A stretch of DNA of 64,000 nucleotides from Gimesia alba (GTDB lineage: Bacteria > Planctomycetota > Planctomycetia > Planctomycetales > Planctomycetaceae), in the NCBI RefSeq assembly GCF_007744675.1, contig NZ_CP036269.1, positions 3,141,546 to 3,205,545 on the forward strand. Direction: 5' to 3'. The first letter of the stretch is position 1. Every line of letters begins with the position of its first letter. Below, in pieces: positions 1-64,000 of this stretch. The notes beneath the pieces were generated by a model. It was not told the origin of the DNA and ran no database searches. It was given only the letters and a program-made list of their open reading frames with translations. The position numbers and the translations under genes are program-made.

Positions 1-611
1 AAATTGAGGTTGGTAAAACAGTTCGAGAGCGTGGTCAGGAATTTATTCCCCAGATAATGCCAGTAATAAAGCACCCGGTGAGGCTGGTCTCCCAGAAAAC
101 GGCTCCCGTAGACGACATCAGCTTTCCCTTCAATGATGGGCTGCAGAAGACGCGGGTATTCTGAAGGATCGTATTCCAGGTCGGCATCCTGAATCAGCAT
201 AACATCGCCTTGTGCTTCAAGAAATCCGGTTCTAACGGCGGCCCCTTTTCCCTGATTCACCTCGTGAAAAATGACGCGAAGCTGATTTTGGGGGTCGTCG
301 CTCGTCTGTGCCTGTTCTTCCAGTCGTTTCAGGATTTCCCGTGTTCCATCGGTGCTGCCATCGTCGACTAGAACCAGTTCCTTTCGAATCGGAACAGCTT
401 TGACCTGATCAATCAGGTTTTCGACAGTCTTGCTCTCATTGAAAATGGGAATGACGACTGAGAGTAAAAAGTCTTCTGGAATGGGATAAAAGCCAAGCTG
501 CCGACAGCCCGCTTCTCCCAGTGATGCTTTTAAGGAGCTATACCATTCGGTCGTGTACGGGTAACCGTGCTCATCCGATTGAGGAACTGGAGTCATTGAG
601 TGGAAATCCAT
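1..611 (-). CDS. Glycosyltransferase family 2 (partial, 3' end outside window)
   Basis: The reading frame starts at the ATG at 611 and runs off the left edge, so about 203 residues are visible. After a short N-terminal extension there is a typical GT-A fold: the nucleotide-binding segment [12 protein letters not shown] near residue 50, then [11 protein letters not shown] near residue 80, and the metal-binding region DADLEYDP near residue 150, followed by ADVVYGSRF. This pattern is known from dolichyl-phosphate mannose synthase-like and undecaprenyl-phosphate sugar transferases, which move a sugar from a nucleotide donor to a lipid carrier at the membrane. The C-terminal part, where membrane helices would lie, is missing from the window, so the acceptor cannot be judged. 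A second in-frame ATG lies at 596. The family is clear; the substrate is not. Confidence 0.88.
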
Positions 612-835
612 GATTAACTTTGATACAGAGTGGTTAAGGTTTGATAGGTTCTATTCTGTATTATAAGTTGCAAATGGCATCTGCAAGAGGACTTTCTGAT
701 TGGTTTCTGCTTTCGACGCTGGCCAGGTTGAACAAACCGGTTTACATTATCCAGACTGTCAGGTTGATATTCTTCTTTTTTTCACTCATTCCGGATTTTC
801 CGAATTTACTGATCTGTTAGATTTGAGGCACGACA

Positions 836-2014
836 ATGAAATCGACACAAATTTTGTTCACTGATGTGAATTCGCAAACCTGGGTGGAAGAAATCCTGCT
901 GAATGCAGAGAGCCATCCTGAGTTTTCCGAGAATCCGAGTTGGTCAATTCGCAAAACACAACTGCACGGCGGACTGTCGGAAGGCGTGGATCTGATCGAG
1001 GTGAATAACGGCGCGCTACAGCTTTCGATTCTGCCCACTCGGGGAATGGGGGTCTGGAAAGGGAATTGCCAGGGAATTCCGCTGGAATGGCAGTCTCCTG
1101 TAAAATCGCCTGTAAATCCTGCATTTGTCACGCTTTCGGAGCGAGGTGGACTCGGTTGGCTGAGTGGCTTTAATGAGCTGATTTGTCGGTGTGGCCTGAT
1201 CTCAAACGGACCTCCCGGGGCCGATTCAGCAGGTAATCCCCTCGAATCAGAATTAACTTTGCACGGGCGGATTGCCAATACGCCCGCGCATTATGTGAGT
1301 GTGGAACTCGACCCTGCTGACGGGGGTTGGTTGAAAATTAGTGGCAAAATGGAAGAAGGCATGCTGTTTGGCAGTCATTTTCTACTGGAATCGACGCTCG
1401 AAACCCGTCTGGGATCAGCAGAATTTCGGATTCGTGACCGTGTGACTAACCTGGGACCGGAACCGACTGAGTCGGAATTGTTGTATCACATCAATGTGGG
1501 CGCGCCGTTTTTGGGGGAAGGTTCCCGATTTGCGATGCCATTTAAGGAAATGGCACCCCGAGATCCCCGTGCGGCAGAAGGGGTGAATGAGTTCGAGACG
1601 TATCTGGGACCCACACCCGGTTATGCTGAGCAGGCGTACTATTTTCTTCCTGTCTGTGATGAGAATGGGGACTCGCCGGCGTTACTGACTGGCAAAAAGG
1701 GGGCCTTAGGTTTTCTGGTGAATTTTAAGAAGGCGTCTCTCCCTTATTTTACACTGTGGAAGAATACTCAGTCTGAGTCAGGCGGCTACGTGACAGGGCT
1801 GGAGCCTGCGATCAGTTTCCCGAATTTCAGGGGAGTCGAGCGGGAGCAGGGGCGCTTAAAGCGCGTTGAGCCAGGGGGCAGCTACGAGACCGAATTTCAG
1901 GTTTCAATTTTGAATAATTCGGATTCCGTTGATGAGGTCAGGCAGAAAATCACGAAGTTAAGTGAACAGGGCCCCTCGGTTGTGCATGAGACGCCCCATC
2001 CCCGGTTTTCTTAA
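836..2014 (+). CDS. DUF4432 family protein (aldose 1-epimerase-like fold)
   Basis: This 392-residue protein has the character of DUF4432, a family with the galactose-mutarotase (aldose 1-epimerase) beta-sandwich fold. Supporting segments are LSILPTRGMGVWKGNCQG near residues 63-80, SGFNELICRCGLISNG near 119-134, LHGRIANTPAH near 142-152 and YHINVGAPFLGEG near 218-230. The conserved His and Glu residues of such sugar-binding pockets appear to be present, but the substrate is unknown. No signal peptide is seen, so it is probably cytoplasmic. The start is supported by GAGG eight bases upstream. It stands alone between the divergent glycosyltransferase gene and rpsA. The fold assignment is confident; the reaction is not. 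Confidence 0.85.
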   Translation: MKSTQILFTDVNSQTWVEEILLNAESHPEFSENPSWSIRKTQLHGGLSEGVDLIEVNNGALQLSILPTRGMGVWKGNCQGIPLEWQSPVKSPVNPAFVTLSERGGLGWLSGFNELICRCGLISNGPPGADSAGNPLESELTLHGRIANTPAHYVSVELDPADGGWLKISGKMEEGMLFGSHFLLESTLETRLGSAEFRIRDRVTNLGPEPTESELLYHINVGAPFLGEGSRFAMPFKEMAPRDPRAAEGVNEFETYLGPTPGYAEQAYYFLPVCDENGDSPALLTGKKGALGFLVNFKKASLPYFTLWKNTQSESGGYVTGLEPAISFPNFRGVEREQGRLKRVEPGGSYETEFQVSILNNSDSVDEVRQKITKLSEQGPSVVHETPHPRFS

Positions 2015-2512
2015 TGCCTGATTCTGGCAATCTGATGACTGTCAGTCGGGATTGTGAATCAGAGCCACAAAAAGTCAAAAAAATACAAGAAATACGTGAT
2101 TTAATGACTTTCAGACATCTATATGGCTGGAATTAAATCAATTGGTTCTGATATATTTGCTGGACTGATCTCTTGGGTGCATTGATCAACGCGTTGTGTG
2201 TTGACCGCTTAGAGAGACATTTGGTTTTGGAGAAATTGATATTCGCTGGAATGTTGCGGGAGATTCTCTGATCTCTTCGCTTTTTTTTTCGATTGTTGGA
2301 TCGCATTCAAAGACAAGTTGACGTACTTCTCTCTCCCCCCTGCTCTTCGTGAGCGAACGTCTGAGACCTGTTGACAAAGAGATGTTTTTGGATTGCTGGA
2401 ACGGGTGAACCAAAGTGAGTTCATGCCATGTTCCGCTAACAGCAAAATTTGATGGGGCATTCCTGTAAGAAGTTGATTTTGAAATTTTAAGTGTATTTGG
2501 ATTTTTTTTAGT
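2015..2512 (+). other. Intergenic region and rpsA leader
   Basis: 498 bases without a convincing gene. It holds the presumed promoter and leader of rpsA. The last 30 bases before the rpsA ATG are U-rich in the transcript and contain no Shine-Dalgarno sequence. A CT-rich stretch lies around 2325-2345. TTGAC-like hexamers occur near 2317 and 2369 but neither has a good -10 element at the right distance, so no promoter is called. Small frames on the minus strand here overlap the start of rpsA and have no coding character. Confidence 0.5.
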
Positions 2513-4351
2513 ATGGTTGATCGTAATTTAATTCGAGAGTTTAACATTTCTGATGAAGACCTGGATGCGGCATTCGCAGAGGTCATGCCAGAAGTTGATG
2601 CAGAGGGTGAAGAAACCGATTGGGTGTTGGATGACGTCTATGCTTCCGTCTCCTGTGCTTATGATGTAAATCAGATTATTGATGGTGTTGTTTTAAGCGT
2701 TGAGGGTGAAGAGGTTCTTGTCGACATCGGATTCAAGAGTGAAGGTGTCGTTCATATTGACGAATGGTCTGAGGATGAAGAACCTCCCAAGGCCGGTGAT
2801 AAGGTTCAGGTACTGCTGGAAGAAGTCGAAGACGAATTCGGCTTGACCATGCTTTCCAAGCGCAAAGCCGATCGCATTCGCGAGTGGGAAAAAGTCATCG
2901 CAACACACGCCGAAGGCGATGTGGTTTCCGGTACTGTTGTTCGCAAAATCAAAGGTGGCCTGCTCATTAATATCGGCGTGAATGTCTTCCTGCCAGCCAG
3001 CCAGGTTGATATTCGTCGTCCTTCCGATATCGCCAACTACATTGGTCGCACCATTGAATGTGTGATTTTGAAAATTGATGAAGCCCGACGAAACATTGTT
3101 GTTTCACGTCGTAAACTCATCGAAGAAAAACGTGAGAAGCTCAAACAGGATCTGCTCAGCAAGATTGAAGAAGGTCAAATTGTTAAAGGCGTCGTGAAAA
3201 ACATCGCCGACTTTGGTGCCTTTGTTGATCTCGGCGGGATTGATGGTCTGTTACACATTACCGACATGAGTTGGGGACGTATCAACCATCCGACTGAAAT
3301 CGTGAAGATTGATGACGAAATCGAAGTCATGATCCTGAGCGTCGATCGTGACAAAGAAAAAATTGCCCTCGGTCTCAAGCAGAAATCACCCAGTCCCTGG
3401 GAATTGGTCGAATCCAAATACCCAGTGGGTACCAAAGTCATCGGTCACGTTGTCAACGTGATGTCTTACGGTGCCTTTGTGAAACTGGAAGACGGCATCG
3501 AAGGCCTGGTTCACATCAGTGAAATGTCCTGGACCAAACGCATCAACCATCCAAGTGAACTCGTCAATATCGGCGATGAAGTGGAAGTGGTTGTGCTGGG
3601 TGTCAACAAAGACAAACAGGAAATCTCTCTCGGTATGAAGCAGACTCAGTCCAATCCATGGGACGAAGTCACCAAGAAATACCCGGAAGGTGCCAAGGTC
3701 AAAGGAACCGTTCGCAATCTCACCAACTACGGTGCCTTCATTGAACTCGAAGAAGGTGTCGACGGCTTGCTGCATGTGAGCGACATGTCCTGGACACGTA
3801 AGATTTCTCATGCCAGCGAAGTCATGAAGAAAGGCGACGAAATTGAGTGTCTGGTCATTTCCGTTGATGAAGAGCGAAAACGAATCGCACTGGGATTGAA
3901 GCAGCTCGCTTCCGATCCCTGGGAAACCGATATTCCTCAGAAGTACCAGCCCGGTGCCATCGTGCAAGGGGTGGTTACCAAGATTACGAACTTTGGTGTC
4001 TTCGTAGAACTGGAAGATGAGTTGGAAGGCCTGCTGCACATTTCAGAACTCGCGGATCACAAAGTGGAAAACCCCGAAGATATCGTCAAGGTCGGCGAAA
4101 CACTGGATGTCAAAATCCTGCGTGTTGACACTGATGATCGTAAGATCGGCCTGAGCCGTAAGCTCGAAGAACCGATCGAAGAAGAAGCGTCGGGTGAAGC
4201 CGGTGAACCAGCAACCGCTGGTGCTCCTCGTAAGGAACTGATGGGTGGAACCGGTGGAAACGCCCCGCTGTTCAGCATGCCTTCAGAAGGTGCTGAAACT
4301 CCTGCAGAAGAACCTGCTGCAGAAGAGAGTTCTGAAGAATCGGCAGAATAA
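2513..4351 (+). CDS. rpsA: 30S ribosomal protein S1
   Basis: 612 residues with six S1 (OB-fold) RNA-binding repeats at roughly residues 55-125, 138-205, 222-290, 307-376, 394-463 and 480-550. Repeats 3 to 6 show the classical pattern, for example GAFVDLGGIDGLLHITDMSW, GAFVKLEDGIEGLVHISEM and GAFIELEEGVDGLLHVSDM. The six-domain layout and length match bacterial S1, which brings mRNA to the 30S subunit. The N-terminus is acidic and the last 60 residues are a Glu/Ala/Pro-rich low-complexity tail. The ATG has no recognisable Shine-Dalgarno sequence but follows a U-rich stretch; E. coli rpsA is also poor in SD and autoregulated, so similar control is possible (inference). A strong terminator follows. 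Confidence 0.97.
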   Translation: MVDRNLIREFNISDEDLDAAFAEVMPEVDAEGEETDWVLDDVYASVSCAYDVNQIIDGVVLSVEGEEVLVDIGFKSEGVVHIDEWSEDEEPPKAGDKVQVLLEEVEDEFGLTMLSKRKADRIREWEKVIATHAEGDVVSGTVVRKIKGGLLINIGVNVFLPASQVDIRRPSDIANYIGRTIECVILKIDEARRNIVVSRRKLIEEKREKLKQDLLSKIEEGQIVKGVVKNIADFGAFVDLGGIDGLLHITDMSWGRINHPTEIVKIDDEIEVMILSVDRDKEKIALGLKQKSPSPWELVESKYPVGTKVIGHVVNVMSYGAFVKLEDGIEGLVHISEMSWTKRINHPSELVNIGDEVEVVVLGVNKDKQEISLGMKQTQSNPWDEVTKKYPEGAKVKGTVRNLTNYGAFIELEEGVDGLLHVSDMSWTRKISHASEVMKKGDEIECLVISVDEERKRIALGLKQLASDPWETDIPQKYQPGAIVQGVVTKITNFGVFVELEDELEGLLHISELADHKVENPEDIVKVGETLDVKILRVDTDDRKIGLSRKLEEPIEEEASGEAGEPATAGAPRKELMGGTGGNAPLFSMPSEGAETPAEEPAAEESSEESAE

Positions 4352-4393
4352 ATTATTTCCAGTCCAGTTCTGACTGGAAATGGAATTGAAATT

Positions 4394-4427
4394 AAAAGCG
4401 GTGGTCTTAACGGACCACCGCTTTTTT
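4394..4427 (+). terminator. Intrinsic terminator of rpsA
   Basis: A perfect 13-bp stem (4394-4406 pairing with 4413-4425), a six-base loop and a run of T residues that starts inside the 3' arm. It lies 42 bases after the rpsA stop and separates it from the sigma factor gene. Confidence 0.93.
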
Positions 4428-4806
4428 CGTTTCTGCGAAAGCTGCGGAGCTACTTGATGAGGATGTCCAATCAACCACTTTTGATGCAATGCCTGGAGTC
4501 CGATTCTGTGCAAAACTGTAGTAATCATTGTGTTTTAGCAGTAGAGGTCTACCTGATCCCTACAATCGTTACAGTTTCTGCAGATTCCTCGTTTCCTGTT
4601 GGGCTTTTCCATACCGCCTTCAGAAATCCACTTTGATTTGCCGATAGGTAGTTTACAGGGTGCAAGGTATATCTGCCTTGATTCTGTAAATAAATCATCG
4701 TGTCGAGAGGAAACGAGTTCCCGCGAACGGTTGCAAATCTAATGGAAAGCCATGGAATTGGTTCGGCATTTCCATTTGTCAACAACGAATAGATAACAGG
4801 TTTTCC
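4428..4806 (+). other. Intergenic region upstream of the sigma factor gene
   Basis: 379 bases without a supported gene; small frames on both strands lack start signals and family resemblance. It must hold the promoter of the downstream sigma factor gene because the rpsA terminator precedes it, but no convincing -35/-10 pair was found by eye. Confidence 0.5.
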
Positions 4807-5646
4807 ATGCAGAAAACTGCTCGACGGCGTTCCTCTTCAGCCGTACAGAATCCGTTAGAAACATATCTCAAAGAAATCAACGAAACCGCCCTGCTCTCTG
4901 CAGAAGAAGAGAAGGAGCTTTCGAATCGTATTGAAAACGGTGACAAAGAAGCCCGCGACCGTATGGTGCGAGCGAATCTGCGGCTTGTTGTGAATATCGC
5001 GCGAGCCTATTCAGGCAAAGGTCTGCCACTTCAGGATCTGATTGAAGAAGGCAACTTGGGTCTACTCCGGGCCGTTGAAGGCTTCGATCCCGAAATGGGG
5101 ACCCGTTTCAGTACCTACGCCAGTTACTGGATCAAACAGTCGATCAAACGAGCTTTGGTGAATTCCGCGAAGACCATTCGTATTCCCGCCTATATGGTCG
5201 AACTTTTGACCAAATGGCGGCGTGCCACCGCTCAGCTTCAAGACACGCTCGATCGAACTCCCACCACAGAAGAAGTGGCCAAAGAACTCGATCTTCCACC
5301 GAAGAAATTGAAAATTGTCAAGAAAGCGATTCAGCTGTATAATTCGTCGCCTCAATCCGAGCAGCATGAGGCTGGCTGGTCACTGGGAGAGATGATTCCC
5401 GATGATCGCTTAAAAGGCCCCGATGATGAACTGGTTGAGAATGACAATCTGAAGCATGTCTATCGACTGCTGAAAGAAATTCCGGATCGCGAAGCCAGCA
5501 TTCTGCGGATGCGGTTTGGTCTGGACGGTGACGAACCAAAAACATTGAAAGAGATCGGCCAGGAATTAGGTTTGACGCGGGAACGCGTGCGGCAGATCGA
5601 GAGTGAAGCACTCAAAAAACTGGCCAAAGAAATTTCCGGCGAGTAA
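4807..5646 (+). CDS. RNA polymerase sigma factor, RpoD/SigA type
   Basis: A 279-residue sigma-70 protein without the long region 1.1. Region 1.2 is at about 13-45 (NPLETYLKEINETALLSAEE), region 2 at 55-125 (RMVRANLRLVVNIA, then DLIEEGNLGLLRAVEGFD and TYASYWIKQSIKRAL, the core-binding and -10-recognition helices), region 3 at 130-205, and region 4 at 215-275 with the helix-turn-helix TLKEIGQELGLTRERVRQIE that reads the -35 element. This is the layout of a primary or group 2 sigma factor. Planctomycetes often have several such proteins, so whether this is the housekeeping one cannot be decided. The SD is weak (AGG nine bases upstream). The gene ends at a hairpin shared with the convergent operon. 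Confidence 0.94.
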   Translation: MQKTARRRSSSAVQNPLETYLKEINETALLSAEEEKELSNRIENGDKEARDRMVRANLRLVVNIARAYSGKGLPLQDLIEEGNLGLLRAVEGFDPEMGTRFSTYASYWIKQSIKRALVNSAKTIRIPAYMVELLTKWRRATAQLQDTLDRTPTTEEVAKELDLPPKKLKIVKKAIQLYNSSPQSEQHEAGWSLGEMIPDDRLKGPDDELVENDNLKHVYRLLKEIPDREASILRMRFGLDGDEPKTLKEIGQELGLTRERVRQIESEALKKLAKEISGE

Positions 5647-5677
5647 GCTTTGGAATGACTTTAGCAAATCAGCAAAG

Positions 5678-5703
5678 AGACCGGTTATCTGCCGGTCTTT
5701 TTT
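5678..5703. terminator. Bidirectional terminator overlapping the stop codon of the convergent gene
   Basis: A 7-bp stem, AGACCGG (5678-5684) with CCGGTCT (5692-5698), and a 7-base loop. On the plus strand it is followed by six T residues and should end transcription of the sigma factor gene. On the minus strand the TAA stop of the caspase-like gene (5685-5687) lies inside the loop, so the last codons of that gene form one arm; its downstream run is less U-rich, so termination in that direction is weaker. Confidence 0.85.
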
Positions 5704-6752
5704 GCATTAATGGGGACAACCATCGGATCGAAGATGATCTGCTGTTGCTTTTGATCAATCCTGCGGTAGACGAGTGCCAGTTGAAGCATCAGAGGTTCGA
5801 GTTTCTGGTAATACTCATCCGAATTGGAAAACTCAGTTTTGCGCTGTTTCAGTGCAAGAATTTGGAGTTCCAGTTCATCGCGTTTCAATTTCTGTTCGCC
5901 GGAAATCTGGGCAATCGGTTGTGTCGCGAACAAAGTGAATTGATGAGCCCGATGCCCATCTGGTAATGTCGTCTTCTCAGAATGGGAATCAGGCATTCGA
6001 TTCAGACCTTCAAATTGATCGCCGCGGGTTCCCTGTTGATCGGCATTGTCATCCAGCAGAGCGTGCTCGGTGGCCAGTTCTCCTTTTTCCTGATAATAGG
6101 CGTTCGTTTCGCGGCAGGCCGCCAGATAGGCTTCAAGTAGCGAGATTTGACCGTCATGATCCAAATCAGCCTGGGGTTGAGAGCTGGCTTCGGAAAGAAA
6201 ATTTCCAAAGCGGGAGAAGTAGAATTCGTGTCCGTTCTTTGTCGCTGAAATGATCACACGATTGTCCGCTGACAGCGCGTTCAAAAAGGGGCCGCTGGAT
6301 GAAAAACAATTGAGAACAGCCAGCGGGTGTTTGACGGCGTCACAGGATTGGCTCAGTTGATCAGCGGTGAGATCGGGGCCACGCAAATTGAAACGGGCGG
6401 TTTTACCATCAAAGGTGCCATGTCCGATCAGGATTAACCAGGTGGCCGTCATGTTATCGGTTTGACGTTGGAGTTCTCGCGTGATCAGTTCCAGATCCGA
6501 CTGGCGCGCATCGACGCTTTCTCCAATCACTGTTAACTCAGCTTGTTTATGAGCAGCGATTTGTTTCCAGCGCTGCGACCAGCGGGAAAACTGCTGTTCA
6601 TATTCTTCCAGACCGCCGGCACCGATCACAACGATCATGCGTTCTGTTTTTTTGATGGGAGCTTCACTCTCTGCGTTCAATTGCATGGCATTGATGAGTG
6701 TCAACAGACAAATCAATATCGTTTTCAATCCAGTTCGGATTTGATTGTGCAT
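5685..6752 (-). CDS. Secreted caspase-like (clan CD) protein with EF-hand motif
   Basis: 355 residues from the ATG at 6752, which overlaps the stop of the preceding gene (TGATG) and gives a good signal peptide (LKTILICLLTLINAMQLNA). The body resembles clan CD cysteine peptidases (caspase/legumain): a beta strand ending in ATWLILIGHG with the candidate catalytic His near residue 110, then PLAVLNCFSSSGPF with the candidate Cys near 148. A Ca-binding EF-hand-like loop, DLDHDGQISLLEA, is at about 194-206. The C-terminus has a Gln/Glu-rich helix. It is the last gene of the MoxR operon, so it may process an envelope substrate of that system (inference). The dyad is visible, but activity and specificity are unknown. 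A longer frame begins 33 bases upstream without better support. Confidence 0.72.
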   Translation of the reverse strand: MHNQIRTGLKTILICLLTLINAMQLNAESEAPIKKTERMIVVIGAGGLEEYEQQFSRWSQRWKQIAAHKQAELTVIGESVDARQSDLELITRELQRQTDNMTATWLILIGHGTFDGKTARFNLRGPDLTADQLSQSCDAVKHPLAVLNCFSSSGPFLNALSADNRVIISATKNGHEFYFSRFGNFLSEASSQPQADLDHDGQISLLEAYLAACRETNAYYQEKGELATEHALLDDNADQQGTRGDQFEGLNRMPDSHSEKTTLPDGHRAHQFTLFATQPIAQISGEQKLKRDELELQILALKQRKTEFSNSDEYYQKLEPLMLQLALVYRRIDQKQQQIIFDPMVVPINAKKTGR

Positions 6753-9085
6753 CAGGGTAATCCTTTCCAGCGTCGTAAAGACCACTCACCAAACAGGCAC
6801 CCCAGGACGAATACCAGAACCCAGGGGTGATGCCAGAGTGGACTGACTGACTCTTCTGTCACAGGAATGTGGCGTTGATCCAGAGAATTGACGAACTGTG
6901 ACAGTTTGGCAGCCGGGATCACTTCCCCTTTTGTTCGTGTCGCGAGTTGTTGCAGTCGGTCAAGGTCCGGATAGATGGACCGGAACTCCCTGCTGCCCGG
7001 GTCGTGGACCCAGCCGCTATTGATTGTTTTTGATTTAGAATCGGGTGAGGTAACAGTTGCAGAAACCGCATAACCGCCCGGTTGAGGGGGTAGATAGACG
7101 GTCTGGTATTCGCCCGGCTTGTCGGCTGTTGGATCGGCTGTCAGTTTGATGGTCTCAGTTTTGGGCGTCGTGATTTCCAATTCGACCTGATAATCGCTAC
7201 GTTTCTGGAATTCTGGATCCCGGACGAGGACTTTGATTTTCGTACCGGAATTGCCCTCGGGGTTCGAATCAACCAGGAGATCAATGGGTTCCAGCACATC
7301 GGTGGTCATCCACCGCAATAACTGTCGCCAGGATTTGTAGAGTTGGGGAGACGTGGAATCTTCTTTCAACCGCCAACGCCAGAGATCCCCAATCATGATG
7401 GCTGTGACACGTCCCAAGCCGTACCGTTGTGTAGCAATTGCAGGAAACACGGCTTTCTGAGGGCTCTTCAATTCTGCTGCCAGAGTGGCACCAGGCTTGG
7501 TAGTATCCATCCGATTGATCGTTTTGAAGGTCGGCATTTCTGTCAGGCGTTTGTGTTCTTCCTGTTCCTGTTTGTGGTGACGCATCCAGGGTTGAAGCCA
7601 GCCGTCGCGAGTCAATGCGAACTGATAGTCGCTTTCGAAGGCAGAAGTGTCTCGCTGTGGGAAATAAACCGGCAACAGACGGCTCAAGTCCGTTTTATTG
7701 TAGCCTCCTTTTTGAAACGATTCCTGCCCGCCGAGCATCACCAGCCCGCCACCCCGCTCTGAAACAAAGCGGGTGATCAGATCCAACTGGTCGTGTGTGA
7801 AGAAGGCTGCTTCCAAGTCGTCGATGATTAGCGTTTCATACTGAAACAGTTCCCTTTCGGTTTTGGGAAAGCCGTCTTTGAGTTCATCGGGAGATTGCGT
7901 ATTGATCCGTACGAATACCGGCTGGTCGTAGCGTTCCAGGTCGGCTTCATTTTGGGGGTCAAAGCCGCGAAAGAGCGCGTTTCCTTCTTCCCCGTCCCGA
8001 CTGCGAAAATCGAATTTGGTTTCTTTTTTGCCGATGCGGATCAGTCCCACCAGATGAATAAATTCGTCTTCTTCAATTGCCCGTCGCAAGAATTTGAACT
8101 CCCAGTTGGGGCGGCCTGAGACATACAACACGCGATGTGCGGTGCGGCCGCGATCAATTTTCAGTGTGCGCTGATTGTTGGACAGCGTGGCTTCGTTGGT
8201 CTCTGCTGAGATCAGCGATGTTTTGATTTGATAAAAGGCGATACCGGTCGCATCGGGGCGGACTTGGAAACGAATCTGAAACTCCTGTTCGGGCTGACTG
8301 ACTTCGCGGGTTACCGTCTCGACCACCTTACCAGTTTCATCCAGCAGTTGTGCCTTGATTTGTTTCTGCTGGCACTGTGTCGCGGAAAGGTCGGCGAGAA
8401 TTCGAATCGGTGCGTCTTCAAAGGGGGAATAGCTGACGGAAGTTTTTGTGATCGCCAGGTCGGTGGCCGGAGTGGAATCGCCAATCGGAACCGAGTAAAT
8501 CGGAACGGAGGTTTCCAGCTGGTTGATTTCTTCGGCGGAGATGCCGTCCGTCATCAACAGAATACCTGCTAACGGGAGCTTCTGATAGCGGCGATTTAAT
8601 TCATTCAGACTGGAGACAAGGTTTGTCTGGGAGCCGTCAAAGGTCAAGTGCTGCAAATTGGTCTGGGCATGCGCGTGGGCATCGACGGAATATTTCCGGA
8701 CCGAAAAATTCTGTTCCAGATCGATCATCCATTGCGGTGTCTTCTGCTCGGCTTCAGTGGTTGAGAGCAATTGTTGAATCTGTTGCAGGCGGGGTTGACC
8801 TGTTTTGGAATCTTTAATTTGCAGGCTCTGGCTGTCATCCACCACGATCGCGAACAGATTGGTGCCGGGATGAATCCGCACGCCGCTCCATAACGGCTCG
8901 GTGAGCGCAATCGAGAGGACTGCGATGCCGCACAGTTTCAGACTGAAGGCGACCCCCGACAGCGAACGCTGCAGGGAGAGTGAACGGTAGGCATAGATCA
9001 ACAGTGCCAGACCTACAATGAGGACAGCGATGGTGATGGTGGTCCAGTCGGGGGCGCCGAATTGGATTTGGGCCAGACAAATCAT
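6752..9085 (-). CDS. Membrane protein with VWA-like and class I glutamine amidotransferase-like domains
   Basis: 777 residues. Two N-terminal membrane helices (about 15-35 and 45-63) are followed by a VWA-like domain whose start, AIVVDDSQSLQ, has the D-x-S-x-S metal-site pattern, with GILLMTDGIS further on. A beta-rich linker follows, then a flavodoxin/amidotransferase-like segment near 440-490 (ETLIIDDLEAAFFTHDQLD, RGGGLVMLGGQESFQKGGY). A C-terminal membrane helix (WVLVFVLGCLFGEW) ends the protein. No catalytic Cys is visible in the amidotransferase-like part, as is usual for these planctomycetal proteins, so it probably binds rather than hydrolyses. The ATG overlaps the stop of the upstream gene (ATGA) and its own stop overlaps the next start, showing translational coupling. 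It probably acts at the membrane with the MoxR/DUF58/BatA proteins (inference). Confidence 0.8.
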   Translation of the reverse strand: MICLAQIQFGAPDWTTITIAVLIVGLALLIYAYRSLSLQRSLSGVAFSLKLCGIAVLSIALTEPLWSGVRIHPGTNLFAIVVDDSQSLQIKDSKTGQPRLQQIQQLLSTTEAEQKTPQWMIDLEQNFSVRKYSVDAHAHAQTNLQHLTFDGSQTNLVSSLNELNRRYQKLPLAGILLMTDGISAEEINQLETSVPIYSVPIGDSTPATDLAITKTSVSYSPFEDAPIRILADLSATQCQQKQIKAQLLDETGKVVETVTREVSQPEQEFQIRFQVRPDATGIAFYQIKTSLISAETNEATLSNNQRTLKIDRGRTAHRVLYVSGRPNWEFKFLRRAIEEDEFIHLVGLIRIGKKETKFDFRSRDGEEGNALFRGFDPQNEADLERYDQPVFVRINTQSPDELKDGFPKTERELFQYETLIIDDLEAAFFTHDQLDLITRFVSERGGGLVMLGGQESFQKGGYNKTDLSRLLPVYFPQRDTSAFESDYQFALTRDGWLQPWMRHHKQEQEEHKRLTEMPTFKTINRMDTTKPGATLAAELKSPQKAVFPAIATQRYGLGRVTAIMIGDLWRWRLKEDSTSPQLYKSWRQLLRWMTTDVLEPIDLLVDSNPEGNSGTKIKVLVRDPEFQKRSDYQVELEITTPKTETIKLTADPTADKPGEYQTVYLPPQPGGYAVSATVTSPDSKSKTINSGWVHDPGSREFRSIYPDLDRLQQLATRTKGEVIPAAKLSQFVNSLDQRHIPVTEESVSPLWHHPWVLVFVLGCLFGEWSLRRWKGLP

Positions 9086-12000
9086 TTTCCACTCCCTAAT
9101 TCTTCATAGTAGCGACGGACCAGGTCAGAGTATTTTTCCGGTACCGGGTCGCGGTCAATCGGTGCCAGCGATGTCTCCGCGCCTCGTTTGCTGATTTCGT
9201 TTGACAATACTTTTTGAAGTTCAGCCAGCGGTTCCAGGATTTGCGCATTGACCAAGTCTCCTTCCGGTACTTTGGAATGTCGTTTGAACTCGGCACGCAT
9301 ACTCTGTGCCCGTTCACGAATTTGAGCGACTTTACTACGTAGTTCAGGATCTCCCACCATCTCCTCAACATCCCGCATACGGTCAGACCACTGGCGGAAC
9401 TGATTGCCGGTAATCGGTCCCGCCGCCGGTGCCCCAGGACCTCCCTGACCTCCACCAGCGCCCCCTTTCGAATTGCCGCGGGACCCCTTTAATGATTTAG
9501 GAGATGATGGTTTTGATGCCGATTGTGAAGATGACGGAGATGAGGATTTGCCGGAGCCTGATTGAGAGCCCTGACCTTTACCTTTTTGGGCCGACGCCAG
9601 TTGTACGGGGGACTTGCCCTGACCGGAGGGGGAACCAGATTTACCCGGTTGACCGGCTTTCGTTCCCGGAGATGGTTTTTGTCCGGGAGATTTCCCTTTT
9701 CCGGTCTGGGTTGATTTTTGTGCAGACGGTTTTGGCTGGCCTGCTGCTTTGGGATTGCCGGCCAGTTTCTGTTCCTGTTTCATGTCTGATGTGAGTGATT
9801 TGATTTCTTGTCGGGCCCGTTTGAGTGATTCCAGATCGTTGCCCAGAACACTTTCGGCGGCGACTTTGATCCCCTGTTTCATCGCTTCGATTCCCTGCCC
9901 GGCACGTTGTTCAGCCTGTTGCGCCCGTTCGGTGGCGCCCTCTTTCAGGAAGTTGGCGGCATTCTTTAACGCATCTTCCGGGCGATAGGGTCTCGTTTTG
10001 CGAATGGCATCGTACAGATGCTTGGAAAGCAGTGGCTCTGATTTTTCAGACTCCTGAACGACTTTTTTCATCTGTTTCACCAGATTTTTCAACCGATCTT
10101 CCTGCTTCTCAAGTTGATCGGCGAGTTTCTGCTGCCCCTGATTCTTTCGCAGAGACCGCCGTCCCTTGGGCTGGTCTGGCTGGTCGGATTTATTGAGCGC
10201 CTGGCTCAGTTCTTTCTGCTTTTGATCGAGTTGTTCGGCCTGCTGATTCAGGGATCGCATGGCGTCGGCGAATTGGTTGGCAGTTTTTTTGCGGAATTCG
10301 TTTTTGAGTTGGTCCAGTTGCTGCTGGGCGCGGGTTCCGGAGTTCAGGGCACGTGAGACCTGCCCTTCTTTGAGCGATTGTGAGCTTTGTTGCAGGTGTT
10401 TCCGCGTCTGTTCGAGTTCACGTCGGGATTTCGTGGATGAAGGTTGTTTAGACTGATCCATCCGCTGGGCGACTTCGTCGGCTTTGCGAAGCAGTTCGCG
10501 TTGTCGTTCGCGTAAGCGTTTCAACTGGCGTTCGATTTCTTCGCGTTCCTGATCGGATTTTGCGAAACGCTGTTTGTCGGCCAGTTCTTTGAGTTGTTCA
10601 TTCAGATCCTTTTGACGCTGCGCTAACTCTCGCAACCGGTTAAGGATTTGCAGTGATTCACGATTCGGTTGTGTCGCCGGAGGTGGGGATGCCTGATTCT
10701 CGGTTTCATAACGCTGTTTTTTGTTGGTCAGCTCCAGTTGTTGCAGTTGATTCTGTGAACGGCTGCTGCCGCCCCCTTTGCTGCCTCCCCCATTTTTATT
10801 TTGGGAAACCTTATGCTCGCGGGCGCGCAGTTTCAGCAGGAGCTGGTAACTGGCTTGTTCAGTCGCCAGGGCTGTGGTGAGTTGTTCAACCTCGTTGGCA
10901 TCCTTGGCCGCGTTGAGCAGCGAAACGGTTTCCTGCATTTTTTGTGAGATGGAATCGATGACGGCTTTTGATTTTTGCGATTTTACTTTTGAGGCCAGCT
11001 TGATGACTGCGGTGACCAGTGCCTGTTGTGCCTGTTGCAGTGTATTCACGTCTTCTGCGAACTCGCTGGATACGGTCTCCTTGATTTCGCGGCGGATGAT
11101 TTTCCAGGTCGCATTGATAATCTGTTTTTGCTGCTCTGCCAGCTTTTCGGCCTGCTGAGCATTCCCGCCACTTTTTCCCGATTTCGAGGAGCTGTTTGCA
11201 GAGCGGCCTTGCTTGAAGATTTCTTCAAAGTGGCGGACTTCCATGAAATACATGTCGCTGAGCACTTTGCGTCTGCTGCCGTCAGGGGCGATGTCTTCCG
11301 CAAACAAGTGATAGGAAATCAGCGTGTCCGGCTGTACCTGCAGACGTTCCAGCGAGAGGATGTGCTCGGTGGCCACCTCCAACTTGGGCTTTGTTGTGTT
11401 GAGTAAATTCAGGGTTTGAATAGGCTGACCGGGAATTGAATAGACGAGTCCTACCTGTTGCACGCCGAAATCATCGACGACGGTCCCCTGCACGAGGGCC
11501 TCTTCCAACGGGGAGACACGTGTATCGCGAGCGGGAAATGTCACTTTGATTTCCGGGGGCAGGTTGGGAATGACGGCGAGATCGATGAAAGGTTGGTTTC
11601 GGTTTTCTCGTTTGTCGGCATCGATCAATCGCAAGTTCCAAGTCTGGCTCTGTTTTGCTTTGAGCTTGAGACGGGCTGAGGTGCCATTTGAGCTGAGTAC
11701 CATCGGTAATGGCTGCCCTGCCCCTGATACCAATCGAGCCGCTTTTACAGGTTTGTTGAACCGGGCGTGGAGTTCAATCGTCGAACCGGTGACCGCGCTG
11801 ATAGTCAGGCTGTCTTCCACTGTCTGTGTTGGTTGTCCCGTGTACTCGGGGGGCGTGATCACCGTATCCAGTTGAACCAGTTTTGGTAAAACGTAGACTT
11901 TGACCTGATAGGTTTCCGTTTCCCAGTGATTTACTTGAACGGAATAAGTAAGATCCTCGCTCACGGCAGGCAGCCGGGTGGCAAAGACCGGGTCGTCCAG

Positions 12001-12729
12001 GTGTTTGACGAGCGGCAGTTCCTGTGTTTCTCCTGACGCCCCGTGGATGTGCAGGGTTGCAATATCGGGGATTTTCTCTATGAATCGTGCGGTAATTAAG
12101 AGAGGGTGATCTTTTTCCAGATCGGTGGTTCCCGGATTTATTTCGACCTGATACTGTGCTTTGGTGGAAGCGATGGTCGACAGTGGTTCTTCTTTAGGAA
12201 TGGGCGCCGCCTTCAGGTAAGACCAGCAGGTGAGACAACTGATGAACCAGGCAGTGAAACAGACGAGGTGTGTTGTGCTTTGCAGGATCAGTCTGCGGTT
12301 GGAGATCGTCTGCCGCCAGTCGTGTTCGGTTCCATGCTGAATAACTTGTTGTATCAGGCGATTCTGCAGAAAAGTGGGCTGCGTTTCATCGGTTGTTTTT
12401 TCTAATTCCAGTGTGGCCAGCAGGCTGGTGTCCAGATCCGGGTAGGTCTGTTCAATTAAGGTAGCGATTTGATGGCGGCTGGCAGGAGAAACACGATTTC
12501 GGGAGCGAAACAGAAGCATTCCCGTCGCAACGAGGCATGGTACACCCAACAGCACAGCCAGCAACAGGTGTTGGAATTGTGGTGCAGCAATCGGTTCGAT
12601 GAGTGTTAATGTTAACAGTGTCAGGACGCCGGCAATCAGCCAGAGCAGGGTCAATCGTTTGAGATTCTGGCTGGCCTGATAACGAAAGACGACCTGATTG
12701 AGTTGTTGTAAGAGATCGGGCAGGCCCAT
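9082..12729 (-). CDS. Giant membrane-anchored coiled-coil protein (DUF4175-like)
   Basis: 1215 residues from the ATG at 12729, two bases after the stop of the BatA-like gene; a longer frame to 12831 would overlap that gene. Three hydrophobic helices lie in the first 185 residues (about 27-45, 53-73, 160-180). Beta-rich Ig-like segments occupy about 200-480. About 600-950 is a very long Gln/Lys/Glu/Arg coiled coil (for example QLKRLRERQRELLRKADEV), then a Gly/Ser/Pro/Lys/Gln low-complexity linker of roughly 110 residues. A compact conserved helical C-terminus begins at NQFRQWSDRMRDVEEMVGDP and ends YSDLVRRYYEELG. The layout recalls alpha-proteobacterial DUF4175 proteins. It probably spans the periplasm as a scaffold for the operon's VWA proteins (inference). 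No catalytic motif was seen. Confidence 0.78.
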   Translation of the reverse strand: MGLPDLLQQLNQVVFRYQASQNLKRLTLLWLIAGVLTLLTLTLIEPIAAPQFQHLLLAVLLGVPCLVATGMLLFRSRNRVSPASRHQIATLIEQTYPDLDTSLLATLELEKTTDETQPTFLQNRLIQQVIQHGTEHDWRQTISNRRLILQSTTHLVCFTAWFISCLTCWSYLKAAPIPKEEPLSTIASTKAQYQVEINPGTTDLEKDHPLLITARFIEKIPDIATLHIHGASGETQELPLVKHLDDPVFATRLPAVSEDLTYSVQVNHWETETYQVKVYVLPKLVQLDTVITPPEYTGQPTQTVEDSLTISAVTGSTIELHARFNKPVKAARLVSGAGQPLPMVLSSNGTSARLKLKAKQSQTWNLRLIDADKRENRNQPFIDLAVIPNLPPEIKVTFPARDTRVSPLEEALVQGTVVDDFGVQQVGLVYSIPGQPIQTLNLLNTTKPKLEVATEHILSLERLQVQPDTLISYHLFAEDIAPDGSRRKVLSDMYFMEVRHFEEIFKQGRSANSSSKSGKSGGNAQQAEKLAEQQKQIINATWKIIRREIKETVSSEFAEDVNTLQQAQQALVTAVIKLASKVKSQKSKAVIDSISQKMQETVSLLNAAKDANEVEQLTTALATEQASYQLLLKLRAREHKVSQNKNGGGSKGGGSSRSQNQLQQLELTNKKQRYETENQASPPPATQPNRESLQILNRLRELAQRQKDLNEQLKELADKQRFAKSDQEREEIERQLKRLRERQRELLRKADEVAQRMDQSKQPSSTKSRRELEQTRKHLQQSSQSLKEGQVSRALNSGTRAQQQLDQLKNEFRKKTANQFADAMRSLNQQAEQLDQKQKELSQALNKSDQPDQPKGRRSLRKNQGQQKLADQLEKQEDRLKNLVKQMKKVVQESEKSEPLLSKHLYDAIRKTRPYRPEDALKNAANFLKEGATERAQQAEQRAGQGIEAMKQGIKVAAESVLGNDLESLKRARQEIKSLTSDMKQEQKLAGNPKAAGQPKPSAQKSTQTGKGKSPGQKPSPGTKAGQPGKSGSPSGQGKSPVQLASAQKGKGQGSQSGSGKSSSPSSSQSASKPSSPKSLKGSRGNSKGGAGGGQGGPGAPAAGPITGNQFRQWSDRMRDVEEMVGDPELRSKVAQIRERAQSMRAEFKRHSKVPEGDLVNAQILEPLAELQKVLSNEISKRGAETSLAPIDRDPVPEKYSDLVRRYYEELGSGK

Positions 12730-12731
12730 GA

Positions 12732-14831
12732 TTACGCCTTTCGTGTCGCTGAATTTTTGCCGGCGATCCATTTCGCCAGCAGTGTTTCCAGACCCAGCAT
12801 CGCCAGCGCGACAATGATCAGCCAACGCCATATTTTCTGTTTCTGTTCCATCTCCCGGATCAACGCCTGGCGTTTCAGATCGGCGGGGGCTGAATTGGCG
12901 GCTGTGGTTTCGTTGTGGTTGAGTAGCTTGACTCCCAGTGCTTCCAGTTTTTCGATTGCCAGTGGTGCGGTCTTACTTTCTTCGATGTCGAGATTGACCA
13001 CAAACTTTTGTACCGGCGTTGTTTCATCTTGTGATGTAATCTGATACAGGCCGGGTTGGACTGTTTGTTCGAAATTCTGCTGACCCACTGCCAACTGAAT
13101 TGATGAGACCTTGGGCACGCTCACCTTCGCTGCTTTGAGGGACTCGGGCAGCTTGACGGTTTCACCGACAATGAATTGGGAGGGAGTATCGATCATATTG
13201 GCATTGAGGGCCAGAATGGCATTCATCATCGGTACAAACTTGGTTGAAAGTGCGAACTGACTTGCCTCGGGAGTCCAGCCAAACGTCATGACGATGAGGT
13301 GTCCCTGACCAAGGGGGACGTTCACAATCGCCGGACTTTCGTGGTCGAAGCGTGCCAGAACCTGATGCGGTACATCTTCGGGAAGCGAGAGCCGCTGATA
13401 CTTCCAGAATTTCAGGTTTGTGAAGTCCGAATATTCAGGAGCCTGGAACATCTGAAACAGAGGGTGCTCGAATTTGATATTTGTGAGCAGTGCATAGCCG
13501 TTGACGTCGGCCTCCGAAACGAGGTTCTGTTCCGAACGGGAGATTAAAAGTTGAAACGTGTCACTGGTTTGTTGCTGGTTCAGGGAAAACAGGACTACCC
13601 CACCCTGCTCTAGATAATTCTTGACGAGGTTGGTTTCCTCGGCAGAGAGTTCGCGACTGACTATCATCAGCTGAATCTTCGCCACCGAAAGCAGAACTTG
13701 CGGTGAATCGGGGCCAACCGTTAAGAATTCGATTTTGCGCTGGGGCGTTGTCGGAAATGCGCGTTTGGCAAAATAATCAGGGGACTCGGTGGAGCCTGCG
13801 GCGGGAGTGCCGTAATGGACGATAGTGATGTTTGCCTGTTCGCGGGGTTGAAGATAAAGATTGTTGTCAAAGTCGTGTTTGTCGCCTTTGAGTACGATTC
13901 GCGTAGCGGGTTGCTGTTCGTCAATTGCCGGCATGCGAATGACTCGGGACTGACCTGCGGGGATGTAAATTTTCTGTGGTTGCTCGGACTCGCTGAGGGC
14001 CGTTTGATATGCGACCTGGAACTGTTCCTGCTTTGAGTCGCCCGCATTGACAATACGAACCGTTGCCTGCCCTTGTTCGTCGAGTGCCAGGAGTTGGAGC
14101 CCAGCATTACTGGTCTGTTTTTCTTTCAGTTGATGTAAGCGGACTTGAACCTCTGCCGGCCAGGAAAATTCTGAAAGTGAGTTGATTTGGGAACCCGCCT
14201 GGAAATCCGTAATCAGCTCAATCGTGCTGTTTTGTAACAGGGTTCCCGTCGGATCCGAAATGGCCTGTTGCTGCAGTCGTGCGGCGATTTCTGACAACGC
14301 GAATCCCAGATTGGTCGCGTTCCAGCCGGGAGTCAGCTTGGTGAGGCGTTCACGGTCGGTTTGCTGCGTTTGTTGAGGTGTGTCCTGCTTTGAGTCCTTG
14401 ATCGGTTTGACCGAGGTGAGCTGGGAATCAAATGTGTAGATGGCGATCTGATTCTCGTCGGCTTGCTTGATGATTTCGTCGGCGGTCTGCAGTGCTTCTT
14501 TCCAGAGAGTCCCGCGCTGCATGCTGGAGCTGGTGTCGATCAGGAGAATGGTCTGGTGCTTCGTATCTGCCGCCGTCAGTTCGATGTCGGTGTTTTTGAA
14601 AAAAGGGCGTGCAAATGCAGTTACCAGAAGCATGACGGCGATAGCACGCAGCATGAGCAGCAACCAGTGTTCGATTTTATTTTTGCGGTTGGTTTGAGGA
14701 GGCTTGTGTTCCAGAAAACGGAGCGAGCTGAAGAACAGGACATTTTTCGGCTGGTGTCGGACCAGATGGAGCAGGATCGGCAGGCCGACGGCGATGATTC
14801 CAACTAGATAGAGTGGGGTTAAAAAACTCAA
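12732..14831 (-). CDS. BatA-like protein with VWA domain
   Basis: 699 residues. The N-terminus is the BatA/aerotolerance-type membrane segment (LYLVGIIAVGLPILLHLVRH, then a second helix near 57-77). The VWA domain begins with ILLIDTSSSMQRG, a full MIDAS D-x-S-x-S motif, near residue 95. Beta-rich domains follow, a GATase-like segment (LVKNYLEQGGVVLFSL) near 400, and a last membrane helix (WRWLIIVALAMLGLETLLA) before the C-terminus. The start codon is TTG, supported by AGAGGA eight bases upstream. In the MoxR-linked systems known from other bacteria, VWA proteins of this kind are partners of the MoxR ATPase in envelope protein maturation. It lies 28 bases after the DUF58 gene. Confidence 0.87.
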   Translation of the reverse strand: MSFLTPLYLVGIIAVGLPILLHLVRHQPKNVLFFSSLRFLEHKPPQTNRKNKIEHWLLLMLRAIAVMLLVTAFARPFFKNTDIELTAADTKHQTILLIDTSSSMQRGTLWKEALQTADEIIKQADENQIAIYTFDSQLTSVKPIKDSKQDTPQQTQQTDRERLTKLTPGWNATNLGFALSEIAARLQQQAISDPTGTLLQNSTIELITDFQAGSQINSLSEFSWPAEVQVRLHQLKEKQTSNAGLQLLALDEQGQATVRIVNAGDSKQEQFQVAYQTALSESEQPQKIYIPAGQSRVIRMPAIDEQQPATRIVLKGDKHDFDNNLYLQPREQANITIVHYGTPAAGSTESPDYFAKRAFPTTPQRKIEFLTVGPDSPQVLLSVAKIQLMIVSRELSAEETNLVKNYLEQGGVVLFSLNQQQTSDTFQLLISRSEQNLVSEADVNGYALLTNIKFEHPLFQMFQAPEYSDFTNLKFWKYQRLSLPEDVPHQVLARFDHESPAIVNVPLGQGHLIVMTFGWTPEASQFALSTKFVPMMNAILALNANMIDTPSQFIVGETVKLPESLKAAKVSVPKVSSIQLAVGQQNFEQTVQPGLYQITSQDETTPVQKFVVNLDIEESKTAPLAIEKLEALGVKLLNHNETTAANSAPADLKRQALIREMEQKQKIWRWLIIVALAMLGLETLLAKWIAGKNSATRKA

Positions 14832-14859
14832 CTGTGTGTCCTCTGTTTCTGGACTGCTT

Positions 14860-15798
14860 TCATGCGGCGCGATCAGCTAAAAAATCGGAGAGTCCTGCTT
14901 CCAGTGGTGTATCGGTGGTCAATTTGTGATAATGCACGCCCTGTTTGCGGCAGATAGTTTGGATTTCATCCAGGTGCTGGTTCAACTGCTGTCGATAACT
15001 AGCTTGTGCTGCTTTGGGATTGAGGGCGATGCGGTCGCCTGTTTCGAGATCTTCGAAAATCGCCGTTTCATTGAAGTTCAGATGAATCTCGGCCGGGTCA
15101 AGAATCTGGAATAAGGCTACTTCATGTCCTTTGGCACGCAGATATCCCAGATGGGTGTTTAACTCGTCCAGCGGTGACATGAGATCAGAAATCAAAACGA
15201 CCAGCCCCCGCTTTTTAATCGTTTCGACGGCGTGTTTCAGAGGAGACACGACGTTGGTGTGTGATCCCTGTGGTGGTCGTTCCAGTTCAATCAGAATGCG
15301 TCTGAGCTGACCACGGGTGAACCGGGCGGGGACGACCGACTCAACCTGCTCATCAAAGATGATCAACCCACTGGCATCGCGCTGGGTGGAGAGGAAATAG
15401 GCAAAGGTTGCGACCAGTGTTTTCGCGTAATCCGATTTGGAATAACCCAGGCTGTGAAATTGCATGGAAGTACTCAGGTCCAGCAGCATGTGACAGCAGA
15501 GATTGGTCTCTTCTTCAAAGCGTTTGATAAAATGCTGATTGGAGCGGGCCGCCAGTTTCCAGTCGATGTGGCGCGGATCGTCGCCGGGCGTGTATTCGCG
15601 ATATTCGGTGAATTCAACCGAAAAGCCGTGATAGGGACTGCGATGCAGGCCTTTCCAGGTCCCTTCGACGACCGATTTCGCTCTGAGTTCCAGTGATTTA
15701 ATCCGCATCAGGCAGGCAGGATCAATCCGCTGGGAGGCCAGTCGCTTATTCTGTGGGGCGGTGTGTGGTGTATTTTGTTTCATGCGAATCGAACTCAT
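14860..15798 (-). CDS. DUF58 domain protein
   Basis: 312 residues. The DUF58 signature is clear: EYREYTPGDDPRHIDWKLAA near residues 67-86, then the VWA-like LLDLSTSMQFHSLGYSK near 107-123 and GLVVLISDLMSPLDE near 200. DUF58 proteins are regular neighbours of MoxR AAA ATPases and carry a degenerate VWA fold. No membrane helix is seen, so it is cytoplasmic here, unlike many DUF58 proteins with two N-terminal helices. The ATG at 15798 overlaps the MoxR stop (ATGA), which favours this start; another ATG is at 15783. Role: partner of MoxR and of the downstream VWA proteins (from family context). Confidence 0.93.
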   Translation of the reverse strand: MSSIRMKQNTPHTAPQNKRLASQRIDPACLMRIKSLELRAKSVVEGTWKGLHRSPYHGFSVEFTEYREYTPGDDPRHIDWKLAARSNQHFIKRFEEETNLCCHMLLDLSTSMQFHSLGYSKSDYAKTLVATFAYFLSTQRDASGLIIFDEQVESVVPARFTRGQLRRILIELERPPQGSHTNVVSPLKHAVETIKKRGLVVLISDLMSPLDELNTHLGYLRAKGHEVALFQILDPAEIHLNFNETAIFEDLETGDRIALNPKAAQASYRQQLNQHLDEIQTICRKQGVHYHKLTTDTPLEAGLSDFLADRAA

Positions 15799-16820
15799 GC
15801 TGCGATGGGCCTTTTAATGGTGTCAATCAGATGTTGAACGACTTGTTCGACGGTAATGCCTTCGGCTTCAGCGCGATAATTGATCAGAATGCGGTGACGT
15901 AAAACGGGAGCCAGCAATGCCTGGATATCTTCAACGGTGACATGCACGCGCCCGCGCAGGACGGCACGTGCTTTGGCGCCTAGAATCAGGCTTTGAGCGG
16001 CTCGTAGGCCGGCACCCCAGTTGACCCATTCATTGATGAAGTCTGGCGTTGTTTCCTGCTGTGGACGGGAGGCGGCACAGAGCTGGACGGCATAACGCAC
16101 GATCTCTTCGGCGACGGGAACTTCGCGGACGAACTGGTGGAACTGTTGAATGTCGCTGCCGGTAAACAGCGGGACGATGGGCTCGGCATTACGGGCCGTT
16201 GTTTGCGTGACGACGGCGACTTCATCGTCTTCCGAAAGATAATCAATTACCAGATTGAACATGAAGCGGTCCAGCTGTGCTTCAGGAAGCGGATAGGTGC
16301 CTTCCATTTCGATCGGGTTCTGCGTTGCCAACACGAAAAATGGTTTATCCAGTTCATATTTGACGCCGGTGACCGTGACCTGTTTTTCCTGCATCGCTTC
16401 GAGTAACGCGGCCTGTGTTTTGGGAGGCGTGCGGTTGATTTCATCGGCCAGCAGAATATTTGTGAATACAGGGCCTTTAACAAACTTCATGCCCCGTGCA
16501 TCCTGGGAGTCGCCTGCCAGAATTTCGGTTCCGGTGATGTCAGCGGGCATCAGGTCGGGGGTGAATTGAATTCGCTGTGATTTCAGCTTGAAAACCTGCG
16601 CCAGTGAATTGACCAGGAGCGTTTTCGCCAGACCCGGGGCACCGGTGATCAGGCAGTGTCCGCCGGCGAAGAGTGCGATCAGGAGCTGGTCGACGATTTC
16701 TTTTTGACCGATGACAGCTTTGGAAATTTCGACATCGATTTGCTGGCGGCTGTTTTGCAGCAGTTCAAAGGTGCGTTCGTCATCGCTGCGACCATCGGGG
16801 GAGACAATTTTAAGGTTCAC
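15795..16820 (-). CDS. MoxR family AAA+ ATPase
   Basis: 341 residues. Walker A GAPGLAKTLLVNSLA is at about 57-71, Walker B plus sensor region ILLADEINRTPPKTQAALLE near 121-140, the pore-loop/insert segment QVTVTGVKYELDKPFFVLAT with sensor 1 NPIEMEGTYPLPEAQLDRF near 165-185, and the C-terminal lid with VEDIQALLAPVLRHRI. This is a complete MoxR ATPase, a chaperone-like class that works with VWA proteins in assembling or activating complexes. The start codon is GTG with AGGAG seven bases upstream. The stop overlaps the DUF58 start; 44 bases separate it from the DUF4159 gene. Confidence 0.95.
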   Translation of the reverse strand: MNLKIVSPDGRSDDERTFELLQNSRQQIDVEISKAVIGQKEIVDQLLIALFAGGHCLITGAPGLAKTLLVNSLAQVFKLKSQRIQFTPDLMPADITGTEILAGDSQDARGMKFVKGPVFTNILLADEINRTPPKTQAALLEAMQEKQVTVTGVKYELDKPFFVLATQNPIEMEGTYPLPEAQLDRFMFNLVIDYLSEDDEVAVVTQTTARNAEPIVPLFTGSDIQQFHQFVREVPVAEEIVRYAVQLCAASRPQQETTPDFINEWVNWGAGLRAAQSLILGAKARAVLRGRVHVTVEDIQALLAPVLRHRILINYRAEAEGITVEQVVQHLIDTIKRPIAA

Positions 16821-16864
16821 GTTTCGGCTCCTGAAAAAATTCTATTAAGTCACCTGCGCTGGAC

Positions 16865-17671
16865 TCAGTGGGTCATGGCATAAAACACAATATTGATGCC
16901 GAGGGGGTAGGCTTTCTTTTCGGAGAACTCCTGGAAATACCATTTGTCCTCCCCTTCCCGTTCCCAGCCATCACCTAAGTCGGTGTTGTGACAGACAACT
17001 GTCATCAATCGCCCTTTGTCATCGAAGAGGCCTCGGTAATGAACTTGTTTGGCATCTTCCCGTTCCCAGGTAATGCCTTCCGAACGGCCCCACTGGGCGA
17101 CACCAATGCTGGGGACCTGGGGCTTTTCTTTTAGATCATAGACACAATGAAAAATCGGATGTTCCAGAGGAATGTCGACGAGCTCGCGTTCGGGAAAGAC
17201 GCGTTTCATTTCCAATGCGAAATTATCCCATTCGGCTTCGCCCCAGAAATCGTCAACCATCATGAAACCGCCATTGGAGAGATAGCGTCTGAGTGCGACG
17301 ACTTCTTCTTCCGTGAATTCCAGCGAGCCGGGCTCAATCAGATAGATAAAGGGATAATCGAAGAGTTCTTCGTCGGTCAGTTCCAGAATCCGGCCTTCGG
17401 GGTCAACTTTCATGGAAGTCAGTTGCTGGAGTCGATAGGAAAAATTCAAGTCGCTGTCGGGATAGTCGGTGGCCCAGCGCCGCCAGCCCTGGTGTGAGTT
17501 GTATCGAATGCGTACGAAGGTGAAGACATCGTGCTTGAATTCCGCATCGTTTTTCCAGTCGGGAACACCGCCGCGATCAGCGGGGATGGAGGGCCGATAC
17601 TGCCCAATGCAGATCGTAACGACGATCAGTAATCCGCAGACCACAGTCAGTGAAATCAAACTATTCTTCAT
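16865..17671 (-). CDS. DUF4159 domain protein
   Basis: 268 residues with an N-terminal hydrophobic segment (LISLTVVCGLLIVVTICIG) that is a signal peptide or anchor. The remainder fits DUF4159: FTFVRIRYNS, RRWATDYPDSDLNFSYRLQQ, FIYLIEPGSLEFTEEEVVAL, LSNGGFMMVDDFWGEAEW, and a C-terminus ending in a conserved NIVFYAMTH. The domain has a class I amidotransferase-like fold without a visible nucleophile and is often found beside MoxR/DUF58 genes. The ATG is preceded by GGAGG eight bases upstream. Its place between the TPR-peptidase and moxR marks it as part of the same operon. The function is unknown. Confidence 0.9.
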   Translation of the reverse strand: MKNSLISLTVVCGLLIVVTICIGQYRPSIPADRGGVPDWKNDAEFKHDVFTFVRIRYNSHQGWRRWATDYPDSDLNFSYRLQQLTSMKVDPEGRILELTDEELFDYPFIYLIEPGSLEFTEEEVVALRRYLSNGGFMMVDDFWGEAEWDNFALEMKRVFPERELVDIPLEHPIFHCVYDLKEKPQVPSIGVAQWGRSEGITWEREDAKQVHYRGLFDDKGRLMTVVCHNTDLGDGWEREGEDKWYFQEFSEKKAYPLGINIVFYAMTH

Positions 17672-17723
17672 GGCAGGCTCCTCCGTGAGCCTTAGTGGTT
17701 CATGTCAAAACTCGTGCGAGGCA

Positions 17724-20333
17724 TTATGGTGTGTTTGCCGTCAATTCAAGTAACAATTGATGAGCGGCCCGAAAGCGGGGCGCCTCTTCGAGCGCGATGA
17801 GTGTGTGTCGTTTGGCTAGTTGTAAATTATCCGATTGAAGTAACCGGGCGAGCTGGTAGTGGGCGGCAGCTTTGTTGTGTGGCTTCAATGCCAGGATGGC
17901 ACGCCAGGCGTTGATGGCTTCCTGACGTCGTTGCAAATGAACACAGGCTTCAGCAAGTATCTGCTGGGTATCCCGATTGAGCGGATTAATGGCATTCGCA
18001 CTTTGTGCGGCTGAGTAAACATCGTCCCAGTTTTGTTTCTTTTGATAGACTTCCGCTAAGCGTTGAAATACCGCGAGCGCATTGGGATTATACCGGGCAT
18101 GCAGTTTCAGGTATTTCTGTTCCTCATCGAAGCGTTTTTGTTTCTGGTAGAGATTTGCCAGTCGCAAGCAGGCATTATCGGCGCCCGTGTACTGGGGATA
18201 GATCTTGGTCAGTTTCTTGAGCGTGGCTTCCAGTTCTTCGGTCCGGTTTTCTTCTTCCAGAATCTGGGAGTAAGCCATCAGGCCTTCAAAATGATTGGGA
18301 TGTTTTTTGATCCAGTCATCAAATCGCTTGGTGTCGTCGCTGATTAGCGGCCGCAGATCCTGTTCTGACCAGTCAACTTTTGGGGTAAAGTCTTCCGCCT
18401 GATTTTGGAGGAAGGCGGCAAACTCCTGTTCCAGCTCACCTAATGTTTTTGTACGGCGTTCGATGGCGACATTGATGGGGATTCCCACGCGTAAATCATT
18501 CAAGATGAGTCGCAGGGCTTCGAAGCCGAACTGGTTGATGAGGTATTCTACGACCATCGATGACTGATAATATGCGAATTGCACGTGCAGGCTGCTTTTG
18601 GGATTGAGAAACGCACTGCTTAATTCGCCAATCGGAGTGGCTTCTCCGCTCAGAATCAATTCCCGGTACTGTGGAATCATTGTTTCCCCCCAACGGGGAT
18701 TTTTCTGGCGTTCTTCGTAGACCGAGATACCTTCACTGATCCAGCGGGGCATTTTGTTTTTCGTCAACTCAAGTGTGACCACGTGACAGAACTCGTGCCA
18801 GAGAACTGACTCCCAGTTGGTGGGGTGATCGGCTTGAGAGGCGGGGCTGTTGGCAGTGATGACTTTTCCGAAGCAGACTCCCAGGTAACCGGAGACCGCA
18901 GGCATGCCGAAAGTGCGGACGGCAAAGTCGTCCGGATTAGGGAAGATCTCGACGGTGATTTTGGATTTCAGGTCGAGTCCATATTTTTGACAGAGCGTCT
19001 TGCGGGCGTCGTGCAGAAGTTGGACGACCTGCTGGCCGTAGACGTCTGCTTCGCTCGAATCCATGCGAATGATGAATTGTTCATCTTGCAGTGTTTTGAA
19101 TTCGGCAAGTTGATCTTTCAGCTCAAGCAGATTGAATGTGGTGGTATCGTAGCCATCTTGTTGATGGGCCTGAAGTGCATGTTCCCAGCCACTGATTTCC
19201 TGCCCCAGCCGTAATTCGTCCTGAGCCAGTTGAATGCGGGCAGGCAGGTATTGAAGATCTTTTTCCAGAGCCTGGCGTTGATAGGCGGCGCCTTCCGCGA
19301 AGCGATAATGTTCGGAAAGGGCTTTGCCGATCAGATAGTCAACCTGGGGGTTCTGATCATGATGACTGAGTGCCTGCCAGTAGAAAGCGGTTTCATCGTG
19401 AGGTCGGTTTTCGAAATGGGCAATCACGGCCAGAGTGGCCCAGGCTTCTGTCAGGTGCGGATTGATAGCGAGAACCTGCTCCAGTCGCGCTTTGGCATTC
19501 GAAAACTGTTCCGAGTGGATCAGCAGAGCAATTTGTTCCATGTGGGCGGGGATATGATTGGGATTTGTACTGAGCACTTGAGCCATTAACGTTTCATAAC
19601 GTTCGGGGTTGGAACGTTGCAGTGAGCGGGCCAGACCGAACAGCAGGTCTGCATCATTGGGGATCTGTTTTAATGCTGCTTGAAACGTTTCCTGTGCCAG
19701 CGCATAGTCATTTTTCGACAGCGCCAGATTTCCACTGGCAAGGTAGGCATCTTTGTGGTCGGGGTATTCTTTGATCGCGCGATCATAAAAGGATTCGAGA
19801 ACTTCGCCGGGATCGGCATTTCGCATGAGCGATGCGCGCCCCAGTGCGACCAGACTGCTGGCATCGGTGTAACGCCAGGCAGAGCGGCTGGCGAGATCGT
19901 GGATGCTGGTCAGGAATGAAGAGGCTGCTTCGTGCTCGTTGTTCAATTGGTAGATTTCTACGGCTATAAGTCTGAGCGGGAGACTCCAGGAATAACGTTT
20001 GAGGCCGGCGTCAATTGTTTGTTTCGCTTCGACATATTGACCGACTGCCAGTTCTGCCTGTGCTTTGAGGAGTGGCCATTCAGAGCCATAGGCCTTCTTA
20101 TTGATCGCTGCTTCTGCGACGTCGATGCATTTTTGGTATTGCCCGGTATGCAGTAATTGCTCGCAGTTTTCGATTTCTGACGAGTAAGAATAGACCGGAA
20201 AGACGGTGATGAAGAGTAGGAAACTGAGTGCCTGGAGAGTCTGAGCGCGAGGACACAGGCTGTGAAAAGAAAGCGGGTGTCGAATGGGAACCTTGAGGTC
20301 CTGCCTGATTCGGAAACGTTGCACTCGTTGCAT
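17724..20333 (-). CDS. TPR protein with peptidase MA-like (gluzincin) domain
   Basis: 869 residues from the ATG at 20333, chosen because GGGAAGGG lies just upstream and a signal peptide follows (LSFLLFITVFPVYSYS); the frame extends to 20435. TPR-type helical repeats fill about 60-400 and again about 660-860. Between them is a metallopeptidase domain: SVLWHEFCHVVTLELTKNKM, with the HExxH zinc motif near residue 511, followed by PRWISEGISVYEERQ, which provides the third ligand Glu, the pattern of gluzincins of the peptidase MA type. It is therefore a secreted protein with a likely active zinc site flanked by protein-binding repeats. It is the first gene of the operon, 52 bases before the DUF4159 gene. 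Confidence 0.85.
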   Translation of the reverse strand: MQRVQRFRIRQDLKVPIRHPLSFHSLCPRAQTLQALSFLLFITVFPVYSYSSEIENCEQLLHTGQYQKCIDVAEAAINKKAYGSEWPLLKAQAELAVGQYVEAKQTIDAGLKRYSWSLPLRLIAVEIYQLNNEHEAASSFLTSIHDLASRSAWRYTDASSLVALGRASLMRNADPGEVLESFYDRAIKEYPDHKDAYLASGNLALSKNDYALAQETFQAALKQIPNDADLLFGLARSLQRSNPERYETLMAQVLSTNPNHIPAHMEQIALLIHSEQFSNAKARLEQVLAINPHLTEAWATLAVIAHFENRPHDETAFYWQALSHHDQNPQVDYLIGKALSEHYRFAEGAAYQRQALEKDLQYLPARIQLAQDELRLGQEISGWEHALQAHQQDGYDTTTFNLLELKDQLAEFKTLQDEQFIIRMDSSEADVYGQQVVQLLHDARKTLCQKYGLDLKSKITVEIFPNPDDFAVRTFGMPAVSGYLGVCFGKVITANSPASQADHPTNWESVLWHEFCHVVTLELTKNKMPRWISEGISVYEERQKNPRWGETMIPQYRELILSGEATPIGELSSAFLNPKSSLHVQFAYYQSSMVVEYLINQFGFEALRLILNDLRVGIPINVAIERRTKTLGELEQEFAAFLQNQAEDFTPKVDWSEQDLRPLISDDTKRFDDWIKKHPNHFEGLMAYSQILEEENRTEELEATLKKLTKIYPQYTGADNACLRLANLYQKQKRFDEEQKYLKLHARYNPNALAVFQRLAEVYQKKQNWDDVYSAAQSANAINPLNRDTQQILAEACVHLQRRQEAINAWRAILALKPHNKAAAHYQLARLLQSDNLQLAKRHTLIALEEAPRFRAAHQLLLELTANTP

Positions 20334-20601
20334 ATGCGCCCTTCCCTGGGAAAGTCCAATGTGCGAAGGAATTCGCAGACATTGGATCACCTTCTTCAAT
20401 GCAGGATCAGAAACGATTTCACGATCCCGAACCACTGAAGAATATCATCTCTGACTCAATTGGAGGACGCCTGTTGTAGATCTTGAGTACGTGAGCCAAC
20501 AGGGAACAATATCGAATTTGCTCGATATGTGCAATAAGAATTTTCCATAAGGAGGGGTTTTGGTGACGTTTTCTGATTTGCTCTGCTTCGCTGGTGAACG
20601 C

Positions 20602-20650
20602 AAAACAGGCAGCGATTTCAACGAATTGAAGGTTGAAATGCTACCTGTTT
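20602..20650 (-). terminator. Intrinsic terminator after the first DUF1559 gene
   Basis: A long imperfect hairpin: AAACAGG (20603-20609) pairs with CCTGTTT (20644-20650), then AGC with GCT, and ATTTCAAC (20615-20622) with GTTGAAAT (20632-20639), with one mismatch, one bulge and a nine-base loop. On the minus strand the stem is followed by TTTTG. It is 61 bases beyond the stop of the DUF1559 gene. A second, 7-bp inverted repeat (20662-20685) lies between them. Confidence 0.75.
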
Positions 20651-20710
20651 GTTATTTGCTGTTCAGCTGCTCAAAGTGAGCTGAAACAATATTTTCATGT
20701 CGTTTTTAGT

Positions 20711-21667
20711 TTAGAATTCACCAATGACACGACCATCATTGATCCCGGCAAGCCAAGTGTAGGTGTCGCCGTTGATGTTTTCGCTGATGAAACGAACTTT
20801 TCCATCACCCATCAGGAAGTGGCATCCACCAACGTGCGGGCTGCTGAATGCATTGGGGCTCGACTGGTTGATCAGTTCATTCGTTGAGGGGCCAGGAGTC
20901 GAGGTTTCTCCACTAGATGCGGTACCCGTTAGAGAGTTGGCATCAACCTGAAAACCGATCCAAATGGCACCATACCGATTGATTGATGCAGGAGCGGGGG
21001 AATCCAAAGTTGCTCGTTCACCAACCATGATGATGTTACTTGTGCCATCGGTCATGTCACGGAAACGGACTCTTTTGTCGCTGTTACCGAAGCTGGCCTG
21101 GACGGTGACAGCAACGGGTGTCGAAGGAGTCGTGTTCCAGTAAATTGAATTTCTGACTGCAGGGTAATTTGATTTGCCCCACTCATAGTTGTTGGTCACA
21201 CTTTTACGATCTGCGTTGCGACCACCCATGGGGTCGGAAGGGCAGTTGTAAAAGGGGATGACAGTCTGTGCCTGTGTGGTTGCAGGGACTGCCGGGGTGA
21301 CATTGGCAATGTTTAACCAGCCGCCTGTACCAGGATTATGGAACATGCTGGAGCTGATCTGGTTGTACAGGTTCGCTTGGTCGATGAAAGGCAGAATCAT
21401 GGTTGACCAGGCAATCAGATTCGGGTTCTGTGCGCTGGCACCGGTTCCAACATAACCGGGGGGGAAGATGCTGAATGTTTCGTGGTAGTTGTGGAGTGCC
21501 AGTCCGATTTGTTTCAAATTGTTTTTGCAGTTTGAACGTCTTGCTGCCTCTCGTGCCTGTTGAACGGCCGGAAGGAGTAAGGCAATCAGAATCGCAATGA
21601 TTGCAATTACGACAAGTAGTTCGATCAGTGTGAACCCGCGCTGTGAGGTTCCTTTGCATCTCTTCAT
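20711..21667 (-). CDS. DUF1559 prepilin-like protein
   Basis: 318 residues from the ATG at 21667. The N-terminus is a type IV pilin-like leader, [20 protein letters not shown], with the Gly-Phe-Thr cleavage site and conserved Glu at +5, followed by [19 protein letters not shown]. The rest is the DUF1559 domain ([37 protein letters not shown]), ending with the H-x9-DG type signature [20 protein letters not shown]. These proteins are a large planctomycetal expansion and are thought to be processed and placed in the envelope as pseudopilins; individual roles are unknown. Of two adjacent ATGs, the second (21667) has GGAG at a usable distance. It is followed by a terminator and appears monocistronic. 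Confidence 0.92.
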
Positions 21668-21992
21668 CATAACTCCAGTGAAAAACATTGTGTGTAGAGG
21701 GTGCCTGCTAAAAGCGAAAATCGACTCTGACAGGAACCAGAGTGAGCTTGAGCAGCAGATGAAATTACATCTGTGATGAAGAGGAAACAAGAACGGTTTA
21801 AACTTAGTTTAAAAAAAAATAGAAAATTAATTTCCGCAGGTGCTGTTGTGTTTAGTGTGACGGCTTTAATCCCTTATTTTATAGGCTTTATTTTGTTAAA
21901 TTTTGTCAAGAATATTCTTTTTTTGACGAACATGGTGTTCTGTGCATAAGAAAAAATACCCACGGTTATGGTGGGATGTTCTGAGTAAAAAA
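21668..21992 (-). other. Intergenic region upstream of the DUF1559 gene
   Basis: 325 bases between the cyclase gene and the DUF1559 gene, both on the minus strand. It contains the cyclase terminator at 21951-21975 and a markedly AT-rich part (about 21800-21925), which is the likely promoter region of the DUF1559 gene. No gene is seen. Confidence 0.55.
21951..21975 (-). terminator. Intrinsic terminator of the squalene-hopene cyclase gene
   Basis: On the minus strand CCCAC pairs with GTGGG around a seven-base loop (21959-21975) and is followed by TATTTTTT. It lies 17 bases after the cyclase stop. Confidence 0.8.
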
Positions 21993-24149
21993 TCAGCGTC
22001 GTAATCGCTCAAAGCGAGCCAAAGCCATCAAAGGGAAATAGGTGCGGTAGAGGTGGTACTTGAGATAGAAGACCTTGGGGAAGCCGGTTCCTGTGAAGGG
22101 TTCTTCGTCCCAGTTTCCATCCGCTTTTTGAGCTTCCAGTAAAAAATGAATTCCGCGCCGGACAGCCGCCGAGTCGATTTCTCCTGCCGACATAAGCCCC
22201 ATTAGAGCCCAGGCTGTTTGCGAGGGAGTCTCTGCTCCCTGTCCGCGTAATGAGGGATCGGCATAGCTGTCTGCCGTTTCTCCCCAGCCTCCTGAAGGTT
22301 GCTGTTTTGATTTGAGCCACCCGACTGCTCGAACAATACGCGGGTCGTCGGAAGGAATGCCGATCTGAGTCAATCCGACAATCGATTGCCAGGTTCCGTA
22401 CAGGTAGTTCACGCCCCAGCGGCCATACCAGCAGTGGTCGTCTTCCTGTTCACTCCAGACATATTCGATGGCGCGTTGACACGCGGGATGGCTGATTGGC
22501 AGTTGCACGTCTGCGAACGCTTCCAATACGCGCGCCGTTAAATCGGCCGTACTGGGATCAACCATCGCATTATGGTCGGCAAAAGGGACCTGGGTAAATA
22601 GTTCGCGGTTGTTATCACGGTCAAAGGCACCCCAGCCACCATCTTTATTTTGCATGCCTAGCATCCATTGCATTCCGCGCTGAATGGCGCCGATCATCGG
22701 CTGAAGCAAATCCAGATCGGCAAAGGCTTGCTCTCGTGATTCGCTACGTCCCGCGATAATAGCTTCCGTATTGAGATTTTCGTCATATGGGTTCCATTCC
22801 GGGGTCACTAGAAAGTCAGTCAGCCACTGGTCATTTTTTAATGATTTCGGCATACAGCGGCGCAAGGCCATGATGACCATCGCGGTATCATCGACATCGG
22901 GGTAAAACTCATTGTTAAATTCAAAATACCAGCCACCAGGAGTTTGTGAGCGGCTGGAATTGACCCAGTCTCCCGGTTGTCTGGCTTCCTGTGACAAGAG
23001 CCACTTGGCGGACTTTCGAATTGCCGGATGCCGATTGGAAACGCCCGCTTCGCGTAACGCGATCGTGCTGATAGCGGTATCCCAGACGGGAGACTTACAA
23101 GGCTGCAGACGAATACGATCGCCTTCTTTGATCTGCAGCTTTTTTAATTCACGCATTGCGCGCTGGATATCGGGACTGTTATCTTCTTCTCCCAGGCATT
23201 TGAGAGCAATCACGGTCCAGACGATGGGGGGGAAAATGGCGCCCAGTCCGTCGCTATGCTCAAAACGCGATTTCATCCACTGGTGTGCTTTGTTGACGGC
23301 TCGTTTTCGCAGCGGTTTGAATCCCAGGTTTTCGAGGCCTTTGTAACCCTGGTCCACGAACTGAAAGAAACGATGCCAGTTGAACCAGGTTTTCTTTTTG
23401 AGCGAGTCCAGGGCCTCTGATTTCGGTATGGTTCTGGGGTAGGCGGCAGGATCTCCGGTAAACAGTTCGGTGATCCCCTGCTCTGGCGGCAGAGCGATTG
23501 AAGGACGAAAGGCCCAGAGAATGCTGAGTGGAACCAGAATGGTGCGTGACCAGGCCGACATCTCGAAAATATTGAATGGCATCCAGCGAGGAATCAGCAT
23601 CAGCTCGGGGGGCACAGCCGGGCACTTGGAATACGGAATCACTCCCAGTAATGCCAGGTAATAGCGGGTGAAGCTGTTGACGGCTTCGACACCGCCGGCT
23701 GCCAGAATTGCGATTCGGGCACGTTGCATATAATCGGCTTCGGGAGAATGACCGGTGAGCTTGAGTGCAAAGTAGGCTTTGACCGAAGCGCTGATTTCGA
23801 TCGGGCCTTCCGGGTACATGTTCCAGCCCCCGTCAGGCATCTGGATATCCATCAGGTAGTTTGCGGCCTGGATTGCTTCTTGTGAGTCTTGCTTTCCCAG
23901 GAACGCCAGCAGCAGAATGTATTCCGATTCCAGAATCGAATCGCCTTCTAATTCTCCGACCCAATATCCGTCATCATGTTGTTGAGACAGCAGGTAGTCC
24001 CGCGAGCGGGCGATGCCTTTCAACAACTGCTCCGGGTGATCGAAGGGGGCAGCTTCGGTGCTGGGGAAAATTTTGAAGGTGGGGTTTGTTTCGTGTCCTG
24101 CCACCGGGTCGCCGGTAAGGTGGCTGGCTCTCAGTCTGCCTGAATTCAT
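21993..24149 (-). CDS. shc: Squalene-hopene cyclase
   Basis: 718 residues. The catalytic acid motif of squalene-hopene cyclases, DVDDTAMV (DxDDTA), is at about 417-424. QW-type repeats are spread over the protein, for example QQHDDGYWVGELEGD near 55-70, QMPDGGWNMYPEG near 102-114, KDGGWGAFDRDN near 500-511, QPSGGWGETADSY near 610-622 and KADGNWDEEPFTGTGFP near 665-681. The enzyme turns squalene into hopene/diplopterol at the inner membrane, the first committed step of hopanoids. Length is somewhat above the family norm of about 630-680 because of extra residues at the N-terminus and in loops. GGGAG precedes the ATG. bioB is upstream on the same strand; no other hopanoid genes are adjacent. 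Confidence 0.96.
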   Translation of the reverse strand: MNSGRLRASHLTGDPVAGHETNPTFKIFPSTEAAPFDHPEQLLKGIARSRDYLLSQQHDDGYWVGELEGDSILESEYILLLAFLGKQDSQEAIQAANYLMDIQMPDGGWNMYPEGPIEISASVKAYFALKLTGHSPEADYMQRARIAILAAGGVEAVNSFTRYYLALLGVIPYSKCPAVPPELMLIPRWMPFNIFEMSAWSRTILVPLSILWAFRPSIALPPEQGITELFTGDPAAYPRTIPKSEALDSLKKKTWFNWHRFFQFVDQGYKGLENLGFKPLRKRAVNKAHQWMKSRFEHSDGLGAIFPPIVWTVIALKCLGEEDNSPDIQRAMRELKKLQIKEGDRIRLQPCKSPVWDTAISTIALREAGVSNRHPAIRKSAKWLLSQEARQPGDWVNSSRSQTPGGWYFEFNNEFYPDVDDTAMVIMALRRCMPKSLKNDQWLTDFLVTPEWNPYDENLNTEAIIAGRSESREQAFADLDLLQPMIGAIQRGMQWMLGMQNKDGGWGAFDRDNNRELFTQVPFADHNAMVDPSTADLTARVLEAFADVQLPISHPACQRAIEYVWSEQEDDHCWYGRWGVNYLYGTWQSIVGLTQIGIPSDDPRIVRAVGWLKSKQQPSGGWGETADSYADPSLRGQGAETPSQTAWALMGLMSAGEIDSAAVRRGIHFLLEAQKADGNWDEEPFTGTGFPKVFYLKYHLYRTYFPLMALARFERLRR

Positions 24150-24282
24150 TTCAGGTGCTCCCTGACTCAGTTAATTCGGATTCCATTCCCAGAGATAAAG
24201 GTGAGGTATGCAATGCGCGCACTCATCTTCAAGGCGGGATCATAGGGAGACGCGGATTATCTTACAACCTCAATCTACGTAA

Positions 24283-24306
24283 GGGGTTTGAGAAAGCCTA
24301 AACCCC
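24283..24306 (-). terminator. Stem-loop between bioB and shc
   Basis: A perfect 7-bp stem, GGGGTTT (24283-24289) with AAACCCC (24300-24306), and a ten-base loop, 27 bases after the bioB stop. The downstream U run is very short, so it may be a weak terminator or an mRNA 3'-end structure. Confidence 0.45.
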
Positions 24307-24332
24307 ATGGCAAAACCTGCAGTATCACTGGA

Positions 24333-25391
24333 TTAATAAGATTCACTCTGGGCAGCCAACTCGGGAGCTGCATCAGTTGCTTTCATCTCGTGGCCGGAAA
24401 CGATGACTTCAAATCCAAGATCGGCAATCATTTCGTAATCGGCTTCCGCGGCCTGTCCTTTGGTTGTCAGATAATCGCTGACAAACATGGAATTGGCGGC
24501 GTACAATCCCATGGCCTGCATGGATCGCAGGTTGACTTCGCGACCGCCGGCAATGCGGATTTCCGTGTTGGGATGTGCCATTCTGAACAGACAGAGTGCT
24601 TTGAGGCAATACCGGGGATCGAGTTCGTCAACGGCTTCCAGTGAAGTCCCATCAATCGAATTCAGAAAGTTGACCGGAATCGATTTTGTCTCCAGCTCAC
24701 GCAATTCGAATGTGGCATCGACAATGTCTTCCGGAGTTTCGCCCATGCCGACAATCAGGCCGCTACAGAGTTCCATGCCGGCATCCCGGGCGACTTTGAG
24801 GGTTTGCAGGCGATCTTCGTAGGTATGAGTGGTACAGATCTTTTCGTAATACTCGCGGCTGGTGTTGAGATTGTGGTTGATGCGATTCACGCCGGCCTGT
24901 TGCAGGCGTTTGGCTTGATCTTCGTTTAACAGTCCCAGGCAGCAGCAAATTCGCAGGTCGTATGATGATTTTATTTTTTCGACGACGGATGCAACGTGGT
25001 CAACTTCTTTGTCTGTCGGTCCACGACCACTGGCGACGATGCAATAGGTGCCCGCTTTGGCTTCATCGGCGGCTTTGGCGCCGTCCAGCAGCTTCTCTTC
25101 ATTCAGCATGCGGTATTTGGGGATCTCTGCTTTCGAGCCACGGGCCTGTGAGCAATAGCCGCAATCTTCGGGGCAGAGTCCGCTTTTCGCATTTTTCAGG
25201 TAATAGAGCTGGACCTGTTTGCCAAATGCGTTCTGCCGGATTCGGAATGTGGCAGCTAATAAGTCCAACAACTCATCATCAGAAGAATTCAGGATCTCCA
25301 ACCCTTCCTCGTGGGTAATCTGATAACCGGACAGAACTTGATCCGCGAGAGTCTGCCAGCGTGAAGGAGACGAATTAACCTGAGTGTTCAT
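24333..25391 (-). CDS. bioB: Biotin synthase
   Basis: 352 residues from the ATG at 25391 (a TTG one codon upstream is less likely). The radical SAM cluster motif CPEDCGYCSQ (C-x3-C-x2-C) is at about 73-82, preceded by KQVQLYYLKNAKSGLCP. Further BioB segments are YCIVASGRGPTDKEVDHV, AGVNRINHNLNTSREYY with conserved Cys/Asn region, ELCSGLIVGMGETPEDIVD, SIPVNFLNSIDGTSLE and the cluster-ligand Arg region IRIAGGREVNLR. It inserts sulfur into dethiobiotin, the last step of biotin synthesis. No other bio genes lie next to it. Confidence 0.97.
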   Translation of the reverse strand: MNTQVNSSPSRWQTLADQVLSGYQITHEEGLEILNSSDDELLDLLAATFRIRQNAFGKQVQLYYLKNAKSGLCPEDCGYCSQARGSKAEIPKYRMLNEEKLLDGAKAADEAKAGTYCIVASGRGPTDKEVDHVASVVEKIKSSYDLRICCCLGLLNEDQAKRLQQAGVNRINHNLNTSREYYEKICTTHTYEDRLQTLKVARDAGMELCSGLIVGMGETPEDIVDATFELRELETKSIPVNFLNSIDGTSLEAVDELDPRYCLKALCLFRMAHPNTEIRIAGGREVNLRSMQAMGLYAANSMFVSDYLTTKGQAAEADYEMIADLGFEVIVSGHEMKATDAAPELAAQSESY

Positions 25392-25648
25392 CAAATAGAT
25401 CTTTCAGAGCATAAGAAGCAATTTAGTCGTATCAACCAGCCATCCGGGCACGGTTTGGATTGAGATCGGTCCTGAGAGGTAAGCATTGCCTGTTTTGCCG
25501 GTGGAAATCCCGGCTCAGACACGAGTTGTAATATATTGTACAGTTTATTTCAGGACGTATCTCGCTTCTATGATAGGCAAAAAGGGCGAGAGTACAAGTA
25601 AACTGGCTGTCTGAGAGAGTTACAGTTTGACGGAATCATCGATTCGGC

Positions 25649-26245
25649 TCAGTATGCGGTACGAATCCACTTTTGGCTGACGTCGCCTTTATCATCGCGA
25701 AGTGTGAACATTTTGTCCTCAATGGAGTTGATTTCGCGGACAAATTCACTTCCCCAGAGCTGTTTGATGTAATCCAGCTTGTTTTCCGGCTTTCCGCCGA
25801 CGGCACGCAGAGTCAGTGTGGCGGCGTTGAGGCTCCATTCGATATCGATGGTGACCTGTTTTCCCAGAACAGCTGTCCAGAGGCCTTGAGGTTCAATCAG
25901 CATCGTCGCTGTTCCATTTTCCTTAATGGTCAGGATTTGCTTGCTGGAACTTTTGGTCTGCTCCCATTTGCCAACGAGTTTCGCCAGAATTTCATCGGAT
26001 GAGAATCCTTCAAATGAGCCGGTTGACGCTGATTTTTGAATCGTTGCGTCGGGCGTGGCATCAGTGCGAAGCTGTGTCGAATCCGTTTGTGATAGACGCG
26101 TTGGGATTTGCTGCAGAATCGGCTGTTGTCGCAGTATTGTGTTACGACTTTCCTGAGACCGTGCTTGATCCGAATTCTCTGTTTTGAACAGGAATGGGGC
26201 TGAGACGCCTGTCAAAGCCAAGATAATGATTCCCGTTTTTTTCAT
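25649..26245 (-). CDS. Secreted protein of unknown function, lipocalin-like domain
   Basis: 198 residues from the ATG at 26245, supported by AGGA eight bases upstream; the frame extends 42 bases further without support. The N-terminus is a signal-peptide-like KKTGIIILALTGVSAPF. A Thr/Gln/Ser-rich linker follows. The C-terminal 110 residues form a predicted beta-rich domain starting DEILAKLVGKWEQTK, with ILTIKENGTATMLIEP and KMFTLRDDKGD. The GKWE start followed by alternating strands is reminiscent of lipocalin-like planctomycetal domains, but the resemblance is weak. It lies 134 bases downstream of dnaE on the same strand. Function not recognised. Confidence 0.6.
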   Translation of the reverse strand: MKKTGIIILALTGVSAPFLFKTENSDQARSQESRNTILRQQPILQQIPTRLSQTDSTQLRTDATPDATIQKSASTGSFEGFSSDEILAKLVGKWEQTKSSSKQILTIKENGTATMLIEPQGLWTAVLGKQVTIDIEWSLNAATLTLRAVGGKPENKLDYIKQLWGSEFVREINSIEDKMFTLRDDKGDVSQKWIRTAY

Positions 26246-26379
26246 CGCATGTGTCCTGCAGAACCTGAACCCCCTAATAGTTAACACAACTATATCTTAT
26301 TTTCGGCTTGAGGGAACGCCAAGATTTCTTAAAAAACAGCAGAATGCGGACTTTGTTTGCCCCCTTTGCTGCAAAGGTT

Positions 26380-29895
<3,516 letters not shown>

Positions 29896-30121
29896 AATAT
29901 TCCGTGCTCCCGTCTATTTGGACGCCATCCAGGCTATGATCAGCCTAAGCTGTGAGAGAATTTGAGTGAAGAAAACGGAAGAGAGCTTCTCCCCTGCTTC
30001 TACTCTTGAGTGTATTTGTATTCTCTCGTTTGTCAATCAACCTTGCGGCTTTGGGATTTTGATTTTTGATATGTGTGAGAGTTGATGAAACGGGAGTTGT
30101 ATTTGTTTTCTGGAAAATGTC

Positions 30122-30140
30122 CACCTGCCAGATTCAGGTG
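30122..30140 (-). terminator. Possible weak terminator after the small membrane protein gene
   Basis: CACCTG (30122-30127) pairs with CAGGTG (30135-30140) around a seven-base loop; on the minus strand it is followed by GACATTTTCC. It is 14 bases after the stop of the gene at 30155. The stem is short and the U run interrupted. Confidence 0.4.
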
Positions 30141-30154
30141 AATAGCAGGTTCGA

Positions 30155-30445
30155 TCAGCCAATCCAGAGGTTGATGTACCAGTTCACGCCGTCGGAGAGT
30201 GGCGGGATAAAATCGCAGGCTAGTAATAGCGGCATGTAGAAGGATGCGAAGAACGGGGAGCTCATCGAATTAAACGACGCGTACCATTGCCAGAAGAAGG
30301 GGCCGATGGAAAGGACATACAGAGAAAAAAGGATCGTCACCTGAATTAGTGATTTGATCATATACCGCCACCACGACCATTTCGGGAGATCCGCTGGCTG
30401 TTTCTGATCAGGCAGTACAGGTGCTTGCGTTGATTCACTTTCCAT
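30155..30445 (-). CDS. Small membrane protein of unknown function
   Basis: 96 residues from the ATG at 30445. A charged N-terminus with Pro/Gln (SESTQAPVLPDQKQPADLP) is followed by WSWWRYMIKSLIQVTILFSL, a membrane helix, and a second hydrophobic segment (SSPFFASFYMPLLLACDF) ending near NWYINLWIG. It looks like a two-helix inner-membrane protein. It lies 103 bases after the SDR gene on the same strand and probably shares its transcript. A TTG 27 bases upstream could also start the frame but has no SD. Not recognised. Confidence 0.6.
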   Translation of the reverse strand: MESESTQAPVLPDQKQPADLPKWSWWRYMIKSLIQVTILFSLYVLSIGPFFWQWYASFNSMSSPFFASFYMPLLLACDFIPPLSDGVNWYINLWIG

Positions 30446-30548
30446 AATGACTATTCTATCCGTCAGGTCCAAGTCGGGTCAAATGCGAGATTTCCGATGG
30501 GACTGGATTGCTGCATCTTTTCATGTAAAATTCATCATTGTCGGTAAC

Positions 30549-31553
30549 CTACGGGAGCTTGTGGTTTTCGCGAAACCAGTCCATGGTTTCCGTCATTGCC
30601 TGTTGAAACGACTTTTTGGGGTGATAATCGAGTTCTTGCTGGGCTTTTTGTGTGCTGAAGTCCAGGTTCAGCCCCAGGAACTTGATGCGTGCCTGTGAGA
30701 GGATGGGGGCCTGTTTTTTTCCGAGGAATTTCCAGAGGCCTTCCAGCACCCGGGCCAGATTCCTCGCAATTGTAAGCGGAACGACTTTTTTGGGGATTGG
30801 ATACCGAGCCAGCTCAGCAATGGTAGAGATGAATTCCCGTTTCGTGACCAGAGTGATGTCTGTGATATTATAAATCTGGCTGAGCGATTCTTCGTTGAAT
30901 AGAGACAGAAAAATAGCGTCGACCAGATGTTCGACGTAGGTATTATTCATCAGGTTCTCGGGAGTGCCGAGGTATGCGAACTGTCCTGATTTCAAGCGCT
31001 CCAGAATACGCGGTAAGACGGTACGATCGCGCGGGCCGTAAATAAATCCGGGACGTAGAATTGTGTATGGGAGAGAATGCTTTTGCAGAAGCTGCTCGGC
31101 TTCGATTTTACTGAGCGTGTAACCATCGATGCCAGCGGTATGAGGCGGCTCAGTTTCATCGGTACCAAAATGATCGCGGGCTTCATACACGCCGAGCGAA
31201 CTGATGTGAATGAAATGTTTGATCAGACATTGTTCCTCGAGTGCGGTCAGTAAATATTCCAGCCCGCCGACGTTGGTTTTCCGATATTCGTCGATCGCTC
31301 CCCAGTCGCCTACCTTTGCAGCCGTGTGCACGACAATTGTCACGCCGCGTAGTACATCTTTGAGTGTTTTATAGTCTGTGAGATCCGCTTCGATCAGCTC
31401 GGCCCCCTGCTCTGCTAAGAACTCTGCCTCTGCCGGTGAACGCACCAGGGCCATTGTCGGAATTCCTGATTCCAGTGCGCGTTGAATCACGCGACTGCCA
31501 ACCAGGCCTGTCCCGCCTGTTACCAACAGTTTCTCTTCCGATTCCACAGTCAT
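30549..31553 (-). CDS. NAD(P)-dependent epimerase/dehydratase (extended SDR)
   Basis: 334 residues. The Rossmann motif LLVTGGTGLVGSRVIQRAL (TGxxGxxG) is at the N-terminus, ADLTDYKTLKDVL gives the acidic cofactor-binding strand, HTAAKVGDWG the family HxAA segment, and the active-site Tyr-Lys is in GYTLSKIEAEQLL, followed by YTILRPGFIYGPRD. This places it with extended SDRs of the 3-beta-hydroxysteroid/flavanone reductase or HpnA-like kind; the substrate cannot be read. The start at 31553 has AGGA eight bases upstream; an ATG at 31562 lies too close to that SD. It follows tsaE by 46 bases and is likely co-transcribed. Confidence 0.88.
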   Translation of the reverse strand: MTVESEEKLLVTGGTGLVGSRVIQRALESGIPTMALVRSPAEAEFLAEQGAELIEADLTDYKTLKDVLRGVTIVVHTAAKVGDWGAIDEYRKTNVGGLEYLLTALEEQCLIKHFIHISSLGVYEARDHFGTDETEPPHTAGIDGYTLSKIEAEQLLQKHSLPYTILRPGFIYGPRDRTVLPRILERLKSGQFAYLGTPENLMNNTYVEHLVDAIFLSLFNEESLSQIYNITDITLVTKREFISTIAELARYPIPKKVVPLTIARNLARVLEGLWKFLGKKQAPILSQARIKFLGLNLDFSTQKAQQELDYHPKKSFQQAMTETMDWFRENHKLP

Positions 31554-31599
31554 ATCTGTCATCCTGATTCAAAGTCTGGGGAGGAGAAGTTGATTGCGT

Positions 31600-32085
31600 T
31601 CATGCAGGGTCTTCTCGTTTGAGGGCATCGACGATTTTGGTTGAACGGGGGCCCTGCCCCTTGAAGTGAAAAGTACGTGCTGTTTCAGAACTGTGTTCGA
31701 TGTTGATTTGCAGTAAATCCCGCGGCAAGACTTCCGCGACTTTGTCGGCCCATTCGATCAGGCAGACGCCATTTGCATACAGCAGGTCATCGGCACCCAG
31801 TTCCAGAAATTCATCGGTATCCTGCAAGCGGTAGGTATCGAAGTGATACAGCGGCAGATTTCCCTGGTATTCCTGGATCAGAACAAATGTGGGGCTATTG
31901 ACCTCCGCTCGATCCACGCCCAGCGCCTCTGCAATTGCCTGAACCAGACGGGTTTTTCCTGCACCCAGATTGCCATTTAAAGCAATCACAGTACCCGGCT
32001 CGAGCAGTTTTGCCAGCATGGTTCCCAGGCGTTGGGTCTCTGTTTCACTGGTTGATTGAAAGGTCCACTCTGAAGCAGTGTCCAA
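31600..32085 (-). CDS. tsaE: tRNA threonylcarbamoyladenosine biosynthesis ATPase TsaE
   Basis: 161 residues if translation begins at the TTG at 32085, preceded by AGAGAG seven bases upstream. The P-loop ALNGNLGAGKTRLVQAIAEA, then the switch-like SPTFVLIQEYQG, LYHFDTYRLQDTDEFLELG and VCLIEWADKV are the hallmarks of TsaE, the ATPase that works with TsaB and TsaD in making t6A on tRNA. The first in-frame ATG (within RLGTMLAKLL) would remove conserved N-terminal residues. A longer frame to 32412 would overlap the divergent MFS gene and gives 270 residues, far above the family's 150-170. The TTG start is inferred from these limits. Confidence 0.92.
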   Translation of the reverse strand: MDTASEWTFQSTSETETQRLGTMLAKLLEPGTVIALNGNLGAGKTRLVQAIAEALGVDRAEVNSPTFVLIQEYQGNLPLYHFDTYRLQDTDEFLELGADDLLYANGVCLIEWADKVAEVLPRDLLQINIEHSSETARTFHFKGQGPRSTKIVDALKREDPA

Positions 32086-32304
32086 GGAATGTTCTCTCTG
32101 AATAGTTTGCAAAAAAGTCGATGTGATATGGCAGGTATAGCTTTTTTCTGACGAAATCACAATACAAGCTATTTTCAGAGTGGGATGAAAAAAGTAATAA
32201 AAACAGGCAGACAGTCTTATGAACCTGATTCCCAAATTCCTGTCTAGCTCTGTAGAATAGAGTCTGCTTTCAAATCGAACTCCCGCCTTGAAGTTATACC
32301 TGTA

Positions 32305-33501
32305 ATGTCTCACGCCTATCGTTGTTTGATCTGTCTCACGCTGACTCACATCATCGTTGATGCTTCGGCGATCATTGTTGGCCCCTTGTGGGGTGAGTTG
32401 AAACGTGTGCATTCATTAACTGAGAACACATTGTTCATGGTGTTGACCATTCATGCGCTTGCATCCTCTCTCGCGCAGCCGGTCTTTGGATATCTGCGCG
32501 ATCGGTATCCGATCAAATCGATTCTGTGGCTGGGACCATTACTGGGAGCGGCACTGATGCCGATGGTGGGGCCGGCCAACAGCGTACTCGTGTTGAGTGT
32601 GGCGCTCTTACTGGGGGGAATTGGCATTGGGTCTTTTCATCCGGAAGCGGCGGTGGTGGCTGGATCATTAATACCAGAACGCCGCACACGGAGTCTGTCG
32701 CTGTTCATGTTTGGCGGCGCCATGGGTTTGGCGCTGGGGCCGCTGATTTGTGGTGCGATTGTTTCGACCTGGGGGCTGTCCAGTATCTGGGTGTTGGCGC
32801 CCCTGTATTCCGGGCTGATTATTTTCCTGTACCAGTTTGGAAAGCCGCCTGCCGCCCTGTTTGAACGGGATCGGAAGAAAAAGGCACAGTCGCTGTCGCA
32901 GATGCTGGAAGGACGCGTCTTTTTAGCGTTCTTTCTGTTTCTGGTCTGTTCGCTCAGGCTGGTGCCGAATATGGCGATGGATAAACTGATTTCCTTCATC
33001 CTTGAAAATCAGGGCGCGTCGGCTTTTGAGATTGGGATGACGCAATCGGTGTTCCTGTTTTCCGCCAGTGCAGGAATGTTGTTGATGGCGTTCCGTTTCA
33101 AGTCGGGCCATGAAAAAGCATTTATGATTGCCTGTCCGCTGCTGGGAATCCCGTTGATGTTGGTACTCGGATGGGAAGGCTGTCCGACATGGCTGATGAC
33201 GTTACTTCTGATTCCCAGTGGTTTAATTCTATGGGGGACCAGCCCGGCGATGGTTTCCTATTCACATCAACTGTTTCCGAATGGAGGCGGAGTGGCTTCG
33301 GCGATTACGATGGGAATGGCCTGGGGGGGAGGCGGTATGATCCAGGCCAAAATTACGAGTCACTTTGTAGCCCTGGATGTTCCGCATCAGGCGTTTCATG
33401 CCATCATTCCCTGCCTGATTCTGGCGACCCTGGGCACGCTGTTCCTGCCTGCAGTGGCAACACGAACGCAACCTCAGTCAGAAGCGGTAGAGGCTACTTA
33501 A
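32305..33501 (+). CDS. MFS transporter, fosmidomycin-resistance-like
   Basis: 398 residues with about twelve hydrophobic helices. The first loop motif FGYLRDRYPIKSILWLGPLL matches the MFS A motif (G-x-x-x-D-R), and GIGIGSFHPEAAVVAGSLIP near 110 is characteristic of the Fsr/fosmidomycin-resistance group, where a conserved FHPxA follows helix 4. The loop between helices 6 and 7 has ALFERDRKKKAQSLSQ. It is likely an inner-membrane proton-coupled exporter; the substrate is unknown. It is divergent from tsaE and appears monocistronic, with a short hairpin over its stop codon. Confidence 0.88.
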   Translation: MSHAYRCLICLTLTHIIVDASAIIVGPLWGELKRVHSLTENTLFMVLTIHALASSLAQPVFGYLRDRYPIKSILWLGPLLGAALMPMVGPANSVLVLSVALLLGGIGIGSFHPEAAVVAGSLIPERRTRSLSLFMFGGAMGLALGPLICGAIVSTWGLSSIWVLAPLYSGLIIFLYQFGKPPAALFERDRKKKAQSLSQMLEGRVFLAFFLFLVCSLRLVPNMAMDKLISFILENQGASAFEIGMTQSVFLFSASAGMLLMAFRFKSGHEKAFMIACPLLGIPLMLVLGWEGCPTWLMTLLLIPSGLILWGTSPAMVSYSHQLFPNGGGVASAITMGMAWGGGGMIQAKITSHFVALDVPHQAFHAIIPCLILATLGTLFLPAVATRTQPQSEAVEAT

Positions 33502-33516
33502 GCAGTGCCTGCTTTT
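33500..33516 (+). terminator. Weak hairpin at the end of the MFS gene
   Basis: AAGCAG (33500-33505) pairs with CTGCTT (33509-33514) around a three-base loop, followed by TTC. The stop codon TAA (33499-33501) overlaps the 5' arm. Short stem and U run, so a weak terminator at best. Confidence 0.45.
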
Positions 33517-34461
33517 CATCTCTATGAATGTGGTTTTGTCTGATAGCATCAAGCTTGTCAGGAATCAGTCCTGTTGTAGGAAGTTGTACAGAGAAATTAG
33601 GCTGATTGGTTTGTCATCGTACAACTCCAATTCGAAAAGTTTGGTTACAGAGATTTGAATCATGCGGAACGGCGTCAACAAAGCAAGAGTGAAATCGCAG
33701 AAAGTGACATTGATCTTTCGTAATTTTTCTCTGAAGCGTCAACGATGGTCAAAGAATGCGACTGCACATAAGAAACCCGAAAAAGGGAATGTTGAATTTG
33801 AGCCTTTAAAAACAGGGGTTTTGAATAGTGGATCGATTAACAGGTTCTGTCGTATGCACTATAAAAAAACGAGTCACTCGCGCGCGCGACGCTAACCCCG
33901 CAATTTAAGGGGTGGCATGAGGGAGTCAAGAGGTGAATTAAAGCCTTGTTTTTCAGGTGTTTTTTGAAGGGTTGGGATAAAAATCCTGTTTCAATGGCAA
34001 GTCGTTTTCTTGTTGAACTGCGACAAAGATTTCGATTAATTTGGTGAAAAAATATCTTTCAGTGCGAGAATTTCAGGAGTCAATCATCGAGCTGACACAA
34101 GATGTGGTATGCGAAAGTTTGAATGAGAAAATATTCGCTCAAAATGATCGATTCGCTGGACAGCCTGATTTCAGGTTACTAAGATCCGCTCACTCAAGTG
34201 ATTTGGAATGATTCAGTAACAAACATTTGAGGCTACTGAGTTTTTTTCAGTACGACACGGACCGAAGGAACGGACCGCTAAAAGAGAATGGATTCTATTT
34301 CTATTCGTTCGATCAGGGGGGATTTTCATCCGCTCGAACGCACTTCTTTGGCGCGTCTTTCTGTAGTTTGCTTCCGCCGGTCTGTTAATTGGGGAGTTCC
34401 CGTTTTATCCCCGGAATATTTTTGACCGCACAGGAAGTGCATTGAAGTGAAGGATGGAACC
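33502..34461 (+). other. 960-bp intergenic region with hairpin leader of the amidotransferase-like gene
   Basis: No convincing gene. A 77-codon frame at 33662-33895 encodes a very basic, Lys/Arg-rich peptide with no SD and no family character. The right part looks like a structured leader: an inverted repeat CGTTCGA (34306-34312) / TCGAACG (34334-34340) encloses a small GGAT-TTTC-ATCC stem, and GGGGA (34391-34395) can pair with TCCCC (34408-34412). A direct repeat of CGGACCG occurs near 34258-34277. A CGCGCGCGCG run is at about 33880-33890. No tRNA, RNase P, tmRNA or SRP RNA pattern was recognised. Confidence 0.5.
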
Positions 34462-35226
34462 ATGTCGAAAAAGCCCTTGATCGGAATTACCGGAGACTAC
34501 CGCGCTGAGCAAAAAGAAGCACAGGCGTTAAGCTGGTTTTATACCGGCTATTATGATTCTGTAACCGATGCTGGTGGGATTCCTATGATGATTCCCCCGT
34601 TGGCTGATGATGATGACTTAAAACAGTTTTTGAATCAATTGGATGGTCTGGTGCTTTCAGGGTGTACTCTGGACCTTGATCCCGTTCGTCTGGGATTTGA
34701 AAAACATCCCGCCTCTCGGGCGATGCCTCTGCGTCGTGAAGACTTTGATCGCCGGATCTGCACTATGGCAATGGAAATGAAAATGCCTATTCTGGCAATC
34801 GGTTCCGGCATGCAGATGATGAACGTAATCAGTGGCGGAACGCTGCATCAGCATGTGACGGAAGATGTTCCCGGAGCGATGTATCACCGCGATGGAGTGG
34901 AATCCAATCTAAGACATATTATCAATATTGTTCCCGGTACGCGGGTCGATAAAATGTACGGCCCGGGTGAAATTCGAGTGAATAGCCAGCACCATATGGC
35001 TGTGAATTATATTTCTAAAATGTTTGTGGTTTCAGCGACAGCCCCCGATGGTGTCGTCGAAGCAATCGAAGTTCCTGATGAAGACTGGTTCTGTGTAGGC
35101 GTGCAATGGCATCCGCAAAATCATTCTGCGTCTGCCTTGGATATGCAGGTCTTCGAAAACTTCCTGACGGCTTGTGAAGAGCCCGAACCACAAATTCTGC
35201 AAATGCCTGTCCGCAAGGCTGCCTGA
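34462..35226 (+). CDS. Gamma-glutamyl-GABA hydrolase-like (class I amidotransferase fold) protein with degenerate active site
   Basis: 254 residues from the ATG at 34462, with GGATGGA just upstream; a GTG 15 bases earlier is in frame. The protein has the peptidase C26/PuuD layout: PLIGITGDYRAE, AGGIPMMIPPLADDDD, LDGLVLSGCTLDLDP, PILAIGSGMQMMNVISGGTL, then GEIRVNSQHHMAV and VGVQWHPQNH. In active members the nucleophile elbow reads G-I-C-R-G; here it reads AIGSG, so the Cys is Gly114 (codon 34801-34803). The catalytic His217 is kept, but the Glu two residues later is Gln219. It is probably a non-catalytic or re-purposed relative (inference). A long hairpin-bearing leader precedes it and a strong terminator follows. 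Confidence 0.88.
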   Translation: MSKKPLIGITGDYRAEQKEAQALSWFYTGYYDSVTDAGGIPMMIPPLADDDDLKQFLNQLDGLVLSGCTLDLDPVRLGFEKHPASRAMPLRREDFDRRICTMAMEMKMPILAIGSGMQMMNVISGGTLHQHVTEDVPGAMYHRDGVESNLRHIINIVPGTRVDKMYGPGEIRVNSQHHMAVNYISKMFVVSATAPDGVVEAIEVPDEDWFCVGVQWHPQNHSASALDMQVFENFLTACEEPEPQILQMPVRKAA

Positions 35227-35287
35227 CCCGAATTTCGGGGTGTTTCATTTCAGTCAGCTTTGTGTCATCGTGAGTCGATGTACTCGA

Positions 35288-35323
35288 AAATCGGCAAGTC
35301 ATAACGACTTGCCGATTTTTTAT
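35288..35323 (+). terminator. Intrinsic terminator of the amidotransferase-like gene
   Basis: A perfect 13-bp stem (35288-35300 with 35306-35318), a five-base loop and a T run reaching 35321. It lies 61 bases beyond the stop codon. Confidence 0.93.
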
Positions 35324-35523
35324 TTCTCGGTCTGGAAATCGGAATCTCTGAATTTGTAGCGGTTAATCTGACGATAACGATAATATGCGATCGAATCCCG
35401 CGATGACTGACGACTCATCGTATTCCATTCTTGATCAAAGAAGCGATGTAACTAAAAGACAGATAACAGTTTAACGATGGATCGTGGAAACTGGATCTGT
35501 AAACTGAGCCCGAAACAGAAACT

Positions 35524-36405
35524 ATGACGACTGCGCAATACCGGGTCGATCTGAATATATACAGTGGTCCATTGGACTTACTGTTGTATTTGATTCGACG
35601 TAATGAACTGGACATTCTCGACCTGCCCATCGCTCGAATTACGGCATCTTTTAACGAGTTTCTCGATGTTCTGGAATTGATTGATCTGGATTTGGTTGGC
35701 GATTTCATCGTGATGGCCAGCACGCTGACCGAAATCAAAAGCCGAATGGTTTTGCCTCGCGCGGAAGAAGAAGAAATTGCTGAGGTCATTGATGATCCTC
35801 GTAGCGATTTGATTCAGCAGTTATTGGAATATAAAAAGTTCAAGGATGCAGCCAATGCGCTGGAAGAACACGCAGCGGAATGGCAGGAACACTATCCTCG
35901 TCTAACGGATGAGCGTCCGAAATCAGGGAAAGATCCTTCCGAAGACTTGATTAAAGAAGTCGAGCTGTGGGACCTGGTCAGTGCGCTAGCGCGGGTTGTC
36001 AAGCGCAAGGAAGTCGAAGAGCAGTCAAGCATTACCTATGATGATACGCCGATTTCGACTTATGTCGAACTGATTGGTGCCCGTGTTCGTGAAGAACAAC
36101 GAGTTGCATTCAGTGACTTCTTTGAAGGGGAAAAACTACGCAGCCGGATTATTGGTATTTTCCTGGCGATTCTGGAATTGTTGCGACATCATCAATTTCG
36201 GGCAGAGCAGCCTGTAGAATACAGCGAAATCTGGGTTATGCCTCCTATGACGGATGCCGGTGAGTCAGATTCGAATGAAACGGATGAACTGGATGCGAGC
36301 CAGGATGGTGTTGTGCAAGCGGAAGGTGTGGAGGAAGCGACCGCATCCTCGGAAGATCTGCCTGAAGTAGAACCCCCTGCTGGTGAAACAGCGTCTGAAG
36401 ATTAA
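35524..36405 (+). CDS. scpA: Segregation and condensation protein A
   Basis: 293 residues. The N-terminal ScpA (kleisin) signature is YSGPLDLLLYLIRRNELDIL near 13-32, followed by LPIARITASFNEFLDV and DLVGDFIVMASTLTEIKSRM, the segment that contacts the Smc neck. The C-terminal winged-helix part includes KLRSRIIGIFLAILELLRHH. About 45 acidic residues form a disordered tail. ScpA bridges the Smc heads with ScpB in chromosome condensation; no scpB is adjacent. The SD is weak. uvrB follows after 222 bases. Confidence 0.94.
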   Translation: MTTAQYRVDLNIYSGPLDLLLYLIRRNELDILDLPIARITASFNEFLDVLELIDLDLVGDFIVMASTLTEIKSRMVLPRAEEEEIAEVIDDPRSDLIQQLLEYKKFKDAANALEEHAAEWQEHYPRLTDERPKSGKDPSEDLIKEVELWDLVSALARVVKRKEVEEQSSITYDDTPISTYVELIGARVREEQRVAFSDFFEGEKLRSRIIGIFLAILELLRHHQFRAEQPVEYSEIWVMPPMTDAGESDSNETDELDASQDGVVQAEGVEEATASSEDLPEVEPPAGETASED

Positions 36406-36627
36406 GCCTACAGTTTTCCCAGGTGTCCAGATTGAAAACGGAGTATCATCTGGGGAAAATTGCACTGGCGCCTGAAATAGATAGCACTTTGATTCTGCTC
36501 TTTTGGTCCCTTTCCCCTGTTGAAGGCTTTCCTCTACAATACACTGAGTTATCTCCATGTTAGATCTGAGGCTCTGTGTTTAAAAAAGTTCTGTTGGTAA
36601 ATGACAGGACTAGAGGAATGAGAGAGT

Positions 36628-38673
36628 ATGTCCGTTTTCCAGCTGAAGAGCGACTTCCAACCCTCGGGTGATCAACCTCGTGCAATTGAAGGACTGGTCA
36701 AGGGGATTAAAGAGGGAAAGTCAGATCAGGTGTTGCTGGGCGTGACGGGATCAGGGAAAACGTTCACTATGGCGAATGTGATCGCAGAACTGGGCCGCCC
36801 TGCTCTGATTCTATCGCATAATAAAACTCTGGCCGCCCAATTGTATTCGGAGTTTAAGGAGTTTTTCCCGGAAAACGCCGTCACGTATTTTGTCAGCTAT
36901 TATGATTATTATCAGCCGGAAGCCTATATTCCACAGCGGGATATTTACATTGAGAAAGATGCGTCGATCAATGATGAAATTGATCGTCTGCGCTTATTGG
37001 CGACCAGCGCGCTGGTCAGTCGTCGTGATGTGATTGTTGTGGCCAGCGTCAGTTGCATTTATGGTTTGGGGTCTCCCAAAGATTATCTGGAGATGATGAT
37101 CCCGCTTCGGGTGGGCATAGAGATTGACCGCGATGAGATGCTGCGGAAGCTGATTGATATTCAGTATGATCGAAATAATGTGGAGCTTTCGCGGGCGAAA
37201 TTTCGAGTTCGCGGAGATGTGGTTGAGTGCTGGCCCGCTTATGAAGAGTTCGCGTATCGGATTGAATTCTGGGGCGATGAAATCGAAAATCTAGCGGTCA
37301 TTAATCCTTTGACGGGAGAAGTGCTGCGGACCGTGCAAGAAGCCTATATTTATCCGGCCAAGCATTTTGTTTTGCCTCAGGAGCGGATTGAGTCTGCTAT
37401 TCACGAGATTCAAAGCGAACTGGATGAACGGTTGCAGGTCCTGCAGAATGAGGGGAAGTTACTGGAGTCCCAAAGGCTCAGTGCGCGAACTCGGTATGAT
37501 ATGGAATTGCTGGAAGAAGTGGGCTTTTGTCCGGGGATCGAGAATTACAGCCGCGCGCTGGCGGGTAGAAAACCGGGATCACCGCCGGATACGTTGCTCG
37601 ACTTCTTCCCCGATGATTATCTGTTATTCGTTGACGAATCGCATGTGACCGTCTCTCAGGTACGTGCGATGTTTGCGGGAGACCGATCTCGAAAGACCAA
37701 TCTGGTTGAGCATGGCTTTCGTTTGCCGATGGCGCTTGATAATCGCCCGTTGACTTTTGATGAATGGAACGAACGACGCAGACAGACGGTGTTTGTCTCT
37801 GCTACGCCGGGTGACTGGGAGCTGGAGCGTGTTGAAGGGGAAGTCGTGGAACAGGTCATTCGTCCGACTGGGTTGATCGATCCCGTGATTCGAATTGTGC
37901 CGGCCCGTGGGCAGGTTCCTCATTTGAAAGAGGAGATTCTGAAACGCGTTGCGGTGAAAGAGCGCGTGCTGGTGACTACGTTGACCAAGCGGCTGGCAGA
38001 AGACCTTTCCTCTTATTTTCAAGAGGAAGGGATTCGCTGTGCCTGGTTGCATTCCGAGTTGGATGCGTTTGAACGCGTGGAAATATTACGAGGGCTACGA
38101 GAGCAGAAATATGATGTTGTTGTCGGGATCAATTTATTGCGCGAAGGGTTGGATATTCCCGAGGTTTCACTGGTTGCCATTCTGGATGCCGACAAAGAAG
38201 GTTTTTTGCGAAGTGAAACCAGTTTGATTCAAACAATCGGCCGTTCGGCTCGGCACGTCAACGCGGAAGTCATTCTCTATGCAGACCGAATGACGAACAG
38301 CATGCAGAATGCGATCGATGAAACAGAACGTCGCCGTGCGATTCAGGAAGAATATAATTGCGAGCATGGGATTACGCCGGAGTCTATCAAGAAAGCGATC
38401 AAGCGAGGCATTGAAGAAGAAATCGAAGCCCGTCAGCTTGTGCGGGAGTCAGTCGGTTTCTCGGATGAGTCAGAATATATTACCCAGGAATTTCTGGGAG
38501 AGCTCGAAAAAGAGATGCTGGAGGCGGCGGAACAGCTGGAGTTTGAGCGAGCCGCATTATTGAGAGATCGGATTGACGATCTGAAAAAAAACGGGGGCAA
38601 GTCCGGAAAAACTCAGACCGCAAAAGCGTCCCGGTCTGGAAAAAAAGGAAAACGACAGCGACGCAAACGTTGA
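36628..38673 (+). CDS. uvrB: UvrABC system protein B (excinuclease subunit B)
   Basis: 681 residues, standard length. Helicase motif I is [20 protein letters not shown] near 37-56, followed by [20 protein letters not shown] and the beta-hairpin tip [16 protein letters not shown] near 92-107 that inserts between DNA strands. Motif II is [14 protein letters not shown], and motifs V-VI are [15 protein letters not shown] and [11 protein letters not shown]. The C-terminal UvrC-contact helix ([20 protein letters not shown]) is at about 629-660, then a Lys/Arg-rich tail. It verifies DNA damage in nucleotide excision repair. It converges on a uvrA-like gene 12 bases away with no terminator between them. 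Confidence 0.98.
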
Positions 38674-38685
38674 GTCTCATGCGCT

Positions 38686-41307
38686 TCAAGTATTCAAGAA
38701 CTGCTTTTTGAGAGCAGCTCCCGTGTAAGAGGATGGATGTTGTGCGAGTTCTGCTGGTGTGCCTGTCGTCACAATGGCGCCCCCGGCTTCGCCTGCATCA
38801 GGACCCAGGTCGATGATGTGGTCGGCGGCTCGGATCATTTCCAGGTTGTGTTCGATAACAATAATAGAATGTCCGGCTGTGAGTAGATGTTCGAAGCAGT
38901 TTAAGACATATTGAATATCCAGCGGGTGCAGGCCAGCCGTCGGTTCATTTATCAGAAAGAGGGTTTTGTTGCGACTGCTGGTAGTCAAGTAGGCAGCGAG
39001 TTTTAATCGCTGGCATTCTCCGCCCGAGAGTGAAGGGAGAGGCTGGCCGAGAGGGATGTAACCCAGGCCGACATCTTTGAGTTGTTTCAGTTTTTTTTGC
39101 AGCGCTGGCTGACCGCGGAAAAAAGGGAACGCTTCGTCGACGGTCAGTTCCAGTACCTCGGCGATATTGAGTTTGCGGTATTTGATTTCCAGCAGTTCGC
39201 GTTGATAGCGTTTTCCGTGACACTCCTGGCAGGTCATGTTTAAGTTTGCCAGGAACTGCAGGTCGATTTCAATCGAGCCCGTCCCCTTACATTCAGGACA
39301 GCGGCCGCCGTTCTTGCTGTTAAAACTGAAATGTCGGGGAGAGAGATTACGAAGTTTCGCATCACTGGTTTGAGCGAACACCGTCCGGATGTTGTCGAAC
39401 AGATTCAGGTAAGTTGCCGGTATGCTCCGGGGAGTCTGGCCTACGAGTGACTGGTCGAGAAAGATCACTTCGTCAATCTGCTCGATGCCAGTGACTGATT
39501 GGCAAAACGAAAATGAATGAGCTTGTTCTGTTTTCGTCAGCAGGTCTGACAGAACAGGAAAGAGGGTCTGTTCAATCAGGCTGCTTTTGCCGCTGCCACT
39601 GATGCCTGTGACAACGCACAACTGTTCCAGTGGAAATGAAACGTTGATATTTTTCAGATTGTTGCGAGTGACGCCGCTGAGTGTGATCCAGTCGGGGTCT
39701 GTTTTTCTGGGAACCAATTTCAGGTCTGCTGGCGAAGAGGCATTTAGAATTTTACCCGTTGGCGAGGATGTTGAGGCAATAAGTTGGGCATAGGGGCCTT
39801 CAAAAACAAGTTGGCCCCCTGCTTTACCGGCACCAGGTCCCAGTTCCACAATGTGATCGGCTGCGAGGATGAAGTCGGCATCGTGTTCGACGATGGCAAG
39901 TGTGTTGTTGAGGTGACATAGTTTCTGGAGAACAGAAATTACACGTTTATTTTCTACAGGGTGCAGGCCCGAGGATGGTTCATCCAGCACATAGAGTGTG
40001 TTGACCAGATTTGAGGACAAAGTGGAGGTTAAAGCGATGCGTTGTGCTTCGCCGCCGGAAAGCGTTCGCATGGAGCGATTGAGTGCCAGGTAGTTGATTC
40101 CCAATTCGTCTAACAGATCCAGTCGATGGTTGATTTCACGGAGCAAAGGTGTCACATGTTGTTGGATTGGCTGATTCAGATTTTGCGATAACTCTGAAAA
40201 CCAGTTTCGCAGCTCCTGAATCGACTGCTGGCAGAGCTGGTCGATGTTGGTGTTTTGGATTTGGACCGCGAGCGCGCCTGCAGTCAGGCGACTGCCATGA
40301 CAGTCGGGACAAATCTGTGTTGTTTTCAAAGGGCTTGAGGAATCTGATATCAATCCGGTTCCCTGGCAGGTGGGACAAGCACCGGTCGGACTGAAAAAAT
40401 TAAAGAGTTGTGGTTCTGGAAGGCTGAATTCTTTGTTGCAGCGAGAGCAGATCAGGTCTGTCGAGAAATCAAATCGGAGCCAGGGCTTTTCGTCGACCAT
40501 CAAGGGGGCTGCTGTTTTCTCGATGTCCTGGTTTTGCTCGAGGAGAATGACGGATTTCCCAGATGATAAATCAAACGCGAGTTCCAGGCTGTCCAGGATA
40601 CGTTGATCTTCGATGCTCTTGGTGCTCAGACGGTCAATGACAACCAGGAAAAGATCTGCTGAGTGAATGATTTCTGAGGAGCTGTTCGCTGTCAGCTTGT
40701 AGGTCTTGTGATTGGCAATGACACGCGTCATGCCTTGCTGGATAAGATCCTCAATGATTTCCGCTAGAGGTTGATCTGATGTTGGAAGGATCGGATAACA
40801 AATCTGGTAACGACAGTTTTGGGGCAGCGTTTTCAGAAAATCGAGAATAGATTCCGGTGTTTGGGATATGACCGGTGATTGACATGCGGGACAGACAACT
40901 TGTCCTAATGAAGTATACAGCAGTCTCAGGTAGTGGTGGATACCCGATTCGATGGCGACCGTTGGTTCGATTCCGCGGCTGGCTGCAAGTCTTTTGCTTG
41001 CGTTTTGCTTGAGGGCAATTGCTGGCGGTATATGAGAAACATGATCGGCGTCTGGCTTGGGGAGTTGGTTCAAATATTGCCGGGCAGACGTAGAGAGCGT
41101 CTCAATGTAGCGTCTTTGACCTTCTGCATAAAGCGTGTCGAAAGCCAGGCTGGTCTTGCCGGAACCGCTGACGCCACAGACGACGGTCAATTGATTAAGA
41201 GGGATGTCCAGATTGATGTTTTGCAGATTATGGACACGGACGCCACGCAGTTGAATGGCAGGCATCTGCTGGCTGGAAGAAGATCCACTTGGCAACTGAT
41301 TCGTCAT
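38686..41307 (-). CDS. UvrA-family excinuclease ATPase, divergent paralogue
   Basis: 873 residues, shorter than the usual ~940 of UvrA. First ATPase half: VVCGVSGSGKTSLAFDTLYA near 37-56, GQRRYIETLSTSARQYL, a CPAC half-site near 137, CSRCNKEF / CPTCQGTG zinc module, signature TLSGGEAQRIAL and Walker B LYVLDEPSSGLHP. Second half: VVTGISGSGKSSLIEQTL, zinc module CPECKGTG / CQECHGKRY, signature SLSGGECQRLKL, and FLINEPTAGLHP. In the second Walker B the usual Asp is Asn (codon at 38947-38949), while the Glu is kept. It belongs to the DNA-damage-scanning UvrA family, but the changes suggest a side branch rather than the main UvrA. It lies 12 bases after rimI, probably co-transcribed, and converges with uvrB. 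Confidence 0.9.
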   Translation of the reverse strand: MTNQLPSGSSSSQQMPAIQLRGVRVHNLQNINLDIPLNQLTVVCGVSGSGKTSLAFDTLYAEGQRRYIETLSTSARQYLNQLPKPDADHVSHIPPAIALKQNASKRLAASRGIEPTVAIESGIHHYLRLLYTSLGQVVCPACQSPVISQTPESILDFLKTLPQNCRYQICYPILPTSDQPLAEIIEDLIQQGMTRVIANHKTYKLTANSSSEIIHSADLFLVVIDRLSTKSIEDQRILDSLELAFDLSSGKSVILLEQNQDIEKTAAPLMVDEKPWLRFDFSTDLICSRCNKEFSLPEPQLFNFFSPTGACPTCQGTGLISDSSSPLKTTQICPDCHGSRLTAGALAVQIQNTNIDQLCQQSIQELRNWFSELSQNLNQPIQQHVTPLLREINHRLDLLDELGINYLALNRSMRTLSGGEAQRIALTSTLSSNLVNTLYVLDEPSSGLHPVENKRVISVLQKLCHLNNTLAIVEHDADFILAADHIVELGPGAGKAGGQLVFEGPYAQLIASTSSPTGKILNASSPADLKLVPRKTDPDWITLSGVTRNNLKNINVSFPLEQLCVVTGISGSGKSSLIEQTLFPVLSDLLTKTEQAHSFSFCQSVTGIEQIDEVIFLDQSLVGQTPRSIPATYLNLFDNIRTVFAQTSDAKLRNLSPRHFSFNSKNGGRCPECKGTGSIEIDLQFLANLNMTCQECHGKRYQRELLEIKYRKLNIAEVLELTVDEAFPFFRGQPALQKKLKQLKDVGLGYIPLGQPLPSLSGGECQRLKLAAYLTTSSRNKTLFLINEPTAGLHPLDIQYVLNCFEHLLTAGHSIIVIEHNLEMIRAADHIIDLGPDAGEAGGAIVTTGTPAELAQHPSSYTGAALKKQFLNT

Positions 41308-41319
41308 TCGCTGTCAATT

Positions 41320-41871
41320 TCAGGCAGCATCCGAGGCGTCGAAGTAATTGCTGATCCGATTTTTGGGAGCAAGTCCGGGAGCGAAGTCCTGTTCGGCGCG
41401 TTCCATGCGGTATTGCAGAACGTAGGCATCTTCTCCTGCGTCTTCGAAGTAGTTTCTCAGTACAGAAACGGCGCGGAAATCCATTTTGCGGAAAAACAGT
41501 TGAGCGGACAGGTTGGTCTCGCGGACTTCTAATACAATCTCACGCCGACGTTGCTGAGACAGTTTATCTATCACGCGTTGCACCATTTGACGTCCAATTC
41601 CCTGCTGTCGGAATTCGGGGGCGACGGCAAAGTTCAAAACCTGGATCATCGATTTATGAAGTTCATAAATCATGAAGCCGACGATCTGGTGATTGTGCTC
41701 TGCAACCATGCCGATACAGTTTCGTTGTCTGAGGCAGCTCAGAAAATACTCTTCCGTCCAAGTGTATTCAAAGCTCTCCTCTTCAATTCGGAGAACCTCT
41801 GGCATATCTCTCCTGATAAGCCAGCGGATTTGCACCATAGTATCTTGGTTTGGATGATGATTGAGACTCAT
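41320..41871 (-). CDS. rimI: RimI-like GNAT N-acetyltransferase
   Basis: 183 residues. The GNAT fold is evident: IRWLIRRDMPEVLRIEEESF at the N-terminus, CIGMVAEHNHQIVGFMIYEL in the central sheet, and the acetyl-CoA loop LNFAVAPEFRQQGIGRQMVQ (Q/R-x-x-G-x-G/A) near 78-97, then IVLEVRETNLSAQLFFRKMDF. This is the pattern of RimI, which acetylates the N-terminal Ala of ribosomal protein S18, though other N-terminal acetyltransferases look alike. The C-terminus has about 20 extra residues. The ATG at 41871 may be replaced by an internal ATG eleven codons on. Linked to the UvrA-like gene by a 12-base gap. Confidence 0.85.
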   Translation of the reverse strand: MSLNHHPNQDTMVQIRWLIRRDMPEVLRIEEESFEYTWTEEYFLSCLRQRNCIGMVAEHNHQIVGFMIYELHKSMIQVLNFAVAPEFRQQGIGRQMVQRVIDKLSQQRRREIVLEVRETNLSAQLFFRKMDFRAVSVLRNYFEDAGEDAYVLQYRMERAEQDFAPGLAPKNRISNYFDASDAA

Positions 41872-42203
41872 AGTGGCCTTCCTGCTACTGATAAGTACTT
41901 CAATAAGTGCCTTGGACAGTTGCTATTCTCTTCATGAGTTCAGCAATAGCCTGGGAAAAATGAATTGAATCGGTTTAGTTGGGCGTCGGAATTTGTAGGT
42001 CATGATTGAGGATGTGTTTCGGAGTTGATGACGCCTAAAACAGCGAGGTTGATTCGCGAAAGTTAGCAGAAGTGATTAACGGCGCACAGACGAATTTTTA
42101 TTTTTTTTGGCAAAAATGAAGCGAATGGGAGAGTTTGCTGCGCAGAAAAAGCCTTCTCAACATGAATTTCTTTGGCGCATTCAAGTGGTAACTGAAGTGC
42201 TGC
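41872..42203 (-). other. Intergenic region upstream of rimI
   Basis: 332 bases between the BON-protein gene and rimI, both minus. It should carry the promoter of the rimI/uvrA-like pair. A T-rich tract lies around 42096-42110. No gene, repeat or clear hairpin was found. Confidence 0.5.
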
Positions 42204-42518
42204 TTAGCCTTTCGGGGGAAGCGGCATTCGTTTTTTCATCATGAGGTGGTTGATGACTTCTTCAACGCCAGTGAGCGCCTTGATTCGATTACAGATGTCC
42301 GGACATTCGCCATCAAATTCGAGAACACCTTCGAGGCAAACCCCATTTTTGGTGCGGCGAACAACGAGAGAATTCAGGCAGACGTCCGAATCTAGTGCTA
42401 ATGCATGCTGAATTTCGCACTCCAGAGAATGGGGCGCATCAAACTGCAATGATGTCGTTCGAATGGCTGCCTTGGCTGGAGTCGGGTTAGAAGATTGGGC
42501 GAGAGATTTCTTTTTCAT
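42204..42518 (-). CDS. Small BON-domain-like protein
   Basis: 104 residues. After a Lys/Ser/Pro-rich start, residues 30-95 follow the BON pattern: SLECEIQHALALDSDVCLNS, then LVVRRTKNGVCLEGVLEFDG and ICNRIKALTGVEEVINHLMM, i.e. helix, strand, strand with Gly, helix and a closing G-V-x-x-V-x-N strand. BON domains bind phospholipid or act as small adaptor modules; many are periplasmic, but no signal peptide is visible here. Two Cys residues are in the domain. The start is not supported by a strong SD. It seems to be a single-gene unit with a terminator of the upstream gene between it and the PqaA-like gene. Confidence 0.75.
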   Translation of the reverse strand: MKKKSLAQSSNPTPAKAAIRTTSLQFDAPHSLECEIQHALALDSDVCLNSLVVRRTKNGVCLEGVLEFDGECPDICNRIKALTGVEEVINHLMMKKRMPLPPKG

Positions 42519-42627
42519 GTGGCTGTTCCTTTCACCACTTTAATATACGGTCCTTCTGTTCGTGCTTTCGGGGAAATCAACCCCGTCTACACGATATCTT
42601 AACATTCAGAAAAGAAACGGAAAGATG

Positions 42628-42653
42628 AAAAAGAAATCTTCTTCGAAGATTTT
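42628..42653 (-). terminator. Terminator after the PqaA-like gene
   Basis: AAATCTTC (42634-42641) pairs with GAAGATTT (42645-42652) around a three-base loop. On the minus strand it is followed by CTTTTTC. It is about 50 bases past the stop at 42704. The plus strand also has TTTT after the stem, so it could work both ways. Confidence 0.82.
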
Positions 42654-42703
42654 AAAAATGGATCTCCTGCTTTAAGAATTGTAAATTCGCGATTCAATTG
42701 CCG

Positions 42704-44032
42704 TCATTTGGCAGTCGTAATCGTGCATAATGAGAAAGGGATTTGGTTTATGGTGTAGATGGCTTCCAGATAATAAGCGACGTGCCCTTTTTCTGGTTTG
42801 TTTATTTTCGCCAAGTACACATCGTTGTCAGTGGTGATTTCACTGGAAGTCCATTTGGAATTACGGAAATCTTTATTCTCTGAGTAAGCACTCCAGAGTC
42901 GGACCTGCGTTGGTTTCTTCTTGCAGGTAAGTTTCAATTCATAATCGGTGGAGTTGTCCCAATCCATCGTCGGAAGTTCTTTGCCTGTCGCAGCATGCAT
43001 AAAGAAGGCGGCGATGGTCTGCAAGGCGTATTCGACTCCGCCACCAAGGTCATGGCCCGCATTCGGGACTTGAAGGATGTATTTGGGGCCCACCAGGTCA
43101 GGCCAGTAAAAACGCATTGCGTCAACAACCCAGTAAGGATCGTTGGTTCCATTGATGATTAATTTGGGTAATTTTAGTTGATTCCGATAAGTGTAAGGGT
43201 CCATCATTTGGCGGAGGTGTTTCTCTCTCTGGCTTTCTTCACCTTCAACGATCAGTCCCTTGCTGGTGTAGTCGATAATTTGTTCGCTGTATTTTCCCCA
43301 GGTGGCAATCTGGTGTTTCATTTGCTTTCGAAAATTGAGCGTATCAATCACAATCGGTGCGGTGGCGATAATTCGCTTGTCGACTACGGGGGTGAGCCAA
43401 CTGGTCCAGCCTCGTTTGGAAGCGCCGGTAATCACAAAGCCATCAATGACAATATTGCGTTTTTCCCGGGCAATTTCCTGAATGGCATCCATGGCTTTGA
43501 CGGCGCTTTTTGCCATGGGGAACAGGAGTGGCCAGTTTTCGTCGCCTGTTTTCAGGTAACGCAGCCAGGTTTCCGTAATCAGATCGTCCTCTTTTTTGCC
43601 GTCAAACAGTGGCTGATTTGGAACCTGGGTGAGTAAGGCGATGCGAGCGCCTGTTGTTTTTGCGAGTAAAAATGCTGGGTGGAGTCGTTTTTCACTCGGG
43701 CGAGAGCCATTGCTGCCTCCGGTGACAAACAGGAGAACCTTGTTGTTAATGCGAATATTGTCAGGTTCGAAAATATAGAGCCAGTGCTTCCAGGTAATTC
43801 CCTGCCAGGTCTGAGACGTCAATTCCACAGGGTAAGCAGTGACGCCATCGTGTGAGAACGAGTCATGGATTTCCCATTTATAGTCCGGTTCCTCGCGTTG
43901 AATGTATTTAAAAAACGCATCCGGAATTTCTCTGGCTTGTTTGAGGGAAGCAGGAACATTGGAATTCTCGGCAGCAAAAATGGAAGTACTGACAGAGATC
44001 GCAATCAGGCAAGTAGCAACTCGTGAAATCAT
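42704..44032 (-). CDS. PhoPQ-activated pathogenicity-related (PqaA-like) protein
   Basis: 442 residues with a signal peptide (ATCLIAISVSTSIFAAEN). The body is an alpha/beta hydrolase of the PqaA family: WKHWLYIFEPDNI, VLLFVTGGSNGSRP near 100, the nucleophile elbow VITGASKRGWTSWLTPVVDK with Ser near 207, ATAPIVIDTLNF, LPKLIINGTNDPYWVVDAMR with the acid Asp, and VPNAGHDLGGG with the His. Thus a complete Ser-Asp-His triad can be read. The family name derives from a Salmonella PhoP-regulated gene; in planctomycetes these are common secreted hydrolases with unknown substrate. The gene is followed by a terminator. It lies 104 bases after the small lipoprotein gene. Confidence 0.9.
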   Translation of the reverse strand: MISRVATCLIAISVSTSIFAAENSNVPASLKQAREIPDAFFKYIQREEPDYKWEIHDSFSHDGVTAYPVELTSQTWQGITWKHWLYIFEPDNIRINNKVLLFVTGGSNGSRPSEKRLHPAFLLAKTTGARIALLTQVPNQPLFDGKKEDDLITETWLRYLKTGDENWPLLFPMAKSAVKAMDAIQEIAREKRNIVIDGFVITGASKRGWTSWLTPVVDKRIIATAPIVIDTLNFRKQMKHQIATWGKYSEQIIDYTSKGLIVEGEESQREKHLRQMMDPYTYRNQLKLPKLIINGTNDPYWVVDAMRFYWPDLVGPKYILQVPNAGHDLGGGVEYALQTIAAFFMHAATGKELPTMDWDNSTDYELKLTCKKKPTQVRLWSAYSENKDFRNSKWTSSEITTDNDVYLAKINKPEKGHVAYYLEAIYTINQIPFSLCTITTAK

Positions 44033-44136
44033 AGACTTGATCCGGTTTTCAGGTTGAAGTCAGAGTAGTGACCAGGCAACTTTCAAAGCTGACTGGGGAA
44101 ATTGTTCTATACTCGAAAAGTCAAAGTAAAAAAGCG

Positions 44137-44577
44137 TTATTTCGTGGTTAATTCGATTACGCCGAGATCGGTTGGTTCTCCCTCGGTTACAGAAAATTTG
44201 ATTTTGGATTTTTCTGGTTTATCGTATCGTTTTTTGAGTTTATCGGGGCCACCATATCCCCGTGACATGATGTCAAATTTTTTCCAGACGAATGTCAAAA
44301 CATAATCGCCAGGAGGTATTCCATCACCGGTTGTGTAAGTTGAGAGTTCAAACGTTCCGTCGTTAGAGGAGTTACATCCCGAAGCCGTTGGGTGTTCTGT
44401 GTCAATTTCACCTGTATTCAGACATTGGATCTGGATGGGGGAACCGGGTTCCTTTCCATCAACAGTGATTTTCCCCTTCACTGGGTAGGTTTTTTTAGTG
44501 AAAGGTTCCTCTGGGCTGCTACAGGAAAACATGGAGAATGTGATCAGTGTTAGAAAGACAGTCTGCTGTATTTGCAT
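44137..44577 (-). CDS. Small planctomycetal lipoprotein, carboxypeptidase-regulatory-like fold
   Basis: 146 residues. The N-terminus VFLTLITFSMFSCSSPEEPF has a lipobox-like FSC, so it is probably a lipoprotein with acylated Cys near residue 19. The remaining domain is beta-rich with YPVKGKITVDGKEPG, GTFELSTYTTGDGIPPGDYV and LTFVWKKFD, which resembles the carboxypeptidase regulatory-like / transthyretin-type domains found in small planctomycetal lipoproteins encoded after DUF1559 genes. It ends TDLGVIELTTK. It lies downstream of such a gene here, with a 10-bp stem-loop in between, so the two are probably one unit. The function is unknown. Confidence 0.82.
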   Translation of the reverse strand: MQIQQTVFLTLITFSMFSCSSPEEPFTKKTYPVKGKITVDGKEPGSPIQIQCLNTGEIDTEHPTASGCNSSNDGTFELSTYTTGDGIPPGDYVLTFVWKKFDIMSRGYGGPDKLKKRYDKPEKSKIKFSVTEGEPTDLGVIELTTK

Positions 44578-44622
44578 AGAATTCTCTCAGGTAATGAAGG
44601 GGGGGTAAATGTTGTGCCTAAA

Positions 44623-44652
44623 GTCGACAGGCACCTGAGGGGGCCTGTCGAC
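44623..44652 (-). promoter_or_regulatory. Strong stem-loop between DUF1559 gene and lipoprotein gene
   Basis: A perfect 10-bp inverted repeat, GTCGACAGGC (44623-44632) with GCCTGTCGAC (44643-44652), loop ten bases. On the minus strand the stem is followed only by TTTA, so full termination is unlikely. It may be a partial terminator or an mRNA-stabilising structure that sets a high ratio of the DUF1559 protein to the lipoprotein (inference). Confidence 0.65.
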
Positions 44653-44685
44653 AAACAGTTAACCAATTAAAAGGTTGTGGGGATG

Positions 44686-45693
44686 TTAGAATTCCCCGAC
44701 GATTTCGCCACCTGCTCGTGTAGTGAGAGAGGCGAATGTATAAGCGTCGACATTTTGGCTAATGAAACGCACTGCACCATCGCCTAGCAGGAAGTGGGCA
44801 CCACCTACATGGAAGCTTAAGAAGCCGGTACTTCTTGCATTGCTACAGTTGATGGCACAAGGTCCTCCACTTCCCCCATCGGTCCCGTCACGAAGAGATC
44901 CCTGGTACCAGTGCTCACCACTGAGGAAATCTCCCCAGCCACCACCATTGCTGGGGCCAAGTGCTGTTGTCAAAGCGGAGTTGATCGTTGTGCCGCTGTA
45001 AATCTTGTTGCCACCAACTCGCTCTCCCAGCAAGACGGTGTTTGAGGAACCATCCACAATATCACGTAATCTGGTAACGCTGTCTCCCGGGCTACCTGAC
45101 GCACTCAAGCCTACAAAATTCAGCATTCCACTTCGGCTGGCTGCTGCTGGATGGCCGGTGTACGCAAGGCTGGAATAAGTACCCCGAACGCCCGATGCAG
45201 GACAGTAGTCGGAACGAGCTGCAGTCCAACTAAAAGGAAAGGCTGGGCTCAAGTCGTAGTCATGTTTCGTTGTTTCTGGAGTCGAGGGGCACATGAAGAC
45301 TGGCAGTGGTGTTTGGATGACAGTCAGGTTTTGTGCAACTTGAGGGATTGCAGCGAATTGGTTCAAAGCGGGGTATGAAGAATTCCACTGGTTGTATAAG
45401 GGGGCTTGATCAATATAGGGCAGAAGCATGATACCAAAGCTGCCGGCTTTTAAATTAGAGGGGTTGGTAGGGTCTAAGAACCAGGCATACGGAAAACAGC
45501 TGTGCGTATCATGGTAATTGTGAAATGCCAGACCCAGCTGTTTTAGATTGTTTTTGCAGGTAGACCTTCTGGCTGCTTCACGTGCCTGTTGAACAGCAGG
45601 GAGTAATAAAGCGATTAGAATAGCAATAATCGCAATAACGACAAGTAGTTCGATCAGAGTGAATCCTTTTTTGTGACGCGAGTTTTGTAGCAT
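44686..45693 (-). CDS. DUF1559 prepilin-like protein
   Basis: 335 residues from the ATG at 45693, which has GGAGAG close upstream. The pilin-like leader [20 protein letters not shown] with Gly-Phe cleavage site and +5 Glu is followed by [20 protein letters not shown], nearly the same as in the DUF1559 protein at 20711. The domain has LAFHNYHDTHSCFPYAWF, LLPYIDQAPLYNQW, CPSTPETTKHDY, DGSSNTVLLGERVGG and the closing SFHVGGAHFLLGDGAVRFIS. It is a putative pseudopilin-type envelope protein. It shares an operon with the lipoprotein gene and is divergent from murE across a 714-bp gap. Confidence 0.93.
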   Translation of the reverse strand: MLQNSRHKKGFTLIELLVVIAIIAILIALLLPAVQQAREAARRSTCKNNLKQLGLAFHNYHDTHSCFPYAWFLDPTNPSNLKAGSFGIMLLPYIDQAPLYNQWNSSYPALNQFAAIPQVAQNLTVIQTPLPVFMCPSTPETTKHDYDLSPAFPFSWTAARSDYCPASGVRGTYSSLAYTGHPAAASRSGMLNFVGLSASGSPGDSVTRLRDIVDGSSNTVLLGERVGGNKIYSGTTINSALTTALGPSNGGGWGDFLSGEHWYQGSLRDGTDGGSGGPCAINCSNARSTGFLSFHVGGAHFLLGDGAVRFISQNVDAYTFASLTTRAGGEIVGEF

Positions 45694-46407
45694 ATTCTCT
45701 CTCCTTTGACACATCGAAATGAAATGTTTGACCTGGGAAAAGCAAGTTGAGAATGGTTTCTCCTTTTACAATTGAAGTCTTCTATGGCTTCAGTTGCAGA
45801 TCTGCTTTTCAGCAGAATGCGAAGTAAACAGCAAGAATTTGCAGTTTGATAAAACTTGTTATGGAACGAAAAATACGTTTAAAAAGTGTCATTCAGATGT
45901 TGATGGAGATGGAAGTGGAACACATCTGATCTACTTACAGGATACATAGTGTAAACCCCTCAATCCATAGTGTTGTGTATTAAATAGGTAAAAATACTGA
46001 TTTTAATTTTTGAGGTAGATTGCATGAAATGTCAGTATCGTGGTGCTGTTTCGGCGAAATAATGACCGGCTCTGGTGGTGGAGGCGTAGGAGGTGATCCG
46101 TAGAAGCGCAGGGTTCGAAAAGCAGTAGGAAACAGGTTGGAGAAGTGGTTTCAGGCTGGTATGCCAAAATACGTTGAGGTAAAGGTTTCTGTAATAATTA
46201 CAAGGCACGTGAGAGGGACATACTTTTTTCGCTAACCAGGGTTGACCTGATCCTGAGAATTACGAGAATGCCCCCCTGCTCAAATAGAAATGCTTTCGAC
46301 TTGGTCTATTCCCTAGCCGGTTCCGGCTTTGATCAACTTTTTCAAACTTCAGTTTACCACCGAAATCTCCCCTACTCCTCGTCCCTTTCATAGATGGTTT
46401 TACTGAA
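45694..46407. other. Intergenic region between divergent DUF1559 and murE genes
   Basis: 714 bases without a supported gene. It should hold both promoters. A possible murE-side promoter is TTGACC (46242-46247) with GAGAAT (46264-46269) at a 16-base spacing; the -10 is poor. The middle is AT-rich (about 45960-46020) and is followed by a G-rich run of GG doublets near 46070-46100. There is no convincing RBS just before the first murE ATG. Confidence 0.45.
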
Positions 46408-47949
46408 ATGCATGGTTCTTACCTCACATCCATGTCATCTTCGTCGCTCAGCTTGTCTCCGGGAACGGTTGCCATGAGTTTAAGGGCTCTGTTTCCTTCT
46501 GCCAGCTTTGTTGATTGTGCTGATATCTGTGCTACTTCCATTCAGTCTGACAGTCGACGTTGTGAATCAGGTGATATTTTTGCCGTCATTCCCGGCACGC
46601 GAGAAAATGCCGAACAATATATTCCCGAGGCACTCAGGAATGGAGCCAAAGCGATTCTTACAGGTCATCCTGTGGTGGATCTACCGGTTTCTCAGTGTAT
46701 CGTCACGGATGTCCGAAAAGCCTATGCCGTTCTATGTGCTGAAATTGCAGGCCGCCCTGCTCGTCATCTGCAGGCTGTGGGTGTAACAGGTACGAATGGG
46801 AAAACAACTGTGACCTGGCTGGTCAGGGCAATACTTCAGAATACGGAGCGAAGGACCGGATTGTTGGGTACCGTCGAATATCATGATGGAGTTTCAGCAT
46901 GTCCCGCCTCGTTGACCACTCCCGATGCGAGCGAGCTTTCGCAGCTTTTATCAAAAATGGTCAAGAATGATGTCACGCACGCAGTGATGGAAGTATCCAG
47001 TCATGCTTTAGACCAAAGCCGTCTGGCGGGGATAGATCTTTCGGTCGGAGTCGTGACGAATGTTACACAGGATCATTTTGACTATCATCAGAATCGTGAA
47101 AACTATGCTGCTTGTAAAGCAAAGATCGTTCAACATGTCAAGCAGAACGGGACGGTCGTCTTAAATAGTGATGATTCTGCGTGTCGGTCATTCGCATCTG
47201 AAGTCAAAGTGACACAGACTTTATTAACATATGGGATTCACAACCGCGCTGATGTTACAGCCGAACAGATTCAGGAATCTACGAGTGGTGTTGCGTTTGA
47301 TGTTTTGTTTGATGGATCGCGTGTGCCTGTCAGAACATCGCTGATAGGAATGCATAATGTTTCAAATTGCTTAGCAGCAGCGGCGGTTTGTCTCGCGTTA
47401 GGATTGTCATTGACTGAAATTGCCGAGGGAATTCAAAGTCTTGGCTGTGTTCCCGGAAGAATGGAACAGGTTAATTGCGGGCAGCCGTATACTGTTCTCA
47501 TTGATTACGCACATACTGACGATGCATTATGTCATGTGATTCGTTCTGCTAAGGAAGTGTGTCCATCACGAGTTTTATGTGTTTTTGGTGCTGGTGGGGA
47601 TCGAGATAACTCTAAACGAGGTTTATTGGGAATGGCTGGCAGTGAAGCCGACCAGGTGATCATTACCAGTGATAATCCACGTAGTGAAGATCCTATGCAG
47701 ATTATCGAGATGGTTGCGGAAGGCTGTCGAACTAAGGGCGTTCTCCCCGAATTAATTGTTGATCGAAAAGAGGCGATTTATCGGGCACTCAAAGAAGCAC
47801 AGCCAGGAGATCTGGTGCTGATCGCCGGCAAAGGGCACGAATGCGAACAAATCATTGGGGATCAAAAAATCCCATTTAGCGATCGGCTTGTTGTGGAAAA
47901 TTATTTCAGTAATTCACTCTCGGAGAATTCAGCAAAAATTCCTGCTTGA
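46408..47949 (+). CDS. murE: UDP-N-acetylmuramoyl-L-alanyl-D-glutamate--2,6-diaminopimelate ligase
   Basis: 513 residues. The substrate-binding N-domain has IQSDSRRCESGDIFAVIPG. The ATP site is VGVTGTNGKTTVTWLVRAI near 125-143. DVTHAVMEVSSHALDQ supplies the conserved Glu/His, VVTNVTQDHFDYH the next Mur motif, and ITSDNPRSEDPMQI near 421-434 contains DNPR, the signature of enzymes that add meso-diaminopimelate rather than lysine. The C-terminus has VLIAGKGHECEQI. Thus it adds mDAP to the stem peptide in the cytoplasm. The ATG at 46408 has no clear SD; ATGs at 46432 and 46474 are alternatives, and the family N-terminus aligns best with the later part. First gene of the cluster; murF follows after 57 bases. 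Confidence 0.96.
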   Translation: MHGSYLTSMSSSSLSLSPGTVAMSLRALFPSASFVDCADICATSIQSDSRRCESGDIFAVIPGTRENAEQYIPEALRNGAKAILTGHPVVDLPVSQCIVTDVRKAYAVLCAEIAGRPARHLQAVGVTGTNGKTTVTWLVRAILQNTERRTGLLGTVEYHDGVSACPASLTTPDASELSQLLSKMVKNDVTHAVMEVSSHALDQSRLAGIDLSVGVVTNVTQDHFDYHQNRENYAACKAKIVQHVKQNGTVVLNSDDSACRSFASEVKVTQTLLTYGIHNRADVTAEQIQESTSGVAFDVLFDGSRVPVRTSLIGMHNVSNCLAAAAVCLALGLSLTEIAEGIQSLGCVPGRMEQVNCGQPYTVLIDYAHTDDALCHVIRSAKEVCPSRVLCVFGAGGDRDNSKRGLLGMAGSEADQVIITSDNPRSEDPMQIIEMVAEGCRTKGVLPELIVDRKEAIYRALKEAQPGDLVLIAGKGHECEQIIGDQKIPFSDRLVVENYFSNSLSENSAKIPA

Positions 47950-48006
47950 ATTTGCAGTTTGAACTGCAAAGAAGTATCAGTTTTTAGAATATAAAGAGTA
48001 AATCGT

Positions 48007-49407
48007 ATGGATCGTGTTTCACTCAATCAGGTTATTCAGATCATCCAGGGGACTCCTGTCCTTCCGGATCTGGTTACTACTGAAATTGAGGGGATATCGA
48101 TAGACTCCCGTACGACGGCTGCTGGAGATTTGTTTTTTGCGATTCAGGGTAAAAGGCTGGATGGGCATCAATTTGCTACGGAAGCACTGAGGCGTGGCGC
48201 ACAAGCTTGTGTTGTGAATCGTGGTGCAGAAATAGGTCGGTATTCACAGCGATTTATTACTGTTGATAATGTCAATGAGGCTTTGCAGCTGTTTGCTCGC
48301 TGGTATCGAAGTCAGCAGCAGGCAACCATGATTGGTGTAACAGGTAGCGTCGGTAAAACGACCACTCGAAATATGATTCATACGGCATTGTCCCCCTATT
48401 TAAAAGGGACTCAGAGCCCCGCTAATTATAATAATGAATTTGGCGTTCCTTTGAGTGTTGCTCAAATTGAATCAGTTCACGAATACGCGGTTCTGGAACT
48501 GGCGGCTTCTCGAGTGGGTGAAATTCGGGATCTGGCTCAGATCACACAACCGGAAATTGGAGTGATTACGGGAATCGGTCCCTCGCATTTAGAACGTTTT
48601 GGAACACTCAACCAAACTGCCAATGCAAAAGGCGAGTTATTCGAGCAACTCACCGCTCAAGGACTGGCAGTCGTGAATGGTGACGATCCATTCGCTGAAT
48701 TCCTGATTTCGAAAACGTCGGCTCGTACTCTGAAGGTGGGTCTGGGAGAACAGAATGATTTGCAGGCTGTTTCCATTCGGCAAACTGATGATGGGATCTG
48801 GTTTCAGTTTGAATCGACAGAATTTTTTATTCCCGTACAGGGAAAGCATTTTGTTTCTGCGGCTCTGGTTGCGATAGCAATCGGGAAAGAATTTGGATTA
48901 TCAAATCAAGATCTGGTAGAAAGTCTCGGTCAATTTTCTTCAGTACCTGGACGTTGTCATGTTGGTCTGGTCGGTAACTGGACAATCATTGATGATTCTT
49001 ATAATGCCAGCCCTGTGTCGATGAGAGCAGCGTGTCAGGTTTTGAAGGATTGGGCTGGCCTTGGTAAACGCGTGCTTGTGATGGGTGACATGCTGGAATT
49101 GGGAGCCGAGTCAAACCGGTATCATCAGGAAATAGGAGAGTTGATTGCCACGTCTGGAATTGATTTGCTTTTCGTCTGTGGAAAACAGGCGGGGGCGGTT
49201 GTTCAAGGGGCTGTTTCTGCGAACCTGTCACGGGATCGGATTGTACAAGCGCCTGATGTGACAGAACTGCAAAGTAATGTGGCCTCCTGTCTGGAGGCAG
49301 GAGATGTCGTGTTAGTCAAAGGCTCTCGAGGCATGCGGATGGAACGTTTGATTTCATTTCTCAATCAGCAGGTTGCTTCAGGAGAGAAAAAAATATCATG
49401 TGTCTAA
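48007..49407 (+). CDS. murF: UDP-N-acetylmuramoyl-tripeptide--D-alanyl-D-alanine ligase
   Basis: 466 residues. The N-domain has ISIDSRTTAAGDLFFAIQG. The P-loop MIGVTGSVGKTTTRNMIHTA is at about 111-130, followed by NYNNEFGVPLSV, a MurF hallmark, VITGIGPSHLERFG, and WTIIDDSYNASPVSMRAAC with the DxYNAxP motif near 325-335. The C-domain has VLVMGDMLELG and VVLVKGSRGMRMERLI. It joins D-Ala-D-Ala to the UDP-MurNAc tripeptide, the last cytoplasmic step. It follows murE on the same strand. A GC-rich inverted repeat separates it from mraY. Confidence 0.96.
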   Translation: MDRVSLNQVIQIIQGTPVLPDLVTTEIEGISIDSRTTAAGDLFFAIQGKRLDGHQFATEALRRGAQACVVNRGAEIGRYSQRFITVDNVNEALQLFARWYRSQQQATMIGVTGSVGKTTTRNMIHTALSPYLKGTQSPANYNNEFGVPLSVAQIESVHEYAVLELAASRVGEIRDLAQITQPEIGVITGIGPSHLERFGTLNQTANAKGELFEQLTAQGLAVVNGDDPFAEFLISKTSARTLKVGLGEQNDLQAVSIRQTDDGIWFQFESTEFFIPVQGKHFVSAALVAIAIGKEFGLSNQDLVESLGQFSSVPGRCHVGLVGNWTIIDDSYNASPVSMRAACQVLKDWAGLGKRVLVMGDMLELGAESNRYHQEIGELIATSGIDLLFVCGKQAGAVVQGAVSANLSRDRIVQAPDVTELQSNVASCLEAGDVVLVKGSRGMRMERLISFLNQQVASGEKKISCV

Positions 49408-49538
49408 ACTTGTGATTTCATCATGTGCTCCTGGGTTTGCGGGAATCCTGAGCGCGTTCGCTTCGGCGGACAAATCAGCACCGGAATTTGTGATTAATTG
49501 GGTCGATCACTCCACTGCTGTATCATGATGAAATCCTT

Positions 49539-49573
49539 ACCGGACGTCGGGATATGGGGTCTCGGCGTCCGGT
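49539..49573 (+). promoter_or_regulatory. Stem-loop between murF and mraY
   Basis: ACCGGACG (49539-49546) is the reverse complement of CGTCCGGT (49566-49573), with a 19-base loop. TGCTTTCATTT follows, so it could attenuate transcription between murF and mraY, but the U run is interrupted. Confidence 0.5.
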
Positions 49574-49699
49574 GCTTTCATTTACGAGCGTATAAATTAT
49601 CGTTAAGATGTGTCTGGATTGAGTTCAACAGGCTGAGAAAGTGAATGTGAATCCTGAGCCTGGTTTGTGTGAAGCAGTAAGCGACGAGAAAAACACTTC

Positions 49700-50806
49700 A
49701 TGGTAATCTGGTTATTGAAGACGTTTTCTCCCCTGCTGGAACAACTCGAAGTTCTCTCGACTGGTGATTCTCGTGTCTTTCTGACCGCGCGAATTGCATT
49801 GGCCAGTCTCTCTTCTTTTTTGATTGCCTTACTGCTGGGCCCGCTGGCGATTCGCTGGTTGGAAAAACGGTTCCGTGAGCGCGTTGATAGTGCTTCGGAA
49901 AAGTTGAATGAAATCCACGCTTCAAAGAATGCCACTCCGACGATGGGGGGCATCTTTATCATCGGCTCGATTTTGATTTCGACGTTACTCTGGGCAGATC
50001 TTGCGAATCGTTATGTTCAACTCGGGATATTGACAGCCGCTGGCTTTGCACTGCTGGGGGCTTATGATGACTGGATCAAGCTCAGTACCACTCAGAATGG
50101 ATTAAAACCACGCCAGAAGCTGGTGGTGCAAATTCTGTTTTCCGGTTTCGTGGGTACGCTGCTCTATTTCAGTAACACCAGCTTGAATTCAGGGCTGGAT
50201 TTGATCATGCCGGTCACCCGCCTGACTTTTTATCTGGGCATCTTTTTTATTCCCTGGGCGATCGTTGTCATGACAGGGAGTTCCAATGCTGTCAATTTAA
50301 CAGATGGTTTGGATGGGCTGGCCAGTGGTTGCATGGTGTTTGCCGGCTCTGCCTTTGCCGGATTGACTTATCTGGCGGGGCATAAAGTGATGGCCGAGTA
50401 TTTGCAGGTGCCCTATATTCCGGGGGCCGGCGAGTTGAGTATTCTCTTGGGAGCGGCGGTGGGAGCGGTGCTGGGATTCTTGTGGTTCAATTGCTATCCG
50501 GCTCAAGTCTTCATGGGGGACACGGGCTCACTGCCTCTGGGGGCACTACTTGGTTTTGCGGCACTGGTGATTCGTCAGGAAGCATTATTGGTGATTGCTG
50601 GTGGGGTGTTCGTTGTCGAAACACTCAGTGTGATCATGCAAGTATTCTGGTTTCGGCGTACGGGAAACCGTCTGATTGCCTGTAGTCCATTGCACAACCA
50701 TTATTTATTCAAAGGTCAGCATGAAATGAAAATTGTCGTTCGTTTCTGGATCTGTTCTGCCTTGCTGGCCATCATTGCGATCGCCAGCCTGAAGATCGCA
50801 ACCTGA
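49700..50806 (+). CDS. mraY: Phospho-N-acetylmuramoyl-pentapeptide-transferase
   Basis: 368 residues with about ten membrane helices. The signature NATPTMGGIFIIGSILIST near 76-94, then GAYDDWIKLSTTQNGLKPRQ with the catalytic DD near 115, GSSNAVNLTDGLDGLASGCM with the NxxNLTDGLDGL motif, and VFMGDTGSLPLGALLGF are all MraY motifs; SPLHNHYLFKGQHEMKIVVR near the C-terminus holds the conserved His cluster. It transfers phospho-MurNAc-pentapeptide to undecaprenyl phosphate, making lipid I in the membrane. The start has only a weak SD; the first helix begins after about 25 residues. Confidence 0.97.
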   Translation: MVIWLLKTFSPLLEQLEVLSTGDSRVFLTARIALASLSSFLIALLLGPLAIRWLEKRFRERVDSASEKLNEIHASKNATPTMGGIFIIGSILISTLLWADLANRYVQLGILTAAGFALLGAYDDWIKLSTTQNGLKPRQKLVVQILFSGFVGTLLYFSNTSLNSGLDLIMPVTRLTFYLGIFFIPWAIVVMTGSSNAVNLTDGLDGLASGCMVFAGSAFAGLTYLAGHKVMAEYLQVPYIPGAGELSILLGAAVGAVLGFLWFNCYPAQVFMGDTGSLPLGALLGFAALVIRQEALLVIAGGVFVVETLSVIMQVFWFRRTGNRLIACSPLHNHYLFKGQHEMKIVVRFWICSALLAIIAIASLKIAT

Positions 50807-51049
50807 GCCTCGGTTACTGAAGCTGGGGTTTCACAAGCTAAAAAAGGTTTGTTGATCATGCCTCTTTTGTCGGTCGGGTAATGCGTTCTGATTGGGGGAA
50901 GGCCTGTTATCACGGTTTTGTCAGCTGGTTCGTGTGGTTGTCGAATGTTTCTAAATCGTGAATTCACAAAGGGGTTGGGGTTGGTGGTGCACCATTTTTC
51001 AGGACGATTTCATTGATATCCATTCTCGTTTATCGATGAGAGAATTCAA

Positions 51050-52687
51050 ATGAAGCCGGCTTCGCTTTTACCACAATCACAACCGGACCATGACCGCAGT
51101 CTGTTCATTTCGATGGCGTGTGCGCTGTTGGGGATCGGAGTGTTAATGGTTCATAGTGCCAGCATCACCTCCTGGCCAACGGAATTCGAACAGGTTTATT
51201 TATCAAAGCATTTGACGTTTCTGGCGATTGCAGTCACCGTGGCTTCTATTGCTTCATATATGCCTGCCCGGTTCTGGTATGACCGTGCCCCCCTGCTCTT
51301 TTGGGGAACTGTTGTTTTACTCATATTGGTTCTGATTCCCGGGATCGGTACGCGCGTGAATGGTGCGCAACGCTGGTTGAGGTTCGGGTCGGTTTCGCTC
51401 CAGCCATCCGAGTTGGCAAAAATTGCACTCCCTCTTCTCACGGTTCGGCTGATGTTGCAACGTCGTCGGTCTTTGAGACACTGGTTCAAAGGGACGATTC
51501 CTTTATTGATTCCACTGGCAATTGTGATCCCACTCGTTTTAAAACAGCCTGACCTGGGGACGTCGCTGTTTCTGGTTGGGGGAGTTGCGATTGCCCTGTT
51601 TTTGGGAGGTTGGCCGCTTCGAAACTTCATCGTCGGGCTGCTTTGTGCGATTCCGGCTTTAGGGATGCTGGTGGCATTGAGACCTTATCAGTTAAAGCGA
51701 ATCAGCGGGTTTCTTGATACCTGGACTGACTGGCAATCGGCTCCCTATCAGCTGAAGCAGTCGCTAATGGCGTTAGGCACAGGTGGTATTTCTGGATCTG
51801 GGCTGGGCAAAGGAGCGCAAAAATTAAGTTTCTTGCCAGAAGCGAATACTGATTTTGTGTTTTCGGTGGCAGGCGAAGAGCTGGGCTTAATTGGCACTCT
51901 TGGAATTGTGGGGCTCTGGCTGGGACTGTTTCTGGCAGGCTTCAATATTATTCGCTCACAGAATCAGAAGTCATATGCCTATGTTGTCGGGTTTACATTG
52001 TTAATGCAGTTGGTACTGCAGGCGATTATCAATGTTGCCGTGGTGACAGCGATGGTGCCCCCTAAAGGAATTTCGCACCCTCTCATCAGCTATGGTGGTA
52101 CGAATTTGATGGTGAGCCTGCTCTCTCTGGGGATCATTGTCAGTTTGACTCGGTCACCAGCGGATGCAGCATTGTTGATCGACCCGGGGCAGGAAGAAGA
52201 GGAGCCGTTACCTGATCCGCAAGCGGTGATGGAAACGGATCTCGTTCACTCAGAACCAGAAACGGATGAAGAGTACGAGGATGAAGAGTACGAAGATGAA
52301 GAGTACGAAGATGAAGAGTGCGAAGATGAAGAGTGCGAAGATGAAGAGTGCGAAGATGAAGAGTGCGAATATGAAGAGTGCGAATATGAAGAGTGCGAAG
52401 ATGAAGAGTACGAGGATGAAGAGTGCGAGGATGAAGAGTGCGAGGATGAAGAGTACGAAGATGAAGAGTACGAAGATGAAGAGTGCGAGGATGAAGAGTG
52501 CGAGGATGAAGAGTGCGAGGATGAAGAGTGCGAGGATGAAGAGTGCGAGGATGAAGAGTGCGAGGATGAAGAGTGCGAGGATGAAGAGTGCGAGGATGAA
52601 GAGTGCGAAGATGAAGAGTGCGAAGATGAAGAGTACGAGGATGAAGAGTACGAAGATGAAGAGTACGAAGATGAAGAGAAGAATTGA
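51050..52687 (+). CDS. ftsW: FtsW/RodA/SpoVE-family glycosyltransferase with acidic repeat tail
   Basis: 545 residues. The first ~375 form a SEDS-family membrane protein with about ten helices: the segment GIGVLMVHSASITSWPT, RFGSVSLQPSELAKIALPLL, VLKQPDLGTSLFLVGGVAIA, PYQLKQSLMALGTGGISGSG, LGKGAQKLSFLPEANTDFVF with the catalytic-pocket region, and PPKGISHPLISYGGTNLMV near the end of the core. SEDS proteins polymerise lipid II. What is unusual is the tail: from about residue 405 the protein consists of roughly 28 units of five residues of the type E-[CY]-E-D-E, giving an extremely acidic and Cys/Tyr-rich extension with nothing else but a final KN. Context next to mraY and murG supports FtsW over RodA, yet no division genes follow. 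Confidence 0.93.
   Translation: MKPASLLPQSQPDHDRSLFISMACALLGIGVLMVHSASITSWPTEFEQVYLSKHLTFLAIAVTVASIASYMPARFWYDRAPLLFWGTVVLLILVLIPGIGTRVNGAQRWLRFGSVSLQPSELAKIALPLLTVRLMLQRRRSLRHWFKGTIPLLIPLAIVIPLVLKQPDLGTSLFLVGGVAIALFLGGWPLRNFIVGLLCAIPALGMLVALRPYQLKRISGFLDTWTDWQSAPYQLKQSLMALGTGGISGSGLGKGAQKLSFLPEANTDFVFSVAGEELGLIGTLGIVGLWLGLFLAGFNIIRSQNQKSYAYVVGFTLLMQLVLQAIINVAVVTAMVPPKGISHPLISYGGTNLMVSLLSLGIIVSLTRSPADAALLIDPGQEEEEPLPDPQAVMETDLVHSEPETDEEYEDEEYEDEEYEDEECEDEECEDEECEDEECEYEECEYEECEDEEYEDEECEDEECEDEEYEDEEYEDEECEDEECEDEECEDEECEDEECEDEECEDEECEDEECEDEECEDEECEDEEYEDEEYEDEEYEDEEKN
52268..52680 (+). repeat. 15-bp tandem repeat encoding the acidic FtsW tail
   Basis: About 27 to 28 head-to-tail copies of a 15-bp unit, consensus GAAGAGTGCGAGGAT. 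Copies differ almost only by transitions: TGC/TAC (Cys/Tyr), GAG/GAA and one GAT/TAT pair. Ten adjacent copies in the right half are of the Cys type and nearly identical, while the flanks are Tyr type. The unit length is a multiple of three, so gain or loss of copies keeps the frame. Confidence 0.95.
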
Positions 52688-52775
52688 CTGGGAATTTGAG
52701 AAGAGTTCCCCTATGCTGGACCCTTTGATTGGTGTTTAAAGGAAGAAGTCACTCCACGCGTGATTCCAGGGTACA

Positions 52776-53927
52776 ATGACCGAGTCGATTCGTAGAAATA
52801 AAACGATTGTTTTTGCAGGAGGCGGGACAGGAGGTCATCTGCTTCCCGGGATTGCTGTCGCCGAGCAGTTGGTGACTCTCGGTGAATTTCAGACGATATT
52901 TGTAGGCTCTAGCCGCATTGTCGAGCAGCAAATTATTGAAAACTCAGGGTATCAGCATCTCAGTTTGCCATCGGCATCAACCAGCGATTTAAAGCGTGCT
53001 CCTTTTCGATTTCTCTGGAGAAACAGCCGCGCATTTTTTCAGGCTCTTCGTTTTTTAAGAACAGAATCTCCAGCTGTAGTCATTGGCCTGGGAGGTTTTG
53101 CCAGCGTACCAGTCATTCTCGCTGCTTCCTGGTTAAAAATTCCAATTGTTTTATTAGAGCAGAATATCATTCCAGGGAGAGCAAATCAGTTTTTATGCGG
53201 GCGCGCTTCTCTGGTCTGTATCTCTTTTTGGGAAACACAGTTCAAAGGCAGACCAAGTGGAGAACAAAACGGTCCGCCGCGTATTGTGTTGACAGGAAAT
53301 CCCGTCAGGAAGCAGATTCTTGAAGCAGGGATACAGAGGGAGTCTGCAGAGAAGTCTGACGAAACTTTGATCCTGGTTTTAGGAGGAAGTCAGGGGGCGA
53401 CTGCTGTCAATGACGCTGTGCTCTGCTTGCTGGAAAGAAGTGGAGACGATTTGCCAAAGCCGTTACATGTAGTGCATCAGACGGGAGAAGCGGGATATGA
53501 GAGTGCTAAAGATGGCTATGGGCGGTTGAAAAAACGCGGGTCTAAACTGAGGGTGACAGTGCAACCTTTTTTTGATGACCTGACTGAGTGGTACACACGT
53601 GCGGATCTGATCATATCCCGGGCAGGAGCCACGACGCTCGCTGAAATTGCCTGTCTCGGAATCCCCACAATCCTGATTCCGTTTCCGAATTCAATGAGAG
53701 ATCATCAGTTAATCAATGCCCGTTATTATGTCGAACGGGGCGCAGCATTACTGGTTGAACAGGCACCTGAGCCCGAAGTCACCGCTGAGTTACTCACAAA
53801 AGCGGTCTTGGATTTGCTGAATACTGAGGAGCAACGAAGTGGTATGTCCCAGAAAGTCCATGAACTTGCCTTCCCGCATGCGGCCCGTCGGGTTGCTGAG
53901 GAACTGTCTGGGTTGATCCTGGGGTGA
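52776..53927 (+). CDS. murG: UDP-N-acetylglucosamine--N-acetylmuramyl-(pentapeptide) pyrophosphoryl-undecaprenol GlcNAc transferase
   Basis: 383 residues. The N-terminal glycine-rich loop IVFAGGGTGGHLLPGIAVAE is at about 10-29, followed by VVIGLGGFASVPVILAASW (second G loop) and LLEQNIIPGRANQFLC. The C-terminal domain has ILVLGGSQGATAVNDAV, VVHQTGEAGYE and the donor site LIISRAGATTLAEIACLGIP near 284-303, then FPNSMRDHQLINARYY. This GT28 enzyme makes lipid II on the inner face of the membrane. It starts 88 bases after the ftsW stop with AGGG just upstream and closes the cluster. Confidence 0.97.
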   Translation: MTESIRRNKTIVFAGGGTGGHLLPGIAVAEQLVTLGEFQTIFVGSSRIVEQQIIENSGYQHLSLPSASTSDLKRAPFRFLWRNSRAFFQALRFLRTESPAVVIGLGGFASVPVILAASWLKIPIVLLEQNIIPGRANQFLCGRASLVCISFWETQFKGRPSGEQNGPPRIVLTGNPVRKQILEAGIQRESAEKSDETLILVLGGSQGATAVNDAVLCLLERSGDDLPKPLHVVHQTGEAGYESAKDGYGRLKKRGSKLRVTVQPFFDDLTEWYTRADLIISRAGATTLAEIACLGIPTILIPFPNSMRDHQLINARYYVERGAALLVEQAPEPEVTAELLTKAVLDLLNTEEQRSGMSQKVHELAFPHAARRVAEELSGLILG

Positions 53928-53933
53928 TGGGGT

Positions 53934-53955
53934 GTGTTTTTATGAACACTGTTTT
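53934..53955 (+). terminator. Possible weak terminator after murG
   Basis: GTGTT (53934-53938) pairs with AACAC (53945-53949) around a six-base loop, followed by TGTTTT. It begins seven bases after the murG stop. Short AT-rich stem, low certainty. Confidence 0.35.
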
Positions 53956-54207
53956 GGCCAGCCTATAACGTCGATCTGGAGTATGTGCTGCTAGAATTTA
54001 GGAATATGACACATTTCAAGGCGGTTTTCCAAGATTTATCGAATCGGAAAAGTCTGTTGATTCACGAAACTGACCCGATTTGTTACCTTCCAGATTCTTT
54101 GGCTCAACCTAAGTGGGCTAAAATTGCGTAATGTACTGTTTGTAGGTTATTGCATTCTCTGAGAGTCAGATTGTCATTTTTTAAGAGTAGAGAAACGGAG
54201 AAGAGAC

Positions 54208-56004
54208 GTGTCGCTCATAGTCCAGAAGTTTGGTGGAACGAGTGTTGCCGATACCAGCAAAATTCTCGCCGCAGCGCGGCGTGCCACCGAACTGCATCAA
54301 GCCGGTCATCAGGTTGTGATGGTGGTCAGTGCGCGCGGTAAAAAGACGGACGAACTAGTGCGACTGGCTGCGGAAATGACAGATAGTCCTACTCCGCGTG
54401 AAATGGATATGTTGCTCTCGACAGGGGAACAGGAATCAGTCGCTTTGATGGCGATGGCTATTCATAAGCTGGGAGGCGATGCGATCAGTCTGACCGGATC
54501 ACAAATTGGTGTCGTCACAGATTCCTCGCATACGAAAGCACGTATTATTTCGATTTCGACAGAGCGGATGCGCACCGCTCTGAATGAAGGGAAGATTGTC
54601 ATTGCTGCCGGCTTTCAGGGACGGGATAAGGATTGGAATATCACAACCCTAGGACGGGGAGGCAGTGATACAACCGCGACCGCTCTGGCAGCCGTGCTGG
54701 ATGCAGACATGTGTGAAATTTATACCGATGTGGAGGGCGTGTTTACGACCGATCCACGCATCGTGCCGGAAGCCCATAAAGTCGACAGTATTTCATATGA
54801 CGAAATGTTGGAGCTGGCAAGTCTGGGAGCGGGGGTGATGCACTCTCGGTCGATTGAATTCGCGAAAAAATACCAGGTGCCTCTGAAAGTTCGTCCCTCA
54901 TTTTCCGATGGCGAAGGAACTCTGATTGCCGCGCAGCCTTTAGCGGATGCCCCCGTAGTAACCGGCGTGGCTTTTGTGCGAGATGAAGTCCGCGTCAGTC
55001 TGACTGACATTCCCGATGAGCCGGGGATCATGGGCAGTATCTTTACGCGAATGGCAGAGCGAAAAATCTGTCTGGATATGATCGTTCAAGATGTGGGAAC
55101 AGGAGGCGTCGCACGGGTTTCCTTCACTGTTCCTCAGTCGGATCTGGCGGAAACTCTGACCGCAGCCAGCGAGGCGATCGAGGCCATTGGTTCTGGAAAG
55201 ATTCAGCAGGGAACCAATCTGTCCAAGGTCTCAATCGTGGGAAGTGGCATGCGGAATCATTATGGAGTGGCCAGTCGCATGTTCTCAATCCTGGCCGAGG
55301 CAGACATTAATGTCGGAATGATTACAACCAGCGAAATTAAGGTGACCGTTCTCGTTGATCGCAATCAATGTGAAGAAGCGGTCCGTGTGATTCATAATGG
55401 TTTCGAATTAGATCGCCTGACTAGCTACACATTCGCCACAAATCAGAAGTCGTCTGCCGGTGAAGTTTCTGAAGAAGCGTCACAAAGGTTGACTCAGTTA
55501 GAGCAGGAAATCATCGATCAGTTAGCCAACATGGAAGATATTGTGGTCAGTGAAGTTCTGTTCGACCAAAGCCAATCTCGTGTGACTGTCAGAAATCTTC
55601 CAGATAATCCCGGGATCTGTTCACGTCTGTTTTCTGTCGTAGCAGAGGGGGGCGTCTCGGTCGACATGATCGTGCAAAACATGGGTGAAGAAGAGCAGGC
55701 GCACCTTTCGTTTACGGTGCCTCGGACTTCGCTGGAAAAGAGTCTGGAACTGGTGCGGCCCTTGCTCTCGGAATGGGGTAATGCGGAATTGAGTCATGAA
55801 GAGGAGATTGCAAAACTATCCGTGGTGGGCATCGGTCTTCGCAGTCATACTGGAGTTGGACAGAGCATGTTTAGCGCCTTGGCAGAGTCCCAGATCAATA
55901 TTCAGATGATTAACACCAGCGAGACCCGGATCAGTGCCGTCGTCGCCCTTGAGCATGGCGAGCAGGCTTACCAGGGATTGTTGAAGAAGTTTGAATTGGG
56001 TTAA
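54208..56004 (+). CDS. lysC: Aspartate kinase with four ACT domains
   Basis: 598 residues, against about 405 for the common alpha subunit. The kinase domain starts [15 protein letters not shown] at 4-18 and includes [47 protein letters not shown] and the Asp/Glu site [20 protein letters not shown]. From about residue 265 there are four ACT modules arranged as two pairs: [20 protein letters not shown] and [19 protein letters not shown], then [20 protein letters not shown] and [19 protein letters not shown]. Such a double ACT pair is known from cyanobacterial-type aspartokinases, where lysine and threonine bind. It phosphorylates aspartate at the entry to lysine, threonine and methionine synthesis, and also feeds mDAP for MurE. 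The start is GTG with GGAG eight bases upstream. Confidence 0.96.
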
Positions 56005-56022
56005 GCCTCGATTCCGTTTTAG

Positions 56023-56406
56023 TCAGGCTGCTTCAGTCAAAGCGGCATCCATGAGCTGGGGAAGCTGTGCGGAAAATTGGCTGCGGGGTATCACCTGCGT
56101 GCATCCAGCCGCCCTTGCCTTGTTGAGGCGTTCCGTATCGATGTGTGGGCCAAAGGCAATGCTGGTCAGGCTGGCATCTCCTTGGTGGATCGATGTCAGC
56201 AGCTCCCAGTCCAGATTCTGTTGATTCAGGTCAATCAGTAGTAACTGTCTGGTTTCATTCAAAAGTGACTCAGCCGCTTTGTCGCAGCTGAGCGCTGTGC
56301 AGAATGAGTAACCCAGTTGTCTGGCTGTGCCGGTGATTTTGCTGAGAAACAGCATGTCAGAACAGAGAATGACTATTTGGGATTTCGAATCAGGTTCAGT
56401 CATCAT
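56023..56406 (-). CDS. Degenerate response-regulator receiver-like protein
   Basis: About 127 residues from the ATG at 56406 (ATG-ATG; a TTG at 56412 would add two residues). The chain follows a CheY-like alternation: QIVILCSDMLFLSKITGTAR, RQLLLIDLNQQNLDWELLTS with the Asp at the phosphoacceptor place, LTSIAFGPHIDTERLNKARA in place of the Ser/Thr strand, and CTQVIPRSQFSAQLPQLMDA where Lys would be expected but Arg stands. The second acidic residue of the pocket is missing or shifted. So it is probably a stand-alone receiver-like fold without normal phosphotransfer (inference). It overlaps or abuts the CaMKII-AD gene, and converges with lysC 18 bases away. Confidence 0.65.
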   Translation of the reverse strand: MMTEPDSKSQIVILCSDMLFLSKITGTARQLGYSFCTALSCDKAAESLLNETRQLLLIDLNQQNLDWELLTSIHQGDASLTSIAFGPHIDTERLNKARAAGCTQVIPRSQFSAQLPQLMDAALTEAA

Positions 56407-56412
56407 AGCCAA

Positions 56413-56802
56413 TCAGGAAATAAGCGAACGGTGGAAATGCACATGTTGCCAGTCGCCGTCCTGCTTTTCCCAGATACGGGTTTCTTCGAAAGAGGAACTG
56501 GAAGCATGGCCGTGTTCGTCGATTGCCTGGACAATTCGAACATAAGTTATCAGAGCCACATCACCCATGACGGAAACCATGGGAGAACTGATAGTTGATT
56601 GTCTGGGTCTGCCAGTTGGATTCATTTCGAAATAAAAACGATGGAAGTCCATCCCCGTGATCAGGTGTCCTTGAGACTCCGGTTCAAATGAAGTCAATTC
56701 TTCGTCACAAAGATCTGTGTAGGTATTCCAGTCTTTGTGATCAACGGCATCAAGAAGTTGTTTGCTCAATTTCAAAAGCTGTTGTACATCATTGTCCGAC
56801 AT
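56413..56802 (-). CDS. CaMKII association domain-like (SnoaL-fold) protein
   Basis: 129 residues. The pattern DVQQLLKLSKQLLDAVDHKD, WNTYTDLCDEELTSFEPESQ, then HLITGMDFHRFYFEMNPTGR, VSVMGDVALITYVRIVQ and EETRIWEKQDGDWQHVHFHRS closely follows the calcium/calmodulin-dependent kinase II association (oligomerisation) domain, a SnoaL/NTF2-like cone fold. In eukaryotes this domain forms the kinase hub; bacterial stand-alone versions are known but their role is unclear. The ATG has AGGA seven bases upstream. Its stop is followed at once by the receiver-like gene, so the two are coupled. Confidence 0.88.
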   Translation of the reverse strand: MSDNDVQQLLKLSKQLLDAVDHKDWNTYTDLCDEELTSFEPESQGHLITGMDFHRFYFEMNPTGRPRQSTISSPMVSVMGDVALITYVRIVQAIDEHGHASSSSFEETRIWEKQDGDWQHVHFHRSLIS

Positions 56803-56835
56803 AATTGAATCCTGTTGAGAAAAGTCAAGATGGGG

Positions 56836-57405
56836 TCAATTTTGGTCCATATTATCAGTTAATTCGATTTCTGGAAATTGAATCGTCTTTTTATTTTCCC
56901 TGGAATTCTGATCTGGATCGTATTCGTCGATCGTCACGGTTTCACTCGATTTGTTCTTTTCAGATTTCTCCTGGGACTCCGGCAGGGAAATTTCATCTGG
57001 AACATGAATCGGAATCACGTCGTCTGAAGCAGAGGTGAGTGGGTTTTCGGGCAACAGCGCTTCAATCCCCTTCAGGTTGATTGTCGATCCGACATCCACA
57101 AATTCCTGGGGATCATAGTCTACTCGAAAACTGACATCAGCGATGGATAACACACATCCAGGGATCAGTTTGGTATCTCGCTTGGGAGTCAACTTTTTAC
57201 CATCAATAAAAGTCCCATTGGAACTACCCAAGTCATGAACCAAAGCAACTGATTCAGTCAGAAAGATTTTGCAATGATGGCGGCTGACCAGATCGGACTT
57301 GAGTTTGATATCACAGTCAGAGGCTCTCCCGATTAAGGTTGTTTTAGAGAGCGTCATGGGTTTCGTTTTTTTAGCAGGACTTTGAAGACTCAGGCGAATT
57401 TTCAT
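56836..57405 (-). CDS. FHA domain protein
   Basis: 189 residues. The forkhead-associated domain occupies about 20-95: TTLIGRASDCDIKLKSDLVS, then RHHCKIFLTE and VHDLGSSNGTFIDGKKLTPK, with the conserved Arg, Ser-x-x-His and Asn that bind phosphothreonine. The C-terminal half is acidic, Ser/Glu/Lys-rich and likely disordered. It is cytoplasmic. It lies between clpX (terminator upstream) and the CaMKII-AD gene, 33 bases from the latter, so the three small genes may be one transcript. A Ser/Thr kinase partner is not visible in the window. Confidence 0.92.
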   Translation of the reverse strand: MKIRLSLQSPAKKTKPMTLSKTTLIGRASDCDIKLKSDLVSRHHCKIFLTESVALVHDLGSSNGTFIDGKKLTPKRDTKLIPGCVLSIADVSFRVDYDPQEFVDVGSTINLKGIEALLPENPLTSASDDVIPIHVPDEISLPESQEKSEKNKSSETVTIDEYDPDQNSRENKKTIQFPEIELTDNMDQN

Positions 57406-57422
57406 GACTTAGCCACACGTAA

Positions 57423-57452
57423 GAAAACCCGCCGAAGAAACACTCCGGCGGG
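57423..57452 (-). terminator. Terminator of clpX
   Basis: CCCGCCG (57428-57434) pairs with CGGCGGG (57446-57452) around an eleven-base loop; on the minus strand it is followed by TTTTCTTA. It lies between the clpX stop and the FHA gene start. Confidence 0.9.
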
Positions 57453-57500
57453 AAAATTGACTATTTCTGATTTAATTATAGAACCTGGATTGTCCTGAGT

Positions 57501-58790
57501 CTACGCGGCTGCTGAATCATCTTTGGGAAAAAGTTGTTCCGTTCCCCGGATGATCTCCGGTGTAACCACATATTTTTTCCCGGCTTCCTGTTCGGGAAGC
57601 TCAAACATGATGTCAAACATGGCTTGTTCAATTACGCTTCGTAAACCACGGGCTCCCGTGTTTTTCTTCTGAGCAATGCATGCGATTTCATGAAGTGCCG
57701 CATCAGTAAACTCGAGATTGGCATTTTCCATCTCAAAGAATTTCTGGAACTGCTTGACCAGCGAGTTCTTCGGTTCCGTCAGTACCCGCACCAGATCATT
57801 TTCTTCCAGTTGCGATAATGTCGACAATACGGGAAGACGTCCGAGTAGTTCCGGAATCAAGCCGAATTCCAATACGTCATCGACTGAAGCCTGTGCCAGT
57901 AAATCGTTCTTCGATTTTTCCTGCTGTTTTTCTTTTTTCTGGCCTGACTGACCGAAGCCGATTGTCTTACGGCCAAGTCGCTTGCCAACGATGTCTTCGA
58001 GGCCTACGAACGTTCCGCCGCAGATAAACAGGATATTCGATGTGTCTAATTGAATGTATTGTTGCTCGGGGTGTTTTCTGCCACCTTGTGGGGGCACGTT
58101 TGCAACAGTCCCTTCCAGCATCTTCAATAAGGCCTGTTGAACACCTTCTCCGGAAACGTCGCGTGTAATCGAGACGTTCTGGCTGGTTTTGCCAATTTTG
58201 TCAATTTCGTCGATGAACAGAATCCCGCGTTGGGCTGCTTCGACATCGAAATCGGCGGCGTGCAACAATTTGAGCAAGAGGTTTTCAACATCTTCACCTA
58301 CATAGCCGGCTTCGGTTAAGGTGGTTGCATCACCGATGGCAAACGGAACCTGCAGATAACGCGCCAGGCTCTTGGCGAGCAATGTTTTTCCTGAACCGGT
58401 AGGGCCGATCAGGAGGATATTAGATTTATCCAGTTCCACATCTGATGCTTCCTCTTCAGAATGCATCAGTCTTTTGTAGTGATTATGGACGGCAACAGCC
58501 ATAACTTTCTTGGCACGTTCCTGACCAATTACATACTCATTCAAGTGGGTCACAATCTCACGTGGTGTGGGAACATTTTTGAATAGTTTCTTTGTTGTTC
58601 CCCTGCGTCGATGCTCCTGTTCCAGTATTGATTGGCAGACTTCAATACATTCTCCGCAGATATACGCGTTGTCGGGTCCCTCTACGAGAGGCCCCACTTC
58701 GCGATAGCTTTTTCTACAAAAAGAACAGTTTGCATTTTTCTTCCCAGAAGAATTACGTTTTCCAGAGGTGATATCTCGTCCGGTGGGCAT
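57501..58790 (-). CDS. clpX: ATP-dependent Clp protease ATP-binding subunit ClpX
   Basis: 429 residues, normal length. The N-terminal C4 zinc finger is [17 protein letters not shown] with CGECIEVC near 22-55. The AAA+ module has [19 protein letters not shown] near 125-143, [17 protein letters not shown] with the GYVG pore loop, [12 protein letters not shown], and [12 protein letters not shown]-type sequence (here [20 protein letters not shown]). The IGF loop that docks on ClpP appears as TIGFGQSG near 270. The C-terminal segment [20 protein letters not shown] is the sensor 2 region. It unfolds substrates for ClpP; clpP is not in the window. AAGGGA precedes the ATG. A strong terminator follows the gene. 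Confidence 0.98.
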
Positions 58791-59003
58791 AGCTTCCCTT
58801 CAACGGTGTCAACTAAATGATGGCGTATAACGTCCAGTGAGTTTTGATTCTGCCTCCGTGCAAATCATTCGACATGTAAAAAACTTGTGACATGGATTTA
58901 AAAGTGAGATCTACTTAAATTTTAAAAGAGGCAATCGTTAGGTAAAATTGTAATCAGCAAAAAATTGATTAGAGGGTGACAGATGGTATTCTGCCTGATC
59001 TTT

Positions 59004-59408
59004 CTAATCGGCGTTTTCTATGTGATCAGTAGTTTCTTTTTTTTCCAAATCCTTCTCGGTGGGATCAACAAGCCGTTGTTTGATGGATCGGAATTCATCG
59101 TCTGTAAGGTCACCTTCTCGACGCATTTCTGAGAATTGAAGAAGCAATTCACTCGCATCAACATGACGATCCTCATTTTCCCTAAAACGTCCTACGATCC
59201 ATACGATCAACCAAATCAAAAAACTGACAAGGAGAAACGCCAAAACCCACTGAAGGATATGGCCCTCAAACAGTTCCTTGAATAACTTTTGTCTTCCAGA
59301 TCGATTTCCCAAAGTTAAAATATATAGAATCACTTTAAAACTGGCAGAAAGTATTATCTTCCTGTCTTCCCTAATACAAACCCATAGCTGCTTTCCTGAC
59401 GAAGCCAC
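59004..59408 (-). CDS. Small membrane protein with SHOCT-like C-terminus
   Basis: 134 residues from a GTG at 59408 that has no clear SD, so the N-terminus is uncertain. One strong membrane helix (WVLAFLLVSFLIWLIVWIVG) is near 53-72. The C-terminal part ASELLLQFSEMRREGDLTDD, followed by EFRSIKQRL, has the helix-turn-helix pattern of the short SHOCT-type oligomerisation domain. The end is charged. The protein probably sits in the inner membrane with the small domain in the cytoplasm. It is upstream of clpX on the same strand with 213 bases between, so not clearly the same operon. Function unknown. Confidence 0.65.
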   Translation of the reverse strand: MASSGKQLWVCIREDRKIILSASFKVILYILTLGNRSGRQKLFKELFEGHILQWVLAFLLVSFLIWLIVWIVGRFRENEDRHVDASELLLQFSEMRREGDLTDDEFRSIKQRLVDPTEKDLEKKETTDHIENAD

Positions 59409-59995
59409 ATGCTCCTAAATCGGTCTCTCTCAGCATTCCTCCCATTATATATTGTCTGTCAATAATTATTGGGATGTGTTCCGTTTGAGGCAAGTCCGCC
59501 TGCGGATATTGGTCTGTTTCGGCTTCTGGGAATATTAGCATTTCATGCGCCAAAAATCAGTAAAATTCGATATGAGAGGGAAATGAGCGCCCAGCGGAGT
59601 GCTTTTCAATGAGAGTCTACCGGTTTTGCAGAGGGTGGTTAAAACTCTGGTTTTCAACCTAAAATTGAGTCGGAGAGCGAAATATTTGTTCTGGAATCGA
59701 TTTCAAGATCAGGGTTCATCAAACTGGGGCCTGTTTTGAGTTCCCATGATCTACCAGATAGGGAAATAGTAAGACTTACATTGTCGAATTTACCTAAAAT
59801 CAAACCAGGACTGTGATTTGATCGATTCATAAAACACGGGAAGAATTGGTAGGCTCGTAGAGTCCTTGCATTGCATCCCGGCGAATTCACTTTTATGATC
59901 AATTTTAGATTGAACTTCCCTTGCACGGTTTATTGCAAATTTTTGGCTGTCGAAACCGGCACACTACTATAGACTCATTATTGTTAGGATTATGA
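59409..59995. other. Intergenic region between divergent genes
   Basis: 587 bases between the SHOCT-like gene (minus) and the hypothetical gene at 59996 (plus). Two short minus-strand frames here (59371-59553 and a GTG-started 59654-59926) lack family character and RBS. No repeats or structured RNA were recognised. The region presumably holds both promoters. Confidence 0.45.
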
Positions 59996-60481
59996 ATGGA
60001 TTTTGAAAAACGTCTTCAGCACGCCATTAACAAAGGGCGTGCAGCCAAAAATGAAGAAATTCAAGAAGCGGTCGGAAAGAAGATGTCTGAAGAGGAGTTT
60101 CGGAATCTGCATTTGAAATACCGATTGGAGCTGACCGACCATATTGATGGATGTTTGAGAAAACTGGCCGATCATTTTCCCGGTTTTCAATTTAAAACCC
60201 TCATGGAAGAAGAGGGGTGGGGGTCCAGAATCACACGTGACGACGTCAGTCTTGGTGCGGGAAGAAAGGCTCAGAGCCTCTATACTCGGCTGGAGATGGT
60301 CGTTCGGCCTTTCACTGAAACGCATATCATCGAATTGGTTGCCAAAGCAACAATCCGAAACAAAGAAACTTTCAACCGGTCTCATTACCAATTTGTAGCT
60401 GAAGCGGATATGGACTCATTTCAGGATCTGGTTGACCTGTGGGTCTTGGAATTTGCAGAACAATTCTCTTTTCAAGCGTAA
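59996..60481 (+). CDS. Conserved hypothetical cytoplasmic protein
   Basis: 161 residues with no signal peptide or membrane helix. The N-terminus is helical and charged (FEKRLQHAINKGRAAKNEEI; KKMSEEEFRNLHLKYRLELT), the C-terminal part has strands (TRLEMVVRPFTETHIIELVA) and ends with DLVDLWVLEFAEQFSFQA. The codon use and AGGA six bases before the ATG support it as a real gene. I do not recognise a family. It lies 50 bases upstream of the KDPG aldolase gene on the same strand and probably shares its transcript. Confidence 0.72.
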   Translation: MDFEKRLQHAINKGRAAKNEEIQEAVGKKMSEEEFRNLHLKYRLELTDHIDGCLRKLADHFPGFQFKTLMEEEGWGSRITRDDVSLGAGRKAQSLYTRLEMVVRPFTETHIIELVAKATIRNKETFNRSHYQFVAEADMDSFQDLVDLWVLEFAEQFSFQA

Positions 60482-60531
60482 GCAACCTTCAGCAAATTAA
60501 AAATAGATTAAATAGATAGGGTGTTCATTTT

Positions 60532-61179
60532 ATGAGTCGACATACGGATTTCACTCAGGTGATTGATCGTGGTGCGGTTGCTATTATTCGTGCGCAATCG
60601 GGTGAGTTGCTGGTTGATGTTTCCAAAGCCATCTATGCAGGTGGCCTGGATGTGATTGAAGTGACTTTTACAGTACCGGGAGTTTTGGACATTCTGGCAC
60701 AGGTCAAACGGGAACTGGGAGATAAAATTCTCTTGGGGGCCGGAACGGTGCTTGATCCTGAGACAGCCCGTGCTGCGATCTTGGCGGGAGCCGAATTTAT
60801 TGTCACACCGACCGTCAATACGGATGTAATTGAATTATGTAATCGGTATGACAAATTGATCATGACCGGCGCACTGACGCCAACCGAAGTACTGACCGCC
60901 TGGGAAGCCGGTGCTGACATCATTAAAGTCTTTCCGGCATTTGTGGGAGGGCCGGCTTACCTCAAAGCATTGCACGGCCCCCTGCCCCAGATTCCTTTGA
61001 TGCCAACTGGTGGCGTTGATTTGGAGACATTGCCTGCGTATCTGAATGCGGGAGCCTGTGCCGTGGGCTTGGGAAGCTCGCTGGTGACGAAACAGATGGT
61101 CGAATCCGGCGATCTGGACGGAATTCAGAAACTGACCACTGAATATATGAATCAGATTGCCGCACTCCGAAAAGGCTGA
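60532..61179 (+). CDS. eda: KDPG/KHG aldolase (2-dehydro-3-deoxy-phosphogluconate aldolase)
   Basis: 215 residues, a typical Eda. Class I aldolase TIM barrel with GAVAIIRAQSGELLVDVSKA, YAGGLDVIEVTFTVPGVLDI containing the catalytic Glu, LLGAGTVLDPETARAAILAG, FIVTPTVNTDVIELCNRYDK, GALTPTEVLTAWEAGADIIK with the Schiff-base Lys near 131 in DIIKVFPAFVGGPAYLKALH, and LMPTGGVDLETLPAYLNAGA. It cleaves KDPG to pyruvate and glyceraldehyde-3-phosphate in the Entner-Doudoroff or related sugar-acid routes. No edd or kinase gene is adjacent. A terminator follows. Confidence 0.95.
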   Translation: MSRHTDFTQVIDRGAVAIIRAQSGELLVDVSKAIYAGGLDVIEVTFTVPGVLDILAQVKRELGDKILLGAGTVLDPETARAAILAGAEFIVTPTVNTDVIELCNRYDKLIMTGALTPTEVLTAWEAGADIIKVFPAFVGGPAYLKALHGPLPQIPLMPTGGVDLETLPAYLNAGACAVGLGSSLVTKQMVESGDLDGIQKLTTEYMNQIAALRKG

Positions 61180-61214
61180 TTCCCCCTTGGCTTACGAATT
61201 CGGAGTGTGAACGG

Positions 61215-61255
61215 GCCTCCTCTTGAATATTGCGCAAAACAGGGAGGCTTTTCTT
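61215..61255 (+). terminator. Terminator after the KDPG aldolase gene
   Basis: GCCTCC (61215-61220) pairs with GGAGGC (61243-61248) across a 22-base loop, followed by TTTTCTT. It lies 36 bases beyond the stop. The long loop lowers certainty. Confidence 0.65.
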
Positions 61256-61454
61256 CTACTGCGCTTCTGTTCTAACCAGAAAGATCCTCTCAAGTCGTAC
61301 GATCTGATTTGACGATATGCCTAGATAGTCAAGGTTCGGTTTACTAGTACCCGTACGTATTGGCTGTTGAAAAATATTTACAACTTCTCAGGAGGGGGCT
61401 CCGAACTTGGATAACATGAAAATCGTTGTTGTCCAGGTATGGAGGTGAATTGGC

Positions 61455-63083
61455 ATGAGACTATTGACATTACTGGTAGTCAGTTGCAGTTGTTGGGGAA
61501 TTTTAACCGGTTCTTCCCAGGCAGCTGGAGTTCCTTCGGCGCCTGTATTTACCAGTAAGACTCAGTTTCGAATTCCCTATCATTATGATCAGGCGGAAAT
61601 CGATCGTCTCGGAGCCCGTGAAATCAGGCTGTATGTCTCTATAGACCGCGGTGTCACCTGGAATCACTTGAAATCAGTCTCTCCGGCCACCCGCAAGTTC
61701 CCATTTGAAGCGACACAGGATGGCGAGTATTGGTTTTCTGTCCGCACCCTGGACTCAAAAAATCAGCTGCATCCTTCGGGACCCGTTTTTGAACCTGGAT
61801 TGCGTGTTGTCATTGATACCACCCCTCCCCGGCTGGATCTCGATTTACGACAAATTTCTCCTGGCAAGGTCCAGTTAATCTGGAACGCGGAAGATCAGTA
61901 TTTGGATCCAAGTAAGCTGGTACTGGAGTATTCTCAAAACGGGAGTCCGAACTGGCAACGGGTGATTGTTGCACCGCATGGGAAGGGGCAGACCACCTGG
62001 TCCATTTCTCAAGGTGGCGTTGTTGCTGTTCGTGGAATGATCAAAGACAAAGCAGACAATGTGGGAAGCAGCCAGAAACAGATCCGTGTCGTTGCTTCTG
62101 CAAGCCGCTCGGTACCAAAGAAAAACAAACAGGACCTGCCCGATTTTAATCAGCCAATTGCACAGGGAGGGACGCCGGATAACAGTTTGACGTTGTCTGA
62201 GCCTGAACCACTCGCTCCTTACTCGGGCCAAGGACAAGATCCACAGTCGACTCAGCCAAAACCGTTTGAGCAGCAGACACCTCTTGCCAATAATCAACAG
62301 TTACCCAGTGTGTTCCCCAAAGCAGGGGCTGGCAGTCAGTCCATGCAGGATTCAGTGAAAGGGCAATTTGTCGCCGATGCTCCGGAGAAGCGTCCGCACT
62401 ATGCGAAAAACCGCTATCCCGCTTCAGAAAAGAATTGGGCACCGGAACGGAAGCAGGTCTTAAACGGGACACAGTTTCAGATCGGGTTTCAGGTCGATGA
62501 AGTCGGTCCTTCGGGGATTGGGGCAATTGAGCTGTATATCACAGAAGACAATGGTCAGAAGTGGTATAAGTACGGTGAAGATGAGGACAAAAAAAGCCCT
62601 TTTCATGTAGAAGTTCCCCATGATGGAATTTATGGCTTTGCACTGCGAGTCCGCAGTGGAGTGGGTCTGGCGGATGCATTACCGAAGCCTGGTGAGAAGC
62701 CGGACGTCGTGATTGTTGTTGACCGCACAGCACCGGCTATCAAACTGCATCCCATAAAGCAGGGACTGGGAGGCGAAGCGAATAAAGTGACCATTACCTG
62801 GGCGATGAGTGATCAGAATCCTGCAGAGAAGTCGATTGCCATCAATTATTCGACTCAGCCCAATGGTCCCTGGGAACCCATTGTTGATTGGCAGGAAGAT
62901 ACAGGAAGGTTTACCTGGTCTGTGGGACCGGGCAACCCTTCCAAATTTTATCTGCAGGTTGTAGCACGCGATGCAGCCGGAAACATCTCAAAAGAAGTCA
63001 CCCCTGACCCGATTATCCTGGATCTGACGAAGCCTTCAGGGCGGATCGTTGATGTCGAAGTGCTGAATAAAGCTCCATATTAA
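61455..63083 (+). CDS. Secreted protein with duplicated Ig/fibronectin-like beta-sandwich modules
   Basis: 542 residues with a signal peptide (LLTLLVVSCSCWGILTGSSQ, cleavage after QAA). Two related halves flank a Pro/Gln/Ser-rich linker (about 225-330). Each half begins with a strand pair (TQFRIPYHYDQAEIDRLGA in the first; TQFQIGFQVDEVGPSGIGA in the second), then IRLYVSIDRGVTWNHLK versus IELYITEDNGQKWYKYG, then a VIDTTPPRLDLDL versus VVDRTAPAIKLHP junction, and a closing Ig-like domain (KVQLIWNAEDQYLDP versus KVTITWAMSDQNPAE). So it arose by internal duplication of a two-domain unit. It is likely periplasmic or surface-located. A near-perfect GGAGGTGA precedes the ATG by nine bases, so it is translated strongly. 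Function unknown. Confidence 0.82.
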   Translation: MRLLTLLVVSCSCWGILTGSSQAAGVPSAPVFTSKTQFRIPYHYDQAEIDRLGAREIRLYVSIDRGVTWNHLKSVSPATRKFPFEATQDGEYWFSVRTLDSKNQLHPSGPVFEPGLRVVIDTTPPRLDLDLRQISPGKVQLIWNAEDQYLDPSKLVLEYSQNGSPNWQRVIVAPHGKGQTTWSISQGGVVAVRGMIKDKADNVGSSQKQIRVVASASRSVPKKNKQDLPDFNQPIAQGGTPDNSLTLSEPEPLAPYSGQGQDPQSTQPKPFEQQTPLANNQQLPSVFPKAGAGSQSMQDSVKGQFVADAPEKRPHYAKNRYPASEKNWAPERKQVLNGTQFQIGFQVDEVGPSGIGAIELYITEDNGQKWYKYGEDEDKKSPFHVEVPHDGIYGFALRVRSGVGLADALPKPGEKPDVVIVVDRTAPAIKLHPIKQGLGGEANKVTITWAMSDQNPAEKSIAINYSTQPNGPWEPIVDWQEDTGRFTWSVGPGNPSKFYLQVVARDAAGNISKEVTPDPIILDLTKPSGRIVDVEVLNKAPY

Positions 63084-63108
63084 GTCAGACCGGATTACCC
63101 GATCTGAC
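63084..63108. terminator. Stem-loop between convergent genes
   Basis: GTCAGA (63084-63089) pairs with TCTGAC (63103-63108); an inner CGG/CCG extends the stem after one mismatch. It sits between the end of the secreted-protein gene and the end of tatA. No clear U run on either side. Confidence 0.5.
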
Positions 63109-63122
63109 ATAAACAGGAATGC

Positions 63123-63449
63123 TTACGCCTGTTCCGACTTCTCTTCTGTTTTGGGTTCTGAACTGGGAACTTCAAACTTGGGAGCTGAGAACTCATCAGA
63201 ACGTTCTTCTGGTGTGGGGCGAGGAGTTTCAGGCTGTGATTGAGAGTAAGAAGCCTGATTGACTTCGTCTTCAATTCCACTCACACCTTTTTTGAATTCA
63301 ACAATTCCCTTGCCCAAGCTACGCGCGACTTCAGGTAATCGCTTACCAAACAGTAGCAGTGCAATGATCCCGACGATGATCATTTCATAGCCGCCAGGCA
63401 TTCCGAACATTGCGGGTACAGGAGTCATGTGTGTAATTGTCTGGAACAT
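63123..63449 (-). CDS. tatA: Twin-arginine translocase TatA/TatE family subunit
   Basis: 108 residues. A short N-terminus with Met/Pro is followed by the single membrane helix YEMIIVGIIALLLFGKRLPE near 21-40, the FGKRLPE hinge, and the amphipathic helix VARSLGKGIVEFKKGVSGIE, all diagnostic of TatA/E. The C-terminal 45 residues are polar and charged. TatA forms the pore-like assemblies of the Tat export system for folded proteins. AGAGGT lies six bases before the ATG at 63449. A second tatA-type gene lies 128 bases upstream on the same strand; no tatC is in the window. Confidence 0.95.
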   Translation of the reverse strand: MFQTITHMTPVPAMFGMPGGYEMIIVGIIALLLFGKRLPEVARSLGKGIVEFKKGVSGIEDEVNQASYSQSQPETPRPTPEERSDEFSAPKFEVPSSEPKTEEKSEQA

Positions 63450-63577
63450 TTTTGAACCTCTTTTATTTTAAGGTATGAAAGGGCGCTTTACTTAAAAGCT
63501 GATGCCCTCTGAGCCTCGTTTCTATTCTATACCATCTTCAATCAACTTGACGTGATTAATTTTACTTTCCAGGAATT

Positions 63578-63781
63578 CTATTCTGGCTGCTTGTCTTGTT
63601 CAGAGTTCAGTGAATCAGGTTTTGAAGATGAATCTTCATCGATGTCTTCCCTCGCTCCTTTTTTGAACTCGACAATGCTCTTACCCAGAGAATTCATTGC
63701 TCCTGGTAAACGTTTGCCGAACAGGAGTAAGATAATCCCTAAAATGATGGTAATTTCAATCCAGCCTGGAAAGCCAAACAT
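63578..63781 (-). CDS. Twin-arginine translocase TatA/TatE family subunit (second copy)
   Basis: 67 residues. The helix WIEITIILGIILLLFGKRLP is followed by GAMNSLGKSIVEFKKGARED, the same TatA/E pattern as its neighbour, then a polar Ser/Asp-rich tail of about 25 residues. It starts with FGFPGW, common for short TatA proteins, and is the more compact of the two. The SD is weak. Two adjacent paralogues may form mixed or differently specialised assemblies (inference). Confidence 0.94.
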   Translation of the reverse strand: MFGFPGWIEITIILGIILLLFGKRLPGAMNSLGKSIVEFKKGAREDIDEDSSSKPDSLNSEQDKQPE

Positions 63782-64000
63782 ACTAACAGTCCCACTAACT
63801 TTGATGAATCAGTCGAGGTCGACGATTACAGTTTACTTGAGGAATCAGGTTCATTCGGTGAAATGGTAACAGATGGAGACTTCACCGAAAATGAACACCA
63901 GCAATATGGGAAGGTTCCAAAAAGGTATGCGCTGTCGGCACTGAGAAAAAGACCGAAGGAATGTTCTCGTTCCTGCTTGGTGGCCCTGCGAAAATACATC

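Follow-up and report, generated by a model that had tools for sequence, protein, structure and literature searches.

Charge pairing through the cytoplasmic tail of FtsW has reportedly been described in Mycobacterium, where the FtsW tail is said to act as the basic partner and FtsZ as the acidic partner. The FtsW of Gimesia resembles that system in the idea of charge pairing via a cytoplasmic tail, but differs from it in that the tail is acidic rather than basic and that no FtsZ was detected in Gimesia. Of the structurally characterized versions of the protein, the solved FtsW has ten helices in its cryo-EM structure, and a cytoplasmic C-terminus is implied by an FtsW-FtsI fusion construct with a cytoplasmic linker, as set out in the relevant parts of PMC7614612. 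The FtsW proteins of Planctopirus and Escherichia coli are given as 406 aa and 414 aa in length, respectively, in the sections of PMC6952346 that deal with the gene; the same sections describe the Planctopirus ftsW as dispensable, its deletion leaving the growth rate without change and making the cells rounder. The DNA translocase FtsK is a further point of reference, since the pertinent passages of PMC12283558 name FtsW among the interaction partners of the N-terminal domain and linker of E. coli FtsK, and describe ftsK as the essential gene of the dcw group in Planctopirus. No report of an FtsW tail of the kind described below was found in the literature listings searched.

The ftsW locus of Gimesia and its gene neighborhood

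The genome in question, a single contig of 7.77 Mb, belongs to Gimesia (Planctomycetota). Within the window, i.e. the entire 64-kb stretch of DNA that was analysed, an ORF of 545 aa (51050-52687) contains an in-frame pentapeptide array and is flanked by genes of cell-wall synthesis. The features of this region are as follows:

49700..50806, + strand: mraY, the upstream neighbor (TIGR00445, over cut-off)
51050..52153, + strand: FtsW core (SEDS domain), residues 1-368, ending ...IVSLTR (TIGR02614, PDB FtsW 8bh1/25hr, PF01098)
52154..52273, + strand: non-repetitive linker, residues 369-408 (40 aa), ending D-E-E (sequence reading)
52274..52678, + strand: 27 in-frame X-E-D-E-E units, X being Cys in 18 and Tyr in 9 (unit reading; Tandem Repeats Finder)
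52679..52687, + strand: C-terminal K-N followed by the stop TGA (sequence reading)
52688..52718, + strand: conserved element CTGGGA-N17-YTATGCTG between ftsW and murG, constant in spacing (all 15 Gimesia junctions that were readable)
52776..53927, + strand: murG, the downstream neighbor (TIGR01133, over cut-off)

On the strength of its sequence the ORF is an FtsW, in agreement with a preceding sequence-only reading that had assigned it to this family. Its score against the NCBIfam model TIGR02614 lies just over the cut-off (339.4 bits versus 337.5), whereas it falls below the cut-off in the rival models rodA_shape (255.1 versus 336.7) and spoVE (248.6 versus 448.8). The Pfam model PF01098 returns 296.5 bits, and residues 5-365 can be aligned with the solved FtsW membrane domain (PDB: 8bh1/25hr) with an E-value of about 1e-61. 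The TDF motif (T267, D268, F269), the aspartate of which we take to be the catalytic residue of SEDS polymerases, is invariant in all 13 aligned sequences. The setting is that of a dcw-type cluster, with mraY, ftsW and murG adjacent and murE and murF, named by eye, further upstream; two transpeptidase-domain genes, FtsI-like and PBP2-like (likewise named by eye), are present in the same genome. The Gimesia protein is like known FtsW proteins in the core sequence, the alignment up to residue 365, the invariant TDF motif and the mraY-ftsW-murG order, and is set apart from them by its last 177 residues.

Organization and composition of the acidic tail

The sequence-only reading had described a long acidic tail of about 28 pentapeptide copies, ten consecutive ones being nearly identical, and had placed the end of the core near residue 400. 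The first two of these statements are upheld: Tandem Repeats Finder reports a single array in the window (52265-52678, period 15, 27.6 copies, 96% matches, 0% indels), which comprises 27 whole units, and of the ten units in the near-identical run eight are the same throughout, the other two showing a single synonymous difference. The end of the core, by contrast, had to be corrected to near residue 368, the array being reached only after the 40-residue non-repetitive linker, in which a short I-D motif, in many cases L-I-D-P or a variant of it, recurs across the genus. In two of the units of the window Tyr stands in place of Asp. The 177 residues past the core contain 120 Asp/Glu, and the tail as a whole has 18 Cys and 11 Tyr; the net charge of such tails goes up to -119. 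In the AlphaFold2 model, which is poor in its entirety (mean 46.9), residues 374-545 show no secondary structure and have block-mean pLDDT values of about 29-48.

The level of acidity is without parallel in the part of the genome sampled. Among 316 other non-overlapping ORFs of 100 aa or more, drawn from 20 stretches of 20 kb (400 kb) of the same genome, none contains 40% or more Asp+Glu in any 60 aa, and in the sample and the window taken together at least 21 acidic residues in 40 are reached by one ORF in 361, namely ftsW itself. The RodA-like protein (the second SEDS protein) and the FtsI-like and PBP2-like proteins of this genome have no such acidic stretch. A protein search of the genome with the tail, an insensitive one that also missed ftsK, returned 11 further matches, none of them in an ORF with at least 16 Asp/Glu in 40 aa, and these are therefore best regarded as composition noise. 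Given that no sampled ORF comes near its acidity and that the tail is found on all 14 FtsW genes recovered from Gimesia (see below), the array is not a product of chance or a local artefact. The same genome contains another 15-bp coding array, SSSAP, of about 36.6 copies in an unrelated ORF of 573 aa (L099:16847-17395, G000:C1), so that arrays of this kind are not peculiar to ftsW.

Phyletic distribution and variation in length

The FtsW core was recovered in 14 of the 17 Gimesia genomes searched, and every one of these 14 genes carries an acidic repeat array. The 12 arrays readable to the stop have 3 to 27 regular units, and in all of them the frame is open through to non-repeat C-terminal residues common to near relatives. 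Two short contigs (L005 and L006) end inside the array, the murG side of the break carrying array sequence too. In one genome with no FtsW match (G011), a contig begins inside a (GATGAA)n tract, encoding (DE)n, which ends just before murG (L064:1-56, G011:C42) and has neither Cys nor Tyr in its 18 visible residues. An acidic repeat is accordingly present in 15 of the 17 genomes; the other two cannot be judged, as the murG contig of G006 starts 39 bases before murG, with nothing to read, and no murG was found in G015. The draft genome G011 also contains a second, distant SEDS-murG pair (G011:C429; L066, L152) with 30% and 35% identity, possibly a contamination.

Outside the genus, none of 66 FtsW loci has an acidic array, their tails extending at most 75 aa past the core with at most 12 Asp+Glu; this count includes at least five cases of the same gene fetched twice, and its last 20 loci were chosen mainly for long open frames. 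One of these loci (L196), when re-read, proved to have a short, non-acidic tail. In one other genus of the family FtsW ends in a basic, Pro-rich tail of approximately 75 aa (L180, L183; genomes G347, G402). Relatives devoid of the tail, which the sequence-only reading had named as an observation that would count against it, are seen outside the genus, as just described, and not inside it, where all 14 FtsW proteins carry the array. The tail is outside the ordinary for FtsW and is found on every Gimesia FtsW recovered.

The number of units is highly variable even between close relatives, the array growing or shrinking in frame by multiples of 15 bp. The 27 units of the window compare with 15 in a relative with 96% identity in the core, which bears out a recent change in length as surmised earlier from the near-identical copies, and neighbors on the FtsW-core tree differ in the same way (27/15; 4/14/8/14; 3/14/13; 22/25). 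The array is present in both deep clades of Gimesia.

Conservation of charge and probable selection on the tail

To assess the pattern of conservation, the 14 arrays were read in phase, block by block, starting at the first unit and going on to where the ORF ends, which gave 192 blocks. Acidic residues occupy 756 of the 768 EDEE positions; six of the 12 exceptions lie in a C-terminal D-L-E-S-E flank of three species, and the others are two Tyr, two Ala and two Gly. The X position is occupied by Cys (82), Tyr (50), Ser (42), Phe (7), Pro (6), Leu (1), His (1) and, in the D-L-E-S-E flank, Asp (3), but never by Lys or Arg. The dominant residue at this position follows the clades of the core tree, with a Pro-rich array in L007, Ser-rich arrays in L006 and in L015/L016, and Cys or Tyr elsewhere. 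Cys is missing from four of the 14 arrays (L006, L007, L015, L016) and Tyr from three (L008, L010, L014); the short visible part of L005 also has no Tyr, although one occurs across the contig break. At the DNA level, synonymous variation is seen in codon two (GAA/GAG 98/76) and codon three (GAT/GAC 151/19) of the unit, implying that acidity has been held while the DNA changes. Three other synonymous sites are nearly fixed, the fourth codon being GAA in 187 of 187 Glu and the fifth GAG in 182 of 189, and the X codon ending in C in 185 of 192 blocks.

A tail selected for charge should keep its acidity constant while its length and spacer vary, and this is what is seen: the complete arrays range from 3 to 27 regular units, and seven different neutral residues are used as X. 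Selection on negative charge, with the length and the spacer residue left nearly free, is thus well supported by the comparison of these sequences. It does leave the near-fixed synonymous sites unexplained; shared ancestry together with homogenisation might be enough to account for them, or a constraint at the DNA level may be at work.

The explanation that we put forward, tentatively and at somewhat less than even confidence, is that selection has maintained the tail, a polyanion in the cytoplasm, for its negative charge rather than for its Cys or Tyr, and that it acts on basic partners as an electrostatic tether or brush tolerant of changes in length, a Lys/Arg cluster in FtsK (described below) being one candidate. 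The tail would have arisen on the Gimesia stem and would be disordered; on the cytoplasmic side of the polymerase it would engage basic partners through many weak contacts. Copy number would shift by slippage or unequal crossing-over, with selection removing those variants in which the frame or the charge is broken. No great length is required, as the arrays of two species are limited to 3 or 4 regular units, and the tail is perhaps of little weight for growth, given the dispensability of ftsW in Planctopirus.

The stronger of the two main competitors, the other being the exclusion of DNA (see below), is that the array is a tolerated minisatellite: slippage keeps regenerating it, and a dispensable protein bears it at its end without harm. 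The very labile copy number and the SSSAP array in an unrelated ORF of the same genome are in line with this view, as is the unchanged growth rate that the cited part of PMC6952346 reports for the Planctopirus ftsW deletion. However, the acidic positions have remained acidic in the very blocks in which X drifts, in each of the 12 arrays with a readable stop the frame remains open to the shared C-terminal residues, the array has been kept in both deep clades, and a different acidic repeat, (DE)n, is found in G011. We consider a merely tolerated array to be fairly unlikely.

Acidic and basic segments of FtsK and the search for partners

A DNA search of the genome with the array gives matches at two places, one in ftsW and the other in ftsK. 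In the FtsK proteins of Gimesia (L200-L216), the linker after the membrane part has 21-26 Asp/Glu in 40 aa in all 16 full-length rows, as against 11-19 by the same measure in six other genera of the family. Likewise, the C-terminal 25 aa contain 12-13 Asp/Glu in 17 of 17 Gimesia rows, with an EEYEEE[FL]V end, compared with 5-6 in the six other genera. The Gimesia linker additionally contains a cluster of Lys/Arg, adjoining FtsK's own acidic block, for which the best net charge in 15 aa is +7 or +8 in 16 of 16 rows and +6 in the cut seventeenth; in the six other genera the corresponding values are +3 to +6. The sequences had already been seen when the stretches for these charge counts were picked, and a single lineage makes up the contrast. 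For this reason, and in view of the existence of further acidic proteins in Gimesia, a link between FtsK and FtsW is to be taken as a lead only.

In other planctomycete families the acidic parts of FtsK reach 32 of 40 residues in L224 and L226 and 26 of 40 in L227, with 10-12 in the other four. The first two (from G049 and G040) have very acidic Glu/Tyr C-terminal tails, and in their genomes neither a SEDS gene nor a transpeptidase-domain gene was found, which indicates that the acidic feature of FtsK does not need FtsW. The FtsK/SpoIIIE proteins of Gimesia and some other Planctomycetia share with the FtsW tail acidic tracts in which Tyr is spaced among Glu, but these are irregular Glu/Tyr-rich stretches rather than a 15-bp tandem array, and the Gimesia FtsK adds the adjoining basic cluster.

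In other Gimesia genomes the array also matched further acidic proteins, namely a small Asp-rich protein in G002, G003, G004, G007 and G011 and a 507-aa protein in G013. The small Asp-rich protein (SLDDDEENIGF..., L242-L245, L248-L255) is present in eight of the 12 Gimesia genomes searched and was not found in the window's own genome at an E-value of 0.001. Along with ScpB-like and PilT-like proteins of other genera, named by eye, it represents a group of acidic Planctomycetia proteins with Asp/Glu-rich low-complexity stretches at the C-terminus, which differ from the FtsW tail in having no pentapeptide array.

Among other potential partners, FtsZ was found in none of 25 genomes, 16 of them of Gimesia, with the control detected in 13 of 14; the description of this lineage as one without FtsZ is hence borne out in the sense of one without detectable FtsZ, and FtsZ is unlikely as the partner of the tail. 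The FtsI-like and PBP2-like proteins were rejected as sources of a basic partner, as their N-terminal parts are short and have a net charge of -3 to +3 in the Gimesia rows with a membrane helix, a weak negative in that several ORF starts, set at the first Met, are misplaced.

We favor the reading, also raised in the sequence-only reading, that the tail binds basic proteins, while the identity of the partner is one that we infer. The candidate would be the Lys/Arg cluster in the FtsK linker, which is strongest in Gimesia and lies beside FtsK's own acidic block, although the cluster may instead pair with that block. A long disordered polyanion could also keep DNA and acidic lipids at a distance, or bind divalent metal. 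In a specific version of the former, the tail would serve as a DNA-repelling brush that keeps the nucleoid off the closing bud neck, filling in the absence of FtsZ the role that nucleoid occlusion has in other bacteria, with the acidic parts of FtsK acting likewise. A net charge of up to -119, the presence of acidic parts in a DNA translocase and the lack of detected FtsZ would all suit such a role, but they have to be weighed against the persistence of tails of 3 or 4 regular units in two species and the fact that FtsK must bind DNA; on balance, we find exclusion of the nucleoid improbable.

The overlapping frame and the ftsW-murG intergenic element

A further alternative is that the array acts as DNA or RNA, for instance in the expression of the downstream murG, or as an overlapping +1 frame. 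The +1 frame is an ORF of 157 aa (52266-52739) with a basic MKSAK repeat, its openness inside the array being a consequence of the E/D codons, and beyond the ftsW stop it runs on to a stop codon whose position is the same in 14 of 15 junctions. However, codon periodicity is missing from the part of it past the array (pairwise difference 0.365/0.383/0.375 at positions 1/2/3), and in L014 an earlier stop interrupts it. An overlapping gene was rejected on these grounds, what is conserved there being a DNA element.

This element, CTGGGA-N17-YTATGCTG, occurs in all 15 Gimesia junctions that were readable (L003, L004, L007-L016, L062-L064; 52688-52718 in the window), its spacing being the same in each. 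At a constant distance after it come [GC]TTT and TAA, TAG or TGA in an overlapping reading. A scan of 464 kb recovered one perfect copy (52688-52718) and 1, 13 and 131 copies with one, two and three mismatches, respectively, versus 2, 11 and 101 in one Markov control. In the window alone there is one perfect copy, and the matches with up to three mismatches number 10, against 4.74 expected, with 2 of 100 shuffles reaching 10; there may thus be a slight excess of weak matches in the window. Of the loci L017-L045, L035 (Gimesia) has a perfect copy and L038 a one-mismatch copy about 5 kb from ftsW, the rest having at least two mismatches. A common promoter motif was rejected, there being no other perfect copy in the 464 kb and mismatch counts near those of the Markov control. 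The element region has no match to the sigma-70 consensus, and there is no match to Rfam. The simplest guess is that the element is a murG-specific promoter. As to the array itself, the near fixation of three synonymous sites of the unit while two vary would fit a function as DNA or RNA; in view of the missing codon periodicity, the earlier stop in L014 and the lack of an Rfam match, we regard this alternative as very improbable.

Finally, the metal- or redox-sensing and tyrosine phosphorylation roles that the sequence-only reading had entertained, despite the 18 Cys and 11 Tyr of the window's tail and the acidic surroundings of the latter, retain hardly any credibility, as the conserved cysteine expected of a thiol-based tail is wanting (Cys 0 in L006, L007, L015 and L016), Tyr is absent from three arrays, Ser, Pro or Phe take their places, the (DE)n of G011 has neither, and the maintenance of charge in itself weighs against redox, phosphorylation and thiol-metal roles. 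It is unlikely that the tail has been kept for thiol or tyrosine chemistry; a site for Ca or Mg formed by carboxylates only may exist in the tail.

Implications for planctomycete division

The cytoplasmic charged blocks of FtsW and FtsK are absent or weaker in the other genera of the family, and this raises a more far-reaching, though doubtful, proposition, namely that the division machinery of Gimesia has been rewired electrostatically. The FtsW polyanion would dock on the basic cluster of FtsK (or exclude DNA from the bud neck), and the copy number of the 15-bp unit would be a fast-evolving dial of contact strength.

The tail represents a clean case of a coding minisatellite in which length and spacer change fast while net charge is held. 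For the study of planctomycete division in the absence of FtsZ, the charged FtsW tail, taken together with the FtsK blocks, offers a concrete handle, comprising two proteins, defined segments and a natural copy-number series in 15 genomes.
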